Assembly: GCA_947561715.1 (NCBI GenBank) | Contig: OX387204.1 | Location: forward strand, 253,001-317,000 | DNA from: Ascidia mentula | Lineage: Eukaryota > Chordata > Ascidiacea > Phlebobranchia > Ascidiidae | Direction: 5' to 3' | DNA: 64,000 bases | Shown: piece by piece, positions 1 to 64,000 of the stretch | How positions within the stretch are numbered: the stretch's first letter is position 1 | How the letters are laid out: every line of letters begins with the position of its first letter | The notes under the pieces: generated by a model | Told to the model about the DNA's origin: nothing | Database searches by the model: none | The model's input: the letters and a program-made list of their open reading frames with translations, nothing else | Program-made: the position numbers and the translations under genes

Positions 1-25
1 AATAATATAAAATTACAAGCAGTAC

Positions 26-994
<969 letters not shown>

Positions 995-1281
995 TGATAC
1001 AGAATTTAATTCCACTTTTAACAAATAAATAATTACAAAATCTGACAAAAACATCAATGTTGTAAAATTACAAGGTAAATTGCACATGTATAGCACAAAA
1101 ATATCTTTTCGGGTATTTCTTTCATTATAAAAACTGCCACTAACAAATTTTATATGCAACAATAAATCACAAAGACACACAAGTTACAACAGTTAATCCT
1201 ATTACATATAATCTGTAAGTTTGTCCATTTTAATATTACAATAACGAGGGTTGATGAAGAAACACAAAAAATTTTGGGATT

Positions 1282-3315
1282 TTAGATGCTTTCAGTATCA
1301 CTAAATTCCAAAATATCTGCTTCGGCCTGGGCTGTTTGTTCGTGTAACAATGTTAATCCAGTCAGATCTTCTAAATAACTGTGAGGAGAGTTAAATACGT
1401 CTAGTAAAAAATTCATCTTATTTGATCGAAAACTTTCCAATACAAAATCAGAACATGCTGTGCATTTACTGAAAGCTTGGGTTGTTGGGTAAAGGACTTG
1501 GTTGTTTGACAAAAACCCACGGATTTGGTGTGGAACTGGTCCCAGCAAGGACAACTCTGTTTGGTCATTTCTTTCATTCCCACTATCGGGCATGCACAAC
1601 TTCCCAGATGGATGTTGGAGAATGGAAGATAAAAGCTCGACTGCCAATGCTGAAGCAATCATGGAGACACCAGGTCTTGACACCGTGCATTGTTGATCAA
1701 GACTTCTATCTCGAAGTGAATTACCGGGGGCAACGACATCATTACAAAAATAACAACCTAATTTTTGTGGTGAAGACTGTAATTTTTGTTCATTAATTAC
1801 ACCATGTCTCATCACTAAGTATGAGTCAAAACCAAGAGCTGCATTGATGACAAGTTTGTTTTTGGCAGCACATATCACTGACGGCAACCATCTGCTTTCC
1901 CGTGTGTCCATCAGCAAAAATACAACATCATGTTGATCGATCAACAAATTCAGTTGCTCAACTTCGCGGTTAACTTTCTCAACAAGTTCATCACTGCCAT
2001 GTACAGGGTGACCAGGCATTGGAATTGAAAGTTCCAAACCGGTTGCATTCACACCTGGAAAAATCTTTTTTAACTTTTCAGCAGCAGCGATAGCTTTGGG
2101 CCTTCCACCTGATGGGCTGCAATCTGTAAACTCGAACAGGGACTGCCTGACCGGATTTGAAAATGAAACTTTCCCGTTGTCAACCATTGTGATGTCAGTA
2201 ACCCCCCAGCCAAGCAAACCACGAGCAACGTTGCAACCGAGTGTTCCTGAGCCGAGAAGTAAACATTTACACAAGGAAATCCTTTCCAAATCAAGGGAGG
2301 GCATCAACCTCCATCTCATCAGTTTAAGATTCAAGTCTACTGAGGAGGTTGCAAGTCGAACGGGATCCATACTTTCGGCAAGATTCACTGATCGGGGGGA
2401 CAATTTGTTTTTCCTATTTTTCTCCCAACCTGTTGCATCAGGGCAGTTTTCAATAGGTGGCAGCATTACTTCAAGGTAGAGACTATGAGATATTGACCGT
2501 TTTCCTGCATGAGTTCGATCCCGATAACAAATAACTCTTACGAGATTATCCTCGAATAAATTGCACCAATGATACGATACCAAGGTCAAAAGGTTACGGA
2601 GGGGCCAACCAGGATATTCCTCCATAGTTGACGGGTCTGAAAACCCAATCATGATGAACTTATCCTGCTTTGACAAGCTCTCAAACTCAACCAGGCTGTG
2701 AACTTCAACTCGCATGTCTGAATTTTTCAATTTAATATCGGAGGAGGATGAAACAACAAAGAATGATGGATTCTTTGGACCAAGGGCATCCATTGCTTTT
2801 ATCATCTCACTTTGAAAATTTGAACATTCTAAGCTTGATAAAGGTTTGCAGAATTTTTTTTGAATTGGAATGGAATGAACGAATGCTGGAAATGCAAACC
2901 AATAATAAAACACATATTTCTTTAAATCAGCAAAACTGAGAAGAACAAAATGGCTGAGCAGTGATGGGTTTTTTATCGCCTCACCAGACTTTATTGCTTG
3001 CCAAACTTTTTCAGCTTCATTATTCAGCAGCAGTTTTTTGTCGCAAGTTTTGAAATCCTCAATGGTATTCTTGTTGTGCAAAGTCCCATGACTGATAAAA
3101 CACAAGGGGGGAGGTTTCTTTGCTCTCTCGAATGCCCTGTAATCCAAATTGTGTCTGCACGGCAAACCTTCCATGTCTGTGTTTGTGTAAAACCCATGGA
3201 TTTCTCTGGGAGAGTCATCCAGTTTAAACACATTTAGTTTATTTTCTGCAAGTTTGTTCCAAAATCCTGACTCAATTGCACTGGCAAATGACAAAAATTG
3301 AGCCGGGCTTGCCAT
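1282..3315 (-). CDS. ATG7: ATG7, E1-like ubiquitin-fold activating enzyme of autophagy (single exon)
   Basis: A full-length 677-residue ATG7 in one uninterrupted reading frame. ATG7 adenylates ATG12 and ATG8/LC3 and passes them to ATG10 and ATG3 in the cytosol. The N-terminal E2-binding domain occupies roughly residues 1-300. The ATP-binding glycine loop GSGTLG is at 355-360, in LLLGSGTLGCNVARGLLGWG. Zinc cysteine pairs are visible at CYFC (521/524) and CTAC (618/621). The catalytic cysteine is C543 in DQQCTVSRPG. The acidic C-terminal tail EFSDTESI matches the family. The length is close to human ATG7 (about 700). The absence of introns is odd, because most genes in this window are split and the vertebrate gene has many exons. 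It is divergent from ZMAT2 with a 472-bp gap. Confidence 0.97.
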   Translation of the reverse strand: MASPAQFLSFASAIESGFWNKLAENKLNVFKLDDSPREIHGFYTNTDMEGLPCRHNLDYRAFERAKKPPPLCFISHGTLHNKNTIEDFKTCDKKLLLNNEAEKVWQAIKSGEAIKNPSLLSHFVLLSFADLKKYVFYYWFAFPAFVHSIPIQKKFCKPLSSLECSNFQSEMIKAMDALGPKNPSFFVVSSSSDIKLKNSDMRVEVHSLVEFESLSKQDKFIMIGFSDPSTMEEYPGWPLRNLLTLVSYHWCNLFEDNLVRVICYRDRTHAGKRSISHSLYLEVMLPPIENCPDATGWEKNRKNKLSPRSVNLAESMDPVRLATSSVDLNLKLMRWRLMPSLDLERISLCKCLLLGSGTLGCNVARGLLGWGVTDITMVDNGKVSFSNPVRQSLFEFTDCSPSGGRPKAIAAAEKLKKIFPGVNATGLELSIPMPGHPVHGSDELVEKVNREVEQLNLLIDQHDVVFLLMDTRESRWLPSVICAAKNKLVINAALGFDSYLVMRHGVINEQKLQSSPQKLGCYFCNDVVAPGNSLRDRSLDQQCTVSRPGVSMIASALAVELLSSILQHPSGKLCMPDSGNERNDQTELSLLGPVPHQIRGFLSNNQVLYPTTQAFSKCTACSDFVLESFRSNKMNFLLDVFNSPHSYLEDLTGLTLLHEQTAQAEADILEFSDTESI

Positions 3316-3787
3316 TACCTCTTGCTCAAGATTTTTGATATATTACACATTTATATTGGCTAGCACCTTGCTTACCTGCACATGACACCATACAAAAAGA
3401 TTAAAACTGTACAAAAACAACTCAGGCCCAAACCAATTGATATTTTATTTTAGCTTACCTTAATGTAACAGCAATACTTCTTAGCTAAACATTCTTGACA
3501 CATAAATATATATTTACAGACACCCTCGCGTCACACTTTACACTGCATCTCCCAAAAATATTGAAAATACATTTACCGAACGAGCTTACGTGGAAGTTTC
3601 AACCAACATGGAATAATACCGTATCTACCCTGTAAATTTCATAGGCATGTTTGTCACGGTTGAATGATTTCTCTACTATTCCATATTTCCATTGTTGTTT
3701 TGTTGGAAAAGTGCAAGCGAACATCCAGAAGTGTTACGTGAATTCCCACTGTCAACTACAGACAAGAGGAGAGCAAATATCACAAGA
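3316..3787. promoter_or_regulatory. Divergent promoter region ATG7/ZMAT2
   Basis: A 472-bp stretch between two start codons pointing away from each other, so it must hold both promoters and 5' UTRs. No TATA box or recognisable site was identified with confidence. It is presumed bidirectional from geometry only. Confidence 0.5.
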
Positions 3788-5846
3788 ATGTCGTCCTCTA
3801 CGGTGAGTTTGGCTTTTGTAACTTTTTAACTTGATCTAATGTAAAATCCAATTCAACAAATCTAAACCATGATGGTGTTGGCAACTTTGTAACAATCGTT
3901 AATACTACAATTCGTTGCATGACCACAGCGATGCTGGCTGATAAATAAAGAATTTGTCACCCTCCTGTTATGTCAACATTGCATTCATTACATGATTTTA
4001 TTTTGTTTGTTCTGCAGAAGAACCATCTAACATGATACACTTGTTTTTAATACACACTAAGAAATAGTTTTGTTTCATGCAATAAATTGTATAAAATCAA
4101 TGATTTACTTGTGTTAAATTTATATTTTGCATCTATAGGATCCTGGTGACCACAGAAGAAAGTGGGACAAAGAGGAATACGAAAAGCTCGCCTTGGAAAG
4201 ATTGAATGACGAATATGACATTTTAGAGAAAGATGATAGTAAGACCATGTTTGTGCTTACTTTAAATGTCAGATATTAATTTTTACCAGGAAATTCTGCA
4301 TGCCTTCTTCCTTGGAAAATTATTGTTATTTAAGTAATCAAAGTTTATGCTGAAGTGCCGCACATGCAATCTGTGTCTTAATAAACAACATTTTTATAAT
4401 AGAGGATAGCGAAAAACCACCAGTCAAGCGTGAACTTTTGAAAGCACGAAAATACAGAATTGATTTGGATTCAAACCTGGGCAAGTCGGTGGTGGTCAGT
4501 AAAACCACACCAGCTGCTGAAAGTGGAGGATATTATTGCAATGCTTGTGACTGCGTCGTAAAAGATTCCATAAACTTTCTTGACCATATCAATGGAAAAA
4601 AACGTAAGTTTGCACTTGTAAAAGAGTGATGTGTCCATTAAAGATTTTTTTCTGATTGTTTACTGGAGTTGTGTGGTTTGATTGGAAAAGTATCTTCGAT
4701 CTTCGAGGGTATTTATGTTAAAAAACTTTACTTTCATTAAATCCTATGTAAATACGAGATTTTTAGCTGTTGACCAAGTATATGTATTAGATCAACGTAA
4801 TCTTGGAATGTCGATGAAAGTTGAAAGGTCAAGTTTGGACCAAGTTCAGAAACGATTTGAGATGAACAAAAAGAAACGGGAAGAGAAAAAGAAGCAGTAC
4901 GACTTCGATGAAAGAATGAAAGAACTTAAAGAAGACGTAAGGGTTGACAAAATATTGTTGATAATACCCTAATTTTTGTGATAATTTGGATGTTTTAACA
5001 GTACTGTTGCTGTGACCAAATAACTTTGAACATGTAAACCACGCAACATTGTGTACTGGGCTAGGTTTTTTATTTCAATAAATAAATTCTGACAAATGTC
5101 CGAAATGGCAGTAAAAATTTCGGATTTTTCGACATTTACCACGTATATTTAGCATTCAAAACAAGTAGCGTATTGCAGTAATTTGCGCGATGTAACAGCC
5201 AACTTACGTTCGCAAAGTACACGACTTTTAAGTTGCGTATCTGCCCGTGCGTTTGTCCAAGTTTAACAAAAACGCAGGAACAAACCGTATTGTTACGAAA
5301 CGATGCGACTGTATGCTAGCGAGTATTACGCGACAATGCACATCCCGTTGCTTATCAACTGATATCGAGGCCTCAAAAACAAACGCCACGAATCGCGATA
5401 ATGGCGTCCTAAGCATTGCAAGGCAAACTTGCGCGACGCACAATAGGACGCACTTTGCGCTCGCTGTTATTTCTTTTGCCGAAATGCATTCGTCCATTAT
5501 GTCCGAAATGGCTTAAATTTTTACTGTCAATTCGTAAAAAAATCCTCAATGACGACAAATAACACAAAAAAACATGTTAAAAAACCCAGGTAGTGGGAGC
5601 ACATGTTAAGCTATAACAACTCCGGTGTGAGCTCTTATCAATATATCAGAATAACCGTGTAATTAGGGGAGAATGTTTTGTACAATTGTGATATCATGTT
5701 ATTGACAGGAGGAAAGGTTGAAAGCTCACCGACGAGAGAAACGAAAAGAAAGAAAACGGAAAGCGGAAGAAGGAGATTCTGGAGACACTGAGATCGCTGC
5801 ACTCATGGGATTTGGAGGCTTTGGGACTTCATCGAAAAAAAGATGA
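3788..5846 (+). CDS. ZMAT2: ZMAT2 (Snu23-like), spliceosomal matrin-type zinc finger protein
   Basis: Five exons: 3788-3802, 4139-4238, 4403-4603, 4791-4936 and 5709-5846, all GT-AG and in phase. The product has the ZMAT2 layout: [13 protein letters not shown] near the N-terminus, a VKRELLKAR segment, then the U1/matrin zinc finger [25 protein letters not shown] split across exons 3 and 4, QRNLGMSM, a lysine/glutamate-rich helix and a [12 protein letters not shown] tail. ZMAT2/Snu23 belongs to the spliceosomal B complex and acts in the nucleus when the catalytic core is activated. The first coding exon is only five codons. Intron 4 carries an unusual CpG-containing insert flanked by short repeats (5096-5526). 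Confidence 0.95.
5096..5526. repeat. Possible small transposon-derived insert in ZMAT2 intron 4
   Basis: The 14-bp word ATGTCCGAAATGGC occurs in the same orientation at 5096-5109 and 5499-5512. Beside it, CAGTAAAAATTT at 5109-5120 is repeated as its exact inverse complement at 5515-5526. The enclosed 390 bp are richer in CG dinucleotides than the surrounding intron. The inverted ends suggest a MITE, but no target-site duplication is visible, so assignment to a transposon class is not possible. Confidence 0.4.
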
Positions 5847-7053
5847 CATTGTGAACATAGAAATCATGATGTGGACATTGTGTGGCGCTGACTGCGTGAT
5901 ATTCTGTAGGGGATTTTGTTTGAGGCAGTCAATTAGTAAATGTTGATTCCAGTGGTCATTGTACTGCTTTTTATCTGTGCACCTTGTGTGCGATGATGTT
6001 GATTTGATGCTGTTTGTTTATTATCTCAGTAAATAAGCTGTTATTCACACACATCAGAAAATTAAAATACTGCATCATTCAACGTGGATTTTTTAATATT
6101 TACGCAATAATGTGGCAGAAAACAATATACAAAACAATTCCCAAAATTTTATCAAACGAAACAACACCAAAAAACTATTTTCCGAAACTTGCGGCCACAC
6201 AATTTGTGTTTACATAAAACAGCTGAAACACATCAAATAATACAACCACAATGTACAACAATACATAAATTCAATTTGAAAACTAAACGTGAGGTGCATG
6301 AGCGCTACCTAGCGGTTGTACCACAGTGAATTTTGAGACCTAAGCATTTTTTGCCCAGACTTGAACACAAACATTTGTCAACAAATCGCACTAAGAGTTT
6401 TGAAATAAGGCAATTAAGAAAAGTCCACACACATTGTGCAACTTGGTCCAAAGTGCGGGTTTTGTGATTGCGTAACTGACTTTTGCAAACTTTGCGTTGG
6501 GCTGACCTCATAAATAACAGTTATCAGCAATATCGCCAATTCGTCAATTCGTCAATTTAAAGTTGTCGATTTGCATTACGTCATCACAGTGGAAACGGGT
6601 TCAACTTCAAAATTGCGCACAGACACTCGTGTATGGAGAGGTTGTTCATATAAGGAGAATTTCCATCGAAAGATTTGATACGATGCCAGTTTCGAATTGA
6701 GCATGACTGAAGCACATCCGGCTTTCGTACAAACTTGCAGTCCAACAAATACTGGCTGTGTGTTGCAATAATACTGGACCGTTTTCCTCAGTTCTAAACT
6801 GGACTCGTAAATTAGATAATACAAGAAATTGGTATTCGCTACGGGGCACCATAGGATGTAACGATGTGTTGTCCTGGGATAAGAAAAATATATATATGCG
6901 GTAAAAAAGCGCTGTAAACCCAACCATCGGACTTTGAAGACAGGTCGCAAACATCTTGTCTAAGTCTAACGGAAAAGAAGGGTTTAAATAAGCACAAATT
7001 TTTAATTAAAAAACTAATTAGAAAGTAACTAAAAAGTTTTCCGTGACCTCTTA
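5847..7053. other. Convergent intergenic region ZMAT2/AP4M1
   Basis: Holds the 3' UTRs of ZMAT2 (+) and AP4M1 (-). A possible unassigned exon lies on the minus strand at about 6580-6880 behind a good acceptor (pyrimidine-rich, CCCAG near 6876), and two of its frames stay open. It does not extend AP4M1, because joining after that gene's last codons still gives a stop. No other gene is recognised. Confidence 0.4.
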
Positions 7054-8403
7054 CTAATCCAAACCCAACCAATCGTCCCTTAAATAAAATTCGTAGGACT
7101 TGGAGTGAGTAATGTAACGTACCCACTTACTAATAGCAGGAGTTACTCCATCATTTGGCGCACTGCAGGTTCCCACTTTAAGATTACTTATTTGCAATCC
7201 AGATTGACAACACATGGGCGCTTCAAACTCCAGAACAACCTGATTTAGTTCGTAAACCATCGCGGGTGTCCATTGTTTAACCAACACCTTCACTGATATG
7301 CTATGGTGAGAATCTCCAGGGTACATTGGACTTGTGAACCGAAACACCTGCTTATGGCGGTCGTAGATAAACTCTACGTTAGCAAGAGAGCATGACCCGG
7401 ACGCAGTCACAGTGGAGTATGGAAGTGGCATGGTACCCATGAAGTTAACAGCTGGATTTCGAGGTGAAAGACTGCTGTGTAGTTTCATGTTGACAATCAC
7501 CAGTTTGTCGCTTACTACAGGAACAATGTTGGTGTAAATTGTGAACGGCAATGACGACTCGTTATCTCGCCCGGTAACATTGTAATTCACCGCTGTAACT
7601 GTGCCAGGGTGAATAGAAGCTCTCAACTCTTTCGGCAAGTTTATTCCATCCACACTGGAGTGGAATCTTGCTTTGTTAAAAATGTCAGCGGTGTTTCTGT
7701 TCTGCGTGAAGGTTAATGCAAGGTTTGATGAACAGTTCAAGTAACTCTTCACTTGTAATTTTCCATGTATGTTGTAGTGGAGAACGCCTCCGTTGGCATC
7801 TACAATCACTGATAACTGCTCGATTAAATCCACAAACAACTCCTGCTTCTGTTCCACCTCTGCTGTCTTTATTTTTACCGGTTTCTTTGTGGCATTACTT
7901 GACGTCATGCGCTTGTTGGTGTCACCAATGTTCCCAAACAAATTTTCAGGCAAAATACTCAGAAAATCACTGCTCTGTGCCTTGGCAGGGGCAACTGCAT
8001 TGCAAAGAAGGTTTTTCATTTTGTCTTTGTTCATCAGTTTAGGAAACCCGGCATTGGTTGATTCACAAATTAATTCAAATACGAGACCAATGTTTGTGGA
8101 AATGTTTTGTGATGACAAAGTTCCAAGCAGGTCTTGCAGTAAATCCGCTAAACCTTCTAGATATTCTAGAATAATATATGCAGACATATGTCCAATGCCT
8201 GTAACTGCCACCAGTAAAACAGAGTCCATTTTTATGTGAAAATAAAACATATTTTGAAGATGAACAGATGAAGGAAGATCCTTGTTACCCCGTTTTAATT
8301 GTTTTGCAAAAGTTTCAGGTGACCATTTTGTTGATGAATAAAGGAAGTCCTTGCGCAGTAAAATCTCACCGGAATCACTTACAAAGAAAATACCTTGCAG
8401 CAT
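7054..8403 (-). CDS. AP4M1: AP4M1, mu subunit of the AP-4 adaptor complex (single exon)
   Basis: An intact 449-residue mu-adaptin of the AP-4 type, close in length to human mu4 (453). The N-terminal longin-like domain begins MLQGIFFVSDSGEILLRKDF. A linker of about 50 residues, rich in Ser, Thr and Lys, follows. The C-terminal mu homology domain starts near residue 190 with QKQELFVDLIEQLSVIVDANG and ends with KWVRYITHSKSYEF, the equivalent of the conserved KWVRHLSHSDAY at the end of AP4M1. AP-4 sorts cargo, such as the autophagy protein ATG9, at the trans-Golgi. The C-terminus extends about nine residues past the usual end. No intron interrupts the coding region. Confidence 0.93.
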   Translation of the reverse strand: MLQGIFFVSDSGEILLRKDFLYSSTKWSPETFAKQLKRGNKDLPSSVHLQNMFYFHIKMDSVLLVAVTGIGHMSAYIILEYLEGLADLLQDLLGTLSSQNISTNIGLVFELICESTNAGFPKLMNKDKMKNLLCNAVAPAKAQSSDFLSILPENLFGNIGDTNKRMTSSNATKKPVKIKTAEVEQKQELFVDLIEQLSVIVDANGGVLHYNIHGKLQVKSYLNCSSNLALTFTQNRNTADIFNKARFHSSVDGINLPKELRASIHPGTVTAVNYNVTGRDNESSLPFTIYTNIVPVVSDKLVIVNMKLHSSLSPRNPAVNFMGTMPLPYSTVTASGSCSLANVEFIYDRHKQVFRFTSPMYPGDSHHSISVKVLVKQWTPAMVYELNQVVLEFEAPMCCQSGLQISNLKVGTCSAPNDGVTPAISKWVRYITHSKSYEFYLRDDWLGLD

Positions 8404-8998
8404 TTGTTTGATCGAGTTTTACTCAGAAACCTACATTTCACCCAAACAGTTCCTGCAAATACAAAAAACAACAGGAGATGCAAATTTGCAATGTGAACAT
8501 AGAGGAATACAATTTGTTTACAATCCATGTATGAATTCTTTACAAACAGCAACAAATAACATTGTAGGTTGGCAAAAAGGTTGTGAATTTACCCTGCTAA
8601 ATATTTTGGTAGTTTTGATTCTTAACAGATGGCAGGTAGCATATAATACTTAATTTGGATGCTGATGTATTCATTTGCCAAACAAATCAGACTATTTTGT
8701 CGCACACAATTTAAAGTGTTAAAGATAACACAACATTGGCAATAATACAATTTGCAACTTTATGCAATGTTGTATAGAAAAACAGTTTTTAATGAAGGCG
8801 ATGGGATACTAAATTACAAATAATGTATAAGGTACACCAACATTTGAAAGCAGTCAGCAGTTGTAATGCATAATCAAAGTAAAAGCAATTGATGTCAGTA
8901 CAAATCAAGAACATGGCTAAGAGTGATACACAATGTGTGTATTAATACATATCACAATGCACATTTCTGCAAGCGCAACTATAAAGGAGGCTAAAATG
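8404..8998. other. Intergenic region SLC11A2 3' / AP4M1 5'
   Basis: 595 bp between two minus-strand genes: the 3' UTR of the metal transporter and the promoter of AP4M1. No coding exon is seen. On the minus strand I looked for an iron-responsive element loop (CAGTGN), as in mammalian DMT1 3' UTRs, and found none. Confidence 0.5.
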
Positions 8999-10813
8999 TC
9001 AATCGTTTACAGATTGATCTGTGTCACTTACTAAGTCCTGTTCATCCTCGTGCCTTCTATACTGGTAAGGTTGAAGATTTTTAAGGCACTTAAAATCATC
9101 TGTTAATGTTTTTAACATTAAAGCACCAAGGTAGCAAACGAAACACATGTAGGCAATCGCGATTACAACACCAAGCACAATGAGAGCTACGTTATTTAAA
9201 TTTTGAATAAAATTAACAACAAAATATAAATTTATACCCAAAACAAGAGAAGATATTAGAAAGCCAACTATCTTTGAAGTTATCGTATTAACAAAAACAC
9301 CCATTATTGAACTCATACTAGTAAAATGTAAGACTGGAATTAAAGCAAATGGAAGTTGAAGACTCTGCAGCACATTTAGCAAGTCGTTCATACTAGAGAG
9401 ATGTTGTATATCAGTAAACACAGCAAGTAATAAAGTTGGTCCAATTGCAATGGAACGTGTAAGCAGAACCCTTTTGAACCTGCTCCACCTCAAATCTAGA
9501 AAACCTTCCATCACAAATTGACCTGAATATGTTCCAGTCATTGTTGAACTTTGTCCAGCTGCCAATATTCCCACTGCCCACACATAGTAAGCAACAGGGC
9601 CAAAGAGACAGCCCAAAAGGATTCCTCCCTTGAAGATGTTCACGCTAATAGTGGAGTTGACATCTTTAATAGGAAACATCTCAGAAATTCCTGGCGTGCT
9701 CGCATTCACACACATTGTATTAAGTTGTGTTGGAGTGGTTTTATAAAATGCTTCAGCAAATACAGACACCACAAATAGGTTGATTAAAAATGAGACAAAC
9801 AAAGCAACTGTTGATTCAATCAAAAAGTAAAAATTAGCCTCCCTCACTTTCCGAGGTTTCGAACGATCAACTTCTCTTGATTTCACCAGTGCTGAGTGCA
9901 GATACATGTTATGGGGCATTATGACCGCTCCTATTATTCCCACAGCCTGCAGAAACTGTGCAGAACCACATTTGGTGCAATGGGGAACCAGCGTGCCAAA
10001 AACAACTTCTCCCTGGTTTGGAGCCACCTTCACATATTCATACCCGAAAGTCACAGCCATGATTGTAATGAGGAGACCAAAAAATGCCTCCAATTTGCGC
10101 AATCCATATTTGTCCAACAGAAGAAACACAAACGCATCACTTGCTGTTATTAAGACACCAGCATATACAGGAATTTTACCTCCCGACAAGAGGTAGAATG
10201 CGATGGCCGACCCAATCACTTCTTGCATGTCGGATCCAATAATGGCTATTTCAATCATCAACCACAATATTACCCTTGGAACCTTGCTGTACTGCCGGTT
10301 GCAAACTTCTGCAAGATGAAGTCCTGTAACAACCCCCAATCTTGCAGACAACCTCTGCATCAGCAAACCCATGAAAGTGGCCAGGAGTAACAACCACAGA
10401 AGTTGGAATCCAGCAACGGCCCCAGATTGAAGGTCAGACTCTATGTTTCCAGGGTCTAGGTATGCAATACTCATTAGGAATCCAGGCCCAGTGAATGCCC
10501 AAAGCTTTCTCCAGCTAAACGATGGCATGTCTGACTTGAACGCTCCGCATCGAAAATCTTCCTCATCAATATCATTTGTTACTTCTGGAACTGGAATCCT
10601 TTCTTCAAAGTAGGTGGCCACAATAGGACGTCTCACGCCCATACCCTCCCTATCAACTTCATTTGTATTTTCCGTCTTGTCGGTTTCGTCTTGCGCAACG
10701 CCGTCCATCACTTCCACTGCGGGTTCAGTCACACTTTGTTCGAGCGAAATTGTTTCAACGAAACGCCGGTGATGCATCTGCTCTGTCCTAAGTTTGCGAA
10801 GAAAAAAAGGCAA
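8999..10813 (-). CDS. SLC11A2: SLC11A2/NRAMP-type proton-coupled divalent metal transporter
   Basis: An open frame of up to 604 residues with the full Slc11 fold. TM1 carries the metal-binding DPGN motif in [23 protein letters not shown]6 carries [17 protein letters not shown]. The consensus transport motif [20 protein letters not shown] lies between TM8 and TM9. Twelve hydrophobic segments are expected, and a Cys-containing, glycosylatable loop (NAST, NSTIS) precedes TM8. The family co-transports Fe2+ or Mn2+ with protons at the plasma membrane or endosomes; similarity is highest to vertebrate DMT1. The N-terminus is uncertain: the minus strand has a pyrimidine tract and an acceptor TTAG just before 10787, so the first codons of the 10813 start may be intronic. 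The next in-frame ATG is at 10777. Confidence 0.95.
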
Positions 10814-11667
10814 CTATGTGATGGCTTAGTCAAACACATTCATTTTGTACATTGATCAGCAATACTGTTAACTGCTGATTCATTCCCATTTTCCAGTGCC
10901 ATACTTCACAACACACGATTGACCCTTAGCGACCATTTAAGCGAAACGATCCGAATTTTTCGGGATGAGATTGATTTGGCTGAGAAGTATATCGCAAAAT
11001 GTTCAAGGGATAATACTTTATAAATCAATGTAACATTCCATGAGACAATACGCAATGTTCGTTTCAAAGGGAATGCAATATCACAAATATCCATTCAATT
11101 TGTTTTACCTAAGCATCTACAGTACGTTCTCCTTTTTTTAAAATTATAATTAACTTAAAAAATTAAGCAAACAAATTAATTGATGCGACCTAATTCGGCA
11201 TTGAGCCAACACATTTATTGTTTTAATTGAAGACATCTGTTGATCTGTCTTTGACAATTGAGACATCACGTGACAAACCAGGTCAAGTGTGACTGAAAAA
11301 TGCCGGCCATATTGGTTGTTGGTTTACGATTGTTTTTTGTTTTGATTTTGATATTTTTGTTTCAGTTTTAATTCATTTCGATGATGCATTTGATTCATAT
11401 TGACAGAAATGATACAATTCAGTTTATTTCTAATTGCCTTAAAGTAGGAATGCAATGTAGGTGGATATTTTGTGTTTCATAAATTTGTATCTTGTTGATC
11501 CAAGTTTTTTTGTAAATCTCTTTGCAAATTTAACATTTTGTCAATAATTTTACTTCTACAGAACATTAACTAGTAGAGATTGTAGGAAAAGTTATATTTA
11601 AATTCTGCTTCCCAGTGTATCTGGGTAAAGTCTCTGTGCTAAATTGCATAACAAGTAGTGACTAATA
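10814..11667. promoter_or_regulatory. Divergent promoter region SLC11A2/NDFIP
   Basis: 854 bp between divergent starts, probably including a 5' exon of the transporter. It contains the palindromic E-box TCACGTGA at 11266-11273, the core of USF/MiT-TFE (CLEAR) sites. A link to lysosomal or metal regulation is inference only. Confidence 0.45.
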
Positions 11668-13441
11668 ATGGAGAATCAGCCGTCATATTCACTGGTAAGC
11701 ATTTGTGAAAGTCATTTCACAACATAGGTCAAATAATTATTGTTATGTTGCTGAAGGTTCCCATGAATGAGACGCCTCCGCCAGCTTACCAGCCAACTGC
11801 AAGTGACAATATTGGTAAATCCCTGTCCTATTTCATGTGTCTTCTTTGTATATATTAAAGTTTTAGTACTTTAAACAGTTTTATTTTTATCAACTTAACC
11901 AACTGATTACAACATTCAGTTCTTTATGCATTGATTCAGTTTCTTTCATGTGCAAATATCATAGCTCAAAATTGCTTTGTTTCAAAAATGCTTTCTGTTA
12001 GATTTTTATTTATCTGATCTATAATTCATATTAATTCATGCCAATATATAAATAAAATGTTTTTCATGCTTTGCAATTACCGGTACATCTTTGTTCAGAT
12101 GAAAACAGTAACAAAACAAATGATGAAAATGCTCCACCTCTTACAAACAAACTACCGTCTTACGAGCAAGCGACGACTTTGCCAACTTACGAGGACACTC
12201 AACGCCTGAAGGAGGATGAGGCAAGAAACGAAATCCTAAACTTATTTTTTGGAATTGAGGTTGATAACATTCTTGTTATCCAATAGTTTAAATAATGGAT
12301 ATTTCAAAATGATGTTTTATCGATGTATGTTGTGATAAAGAATTGTATAATTGATATGTTACCTTCAACACTAGTTGTAAAATAGTTGCCATGGAAAAAA
12401 TTCAGTAAGCTTTAAACAATTTTAATACAAATTTGAATATTTATAATTAGCTACATTCATCCTATGGTCAAAACAGGAAGTTGTTTGAAGGATATTAATT
12501 CCTTTATTTAAGGTTGTTGGAGTTGTGCAGGTAAGGCATACACCCTGCAGCTCTTTAAAGCTCCATGCAATATTGATAATAATAGTACAAGGTCATAGTA
12601 ATTATGTATAATGTATGTTGGTGTGCTTTGCATTGTGAACAATACTTACCATCATGGACATTTTTTGTGTACATCACCCCATGTTTTGGTTGTAAAAGTT
12701 AAACCACATTAGTTGACAAAAATTGTTTTGTTTTATGATTAGCACAAGGCCCCTTATTAATGGAAAAACTGGATTCAATGAAACAGTTATATATGTTAAA
12801 TTTCAGTCGAATGATAATGAGGTTTATGTGGATGGATTTGCTGTTGGAAGTGATTGTACATTCATCATGGCCTTTATTATGGCTTTCTTTTTTAACTGGT
12901 TGGGATTCTTCATTGGATACTGCATTCTGCTCAGTTTGGCTGGAAGATATGGAGCAGTTTCGGGCTTTGGTCTTTCAATTATCAACTGGCTTATGTATTT
13001 AAAGGTTGGTTTCTTTTAAATAGTCACAATAATATTCAACTGAGTTTTGTTGAAAGACTCCTGGTAATTACTCTGCATAAAATTGTAAATAAAAATTTTT
13101 ATTATTTCTTATTTTAGTATTCGCATGTTGAGAATCAATATTTCAGTGATGAAAAGTTGTTTATGTGGTGGTTCTTCTTCTTGCTGGGTAAGCAAAACAT
13201 TATACAGCCTAAAGTATCATTTCAAAAACCATTTGTTATCATGAGAAATTATGGACATTTAAAAATCAAATAAAATTTTGTAAAAAGTTATGCAGTAAAC
13301 ATGTGTGTTGACTTAACCTTGTATTTTTGTGAAGGATCACTTCTTCTGCTGAAGGGTGTGATCAACTGGTTTAAGGTGAGACGGGTCCTGTTTTTGACAC
13401 CAGAAGAAAGAGAAAATGGACGTGTGCTTGTGTTGTACTAA
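11668..13441 (+). CDS. NDFIP: NDFIP, Nedd4-family interacting three-pass membrane adaptor
   Basis: Exons 11668-11694, 11757-11814, about 12099-12285, about 12733-13004, 13118-13187 and 13335-13441. The cytosolic N-terminus carries PY motifs that bind WW domains of Nedd4 ligases: PPPAY in exon 2, and LPSY and LPTY in exon 3. Exon 4 gives the first two membrane segments with the conserved FNWLGFFIGYC and AGRYGAVSGFGLSIINWL. Exon 5 supplies FMWWFFFLL and exon 6 SLLLLKGVINWFKVRRV, then a stop. NDFIP proteins recruit and activate Nedd4/Itch at Golgi and endosomes, and in vertebrates they regulate DMT1, the neighbouring transporter family. The exon 3-exon 4 join is unresolved: exon 4 needs a phase-2 donor, and the only one seen (GTTTAA at 12286) is weak, so a small exon may be missing. 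Confidence 0.92.
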
Positions 13442-15596
13442 AATATTTAATGGGTAAGTATCTAGGTTCCTATAATCATGTTTACAAAGCATTTGCAATA
13501 AAATGTTTTTACTTCATGGGATCCACCTGACCAGCAACACTTCTTTCATGTGACACAAGTTAACCTTCAATTCAATTTTAAATGTTACGATATCGACTTT
13601 GTGTCCACGCTTCTAGTTTTAAAAAACATGTTTCGCTTTTTAAATTCTTCAGTTCTACAAACAAACCTTAAGGTCAGGTCACTCGTAACATCTGATCAGA
13701 GCGCCGTCCAGTACTTCAGCACCAGAGGTTTCTACTGTTCGGCCAGTTTTATCATTTTTAGCATCTAACTATGTCTTTTCTGTTTATTTTGTTTGTAGAA
13801 CTGAAGATGTTTTAATGAAAAGCAAAACATGTTTTCTAAAACTAGAAGCGTGGACACAAAGTTGTTCTAGTAACGTTTAAAACTGAATACAAAGCATTTG
13901 GTTATTCAGTAAAACACAATACATTTTTGAAGTAATCAAGTGGTTAGTGGCCGTAGTTTGTGTTTTAATACAGTTTTGACTTTTATGTTTCAGATTCCAC
14001 GACATAAAAGCACTTGCTCAACATTTACTGCAAATCATTTCCCTCTTGTCTTGTGTGTAGAACATCTTTATGTTAACAAAATTTAATGCTTTATGTAGCA
14101 CTATGTCTTGTATATATATATTGTGTGTGATCATCTTTGCTTGTGCCCTTTGCCAATTGTGGCATCGTGTTTTAAGAATCTCATTGATGAGGCTTGCTTG
14201 TCAACCTGTGTTGTTTTGAGCTGGAAAAGGGTCAAACTCCACGTAGAATATCCAGTGCAATTATTGATTTTGCATGCTTGTGTTTCTTTTGTACATAGAA
14301 TTGCTTGCTGGTCACAACTCGTTCAGTTCCACAGAACACCAGTATTAGTGTAAAACTTGCCCTCTCCAACACTTAACTTTTGGAATATTGCCAACAGTAA
14401 ATCTTCCTGGAACTTAGTGGTAACATAAACTTACAGTATATTCCTTGTGCTAGTGTTACCGGAATTGTATCTTTGGTCGTTCGTTTGAAGATTCTGGCGC
14501 GAAAAAGAAAACATTGTATATGCTGGTGATCTGAGTTTGTGGATAGCAAAAAGGACAGACAAAGAGTTCGAAATAAGGCCGAAAAAAATAACACATTTTT
14601 AAATTAATAAATAAGCGAAATTGTTAAGTTGTTTGCAAAATAAGAAGTAAGAGGCAATTAAGCGTATAGTGCACGGCAATTATTTAAAGAAATACTTCGT
14701 TAAAATGACTTCCAAAATAAGAAACCACCAATCGTATTTCTACTTCCGTAACTTCTATGAACTCATAAACAACAAGTTTTACAGTTACAGTAAAACTGAA
14801 ATGCAATTACTGATTTAAAAAATATCCCATTGAAAATCGTACAACTAGTAAATTAGGCACATGATAGAAATGTCAGGTTTTCTCCAATTATAGTTTGTTT
14901 GCAGAAAATCTTATTTTTTTCTCACTGCGCAGCTGGAACCTGCGCAGAACCGGTCAAGCATGACGTGCCGAACTTGATTTGGGATCTGCCCCAATTCAGA
15001 ACTGAACGAAAAGTTGTTTTTATCAAATGTGTGTTCTTTTATCCGTTTATAGGGAGTGCTATTTGGTTGCCGAGTATGCAAGGCATCATTTAATGCCATA
15101 ACGCAATATATTTTAATTTTACATTCTGCTTTGTTAGGCTGGTGTCAGTTTGGTAAAGTATGTTGTTCTATGTGATATATTACTTGAGGAATAACACAGT
15201 CCAATGAATGTTACTTGTCTTACACCAGAGTTTTTAAGAGTGATGATGTGAAAACAAGCAATATTGTGTAAAGTAGAAGTGTTGCAAGATGGTTTCTCAA
15301 TAACAACAGATTTTCACTCAAAACAATCCAGGCTTGAAGTTAAAACTTGAATAATAATAAGTCTTCAGACAATGTAACTTTGGAGTTGTGGCATTTAAAA
15401 TGTCTTCATGTTGGACTGCAATATGATTTTTTTTTCAATCTGTTATTGCAGGCTGGAATTAGTAACTTGAGAATACACCGGTCTAGCATGAAAATTACAT
15501 TTGATACAATTTTTGAAAGATATCAAATGTGAATTTACTTTTTTTGCAAAAACTTATGGAAAAATTGTCTGCAAAAAGTGGGACCTAAACAAAAAC
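13442..15596. other. Intergenic region NDFIP/DIAPH
   Basis: Contains the NDFIP 3' UTR, a long inverted repeat (13596-13862) and the upstream region of the formin. Paired CTGCGCAG-like words at about 14932-14949 resemble NRF1 half-sites and may belong to a promoter. No coding exon is recognised. Confidence 0.45.
13596..13862. repeat. Inverted repeat / foldback element, arms about 70 bp
   Basis: The left arm (13596-13666) and right arm (13788-13862) are inverted copies. Both contain ACTTTGTGTCCACGCTTCTA at their outer ends and CTTCAGTTCTACAAACAAA at their inner ends, with a few mismatches and small gaps between. The loop is about 120 bp. The structure fits a MITE or foldback element. No clear target duplication is seen. 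Confidence 0.7.
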
Positions 15597-28926
<13,330 letters not shown>

Positions 28927-29508
28927 TTCACATTCGATTTTATCAGTTTTAGTTTTATTCACCTCATTAATTCGCAGAAACACCAAATGCTTCTTCTCGC
29001 CTTATTCTCATCATTATCCGTGTCTTTTATAAATTTACTGATGCCTTAACGTAGTAATGGTACATTGACCAAAAAACGTGAGCCTTGTGTCTGTGAAATG
29101 TGTGCTGGTCAGTAAACTTCCAGTGGAAATATTGTGCGAAAAAGTTGGTGATACACGCTCGCTTGTCATTGACAATCATTCCACTTGCATCATTGTATCT
29201 TTCACCTTACACAGTTTTATGTGATTTGAAGATCATGGCGTCGTCCACTGGCTTGCTAAAAAATGTGATTTGAATATAGTCCTTCAAATCAATGATCAAT
29301 TAATTCTGCTGCCTTGTTTTTATTGTGATTACATATTAAACATTTATACTGAACAAAATAATTGTGTGGAAAGTTATCAGGCTTTGCTTGCAAGGTTAAT
29401 TGGACCCAGTACATTTGGACAACATTTATTTATACTTCAAACTAATGTTGTCAAATATCACATGTCAGTGAAACAAGAAATATTGTTACAGCAAAAATAC
29501 AGCTCACT
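28927..29508. other. Convergent 3' region DIAPH/CHCHD2
   Basis: Holds the 3' UTR of the last formin exon (+) and of CHCHD2 (-). No coding exon, RNA gene or repeat is recognised. Confidence 0.5.
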
Positions 29509-29949
29509 TTATGCCATTCCGTAATTACGCTTGCACTGTTTCAAGGCGTCATTAAATCCTTCACAAAGTGAAATGTCGCCTTGGTTTTGAGCACAGTTCA
29601 AAAACTGCTGCAACTCCCAACTACACACTTGTTGTTGTTGCTGCTGCTGCTGTTGTTGTGGTTGTGGTTGCTCACGGTAGGTGACATCAGGGGTGGTTTC
29701 TTGGCTGCTTCCGCCACCTCCACCAAACAGGGCTTGTGACACACCATGGCCCACAACACTCCCAATCGCGACTCCACCAGCTGTGGCAGCCATTTGACCC
29801 ATTATACCCGGCCCTTGTGATCGGGGCGCCGCCATTTGGGTTGGGGGTGCAGGGGCCACTTGTCTGGGTGGGGGGGATGAAGCTCTTGACATTCTCTCTG
29901 GAGCAGGACGACGCATCGGCGAAGGCGAACTTCTTCTACCTCTCGGCAT
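29509..29949 (-). CDS. CHCHD2: CHCHD2/CHCHD10 family mitochondrial twin CX9C protein
   Basis: A single-exon frame of 146 residues starting [15 protein letters not shown], an Arg/Pro/Ser-rich N-terminus like the targeting segment of CHCHD2/10. A glycine/alanine-rich hydrophobic middle follows ([20 protein letters not shown]), with [14 protein letters not shown] run of ten glutamines (QPQPQ then Q-run) precedes the CHCH domain. That domain has both CX9C pairs: [11 protein letters not shown] and [11 protein letters not shown]. In animals these proteins lie in the mitochondrial intermembrane space with MICOS and support respiration, and CHCHD2 can also act in the nucleus. Tunicates probably have one copy for the vertebrate pair, so the choice of name is nominal. 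Confidence 0.93.
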
Positions 29950-31170
29950 TTTTTGTAGCAACAACTTTTATTTTACAAAATTAAAGTGGAAAAATCTGCA
30001 AAATATACGATTGGTGGTTTCTCAATCATTTATCCACTAATTTCAAACCATAAAGACTTCTGGCATACAAACATTATTCCATTAAACAACCACAGACAAA
30101 GTACTCCGTCACCAGTCTTGCAAATCTCTTCAAACTCGATTCAACTTTGTGTGTTTGCTGAGAAATTCGCTTTAATTTTTAACACAAACCTCCAAGCACA
30201 AAAGTAACTGTTAGACTCACTAACTCTCTTTTGCCCACTAACCAGATTCTGCAGGGTTAGAATCAACAAACACCATTCAATTTTTATATTTGTACAAAAT
30301 ATATTACTTAAAACATGCGTTCGAAATAAATAAACTCACAAATCCTTGTCTTTCAAAAAGGTCGTCTCATATTCGCGATACATCTTAATCCGACGCACCA
30401 GGGTTTATTTTGTCAACAAAATGATGAAATGTGTTGCAACCTTTGCAGATTCTTCTTTGAAGATGTGTTTTAAATTCGATTTAATACAAATGAAACCGTT
30501 TGTTTTAACACTTGCAGAGAATTCGTTATAAATTAACCTAAAATATATTTAATGCGACTTTTAACAACTTTCAATTAAAATGACGGTAAATGTCCTGAAG
30601 CATATTTTTAACTTTTCCCTGACACATTAGGGCTGGTATTTTGTTTTTGTGCGTGCTTTGCTGCGTTTGCGTGTAAAATTAAGTGACTATCTTATTTAAT
30701 ATTATACGTTCTGTTGCGCTGGCGGCAAATGCGACGGCGTCGACCTGACCTGCGGTCATTTACAGACTGACTTGTGGTGACGTAATAAAAACATGAATTT
30801 GACAAATCTCACAAAGTAAATGCACTTCATCAGAGTTGTGACGCAAAAAAAGGAAAAAAGTATTTTAAATCACAGCATGAATACAGTTTAATGTGAAGGA
30901 ATATATTAAGATGCGTGCATTAATGTAATTGCGTGGCGTAACAACTTCCTTGCTCAGCAGTTTCAACCCGCAAGCAAACTTGTGTTCTGGTAACGAGACG
31001 GATAAACAGATGCTACGATTCTCTGGTGACAAATATAGAAACAGCTCGACGAAGTTAAGCAGGTGCGCAAGATCTCATGCGAAGTTATTGGCGCGCATAT
31101 ATTCACGAACATTTGAAGAGGTTCTCATAAACTTTGGAAAGTATCTCGTGATAAGTTTCCTGCAGCAATC
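29950..31170. promoter_or_regulatory. Divergent region CHCHD2/M15 peptidase
   Basis: 1.2 kb between divergent starts. A short CG-rich patch at about 30715-30760 (GCGACGGCGTCGAC) is the only distinctive composition. No exon was identified. Confidence 0.4.
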
Positions 31171-33375
31171 ATGTTTTTCGTTTTGACTTTACTCTTTGTA
31201 TCTGCGGCATCGGGTAAGATGGTTGTACGAAGATTTTATTGTTTAGATGCAAAAACTTAGTTTATTAATTTAGACAATAAAGCTAAAGCTAATATGCTGC
31301 TATACATTATGTGCAAATGTTTCGAACACGACTGCGTCCATCATCAGTGCAACTTGAGTATGAGCTGCAACCAAGAGAGCGCTGAGGCAGGCAGACAACT
31401 GAACGCTCGAAACGTTTGCACATGATGCATAACAGAATATTAGCTTTGGTTTTCTTGTTTCAAATTTGTTATTTGTCTGCAAAGAAATCACCGAATATAT
31501 TGTTGTGATTACTTAAAGGAATCAATGAATAAACGTGAGGAAATCACCTACACATGGGCGCCTGACTTGATAACCTTAATGGTTTTTCAATGCCCACGCC
31601 ATTTTATTTGCATATTTGTTGTGAGTCGAAGTATTTGTGCAATTTGATCTTTTGTCGCTACGATCATTTTAAATAGTTAAGTTGCTTGGCATAGCGTGTG
31701 ATGCAACTTGTCAGTACTTCAAGTGATTTGCGATGATTCAAAATATTTTGTGCAGCGTCGGATTTGGCGTGCACCATGCAAGGAGGCACGTGCGTAGATT
31801 GGAGATATTACAAATGTTCGGCGGGAGTTGAGACTGGACTCTGCGACGGAGACACAAACAGAAGATGTTGCCTCCAATGTGATTCACAATGTACGGCACG
31901 ATCCACAAAAGAAAACTGAACTATTGAATATCGTGATTTGAAACCGAGAAGTCTTACGTCTTCTGCCTTGATGCAAATTAAACTTGCATATGATTTCCAG
32001 GTGTTTCGAACGAGAACAACTGGGCGTCTTGTTGTGATTCGTCTTGTACCAGTGCTGGGGGTGTTTGCCAGGACAACACAAACTACTGCACCGGATCATA
32101 CTCCTCTGGATCGTGTGGTGGGTCGTCCGACAGGCAATGCTGCAAATCTGGAGGCGGAAGTAATGGTGGTAAGTTTACGAATAACTTGGCTCCTTTAAAC
32201 TCTCTTCCTGTCGTCCTTGGTTGCTTTGCTGCAAAAATTTTATTCCATGTATTTCGCTTGGAAGTTTTTAAAATTGTTGGTCAACTTTTTAGGTTGTACC
32301 TTGGTGGAATATTCCACAATTTACATCATCGGGTACAACGGTCTGACTGTGGAAGTTGAACCTGGGTTTGAATCTTACATGGATAGCATGAACACGTATG
32401 CGAGGCAATGTGACGTCACAGTGAGTGTTGGTCTCTGATACCGAAATAAGTTCGTTGCCTTAATTTTGGATGTTATTATTAGTTACGTCAGGAAGATGAA
32501 GTTTTATGGAGGCGTTCAGCAATAATTTGTTTTTCACACTGGTTCATTAAAACTGCTATAACTGACAATCTGTATTTGATGGAAAAGAACCTTGACATTT
32601 AAAAACTAATCACGCAAAAGCACAAAAAGAAATAATTTATAATTTCCAACAATTAATTATAGAAAATCAGGGCAACGTTAGAAACGAGCACGATATGACC
32701 TTCCTGTTAATAACTACGCATAGTGTGACCACCCTGCCAATAACTGTACCATATGCCAGGTCTACGTAACCCACGCGTACAGATATGAAGGACAGGATCT
32801 CGGTGGTACTGTAGTGCCTCCAGCGACCACATCCAACCATCTTGTCGGGCACGCGATCGACATGAACCTAGATACACCAAACGGATGGTGCAACGGTGAT
32901 TGTATGGATGGTAAGTCTTCTTGTGCAGGAAATAGTGGTTGTACTTTCACCGCGTTTTTGGCACAACTCGGTTAATCTGGATCCGGTTTGTCTGAAAGTT
33001 CGCGTAATTCGTACGAAGCTGGAGGAACAAATGATTTGAAATCTCGGATAATCGCCTAATTCGGATAAATTGGATACGGATTAACAGAGTTTTACCTAAT
33101 CACATGTTATGACGTAATACCAATTCCTGGTAGTATTTTGGAAGAAACTGGTTTATGGATTGAAACGTCTAATAATTAAACCCGTTTGTCCCGCAGCTGG
33201 TTCTAACTCCTATTCCAACTGCTTCATTAATAAAGTGAAGGCAGGTGGTATGAGATGGGGGGGGGATTGGAGTTCATCCGATCCAGTCCACATTGATGAT
33301 GGCCTCAACGTGTACGACTACAACCAGTGGGAAAACCTCTACTACCAGTTGCAGGGGTCATGTGACAGGTCTTAA
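31171..33375 (+). CDS. Secreted cysteine-rich protein with M15 (VanY/DD-carboxypeptidase-like) metallopeptidase domain
   Basis: Six exons: 31171-31213, 31756-31890, 32001-32168, 32293-32420, 32760-32910 and 33197-33375, in phase, 267 residues. A signal peptide (MFFVLTLLFVSAASA) leads into two cysteine-rich modules: one with GGTCVDWRYYKC and NRRCCLQC, the other with GGVCQDNTNYC and DRQCC. The peptidase domain follows. It has the M15 zinc motif SxHxxGxAxD as SNHLVGHAID (H185, D192), an upstream Arg (AYRYEG, R166) and a downstream WGGDWSSSDPVHIDD, whose H240 is the expected third ligand. M15 enzymes cut D-Ala-D-Ala or L-Ala-D-Glu bonds of bacterial peptidoglycan, so a secreted antibacterial or digestive role is inferred. 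The catalytic set looks complete. A run of nine G (33257-33265) sits in the coding sequence. Confidence 0.85.
31274..31455. repeat. Imperfect inverted repeat (MITE-like) in intron 1 of the M15 gene
   Basis: The left arm (about 31274-31330), with AAGCTAATATG and ATGTGCAAATGTTTCGA, is inverted in the right arm (about 31400-31455), with TCGAAACGTTTGCACAT and AATATTAGCTTT. The arms are roughly 55 bp at about 80 percent identity, and the loop is about 70 bp. Confidence 0.6.
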
Positions 33376-33711
33376 TACTTGTTACGTAACAATCGCTGCC
33401 ATGGAAAAATAAAAGTAACAGCAAATCATGTGTGTGTGTGCTGCCTCTAGTGGTGTTAGTGATCCAAACGCTAACGCACGGGAAACTTCTTCGGATTCAA
33501 CCAATCACAACACAACACGTCAGAATCGTGTAATGTTTGAAAACAGTTAACGAACCGAATCATGCACCAACCAATCAGGGGGGTTGATTACTTTAGGCGA
33601 AGATACATACTGAAACTGTATACAAGAAAATAAAATGCAAACTTGATTCTAAAACGTGTCATTGCATTGTTACGTAATAAGTTAAACTCCTTGGAGCAAT
33701 ATATCGTGACG
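33376..33711. other. Convergent 3' region M15 gene/SUPT20H
   Basis: 336 bp holding both 3' UTRs. The SUPT20H stop codon lies inside a TGACGTCA palindrome (33707-33714). Nothing else is recognised. Confidence 0.5.
33408..33413 (+). other. Polyadenylation signal of the M15 gene
   Basis: AATAAA 33 bases after the stop codon, the usual distance for a compact tunicate 3' UTR. Confidence 0.6.
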
Positions 33712-36700
33712 TCATTTATTTTTGTCGGGAGTAATTTTCCTCTTCCTGGATCTTCCCTGCTTCCCGTTGCTAGCGGCAACCGAGTTTGTTAACTGCTGTA
33801 GTTGTTGAGCTAGCGCCCCCTAGTGAATTACAAATAGCTGAAAAAACGTTTTCGAAGTCACGTGATCTCCCACCTGTTGGTTTCCGAGGTCAGGGGTCGT
33901 CGAGCGAAGGAGAAATTGTTGCGGTTGCCCCTGGTTACGGAGTGCTATTGGTTGAATGTTGCTCTGTTGCGCGGGAAAAACAGTTTTTTGATGCAAACGA
34001 TATTTTCACATTTTAGAAATATTCGAACGCAACCAACTTACAGCGGCACCAACTTGTACGATCTGCACTGGTTGTTGGTTGTTTCTTAAATTAACCATCT
34101 GTGTCCTCTGGTTAATGGTTATCGTGGTTGGTTTGTTCTGGTTACCATCCACGTATTGTAACAACTGGTTTGTTGGGTGGTTTCCACTGATGGTTCGAAA
34201 CTGTTGGGGTTGTGAGCTCTGTGCTGCACCTGGTGGATGGAAACAGTTGTTCAGTGTGCGTCAAAGTTAACAATTATAGAAAGGTTGGGATTCTCACATT
34301 TAACAACATTATATCCAAATTAACTTCAACATTTTACATATAACATATATTTTACAACAAGTTTGCTCTTGTGAACCTGCGTTGGTTACTATGGTGATGG
34401 GCGATGACGTGTTGACAGCCCCCAAGGTAATCGACTGGGGATTCCCCGAAACACCAGCAGACTTGTCTTGGTTAACTGCGGGGAGAAATATGTTCAACAA
34501 TCACCCATCAAGTTAAACACAATTATAGTTGGGATAATTACACTGAGCTGCGAGTTGCATCGCGATGTTTGCGGGGATTGTCACCGTTCCAGGACGCGAC
34601 CCCGGGGTGAGTTGGATTTGTTGAATCGACGAAGAAGAATTTAAGACATTTCGATCTCCGCTGTAAACATACAAGTTTAACACGGGGAATTCCCCCACAA
34701 GTTGTGCATGAAAACCTTCCCCTACCTGACTAAGTTGATTGTTGTCATTTGCTGGTTTCCACTAGGTGTCGACACAGAGCCACCAACCGACGCAATTGAA
34801 GCCGGAAGTCTGAGAACGGTCGTCTGCCCTGCGTGGTGGGGTTGAATACTGACATGTTGCTGTGTGGCAGGTGGCACGAGCTTAGCTGGCACGTGCTGGG
34901 TGACACCTGACTGGGGTTGGGTGGCAATTGTAAGCGGAAGCTGCAAGTTCATATTTCCGCTCTGTGCAAACAACATGAACAATGAGGTGCTATGACATCA
35001 CAATCAAGTCGGAAAATTTCACGCTCTCGGTGAGGTTTGAACTCACGATCCTGAGCTCAGACAGTACCTGCCCTGTACAATGAGCTTTACTTGTCAGATT
35101 GGGGATGTTATGGCCATGATACTCCAGTGACGATTTTCAACCACTGGAAGTTTAACCAGTGTTTTTTGTGGCACATATTTCATGCAAACGATTAATTTGT
35201 TTCATTCAATCTAAAGTAAATTATATCACGTACATTGTTATTCTGGTTGTGATCTTCAAGCAGAAGTGGAGTTGTGCCACATGTCATAGATGTAAGGTTG
35301 CCACTGTCATGTGTACCTGAACAAAAAGTGCCACTATTTCAATGCTTTCATTCAACAACGTGACGTAAATGATTCATTGTTTTACAATAATAACAAACGA
35401 GGAACCCGTAACAATTGAATCAAGTGACGTAACACTGCAACGTTTCTGACGTCATACCAGGTTGTGAAACGATGGTAAAAGAATCCTGGACTTTAGAATC
35501 CCTACCTCCAATATCCGGGGTGTTCTGAAAAAGAAGGTTCTCGAATATTTTGAACAAACTGTATTCGGTTTGGAACTTTTTCATTGTTTGTCACAATCGA
35601 TCAACTGTCTTATAACAAAGAAAACCAAGTTTTATCGAAATAAAGTGATTTTCAATCCACCGACACTTATTACCTCTTTAATCTGATAGAGAGATCCAAT
35701 CCCCGCTATTAAGGTTTCTCCGCTTAATCTTGGACCGAGAAGTCGTGTAAGTGTCGGAGCGCTGTTAGATGGTTGTATGGTTTGTTGTTGTTGGTTTAAA
35801 GCTGATGTTGATGATTGTTGTTGTTGTTGGGTTCTTGGAACAGGAAACATGAATGCGCAGGATAGTTGATGGGAGGTTAAATTCGACATAAATTTGTAGT
35901 GTTTGGACACCAGCAATTATACAAGATATGCGTTGTTGGTTCATTTATACTAGGTTAAATTTGAATTAGGATTATTTACGTCCCAAACTTATTCGGTGTT
36001 GAAGATTTTCCTGATAAATAAAGTTGTTTCGAAAAATCGCCTTGCAAGGAACAACACTTGGTTTGTACCTTTGCACCCCAGGTTGTAGAGTAACTGTGTT
36101 GAGTGTTGGAGTTGAGACAGTCGATAATTGCACGGTGGAAGTTTGGTTTTGTGGGGCTGGTGGTCGTTGGGGTTGGTTGGATGGTGTTGGAATCGTCTGG
36201 TGTTTTGGGGTCGTCGTATCCTGAAGTGGAACCAGTGTTTGGTCGAATTTAGTTTGTTCGGGTTTGGATGAAGACCAACAGTTACATGCAATGTTATAAA
36301 TTCTTCTTTGACACGAACACAACCAAGCGCTAAAATGGTTTTGTTACAATTTATTTTTACTTTTCAACTAGAATCTTCATTTCCGCAGACCAGAAATTGA
36401 GTTAATGAAATAACCACAGTAAATTTTTCGTCATCAAAACTCACGTTAACTTTAAGTTTCGGCCAGTGTTTGATCGGGATGTTATTAACGGAACCGACAG
36501 CGTACAATGATTTGTCTTGTTCGAGCTGCCACGGTTGCTGTAAAAGTGGTATCTGGTACTTGGTGCTCGGTTGAAGAGGTCGGCTCTGTAATTGAAGTGT
36601 AAGGTGTGGTCACAACTTTAGGAATTTTCTCTGGTTGTGTGCAATCGTGGACATACCGGTGCATCAAATATTCCTTAAATCGTGTTTTATGTATCAGCAA

Positions 36701-39700
36701 TAACATATTTATTTCTACTAACCACTTGGAGGAAGCGAATTTTAAATAAAAAACAGACCGGCCACAAACTCATTATAAAAAAGTTTCACAAATTCAGTCT
36801 ACTTTGAGTAATCCAAACCAGTATAATCGTAGAATCCTCTGGTTTTGGTTTGAGTTTGTTCGAAATAAACTAATAAAATAATTCCACACAACCAACTAAC
36901 CACTGTGACCGTGGCCGGTCTCCTCCCATCCTCAGCAAACAGTTCCTGGTATTGGAGAATGTACAAATTCGCTCGGTGCTCCGTTCCAAGCGGGAACCTG
37001 AAAAACAATTTGAAGGTCAAATGCAAAAGGAAACCGCAAAGACAAGTAGAGTTAAACAGAAAATGTTCAAGGTCAAATAAACTTTTCGTAAAAATCAGCC
37101 TTCCTACTTATATCAGGGAGTTCCCCGATTGTAATAAGCTGACCACTAACTCGTTTGAAAATAATCTTAAAGTTTTGTTCCAACATTCACAACACAATGA
37201 GACATAACTAGCTACACATGACCACTAAAAGCCAAAAATAGCTAAAAATCCACCTGCAGCTGCTTGAAGTGCTTCCAGTGGTTTCGACAGCTTGTTGGAA
37301 ATATTTGTTGGATTGCAACTTCCCGAAATATTGCATGTCTGAAGGTCGTTGTAGGATTGTTATGTGCGAATACACGTCACGATTCTGACCTTCAGATTTC
37401 AGATGGATGAGTTGAACTTCAAGCTGGAACCCAAATACATGCTGAGTAAATATAACTTCACCAGAAAAGCACGTTTTTAAAATACATATGTGACATGGTC
37501 TGTTAGCGTCAATCTAGAGTAGTTTTGTATGTTGACACGTTTCAGTAGAAGGTGACATAGTATGTTGCCACGTGTCAGTAAAAGGTGGCATAGTATGTTG
37601 CCACGTGTCAATCGCTTACCATGTCAGTATCTGTGATAGTTGGTGGTTGGCGACTCAAAGCTTTCACAGAATTATGGACTCCGATTCCTCCAGTAGGATG
37701 GCTCTGATCGACAGGATCTTTATGCCACAGATCCGTAACCTGCAGGAAAACTTTTACGTCAACATCATGTAAACAATGGGAAGATGTTTATCACGTGTTT
37801 GGGGAGACGGATGTCAGTGGTTGATGAGGAGGCAACTTTGTCATCCTTCTTCTCCTTCCTCCTCTTCAGGAAGTCGAAGAGTTTAAGAGCAGGAGGAGCA
37901 GATCTCTTCCTCATCTCTCGCATCCTCCTCATCGCGTTCATCCCGTTCCTCTTCATGCATCTGATGAGAGGAGAAAGTAAAAATTCAAAAGCAGATAACG
38001 GAAATCGTAGCCTTTATAAAAACCATTCCATTCCATTGTTATCAATTTAGCTGGACAATTATGGATTCGAAACTTCGTTAAGTTAACAGATATGGACCGT
38101 GCATTGCCCAAACATTAGGGAATTTACCTTCTTAGAGGTTTGGTGTTAAAGAATTTTCCTTTTCTGTCAGCGATGTTTTTAATAATTCCAACAGTGGGCG
38201 AGGGGTCGAGACAGAGAGGTTCGGAAGTGCTCAGCAACAAACAACTCTCTAGCGCCAACCTGCGGGATAGGAGATCAAATAAATGATTACATTTCGAGAA
38301 GTGATGACGTTTCAATGCTGCATGGCGGCTGGCAATGAAGCAAAACCAAAACTAGACAACAATTATTACGTCAACAATTAAGTAGAAAGTACAGGTTTTT
38401 ATTCGATGACAGATGAGAGGGGGGGGGGGGTATTTAAACCTCTACGTCATAATAAGAAACTTACTTGTCGTCATTCGTCCATTGATAAACATGCGACGTT
38501 TCCTCTACTATCGACCTCACATCTCCAAGCAACGTCTGTGACGAAACAAAGAAGGTGTTTGTAACAATTTAGAGCAAGAAGTTTGCGACTGACGTGACAA
38601 TACGGCGTAAGGTCTCGTACTTATTTTTAATATTAAATAATCTAGAATTTGGATAAACTTCAAAGTGGGGGAAATGAATGCAACGGATTGTGTTCGACCA
38701 CAGAATGAAAGAACAAGAAGTGGTTTTAATGAACGGTCAACACAGACCGCTTCAAACAACATTTCCACCACCACTATCGCAACACAAACAACTTCCATCA
38801 CGTGAGGTTGGGGTCTTTCTCACACTGTTTGTGATCCAACAAACAAGTTGTGCAGAAAGTTATGGTGTTGAAAGCCAGAACCAACAGGATTATACCGTGG
38901 AGCATAGAAAGCACTTCACATGTTTCGCTCACACAATATCGGATCAATTTGATTCGATGCGAGGTAGCGGTAGAACACAAGTAGTACATTGAAGTGCTGT
39001 CTAAACCAGATGTCAACGAACGATGAAGTTTGGGTCTCGAATCGCGTCGGGGGGCGGTTTGTGTTTTATTGATGACAAATCAGATTGAGGGACGGAATTT
39101 GATAGCAAGTTGCCACAGGATTATGGTTTTTTTATGCAATGTGGGAGACCGCCACTACGTGAGGTTTTGATTTATTTGTTGGTTATTAACGATAGGTCTG
39201 ACTTCAAGTTTAAAATCCGTTTGTAACGAACATCTTGATTCCTAACTTTTTATCTTTTAAGTTTTTTCAAGGCTAAAGTAACAATTCGTATTTGTTGTCA
39301 AACAATACAGTCAGATAATTACCAATGCTTTTTTGCCACTATTTTAGTTGGATAATCACTTAAATAGTTGACTGGACTTGTGATAATCTTAACAACATAA
39401 TGTTGGGGTGGTTACGATGCAGTTTGTATCAGTGATGCAGAACCGTTTGTACTGGACGGGGTTGGTGATAAACAAAGGGATCAGTGTATGGAAGAAAGAA
39501 GGTTGAAGTTTAAAGAGAAAGCATAGATGAGGAGCAAACAAAAGACGTAGCATCTGTGACGTTGGGATCTCACAGTGTTCCATTGAGAAAAGCTTATAAG
39601 CAACCGATTGTAAAAAAAATACGTGGGGTTAAAAAAAAACGTTTTGCTGCGTTGTGTCTTACGTTATCTCAGCGAATCACATCCCCCTTCCAAACCACTT

Positions 39701-42700
39701 TTTCCAATCACACCGTGTTCACTGCCAGACAGTTCTGAACTCTTTGACCGCTTTGCTGCATAGACAGTTTGAAGTAAAAACGTTCATTAACATCTAAACT
39801 TTGAACGCTGAGTTTCAGCAGAAAGTTTGATTTGTAAACTCACAACAGGGCGTTTGACTCTTGCAAATGTTTGGTTTTCGCTTCAAATAAAACGGTCTGA
39901 TTTTGATTTACGAAAGTAAAATTCTTGTTGAAAGTCACAAAACCACTACAAAGTGACGAAGTTTAGCTGAGAAATTTCAAAGTGAGAGTTTTGTGTGAAA
40001 GTTTGGAAAGTGCGGTGTTGATTAAATCGCAACAAAACCCCCGGGTTGTTGGTTTTAAAGATCGGAGGAGATATTGGCTGACGATCAAATATTTTCAAGC
40101 ACGCTTATAACAACAAGAATGCGGCTTTAAAGCTTTCTTGTTGATCCGACATAGGAAGGAAATTTGTGAAAGTTTGAAGTGGACATTCGAGCAGTAGCCG
40201 GATGTGGTTCTGGACACAAACTTCTTGTTGTTGTTGTTCGGAGTTTTACAATTACTGTTAGGAAAGTTTATATCAGTAATGTAACGTTGGGTTAAGTTGG
40301 AAGAATGGGTTTGTCGTAAATTCGTTGATTCAACAACCCAAGCAGAGAGAAAACCAAATTGTTTTTCTCATAATTTTGACGTTTATGGAATGAAGAAAAT
40401 CCCTTCTGTAATTTGTTAGAATTTACCAAGATGTCAAAAAGAAAAAAAAACAAGTGAATTTATTGTCAAAAATTTAGTGAATCCGATTTAAGCTGGTTAT
40501 ATTTATTCACAAACTGTAGAACGTTGACGTTGAGTATTTAAAAGTTGACTAGGATGTTTTTTATCGTCGCTGTGGTCACAATACTGATATCAACGACCTG
40601 TCAGGGCCAAGAATTGACCACGACCACCAGACCGTGCCCACACTCCTGCTTGTGCGATAACATAGAAAGATACGCCCTGTGCAGTGGGAAGAAGCTGGTA
40701 CATGTCCCTATTCCACTACCCGATGGCACCAGAGTACTTGGGCTGTCTGGGAACCAGTTTCAATTACTGAAGAAATCAACGTTCGAAGGCACGGAAGTCG
40801 GCGACACCCTAACCTCACTTCGGATCTACGACAATCGAATAACGGATATCGAATCCGGTTCCTTCGCTCCGCTACCGAATCTACAACATGTGTGGTTGTT
40901 TGGAAATTACATTTCTCACATCCGGGAAAACACCTTTGCACAGCTGCGCCATCTAGTGGAACTTGATATAAGTAGAAACTTTCTTACTCTTATCGATAAC
41001 GGAGCTTTTCGAGGACTCGAAAGTCTGGAGGTTCTGCAGCTTTGGGGAAACAGATTGGTGAGATTGTCACCGGATGCTTTTGTTGGAATGCCAAGTCTGA
41101 CCAATCTTACACTGGGTAAGTTGACAACAAAAATCGCTTATTATCAGGCAAGATTCAGACAATCATATTTTGTCAGTGTACAAAAACTATGGGCTGTGGC
41201 CATATGTCACCAAGTATATTTTTGTGGGTTGCATAAAAATACCACAAAAGATAAAAATATAACACAGATTGTGTTGCAATCTTGGTCCTTTGTGTAAAGG
41301 TCGCACCTGACACAAATAACTGGAACATCTTGTCATGTTTATTGACATTTTAACATGTCACCCATATTTAAACCTGCAATATTTCAACCAGGAGACAATA
41401 AGTTTACGGAGATTCCGACATCTTCTTTTTCACCCCTCAACAATTTAACTTCGTTGGAGATTCTTAATCTCCCGATTCACGAGATTCCACCAAATGCGTT
41501 TCGATCTCTGAGAAATCTGCAGCGACTTCACATTGGAACTTGGCCTCTGTTACAAAGCATTGGTATGACAATATATTGAACAAGAAGTTCAAGATGTAAA
41601 TAAAAACCTTATTAACTGAAAACTTTCAATAATGACACTCAACATGACAGCATCCTGAGAGGTTTTTCCCGACCAATGTCCTAGAACTAGTGGTAAAGAT
41701 ATTCTGAATTTGGCGAAGTACGCAGAAGTCCCATAAAATTCCAAACAGTGTTTCTTAAAGTGGTTTTTGAATGGGTTTTCACACAAAGTTGTTACAAATC
41801 AAGAAAAAATTGACTTCCAACATCATGTGTAGATGACAACGCCTTTGCTTGGCTGGAAAACTTAGATTATCTTTCACTCTACAACTGCAACTTGGCTCAA
41901 ATCCCACAAAAGGCATTAAAACATTTGCCACATCTGCAACATCTCATGCTGAGTGACAATGAAAAAGTTGGGCAGTAAGTGTGTGTATGAATATATTAAT
42001 ATAACTTGGTATGTCAACTTATGTCTATAAAAATATACATTGTTTAATTATTCAGGAAACCTTTTCACAAAAAAATGTAACTTCCTGTTTTTAGATTAAG
42101 AAAGGACGACTTTTCTCATAACGTCAACCTGGAAGCTTTATTTCTATCTAAGATGGGAATCAATTCAATTCATGAAAGTCCGTTCCGCCTTCTCACCAAA
42201 CTCAAACATCTCGATTTGTCACAAAACCACATCAGTATTTTACCAAACCACGTCTTCCTGCAGGTTGTATATTATCAGTAAAATCACTAATAGAATTATT
42301 GGTCATTTATTTCATGGATTTCAAAACTAAGTCCTTCAATTATTAATTCAAATAAAATTTAACTGGTGTTGAATTTGGCTAATTATGTAAATATTTCAGC
42401 TAGAGAGTCTGGTTGCTTTAAACCTCTCGTACAACAGCCTCAAAGCGATATCCTCCCCTGTATTCTTAACTCTTCCGTATCTTAACGAAGTTGATCTTAC
42501 CGGGAATCCCCTGGTCTGTGATTGTGAAATCAGATGGTTGAGGTTTCTGCATGTAAGTTTTTAAACAACAACAAAATAATATTTGTCTGTTGTGAGTCCA
42601 CAGTGATGACTGCTTCCTTGCATTCGCAGGAGGAAAAAATACACCAGAATTTTAACCTCAAAGGAAAATGTTCGGATCCGGCCAGTTTTAAGGGGATTGA

Positions 42701-45181
42701 AATAACACACATGGCTGCACAAAGGTTTGTCTGTCAACCACCTTCGTTTACGGAGGAAAAAACAAATGAGACTTTGATCGCAAAACTTGGCCAGTCGGCC
42801 TGGTTGCCATGTCAACCTAGCAAGGGAGTTCCAACTCCCACAATTGAGTGGAAATTTCCCTTTCCAAAAGTGGGTAAGGTGAGTCAATATTTGAGACGAA
42901 TTGGTTTCACCACATGCAGAGTACATTTATTAACAATGGACTGGACCAACTGAAATCTCTGTTGATATATCAAAGCTTTTCTACAATTTGATCTTTTATA
43001 CCTCATTGTTTTCCTGAAATTCCTAAAAAAATGGATTCATATGTGCAGAAATTTAATCACAACGTATTGCACAGACCAGTGGTCTGAGACAACATAGAAG
43101 AAGAAATACACTTAGATATATTTTACACATGGTATCTTTTCACAACCCACCAACAATTTAAAATAGATTGTTTCATTGTAGGAATTATTCGACCACCAAA
43201 CATTAGCAAATGGAAGCCTCAAAATAATATCAGTTGCAAGTAAAGATTATGGACAATATCACTGCTTTGCCAGAAACGATCATGGACATGCGGAAAAGAC
43301 TGTTGTTCTGTTAGAAAAATCTCCACCAGGTTTGATTCAGTTGCAATAAGATACAAAACAAGCAATTCTGAAGATGTTTTTATTTCCAACATGTTTTAGA
43401 CTAACTTCTACCAACTAAACACATTTTTAATATTTATTTGATGACTAAACTAATTTTTATGAACTTCAAACATGAACCTTATTCCATGCTCACAGTTGAA
43501 CGCAAAAGTGGATCGGGAGCAACTGCTGGAGTTTTAATAACTTTAACAATCATTGTGGTTGTGATAGTTATAGCAATTTACGTCTACAAACGCAGATCAA
43601 AGAAATCACTTCGATCAGGACTTTATGGTAAAAACACATTATGTTCCACTAGTAGTTGAATTTTTAAATATTAAACCCTGTTAAATACATTTAAGATAGG
43701 ATGCCATCACGAAATGTAAACATCAATTATTCATTGCACTAAAACCCAGCTTTTGGTTGCTTACACAAAATCTGAATGTTTGTTTGAATAAAGTTTAAAT
43801 CCTCTGTAAATTTATCGTTTACTGCAAGTTTAAAGCATGTCTTTGTTTGTCAGATGTTCTTGGTGACAATGAATCACAAAGAATTTCAGCATCAAAGGCA
43901 AAGTGAGAAGACAGCTCTACACCCCATGTATTTAATGAGTGTTTCTGTGCAATGTAAGTTGTCAAATAAAGTTTTCAAACTATGATGTGATGAAGGGAAA
44001 ACACAGTATTGATGTGTGTTGTGTTTTTTCCTTGTTATACATACTTCAACACTAACCTGGTGAGTCGGTCGGAGAAGAACATATTTTGTGTCATAAAAAT
44101 CAGGTCCAGATGATATTCTGTAGTCTCTTATTTCAGCAATAATACATCCATCGTGAAACATAGAACTGTCAAGATTTTCTATGGCACCCACCAAAGATGG
44201 GGGAATCTAAAAATAATCAAATTTTTAGCGATTTGAATCACCACTTCAGCATACAACAAAAATTTTAGCAATGCAAGAGTTTGCCTACACAGCAATCACT
44301 GAGAAAAAGCTTAGATTTATTAAATTAAGTTCAGACCTCTTGATTGTCGATGTGGTCTAAAATCTCATATTCCTCATATGGCAGAGCCTTGGTTTCGATA
44401 CACTGCCCAGATGAGGTCTTGAACATCAGAGAATATCCATTATCAAGTGGGAATAAGTTAACAATTAATCGACTCAAATCTTTGTTCTTGTTACAAAACT
44501 CCCAAAGTGGGTTGGTCGCCAAACGACAACGCTATAGTGAAACATAAAAACAATTATGCTTTGATATTAACTTGTTTATCTGTTTTTGATAAATTTGCTT
44601 CACATTTTAGTCTAGGTCTCATGAAAAATAAGAAGCCAATAACTTAGTTTACATCCAGAAAAGGTCCACACAAATTTCTGTCAGCAAAAATAACAGATTT
44701 AACAAACTCAATTGCCAATTAAACCAAAATTTTATGTCATTTGCAAACTATGGAAAACCAGCATCTTTAAAGGAAGAAATTACTTTGAAAACAGGTCCCT
44801 CCTCATCATCCTCGGAAGAATTTTTATCCCCCATCACTTCCTGCAACTTCGTGTATAGGGATCGCCATTTTGGGGAGGTTGTATCATCATGGGGAGTTTT
44901 TAAGTGTTTCTCTGCACTTTGCATCAGAAACTGAAATAAAATTGCGCTTGTTTGTTAAAAACTGTTATGATAACGAATAATTGTTCTCACAATTTATGCA
45001 GGACATCCAAAAGCAAGTAATATGTGAATAAATAGTGAAATTATTTAGGTGTATATTGAACGACTAAGGTATTATCTTGCAAATTCACTGGTTTCACCAA
45101 CTGTTATCTGTTTAAATATATCGCATGTTATTTCTCCTTTCCTACCTCTGCAGAGCTGTAATGGTTTTGAATAACATCCAT
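33712..45181 (-). CDS. SUPT20H: SUPT20H (SPT20/p38IP), SAGA coactivator subunit
   Basis: 21 exons on the minus strand: 45181-45146, 44930-44784, 44531-44337, 44206-44057, 38535-38465, 38259-38128, 37960-37795, 37739-37620, 37423-37254, 36997-36901, 36585-36445, 36220-36069, 35833-35674, 35524-35506, 35316-35234, 34961-34726, 34660-34542, 34475-about 34377, 34229-34042, 33963-33874 and 33819-33712. Summed length is in frame, about 892 residues. The N-terminal Spt20 domain is clear: SSAEFLMQSAEKHLK, LPYEEYEILDHID, GCIIAEIRDYR, YVLLRPTHQ, TSEPLCLDPSPTVG, LKLFDFLKRRKEKK. A Gln/Thr/Pro-rich activation-like tail follows, ending in a basic SRKRK stretch. SPT20 scaffolds the SAGA histone acetyltransferase complex in the nucleus. 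Exon 14 is only 19 nt. The exon 18 donor is not certain. Intron 4 (5.5 kb) hosts another gene. Confidence 0.93.
37527..37610. repeat. 33-bp tandem repeat, about 2.5 copies (SUPT20H intron 8)
   Basis: The unit GTATGTTGCCACGTGTCAGT, 33 bp long in total, starts at 37527, 37560 and 37593, with a few differences in the first copy. The later copies contain an E-box CACGTG. The array ends about 10 bp before an exon border. Confidence 0.7.
40554..43906 (+). CDS. LRR-Ig single-pass receptor (LINGO/LRRN-like), nested in SUPT20H intron 4
   Basis: Nine exons: 40554-41115, 41392-41562, 41833-41974, 42095-42263, 42400-42552, 42630-42878, 43182-43329, 43496-43627 and 43854-43906, in phase, 592 residues. 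Order: signal peptide (MFFIVAVVTILISTTCQG); LRR N-cap CPHSCLCD; about ten leucine-rich repeats such as LPNLQHVWLFGNYI and LTKLKHLDLSQNHI; LRR C-cap NPLVCDCEIRWL; one Ig domain with WLPCQP and DYGQYHCFARN; a membrane helix (TAGVLITLTIIVVVIVIAIYV) with a basic stop-transfer KRRSKK; and a cytoplasmic tail of about 35 residues. The layout matches neuronal adhesion and signalling receptors (LINGO, LRRN, AMIGO). The short tail shows no kinase or known docking motif. It runs opposite to the host gene. Orthology to one vertebrate family is not settled. Confidence 0.87.
43965..43970 (+). other. Polyadenylation signal of the nested LRR-Ig gene
   Basis: AATAAA 59 bases after the stop, still inside the host intron and about 85 bp before SUPT20H exon 4 on the other strand. 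Confidence 0.55.
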
Positions 45182-48100
45182 CTTTTCCTGTTACTTGCTA
45201 CTTTATTCAAGCTGGAAACATCTTTATTGCACCATAAATGGAAGACGAATCTGTTTTCACTCAACAGCAAAAAACATGCAAAAGTTTGTAAACATGCAAA
45301 ACATTCAACAACGAAACCGCGAGATTTTCCAAACCAGACATAAACAGCGCCTCCTGCGGACTGTTTCACCTCAGTAATTCACAATCACGTGACTCGCAAC
45401 GCATGAGTGACCGCTCGTGGGAGTTACCGGTTTTGTTTGTTTACGTTTACATCTTACATGATACTGACCTTTATGTCTTAAATTACCAAATATTTTTTCG
45501 CATTCTACGGTATTGAATGCGTATCTAACAAAAAATATATGTGTTTAATTTATGTCTGAATAAAGGTTGCAAAGTAGTGATCGTTTTCCAATTGTTTAAT
45601 GCTAAGTTATTCATTGTAAAAGGTGGAATTGCTCAAGTATTGCCTTTAACCTTTATTGTGCAATTTATCACAAACTAAACCTAAGACGGTCGAACTGTTC
45701 AACCTCAATTCCTAAATATTCACAAACTGGTGTTTTGACGCCACCTAACGGCCGTTCACAGGTCAAATTTAGGACGTATTCGGTTGAAACTTCGGTTTCT
45801 CTAATAATCAGTCAATTTCCTGCAAGTTTCCGTATACTCTTTTTGGTAACTTTTAAAGTCGTGATTGATTTATGTTTTTCATTCTGTAGTTTTGTGGTCA
45901 GGGCAAATTGCTTTACAATGTTGCATGTGTGAATATGAGGCAGCAGTGCTTAAGTCAAATAACAACCTGTAAATTATCACAATGTATCAAAATCTATCGG
46001 GGTTTTCATGCCAGCCCTCGACACAAATTGCGTCGAAAGGTTTCAGTAAGATTGCTTGTTATAACAACACGCCATGTACAGGAGGGATTCGTCGCAGACA
46101 AAACAATCTAAACGTAAGAGTCTAAGAGAAAGAGGGAAGAAGGCGCCACGCACCACTGACTCCATTGTTCCGTCACAAACGACGAGCGTGACATGAAATT
46201 CCTGACTTACCTACGAATGCCCCAAGGCGTGGCAGCGCTTACATAGAGGTGGTGGGTCATTTTGTAACGTGGACGTTTGGTCAGTTGTTCGGTTTCTGTT
46301 GATAACAGGTTTGAAATATCGGTTAGTTTTGTTGAGGGGGTTGGGTGGATGGGTTTATGGGATGAAGTGGGAAGGTAATGGATACGTTGGTTTCCGTTTC
46401 TTGGGGGGTCAGTGTTGTGTCCGTTTCAAACCGAGTGTTTCAACAGCTATAGGATGGCGTTAAGGAAACAGCTTTAAAGTTACTCAGCACAAAATGTTAA
46501 CATTTAAGGCAATGGAACGATGATATGCACTGAAGTTGAAAGTATGCAGATGTGCCAGCTTGTGACCGGTGCATAACATTATGTATGCGATGTATTTCGT
46601 CGAAATCGACCGAAAACTCCCGTTGTTGTAAATTATGTATTACCTACATCTACAACATGTTGAGTGCCGGGGAAACGTTTGTGTTTGTGTGTCAAGTTAA
46701 CAACGTTAAGATGCTGAAATATGGCGGGACAGGCATTCATTGTTAGGGTTTTAAGACATCTTTCACATCGTTTCAGCAGATTCTTTCACGATAATTTAGA
46801 TATTTTTCTTACGGGTTGCAAACGTATTCGTTTATCAAGTTTTGCGTCCAAACCAAATTATTTGTTCAATGAATTCCACCCATTGGTTTGTAAATTTTTA
46901 AACAGATTTTGTGGAGGCAAAACAGGCTTTCAGCTTTTAGTTACGATTTAGACACCAGCCTTACAAGCTTCAACCAGCAGTCGAAAAGCTTTGTTACTAC
47001 GCAGACACAAGTCGAGTGCACTTCACAAAATACCACGAACCTGAAACTACGAAGGTTTAGATTTGAAATTCGAACGCAGTTATTTCACCTGTGAGAAGAT
47101 AAAGGACCATTGTTATTCGCGAACACCCGCTATTACGTCACAGAAAGAGCTATAACATGCTTTATTTAATTCTATTGTGCGAGATTCGTGGCGTAACAGC
47201 TGACTAATTTAGTCAATAGATGAGGACGATTCTCTACTTGAGGTAAAACCAGAGAAATGTCCTTGTTTGATTCAAACAGAATAAAGAGGGCTTAATGTTC
47301 CCTTCAAGTCATGGTGAATCATAGGGTAATTGGTAATGGCCGTAATTAACCCCATAAACGGTCATTTCGTTGGAAAATAACGTAGATAGTGAAATTAGCA
47401 AGAACGACCGTTCCAGTTTCTCGGGGCTAACTCTGTGTCTCTTTGCAACGTTTAAACATTTTTGGTGAAAAAATCCGAAGATAATCCCTCACCCCCGCGG
47501 CTAATGCGAGACTAAAGCACTTTGCCGGCTCTATTACGTCACATTCGGTCACGTGCTGACAAATTGACGTCATCCCCAGCAGTTATAGGTCCGGATTATG
47601 GAGTTCTTTAAAACGGCTGGAATCGATTTGTGATTTGTTTGTAGTTAGGACGGTGGTTATTTGATTTGAAAATACCTCAAATAATCTTTGACAAAACAAA
47701 TATGTTTTTCCCTAAAATTCCCCTCGCGAAACACTTCGTTAACAGATTTGCATAATAAAGGTGTCTTGTGGTACATGCAAAGTGTTCTGTTTGAATCGCT
47801 TGCAACGCCAGTTCAGCCTTGCGTACTCTTAACGAAACGTCTCTCACTCAGTAACACAGCAGTGCACGTAACAGAGTTGATATTATCCAGACCAGTGGTT
47901 CGCATCGTTGCATGACAGTATGGTATGTGATGTACCTTGCTACCTGGAGAGCAGGACCAAAAAGTGTTGACAGCAACCTCACCAGGTTTCACAGTCTTGT
48001 TGGCTTGTTCGAATAGAAATGATAGTTTTTCATTCTTAATTTAGAGTTTAACATTTCTTCAAATTATCAAGTCATTCACATCCTGATTCGGAATTCGTCA

Positions 48101-49362
48101 GATGGCTGCTTTTGCCGGGCTTGTACTGCAACTAGCCTGGGGCTAAACTGCTTCACATCAAGTACGCTGGGCTGTGGCTAGTTACGTTGCACAGACGCTT
48201 GTGTTTAAACATGGTAAAGTCATAGGTGGATGCTGTTTAGCATCAGAACTGACAAATCAGTCGATATTCGGTTCGAGAAAGTCATGGCATAACAACTTCT
48301 TGTTTGTATTCCAAACTGTGATTTTGTCTGGGCATAAACGAACTTGATATAAATACAAATTCTTTTATTTGTGAAAAGTTATCATTTTTTAAGCTTAAAA
48401 ATTACGTCACAATCCAAACCTGTGACGTCACAAACGCAAAATGTACCTGCATTTCAGTACGTTATCTCGGTATTCCGAGCAAGCCTATAAAACTGGGTAA
48501 TATGTATTTGCACAGCATACAGTACGCTTTATTAATGTGTAACTAGCCTTGTATGCGCGCTCCTTTATAAACGAACCGTACCGGAATTATAGACTTGTTG
48601 CTCTGCCTTTCAGCCAGATGCGCCTAAAAGTTTAAGGTTTTCAACTTTGGTCAATCACTGAAAATTAGTTTATTACTTTCTTTCGACCAATCGCATATAC
48701 ATTCAATCAGAATTTCAAAAATGCATTTAGGAATGTTTAGTTGTGGAAGCAAGTTAATTTGTAGAGGAGAGAAATGAATATGTTGTCAAAACTGAAAAGC
48801 AGGAAGCGGAACAGAAATTTGAAATGTGGAACAATGACGTCATTCCGTAAATAAACGAGAAGATTCGAAATATCCTCACACAGCAGGTGACAAAGACAGC
48901 TCATACACCTACTGCTGTGTGGTTTATTCACCAGAATCAACCCTTTGTCAAGCCTTTGTGACGCATGTAACTCACAATGACAGTATAATGGCAGCTTTCT
49001 TGCGCTTTGTTGTTTGATTTTATAAAGCTGTGTTTTAGGTTGTATATGTGGTTTTGGTAGAGTAATATTGCCTTTGTGTCGTCACATTGTATCGCAGAAC
49101 AGTTTGTTTATGCTTGGTATTAATGCTGAGGTGTGTTTGGATGTTAAGGTACAAGTTGCTGGGGCACATTTGCCCTTTAAGAGATATATGAAAGCTGTTG
49201 GAAAATATACTTTCTTCTGCATATAAAGTAGGCAGACTTCAACAATTACTAGGTTGATTGCTGTGCACTTGTGTACAACTGTAACCTATGGTGTGTTTCT
49301 AATAATCAATTTTTTACTGGATAGGTTTTACAACATTGTAAGTTGACCTTTAAGTTGCGAAT
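45182..49362. promoter_or_regulatory. Large divergent region SUPT20H/CRB3-like
   Basis: The longest gene-free stretch, 4.2 kb. The SUPT20H promoter side has TCACGTGA at 45385-45392. TGACGTCA palindromes occur at 47565, 48423 and 48835. A TATAAA at 48486-48491 could mark the start of the plus-strand transcript upstream of the small Crumbs gene. A 76-codon frame from 46721 (MAGQAFIVRVLRHLSH) has no support beyond being open. No other exon was recognised. Confidence 0.4.
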
Positions 49363-49626
49363 ATGGCTACTACGAACATGACTCCTGCGGATCCAACCAC
49401 GAACCCAACCGCTGGACCCCCCCTTGAAATTATTATACCAGTTGTCGTTGGGGGTGTTGTGGTGATCGTCGCCATCGCTATTGCAATCTACTGCTGTTGC
49501 AAAATCAAGAAAAAGCGAGCTTTCGAGGGGAAATACAGCCCGTCCGGTAACGAAGAGAAAGGAGGGGTTCGGATGAACGATATGATGAACGTCATACAAC
49601 CTCCACCTCCGGAAAGATTAATCTGA
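49363..49626 (+). CDS. CRB3: Small Crumbs protein, CRB3-like polarity determinant
   Basis: An 87-residue membrane protein in one exon. The Thr/Pro-rich ectodomain is only about 20 residues, with one possible N-glycosylation site (NMT). The membrane helix runs EIIIPVVVGGVVVIVAIAIAIYCCC, then basic KIKKKR. The tail carries the juxtamembrane FERM-binding motif as GKYSPS (GTYxPS in CRB3) and ends PPPPERLI, the ERLI PDZ ligand that binds Pals1 and Par6. These features mark the apical polarity protein Crumbs. There is no signal peptide: an in-frame stop (TAA at 49351) lies 12 bases before the ATG. The protein may insert by its helix alone, or a leader exon may exist upstream with a splice inside this region. 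Confidence 0.86.
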   Translation: MATTNMTPADPTTNPTAGPPLEIIIPVVVGGVVVIVAIAIAIYCCCKIKKKRAFEGKYSPSGNEEKGGVRMNDMMNVIQPPPPERLI

Positions 49627-50780
49627 CCCAAAATGTTACGAACGCTTCCGAATTTTTGCGAAGAATGGGGATGTTTGCCGCAGCAAGAGGGTTGTATTGC
49701 GGCATGGAGGAACAAATTGATTTTATGAACAAAATTTAGATAATTGTACCAGAAATATTTGACACATTTTATCTGAAGCTCATTACGTAAACCCTGGATT
49801 ATTTGCGATGTTCTGGTTATGTAATATCCAGTTGGTGAAAAAGAACCAGCATTCTGCTGTAGTTCTGAGTTAACACAACAAGGTCAAAAACATTCTGAGA
49901 AAACTTGAATAAAACTAAATAATTCTTTGCATTTGATTCCATCTATTACCAACATTGTTAGCGATTGTTTTATCTTTTGATGCCTTCTTTGTTTCTATGC
50001 AACAAATCGTTTGTTATTACCGTTTCTCCTAGTATGACGTCATATGCACTAACCGCAAAACAGTTTGAATCCCGTACAATGAAGTACATATTGGATAGGA
50101 TCTCAAAGTTATTTTAGGCATTTGAAGATTTGAATAGTTGGAAAATGAGGATCTGATACAGTTGGCATGGTAACAGGAATTTACTGTTCCTTGTTTCCAA
50201 TGTCTTAGATTGTACACAGATACCAACTTTGTAGAAATTAATCAGTATTTGCGAAACACAAACAAACTTATGTGAAACTTCCTCTCTTACTGGCCATCAC
50301 CAATACTTGAACTCAACCTGAACAAAGTTTCTGTGACAAATATTTGTTTTTTTTTCAATTATTCCGTGTTTCCTGACGTATTTCATTTTGTATCTTGCGC
50401 GGCGTTTATCGTGTATTGCATAACTCTATTACAAATTAATACATTTTACACATCATATGTTTCTTGTTGAAGAAAAGGTTACCTGCATTTTGCATTGGAG
50501 TTCTCGACACATTTAGATGGAGAGAAAACAACTTTGTTGCAGAGTTGCTTGTTTTCCTCACCATAGAAACCAAAGTTTTTTTTTAATAATTAAACTTTTT
50601 GTGTCGTTTTAGGTCTCAGTGTAGGAATACCAAACTATGCAGAATTTCCGATCACAAAAGCCTAATTCTACTACTAGTCTTGCACTTTATTACGAAACAA
50701 TACAATCTCTGTTATTTACAATGGAACAACATCACACAATTGTGCAGGCTTAAATGATAAGTTCGTGATTGCTTGATGTT
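49627..50780. other. Convergent 3' region CRB3-like / unnamed gene
   Basis: Contains the long 3' UTR of the Crumbs gene, with an AATAAA at 49908-49913, and the 3' side of the minus-strand gene. A TGACGTCA palindrome lies at 50035. No coding exon is seen. Confidence 0.45.
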
Positions 50781-52397
50781 TCAATACTGTTGAACGTAGT
50801 TGATAGAAGTATAACGATTTTTTATTTTTGCGCTGTATTTGCCCTCTTTCGCCATCTGGCGGCTGTCCATCTCACACATTTTCCGACACTCGGCGTCGCA
50901 ATTTTCGCGGTTGCTTTTAACGAGTTGAGCTTGAGATCTGGGAAAATACAATCTGTTGCAAGTTAGTCAGTGGAACATTCTCTATGATGTCACAACGATG
51001 TTATAGAATATGAACAAAAACAAAAGGAATAAATTTTCCTTTCCTCAAATTGGACAAAAACTTGGTGAGCAATCCTCAACTATTTCCACGATATTAAGCA
51101 AAGTAGTGTTCGTGTAAAATATGGTAATAGTATTTGAGTCAATTTAAACAAGATAAAAACAAGCAAAGGTTGAAATTTAGTCAAAATAAGAAGTTGATTC
51201 TGTGTGTTTTACTGAGAAAATTGTGACGTTAAGTGAATGAGGGCGCTGTGTAGGATGTTACGACAGAGTTTTAAAAAACAAATTAATGCCAGACCTGTGC
51301 AGGAGTGATGCAGTTGGTGTTGCTGGATCAACCGACATTTTCGAGGCAACTTCCATAATCCGGTCCTTGTCGTACACTGAAAATACACAGCAGTCACTTT
51401 CTGTTGCAAGTACAACGCATATAAGTCATACAAAGTATTTAAAATTTACTTGCCCATTGCTGGTATTTAAATGTTGTTTGGAAAACGCCGCTACAAATTG
51501 GAAAAGAAAACGGATAAAGTTTGACAGAATATCGTTTCAAATTAAGGCTGAACCGATTGTTTGATTGAAGAAATTAGTTGCAATCATCAAAACTTATCTT
51601 CGAAAGTTGTACGTGAGGTTTGTCAGTGGAATCTGTCAGTCATGTATTTATTATAAATATTAATTTCTTTTCCAAACACTTATGTCACTGCCTTCACGCA
51701 ATAGTGGTTGTCAATCGAATTTCTATTATGACGTCCAGGCACAACAATGGTGTTCCTACCCTGTTGGTATATGACGACACAATGGTGCCTGATAGTATCA
51801 GAAATTCGAGAAGTCTTTGACAATTGGTAGCGGGGGCCTGTTCCACATGGCACATACCGAATGTGTGACCCCTAAATATGACAGATGTGTCCTATATATT
51901 TACGCACAAACTTATTCCAAAATTCACTTGCAATGCCCAAGTTTTTTGCGCAAAATGTTCGGTGTGCGAATGCATATTCATTATTTTACCAATTAATACT
52001 TTTGTATTTGTCATTAGTTTACAGTGTGGTAAATTGCGACAACATAATCACTTTCCCTTTCGCCTGCTTGGCAACAACTCACAAACACATTTCACAATAA
52101 GTTTAAAGTCTTCCTGTTCAAGCAATATGTTACACGGGCTCAAATATTTGCTTGCGATAAGCTATGTGTTAACATTTCACACCTAACTAACATACAATAC
52201 ACCGCACCCTAGATACTATGCGGAGTTGGTTTGTTTGTAAAATTTAAACAGTCGCGAAAGTTCTCGTTAATTAGTAGGATAATATGAAATTTACTTTTTG
52301 CATTATTTTCACTTTGTTCTAGTAGTTTCCGTTGTATTTCAAGGCGGCTGTCAACCACTGCTTGCTTTCTTCTTGCTTCCCAATGCAATGCCGACAT
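50781..52397 (-). CDS. Short charged helical protein, function unknown
   Basis: Three exons on the minus strand: 52397-52295, 51376-51295 and 50937-50781. Each has GT-AG borders and matching phases, and together they give 113 residues. It starts MSALHWEARRKQAVVDSRLE, runs through EIQRKLLEQSENN and MYDKDRIMEVASKM, and ends KNRYTSINYVQQY. It has many Arg, Lys and Glu, no membrane segment and no signal peptide, and appears helical. I do not recognise the family. The size and composition recall small axonemal inner proteins, but that is a guess. The consistent frame across three spliced exons is the main evidence that it is real. Confidence 0.6.
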
Positions 52398-54040
52398 TTT
52401 TGTTACATCTACTTGCTCTACGTTGCACAAAAACCTGTTCTAGCCACCTTCTATTGCGCTGAGCTACTTCTATTCCTCCAGCCTTGAACAACCAATTGAG
52501 TCTGTCTCGGGCTTTGTCGCCGCATAAGAACCATTATAACGTCACAATGCTAACAATGGACTCAAATGTCAGGGTAGTGTGGAACGTGCCACTGTTCATT
52601 GCTAATAATAATGCAAGGTGGGAGGTTTATTTTAAGTTGGAAGCCCCAAGCAAACATAGGTGAATAAAATGTTTGCTAACAAATCATCCATAGCCAATTA
52701 ATCATAATATAAGGCAGAGAAGCTTTTCTAGCAAAGCTTATCATCGGATGGAGATGTATGTTGGCAGGTAGCAGAATATATATAGCCTGTAGGGCTAGAA
52801 ACAACTTTTCATCGGGTAATGGATGCACACTGGGCATTGCAATCGATCTTATCCAAGAATAATGGATAGTATTCTGTGGCACAGATGTTCAAAAACTAAA
52901 AGATACCAGCCTTTACATTATTTTATCACAAAACCAATCGATTGGTTGAAATCCTTCCGTTTATTGATGATATTAACATTTACACATTCGCAAACATTCA
53001 CACGATCTACGTCACACAACAAACAACATTCCATTTACTTTCATTAGTTTTCGTTCCAGTTTTGTTTAGCAATGCCTATTGTACAAGCAGTGACTGTGAC
53101 GTCACACAAAGCTATTATATACATCACAAATTTGGGACAACAAATAAATACATGCACGTGGGCCACGCTATGGGGGTAAATAAAGGGTAAGGAAACCAGT
53201 GACCCCAAAACTAATCCAAGTCAAGACCTGGGTCCAGCTTTTCACAAGGTTTTGGGGTTCAACAGGGGGTGTGGTGGTAAATTCCCCGTTTCCTGGTGGG
53301 GTGAGGAGGTTAGCGGGGGGTTCCACGGCAGGGGTTCGCCGACCGCCAGACAAAAGGCCCGCGAGCGATTCCGAGCGCTCTGCAGAGCAGCAACCTCATT
53401 GGTTCAATTTCGACTGGTTGCTGTGGCGACCGATCTCTTGCCTGGCGGCGTCGTCATGGCGACGGGGGATAAAAACAAGACAGGTCACGTGGTTTAGTTG
53501 AAGGAACGCGTTCAGTTAAAACGTTGACGGGTTGTACACAGGAACACAATATGCAGGCGTCACAACGCTCATTGTTAACCTTGTATTACGTCATAAATTA
53601 GCAATAATAGTTAGCTAAGTGATTACTATCGATAATATACAGCGCCTAACAAATTTCCTATACACACCTAGCTATGCTGGCTGAGCACGAAAATTACAAG
53701 GTATGTACAGTGCACTAGGCACGAATCGGCGTGAAAATATTCTACATAACTGGCTGGTGGGCCGATCACGTGACGCCATCATACAGGGCGGAGGAGAGTG
53801 TGATAGCAGAAAAAGGCGTCGTGCAAGGCATTTGTGACGTCACTTTGACGTCACAATGGCGTGGTGGGCAGGAATTTTGGAAGGGAGGGGCAGTCAATTT
53901 AATATTTTGTGTACAAATTCTCACGATGTGTTCAAGGATACAAACGAGTTGATCGGGCCGTGTAAGATATCTAGTGACTTCTTGTTCATGGTCGTTGTGA
54001 CGCAATAAAGGCTGTGCATACGTCACAATGCGCATAGGAT
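52398..54040. promoter_or_regulatory. Upstream region of the unnamed gene, AGO 3' side
   Basis: 1.6 kb with no recognised exon. It includes a CG-rich patch (53250-53480) with ATTGGTT-type CCAAT boxes. A tight cluster at 53766-53853 holds TCACGTGA followed by two TGACGTCA palindromes 11 bp apart. Another TGACGTCA is at 53097. It looks like a promoter or enhancer; which gene it serves is not clear. Confidence 0.45.
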
Positions 54041-57000
54041 TTAGGCAAAATACATATTTCTGACTGTGTTCTGGTGAACAACGACAGCTTTTGACATAGC
54101 TTGCAGTTGAGCATCCTGGTCATGTTGGGTGTGGCCGCTCTGCAAGGACCCCTCTCCACTGCACAACAAAATACATAATTGAAGTGCGGTAATTGTTGCA
54201 CAACAGGCTGGAAGTATTTGCAACATACAATAAAATTTTGGCTACAAGATTTGCTACAAAGTCTGTATTTCCAGTCCCACCAATTACAAAACCTCCAGAT
54301 AGAATGAAGACGAACCTGTCATGGTCTTTGTCCACTAGATGGTAGCGTGCTCTGAATGCCACCAAGTGTGCATAATAAGCAGGAGCAGGAATGGAAACGG
54401 ATCTGGTGCAGCGTACGTAAGTGTGGCACAACTGGTATGTGAGAATTTGTAGTTCATCAGCCATGAAGTTGTTGTCGTCCCACAGAACATGATAATGAGA
54501 AGGTCGTGATGTGCCCTGTGGTGTTGAGAATGCAGGAGAGCTTTAATTGGTTTTTGTTTGATAAAAGCTAATAAACATTCTTTAATATTGACATCACTGG
54601 ATTCACCATGAAAGTTGAAGGTTTATTTTTATAAATTTAGATATCTGAAAATATGTTTGGCTTGGCACATTAATTGAACTTGAATTAGTTTGTCACACAA
54701 CATGTTCACGTCGTTGTCGTCTTACCTGTATACCAGCGTGACTGCACAAATAGAAATCAAACTCGGTTGGGTGACAAATCCCGACGTCAACTGTGGTCCC
54801 AGCCGGGATATTCCCACTCTTTCCGCTTCTGTCTTCGTGGTTACGACAAAACAATCGAGTGTGATGACGTTTCTGCACCACTATGAATGTTATACCAGGT
54901 TGGTATCCGACCTCAAGCATCGTGCAAGCTTCACGGATCGCTCGGAGCTCAGTGGAAAGAACCTGTGCGTAAAAAGTTTGAAAACAATTAGGATATCAGC
55001 AAAGTGTAAATATACACAGAGTTTAAACATAAGAACCTGTGGCTAACATTGAAAATAATTCATTTTTACTATTTTAATAAACTTTCAAATGTACTCCGGA
55101 GATTATGAGATATCAAATTAAGATTCACAATCAGGTAAAATGTCAACCAGCATTTAACAAACATACCATGGGTGAGTAGATCCTAAATACTTTTTTTACA
55201 TTTTTAAAATTTTTACCTGTTGAAATTGTCCTTCAGATACACCATCCCTGTACATAATCACTCTGACAGGTTTATAGTGGGTGGATTTGTAGAATTCAAT
55301 CATTAAATCTCGGACCATTATCGCAAGGTCACGGATGATTTCCTCACGATGTGCTTGAACACGAACAGAAGCGCTGTAGCGCGACGGATGTGCATCCATG
55401 CTTGCAACAACCTGATACAAACAAAGGTTTAAAAATTTTATGTTTAATCGATAATATGGCAGATGTTACAACGTTTTCTGATTAAAACTCACAGCAGCAA
55501 TGGATGGTTTCCTCATATCTCCCGCAGGGGGATGAGTGACGTCAGCACCAAAGAATATCACAGGGTCGTTGAACACTTTTGGTCTGCAATCAAAATTATT
55601 CATTTAAAAAGAGTTGAGACGATTATGAGTTAGTAATATATCTGTACATGAAACTCAAAATCTTTTATGAGTCAATATAACGAACATATGTAAGCAACAC
55701 GTGTAAAACATTTCTAAACATGTTTGTACCTCAATGACGGAACGAGGATATTGTTGACTCCTCCCAATTTAACGTTGATCTTGAGACAGAGATTGGACAG
55801 AGTTTGTGGAGAAGTCTTCACGACGTTTTTCACCTGCACACACTGGGTGGCGATACCGAGCAGAGTGTCTCCAACACGTTTTACTTCAGCTGTGAAAAAA
55901 CAATGTATCTGTCATCATGCGGTAATAATACAAATAGGCAAAAACTTCTAAGAAGTATAAAAAGTATATTTTCATGTTTTAAGCATGTAAAATCACAACT
56001 CACCATAAACTGGAGTTTTTCCAGGAAGAATAACGACAATAAGTTGCAAAGTTCGGAATTCATCACACAGATGTCTGCAACACAAACAGGTCAGACAATG
56101 ACCCACGTGCATCACAACGACCAACTTACCTGAACAGGGGCTCAACGTGTTCGGAACCTTGGGCATATTTACAAAACACGGGGGTTCCCCTGATTGGCAT
56201 TCCAGCATCTTCAGAAATTCTTTGAAGGTTTTTGATGAAAGTTCGCAGATGTTGGTCCTAAAATAGGAATTAAACTTCAAATACAAATCAGAGATTTAAA
56301 TGAATGCTTTGAAGACTCCATTTGGTACTCCATGTGTACATAGAAGTTATACAAACCGAGCATAATGTTGCCTTGATTTAAAGCATTTCAGGAATTTTGA
56401 AAAAGGCAAGTTGCTTGAATACTTACAGAGCACATTCGCTGGTGGGCAAAGCATGCAATCGCCCAAACGTCGATACTGATCCCTGAGTGGAATTGCTTCC
56501 CCCTCATATCCCATACCCCCTGGTTGGGCGTGGCTTGCATTCGTGTCTGGAATATTAAAAATAATGACAATATTTCACGCTGATAAGATTAGGTTTAGGT
56601 TAAAACATTCGATCATGGCTGTTTTTTTCCCAATTTTATTACAACTAGGTTAAATTCTTCAGTAACAACAACACAAAAACATTAGAAACAAACTTACATC
56701 TCCACCGTACTGAATCTTTGGAGCAGGGAGGACTCGTCCACGGACTTCAGTCATTTCATCAATAACCTGAATATTTGAAAGTTATGGCAATGTTTTTGTA
56801 AGAATATTAACACACAGGTCATACCTGGATGCCAAATTCTTTAACGTACGGATCGTTATTGAACTGAGCTTTTCGTACCAGTTGCGCAATCTCTTTTTCA
56901 CGATCTGGAGCGGATCGTGCTGTGGCCTGGACCGCAACACATAACATGATATTAATGTCAACTTTCCAATCTATAAAATGGTGTTAAGTAACAAAAATAA

Positions 57001-60000
57001 ACTAGTTCCAAAAAATTTATCCCCGACAAATTTTGTTTGTGTCAGATTTGTAGAGAGAGAAGAATTAAAACCTTAATCATGGTTGAGGTTTGGCTGTCGG
57101 TGAGTTTCTTGATACATCTTTGACCTTGCACGATGTTACAAACTTCGATGGGGAGGTAAGTGTGCTTCTGTTCCTGGCCAACTTGCAGACATGGAAGGAA
57201 TGGAAATCTGAGAAATAAAGTTTGCTTAAATGTTAAGCAGGGTAAAAAAGCATTTGCTGCTTAATTTCCTTATCTTTCAAATCTAAAAGTTAGAAACGTT
57301 TCAACCTTGGGCATTTTTGGTCGCTGCATTAATCTGCTGTGCTTCATGATGTCACCAGTCAGTGTGCACATAATGTGGTTAAGTTATAAGTGCATAATTT
57401 GTCAGGCAACATTCATGTTTATGTGGGGGATTTCCACCAACGTAAGACTACACAGAAGCATTCTAACAATGCAGGTTCATTCTACTTTCTACTGTTACTT
57501 ACTGAAGAGTTTTGTTGTGTTTTTCCTGGAAATATCGAGCAACTGAGCACTCAATGGTTTGACCAGACTCAAGCTGAAGTGGAAAAGTTTGGGTGGAAGC
57601 AGGTCGTCGAGTAACATTGCAAACTCGATACTTCCGTCGCATAGTACCACAGTGAGTTATTTCAACCTGGAAACAATTACCTTATGTCACATTAGGCAAG
57701 CTTGCATGCTATTATGATTAAAAACCAATGAAGATATGGGACAAACAGCATGTTCAAAGTACCTTAAGGCCTCTAATCTCTTTAGTAAACTTGACTCTCT
57801 GAGAATCAGTAAGGCCTCGAATTAAACGAAGATCCTCAACCCGAAGCTCAAGAACATCACATAAAAACTGCACGCATGACTGAGCACGATAGAAAGCAGT
57901 TGCCGACACTGAAAAAGAATTAAACCGTTTTAAAATGTTTCAATAAATACTTTTTTGTGTAAGATTTTAACGAAGGTTGTTATTGAACAGGAAAAACAAA
58001 TGTAAAAGTCTTTACCGTCAATGTTCAGCATCATCTTCCACTGCGAAGGTCTCATGGATTGATGGAAACCAAACCACACCTCTCTACCTCCACCCAAGGG
58101 TGGTGTGTAGCCCTCTGGCGCAGAGAAAAATGATCGACCGACTGGCGTGTATCTGGTCAATGTTAACAACACATGATGATGATGATGCAACAAGACAGAA
58201 ATTTGTGGAATGTTGAAATTTTGGCTGAGTTTCAGTTCCTCATTTTGGGGAAAACCAGTTGACACAAAATGAAATCAATACAGAAATGTTTGGTTGGATT
58301 ATAATTATTGTATTTTAGCTTTTATGTTCACCAGTACAAAGCAGACACAACACTACAAAACAGCATTAAATATGATGTGCCTAAAAAAACCAACAGATGT
58401 CTTTTGTTTAACTATTTTGAATGCAATGATTTTTCTTGAATGAGATGGTGTTCAGGTTTTATTTTAAACTCTTGTTTAGTAGAAATCTCAAACCTCACTT
58501 ACCTCATGGATGGCAAATGTCTCATAACAACATCCAGAGCTTGGACAGTTTCAAATGGAATTCCGATCATTTTTCCTTCGAGGGCAAGTTTGAGGGAGTA
58601 GAGAGACACACGAGACACCCACTTGATGGCGACAGTGAACGTTCGGTCGCGACCTTCACCAGGCAATGTCACCTCTACTTCGAGCTGTGGGTAAAACATA
58701 TACATGGTTAAATAGCTTTTGATCAAACTAATCATGATTCTGTTGAAATGACAACATTCTGTCATCATCAGGTGAGTGTGTGGATTCTATTTAAAAATTG
58801 TATTCATGGAAAAACAGACAATGCTAATTTTTTGAAATTCCAACAAACTTAAAACAAATATAATTTGAACTTTAAATAAAACAGTGTTACAACAGGTATT
58901 ACAACAGCATTTATATAATTGTTGGTAATGCCAGGCATCCATGACATATCAACAACATGTATTTCCAGGGATTTTTGCTTTAGGGTGTCACAACAGAACT
59001 AGTACAGACTTGTTAGAGTGGGTAGCGACCATAAAAGAGAGATGACTTAACCAGGCATCGAGTCACTCCTACACTAACCAAGGAAACTTGATACCAAGTC
59101 TGTTCTAATACATAATTAAAATATATAGGGCGTAGCATAATGCTGATCAATGGAAATTCTTGTGACATAAAATTTGACAGCATAGAGTGCTTTAAATTCA
59201 GCCTAAACGGAAATTGGCCAGGAGAATAAAGACAGCATGTCAGACATCACAATTTTTATGTTTTGATTTCCTCATTATGTCATTAATTCAACACAATATA
59301 AACATATGAGAAAAATGTTGACTAAGGCTGTGCAACTAAAAACTGCTTTATGTTTACATTACAATCACATTTTGGTTGTTGATGTTGCATACACTTTAAA
59401 CAAAGTGCTTTTATACCTTTTGTTTGTCAATTGGCAGGGGTTGGGCTGTGTAAAGATTTTTTCTTCCGTCAAAAACAGGCTTTCTGTCTTGAAAGATTGC
59501 AGTGCGGAAATTCTCAACCATTGTATTGATAATATCCCTGTGAAAGAGTTAAATATATAATAAAGGTCTTGATAAATGGTATTACAATTGAGTAATGTAA
59601 TTAGTATATAGTCCTTACCGGTTGACTCTTCGTGGGCACTTATCCGGTTTGATATCGATATCGTAATGGTGAATGTCGCCATTGGGAATTGTAACTTTGA
59701 AGTAATTGGCTTTCAGCCAAATTGGTTTCCCAACCTGCCCCTGGTTTGGTCGAGGGGGTGGATGGAAATCAATGTCAGGCGTGGGGGCAGCAAGTGGAAA
59801 TCTTGGGTCCATTATAGCTGGAATAATATGCACAGTTTTGTTTGTGACTGGTTTTTGGACAACATGTTGGAAGTTAACCAACAACAGCTTTTAACAAATG
59901 TTCCTGAATACCGCACATGTTTACAAACAACTTTTAAACTTACTATATATAAGAAGTCGGGTGATAGGCAAAAACATTTTTTAAAGAGGTGAGTTATGAC

Positions 60001-60277
60001 AAGATAACAGTGCAATATAAATTTTGTAATTTCACATTAATTATGAATTATAAAGTGTATATTTAGCATTGCAAAATAAACAGCATTTAATACCTCGTCC
60101 GTTAGGTGGAATCATAACGGGAGCAGGAGCCTGGGGCATCACAGCTTGGGGTATGCCTTGTGCCGCCGGCTGGGGCATTCCACCCAATGCGCCATATTGG
60201 GGGATCATGGGCTGCCCCGGCTGCCCTTGTTGAGAAGGATACATAGGACTACTGAGGTTGTTTTCTGTGAACTTCAT
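54041..60277 (-). CDS. AGO: Argonaute (AGO1-4 type), slicer-competent
   Basis: 19 exons: 60277-60094, 59817-59619, 59537-59417, 58684-58503, 58152-58016, 57908-57763, 57666-57503, 57207-57072, 56926-56825, 56766-56698, 56546-56427, 56257-56130, 56074-56004, 55889-55730, 55583-55493, 55411-55217, 54962-54726, 54515-54316 and 54158-54041; 919 residues in frame. Order: Pro/Gln-rich N-terminal extension, N domain ([12 protein letters not shown]), PAZ (TVAYF-type region RYFQEKHNK, then [19 protein letters not shown]), MID, PIWI. The PIWI tetrad is present: D in [12 protein letters not shown] in REEIIRDL, D in [11 protein letters not shown] in [10 protein letters not shown]. It ends NMYFA like all animal AGO proteins. 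It loads miRNA or siRNA in the cytoplasm and can cleave targets. It is probably the single orthologue of vertebrate AGO1-4. Confidence 0.97.
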
Positions 60278-61689
60278 GCACAGAAGTTTGACAGTGGCAA
60301 GGCACTGGCGGGATTCACCGTCAGTAACGTTGCGTTTTCGGTTAAAAAACAGAAATTAAAAACAAAACACACTTAAATCGCTTCTGTGAAGGTAAAAATC
60401 AGTACATAATCTTACAAAAAAGCTAAATTGTGCTCTTTTAAATGTCGTTGCTTGTGAATGAAACTATATTTATTAAAATGAAAGTTAAAAACTTATTCAG
60501 AAGCAAAATAAAATCACAAATACCGTCATCACAATTACAGTCAACTAAACAATGTTCACTAGATCTTATTATTAGGTTTATTGAGACAACATCTACCATT
60601 TAACTAACTAAACATTTGATGACATTCCTTTGTCCACGTTTCACCACGCAGCACAGGTTCGTCGCCACAACACGTAAAGTTCGAAGCAACGGAATCGATA
60701 ACCGACAAAGGTCTCGGCGTCTAGTCTCGAAGCAGTCACATTCAGCTTTAATCATGTGGCCGTTGTACAATGAAACGATTATGACGTCATGGAAATTTCA
60801 CATCAATAAATTTGGGCGGAACTATTAATCTCAACATCATTTTCATGTCGCTCTTATAAGTGTGTTGATAATACATATCATTTGTTCAGAAATTTGTAAA
60901 ACGTGCTTGAACACTATCACCATGGGCGTGGTCTTTTGATTAATGATTGTTGTTTAGTGCTATATCGCCACCATTAAAATGTCATTCTTGCTTACAAATG
61001 GCATGATCACAGTTTGCGAATATGGCGGTTGCAATCCATTGACTGTTTAGTTTTTTTTCTTCATCAGAAATGATACTCATATCGCAAACGAACTTCATTT
61101 GTTCAAACGCCAATAGAAAATTCATAGTTTTGCATGAATTAACAGAAAATAAATGTATGTATATTGCTTCATTTTGTTATTTCAAAAAATATGCAATTAC
61201 TAAAATTAGTGAAATATTGTTTATAATTATGACGCCATATACCAACCGCTACATTTAGGTTTTGGAAACGCGAAACAAGATTCGAGGTTTTGTTTCGTAA
61301 ACAATCAAGTTTCTGAACTGAAGGCATGAACAAATGACTGCAAATGTAAAGAATGAAGGGAAACAAAAATCTCCCAGACCAGATGGGTGAGATAATATTT
61401 TTGTACAAACCTTTGTCATTCAGCAAGCGTTTTGTTGTGGATTAAAAACAAACCAAAACATATTTCCGAAAAAAATTAGAGATAAGATTTAAATGGAAAA
61501 AAGACTTTTTTATGTTCTTTATTTCATTGAATATAAGTGCGGTTTTTGTAAAACTGTTTCCAATTGTATTGAAGTTGTCTGCTTTTTGAAAATATATCAT
61601 TTAACAAATATTAGTTTGTAGAAATTAAAATAAATGTTCAAAGAATCAAATCAAATGACCCTGGATTAAATTAATTTTTTGTTCATCAG
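60278..61689. promoter_or_regulatory. Divergent region AGO/CAPS2
   Basis: 1.4 kb that should contain both promoters and the missing first exon(s) of CAPS2, which I could not place. A TGACGTCA palindrome is at 60782. Confidence 0.4.
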
Positions 61690-64000
61690 AGTCCCTCGTC
61701 TCCAGCTGGAAACTTTAACAGGAGATCATCCCGAAGACAGAGATCTTGAAAACCCGATCACAAAATACAAAACTTTCCACACTCCAGGTTCAAAATCCAC
61801 TGTAAGTTGGGGAACTCCCCACTCACAACCCTACGCTTTGACGAAGAAAGACGTTGAATTTGGTGGAACAGTTTACAGACCTTGCACTCATCTTGGCCAC
61901 AAGCGTCCCAACTCTCAAAGACAACAACGGAATGTTTGTACATATACCAACTTTCCTTCTTGTTTTCCTATAATTTTACAATACAGATTATAATTAGCAC
62001 ATTTTTATATTCTACCTCTATTTGCTATTATTTTATGTGTAGCATACCCCAGTATATGACTGGGACTTTAATGAAGTTGATTTGTTTTACAGCCGATAAC
62101 ACATGAGGAGGTGAATGAACGGAAATTTGTGCAATCTCCGAAACACAAGGAACATCGTCCAGTAAACAAACAGGACGAGTCAAGCGGACAAGATAACAGT
62201 CCGAAGAATAAAATAAATTCCTTGAAATTTGACCCTCACCAAGTGAAGATTGTAAAGGCAGTAAATATGTAGTATATGATCCTATATATTTTATTTGCAT
62301 TTTAGGAAGAAAAATCTAAAAAGAAAATGGTGAAATCCCCAAGACAACAGAAAGGTATCAACATCAACCCAAAAGTATCTTATCAAAATCATTTTTTATA
62401 TTGTTTTCAGTCCAAGTAAAATCTCCCCCGAGAAAAGGAGAATATTGGTATGTGGAAGATCACCTCAAACCCAAACCTCCATCTCCAGAGGTGGGTGTTT
62501 GTGTTACGAAAGCACTACAGGAGACTAATGTTTGTTATTCAGCCTGAAGAAACTGGTTACACAATCGACGAGTTGGCTCAGATGCAAGCTGAGAACACAA
62601 GCGAGCCTTACACTGGATTGCATGGAGCACGAAAGACTGCAGCAGTATGTTGCAGATTTGATAAAAATTTAATTTTTTTAACTTTTAAAAATACTGTGTT
62701 CTACTCTTATTTTTAGGTACAATTTATTTTATGCATGTTTAAAAATAATTGAAAGATAAAGCAGACCTAAATCCCTTACAAATGTGGGCATACAATTATT
62801 GTACAAATATTTTAATTTTTCTTTTTTTTTAAAATCATAAACTACAATTTAGGAGGATGATTTAGCAAAAAAGCAAAAAGAAGAAATTATGGAGCAGGTT
62901 CTCGTGGACCAACTGTCTCGTCATGTGATCAGTGATGTGGAACAAGATCGAGACCCAGCTCGTCAGAACCCTGCAGACCCCTCATCCGCTTTTAACACTG
63001 CCCCCATCCGGTTTCGCTCTCGTCGACTCCATGACACCAAGTAAATATATTTTGTATTTAAAGACGCAAAGTAATTATTGGCTTTTAATGCTTTTAATTT
63101 TATCTTTTAAATTTTTATTTTTATCACTGTGTTTAGAATCAGGCTCAGTTTGTGGCACAATGTTTTTTCTGGCATCATTAAGATAAATGTTTAAACCAAG
63201 CATGGTTTTGGGCATGTGCTGAGTTTGAATAATAAATACTTCTATTTACAGGGTCAGTACAGTTGGGGCAGTGACTGAAACAAAGTTGAAGGATCGAATC
63301 ACATTCGGAGCTCGAGTTTTGACACAAAATGGCCGGGATGCACTACGAGATTTGTTCGGTTTTTATTTTCACACTGATCAGACACTGACTGTCTACGAAT
63401 ATCGAATGTTTGGTAAAAAGTGAGTATTTTTTTATAAACCTTGTGGAATCCTGCTTCTAAATTTTTTTTTTTAATTTGCTTTTTTAATATAATGTTGTAT
63501 TTAGCACAAACAAAGCACTGCCGGTGATTGACCGTGGAAAATATAATCACATGGTTGGGAGAAGGAAGGGAAAAAGTTATCGAGCTGAGGATTTTCAAGT
63601 TGGAAAAAACCTGAGTTTTAAAACTTCAAGTCAAGCCAGCTTGCCAGACTCAATGAAAACAAGGTTTTAAACCCTTAACAAATGTGTTTAAATTGTTTTG
63701 TAATTATTAATTAGATCTCTCTTTGTAAGTGGAGCCTGGCAAAGTAAAACATTTTTCACATTATTTCTGTTAATGATATCTTCTGATTATCCACCAAAGT
63801 TCATAACTTCAGTTTTACATTTGCTTGATGTCTCTTAAAATTACAAAACCTGGTGCATTATGGGAAAAACTTTGAGCTCTGTGTTTTTTGATTTTGTAAT
63901 TTTATTTCACACAGCCCAGTTATCCTGCTCCGGATTTATGAAACAAGTTCTTCATCTTCCTCCTCGTCGAACTGGGACATTCCCTCAAGTGATCGTGATG
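61690..64000 (+). CDS. CAPS2: CAPS2 (calcyphosine-2), N-terminal part
   Basis: Incomplete at both ends: the start exon was not found and the gene runs off the window. Exons seen: 61690-61933, 62093-62251, 62306-62354, 62411-62490, 62543-62644, 62853-63040, 63252-63419, 63505-63663 and 63915-beyond 64000. The early part is disordered and basic (KSKKKMVKSPRQQK). The later part is the conserved CAPS2 DM10-like segment: RDLFGFYFHTDQTLTVYEYRMFGKK, GRRKGKSYRAEDFQVG and SLPDSMKT. The calcium-binding EF-hands would lie to the right, outside the window. CAPS2 is an EF-hand protein whose N-terminal module resembles those of ciliary proteins; a cilium role is inferred. The last visible exon has an eight-serine run. 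Confidence 0.9.

Follow-up and report, generated by a model that had tools for sequence, protein, structure and literature searches.

A rusticalin-like gene in a tunicate genome joins paired cysteine-rich repeats to an M15 domain that groups with a mainly bacterial subfamily

A gene of six exons within the 64-kb window (the whole stretch of DNA analysed, 64,000 nucleotides) encodes a rusticalin-like protein, a member of a published family and not a new kind of protein. The explanation that we favor, with a probability of about three in four, is that the product is a secreted zinc peptidase that cuts bacterial cell walls and bears its cysteine-rich repeats (CRRs) as a prodomain, that its M15 domain came from bacteria by horizontal transfer, and that the CRRs were joined to it by exon shuffling. 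Added to the published picture here are a corrected origin of the M15 domain and a CRR cassette shared with a second hydrolase.

Gene structure and predicted protein

The six exons, at 31171-33375 on the plus strand, join in frame to give 804 nt encoding 267 amino acids and a stop codon. All five introns are GT-AG, so that the spliced structure proposed in the original prediction is confirmed. The features are as follows.

31171..31213, plus strand: exon 1, start codon and predicted signal peptide; intron 1 is in phase 1 (splice check, hydropathy)
31756..31890, plus strand: exon 2, cysteine-rich repeat 1; phase 1-1 exon (splice check)
32001..32168, plus strand: exon 3, cysteine-rich repeat 2 and Gly/Ser linker; phase 1-1 exon (splice check)
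32293..32420, plus strand: exon 4, beginning of the M15 domain (splice check; alignment A4 with bacterial relatives)
32760..32910, plus strand: exon 5, M15 domain with R166, S183, H185 and D192 (splice check, Pfam, A4)
33197..33375, plus strand: exon 6, M15 domain with D237 and H240 (RWGGDW..DPVHIDDGLN), stop codon (splice check, Pfam, A4)
33408..33413, plus strand: AATAAA, possible polyadenylation signal (read in the sequence)

The start methionine precedes a hydrophobic stretch (mean Kyte-Doolittle value of 2.6 over residues 2 to 12, hydropathy only), in agreement with the signal peptide claimed earlier, and the protein is probably secreted. After the removal of 15 residues, its pI is 4.26, with 29 acidic and 12 basic residues. 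Both of the cysteine modules described previously, with their GG-x-C and CC elements, are present, one per exon, and each of these exons is flanked by phase-1 introns. The M15 coding region contains two introns, intron 4 after residue 158 and intron 5 in codon 209, and the spliced animal protein aligns with intronless bacterial relatives over both (A4), which supports the splice model independently of transcripts.

The only Pfam family detected is PF13539 (Peptidase_M15_4), which matches residues 181 to 242 and scores 49 bits (curated cut-off, 25); the profile search suggested with the original prediction thus returned an M15 match above threshold. The domain contains the S-x-H-x6-D and D-x2-H motifs and the upstream arginine, and the zinc ligands H185, D192 and H240 (whose earlier numbering fits the spliced model), the catalytic base D237, S183 and R166 are all in place. 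S183, H185, D192, D237 and H240 are invariant in alignments A1 and A4, and R166 is invariant in A4 only. Judged by these residues, the M15 domain keeps an intact metal and catalytic site, as the claim of a complete set of metal-site elements had it.

Endolysin families of PHROGs match the animal protein (best E value, 6e-08), as expected within one superfamily, and NCBIfam gave no match for it. A search of the protein's own genome with the PF13539 profile found nothing at an E value of 0.001, a failure that the division of the domain among several exons probably explains. The M15/Hedgehog fold was found in a structural model of the bacterial relative L035, not of the spliced animal protein, and it was by alignment and through this model that convergence of the zinc ligands was examined.

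The Hedgehog signalling domain has this same fold, and the rusticalin of Styela, according to its published description (PMC6339383), ends 40 residues short and is missing part of its active site, so that not every member of the rusticalin family has to be an enzyme. The protein might therefore be a Hedgehog-like or regulatory one that keeps the fold and is not an enzyme, but every metal and catalytic position examined is kept in the animal protein, making this distinctly improbable. A Hedgehog-like signalling role was dropped on account of the intact catalytic site.

Genomic setting

The contig that contains the window is 19.7 Mb long and belongs to a 196-Mb genome assembled in 79 contigs. 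Six long open frames within the window match common animal families, namely ATG7, an adaptor medium subunit, Nramp, a formin FH2 domain, a CHCH protein and an LRR protein. Nothing was found in favor of bacterial contamination or of a chance assembly of exons, and the five consensus introns, the chromosome-scale contig, the animal neighbors and the bacterial alignment that runs over two splice junctions reduce the likelihood of either to a negligible level. Contamination had been excluded in the original prediction on the strength of the spliced exons, and it is refuted here by the introns, the contig and the neighboring genes together.

A mitochondrial contig of the same genome (L073, 19,461 bases, contig C79) carries cox1, whose open frame has 18 AGR codons. 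These sit, for example, in IMI-G-GF-G-NW, GAGT-G-W and ILP-G-FG, where we take the glycines to be conserved in animal cox1. The reading of AGR as glycine marks tunicates, according to the account in PMC7047913, and the cox1 codons thus assign the genome to a tunicate, in line with the filter-feeding host that had been proposed.

A member of the rusticalin-like family

Rusticalin-like proteins are described as secreted proteins with two CRRs and an M15-type domain, reported from tunicates, amphioxus, a coral and Trichoplax (PMC6339383). The present protein has the same composition, with a signal peptide (by hydropathy only), two CRRs and a C-terminal M15 domain, and the novelty implied by the original prediction falls away, since this architecture has already been described. 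What the gene itself contributes is a further tunicate in a published family. Two Ciona rusticalin-like genes are reported to have five introns each (PMC6339383, Daugavet et al. 2019), and the C. intestinalis protein XP_002122335.1 is listed with 267 amino acids, a pI of 4.32, 27 DE and 12 RK residues (PMC6339383). The protein encoded in the window probably belongs to this same acidic 267-residue class.

Nor are the cysteine modules specifically animal, as had been supposed: in the published survey, CRRs occur in 382 proteins, of which 301 are fungal and 69 are metazoan (PMC7379824). CRRs often precede wall-degrading domains, and six such proteins carry PF13539, according to the same survey. 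A non-exhaustive literature search found no description of the bacterial subfamily or of the shared CRR cassette presented below.

A bacterial subfamily with the VHIDD signature

When genome contigs were scanned with A3, an alignment of two rows (the animal protein and a plasmid tape-measure protein), 125 stretches matched, and 19 of them were confirmed. On a common scoring scale, 18 of these 19 loci (L035 to L052) scored 67 to 115 bits, and the remaining 30 rows, comprising L053, 18 viral contigs (among the matches listed) and 11 phage or plasmid proteins, scored 32 to 44 bits. The best bacterial relative is 42% identical to the animal domain and scores 115 bits, versus 36.6 bits for the endolysin of Listeria phage A500. 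In the 16-row alignment A4, bacterial relatives are 30 to 45% identical to the animal domain, with L035 at 45%. The patterns used to find these relatives were derived in part from the animal sequence, so the bacterial set is biased toward near relatives.

To judge by their record titles, the 18 loci come from Chloroflexi, Bacteroidota, Gammaproteobacteria, Synechococcus, Myxococcota, a Parcubacterium and one further bacterium, and most are metagenome assembled. Two motifs, V-G-H-A-I-D-M-N and VHIDD, are common to the animal and bacterial rows of A4 and are absent from A500. By sequence, the M15 part of the animal protein groups with this mainly bacterial VGHAIDMN/VHIDD subfamily. A plasmid search gave one weak match, to a tape-measure protein, and a viral scan with the single animal protein found no relative.

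Two of the bacterial loci have further features. In Synechococcus (L039:387-2981), three neighboring hydrolase genes (Amidase_2, M15 and SLT) each carry PG_binding_1. The closest bacterial relative (L035:505-1392) has an N-terminal LQRTAGNTAV stretch, which we take to recall proteins of extracellular contractile injection systems.

Origin of the M15 domain

The first tree comprised 39 rows: the animal domain, 17 of the 18 bacterial loci (L042 was left out beside L041, which has the same scores), the viral-contig member L072, L053, 11 phage or plasmid rows and 8 of the 18 viral contigs. The animal domain, the bacteria and L072 fall on one side of a branch supported at 98/99, although the place of the animal row within the bacterial side is not fixed (81/74). 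A second tree of 33 rows, for which six long-branched rows (one of them bacterial, L036) were dropped and columns were chosen more strictly, supported the same split at 100/96. For both trees the program flagged the meeting of long branches, and for the 39-row tree it also flagged the animal row as unusual in its letter composition. The phylogeny called for in the original prediction was realized for bacterial and phage homologues, among which the animal domain, the single eukaryotic row, groups with the mainly bacterial subfamily. The direction of transfer is suggested by the wide bacterial spread of the subfamily together with the published patchy distribution in animals. The earlier proposal of a possible horizontal gain and fusion to cysteine modules gains support from the grouping with a bacterial subfamily.

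In the published account, Listeria phage A500, or a phage closely related to it, delivered the M15 domain by way of tRNA attachment sites (PMC6339383). The closest solved structure is indeed Ply500, the endolysin of A500, and tRNA-Arg genes with an attP-like sequence are reported in introns of one C. intestinalis gene; the word stem "phylogen" is absent from the main text of that paper. Our trees reject a grouping of the animal domain with A500, at an AU P value of 0.00011 with 39 rows and 6e-06 with six rows dropped, as well as groupings with A500, A118 and Goe8 (P = 0.026, full tree) and with A500 and Goe8 (P = 0.0145, trimmed tree). A grouping of the animal domain with L035 was not rejected (P = 0.33, 39 rows). 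In a tblastn search of 50,697 phage records with the M15 part, the best match was to Gordonia phages (40 bits) and not to A500, which scored 35 bits (among the best 60 of 154 matches at E values up to 10). ARAGORN, with introns allowed or not, found no tRNA in the 64-kb window, and the mitochondrial stretch run as a positive control also gave none. The absence of a tRNA from the window suggests that the published tRNA/attP feature is not general. The second intron of the acidic Ciona gene is given as only 168 bp (PMC6339383), from which the tRNA-bearing Ciona gene probably belongs to the other rusticalin-like class. An origin from A500 or its close relatives is, on this evidence, very improbable.

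A different phage carrying the VHIDD subfamily could have been the vector or donor, a route that we consider unlikely. The subfamily is present in at least one phage, given that L072 is a viral contig whose member is flanked on one side by a terminase gene (108 bits) and on the other by a gene that matches a portal family weakly (20 bits). In addition, among 10 flanking frames scanned, a match to a GTA holin that stays below threshold (17.2 and 20.8 bits; cut-off, 24.8) was found in the gene preceding each of two gammaproteobacterial members. Yet a scan of 2.9 million viral contigs with exact subfamily patterns yielded 33 stretches and a single confirmed relative, L072, and the closest bacterial relative had one match among the 50,697 phage records, an endolysin at an E value of 0.9. 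With an AU P value of 0.044 for 39 rows and 0.124 for 33, a grouping of the animal domain with L072 is not firmly rejected. In L072 itself (2740-3879), the M15 VHIDD domain is joined to a C-terminal part matching an endolysin family.

The published origin from A500 via tRNA sites is thus not borne out by the tree, and its place is taken by a bacterial subfamily with peptidoglycan-binding partners. A bacterial-subfamily origin would put the function on a firmer footing and can be tested with a eukaryote-wide tree.

A CRR cassette shared with goose-type lysozyme

A search of the tunicate's own genome gave at least 17 matches, 5 in the M15 gene and at least 12 elsewhere, and all of those elsewhere were to the repeat part. 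Five such CRR stretches (L018 to L022) were examined.

One stretch, on contig C73 at about 9.20 Mb (L018:4481-6445), holds a goose-type lysozyme gene with two N-terminal CRRs; its lysozyme g match reaches 165 bits, and Pfam gives only sub-threshold SLT matches. The M15 gene and this lysozyme share 66% identity in CRR1 and 71% in CRR2, as opposed to 40% between CRR1 and CRR2 within the M15 gene. The first coding exon and the repeat part of the lysozyme gene end in phase 1, one acceptor having been chosen by open frame. The occurrence of the two-CRR pair in both genes suggests that it acts as a single unit, a cassette set in front of two different hydrolases.

The other stretches vary in architecture. 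On the minus strand of contig C69 (L019:6113-8317), three CRRs are followed by what appears by eye to be a goose-type-lysozyme-like tail, a stretch of 56 amino acids in which Pfam found nothing. Six matches to the spacing pattern of the cysteine repeats, five of them similar to repeats of the M15 gene, occur on C73 (L020:3436-5975) and precede a hydrophobic stretch that by eye resembles a membrane anchor. Two very similar genes with two repeats each (L021 and L022) lie about 34 kb apart on the same contig, and L021 has, again by eye, a trefoil-like cysteine stretch upstream and a membrane-anchor-like stretch downstream.

These findings lead us to a more specific proposal, one that we regard as evenly balanced: the M15 domain stems from the bacterial subfamily, not A500, and a single two-CRR cassette moved via phase-1 introns in front of two unrelated hydrolases that cut complementary bonds of the bacterial wall, forming a modular secreted kit for dismantling walls. 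The shared cassette suggests a way in which animals assemble secreted antibacterial enzymes, drawing on catalytic domains that they have captured.

Proposed mechanism

Under the favored explanation of a secreted, wall-cutting zinc peptidase, horizontal transfer from the bacterial subfamily would have supplied the M15 domain, to which exon shuffling at phase-1 introns would have added the CRR cassette. After secretion, the zinc held by H185, D192 and H240 would activate a water molecule, with D237 as the base, and R166 and S183 would hold the substrate, leading to cleavage of a peptide bond in the stem of bacterial peptidoglycan. The cut would most likely be that of an endopeptidase, such as L-Ala-D-Glu in the manner of Ply500, though it could be that of a carboxypeptidase. 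The CRR pair, shared with the goose-type lysozyme, is most likely a stabilizing, targeting or regulatory prodomain; the lysozyme would cut the glycan part of the wall, and the M15 enzyme would cut the peptide part. The protein is a candidate peptidoglycan peptidase, which may serve in immunity or in the gut.

Comparison with known proteins

By its published description (PMC6339383), C. intestinalis XP_002122335.1 is the closest counterpart: it too has a signal peptide, two CRRs, a C-terminal M15 domain, 267 amino acids, an acidic character and five introns, two of them in the M15 part. Its intron lengths differ. Ply500, the L-alanyl-D-glutamate endolysin of phage A500 (PDB 2VO9), has the fold predicted for the modelled bacterial relative L035 and the same spacing of zinc ligands and catalytic aspartate as the animal domain; unlike the animal protein, it comes from a phage, lacks both CRRs and the VHIDD signature and occupies a separate part of the tree.

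The bacterial VHIDD proteins, such as those of a Chloroflexi metagenome-assembled genome (MAG) (L035), a Saprospiraceae MAG (L037) and Synechococcus (L039), have the same signature as the animal protein, and L035 and L036 also have its CN-x2-C element. They are without introns or CRRs, in place of which seven of the nine scanned have PG_binding_1 or a bacterial SH3 domain. As described in PMC12855814, PLys of Trichoplax likewise has CRRs before a bacterial-type wall hydrolase, although that hydrolase is a GH23 lysozyme and not an M15 peptidase. Its N-terminal CRR part is reported to stabilize the protein and then to be removed, and by analogy the CRRs of the tunicate protein may have a similar role.
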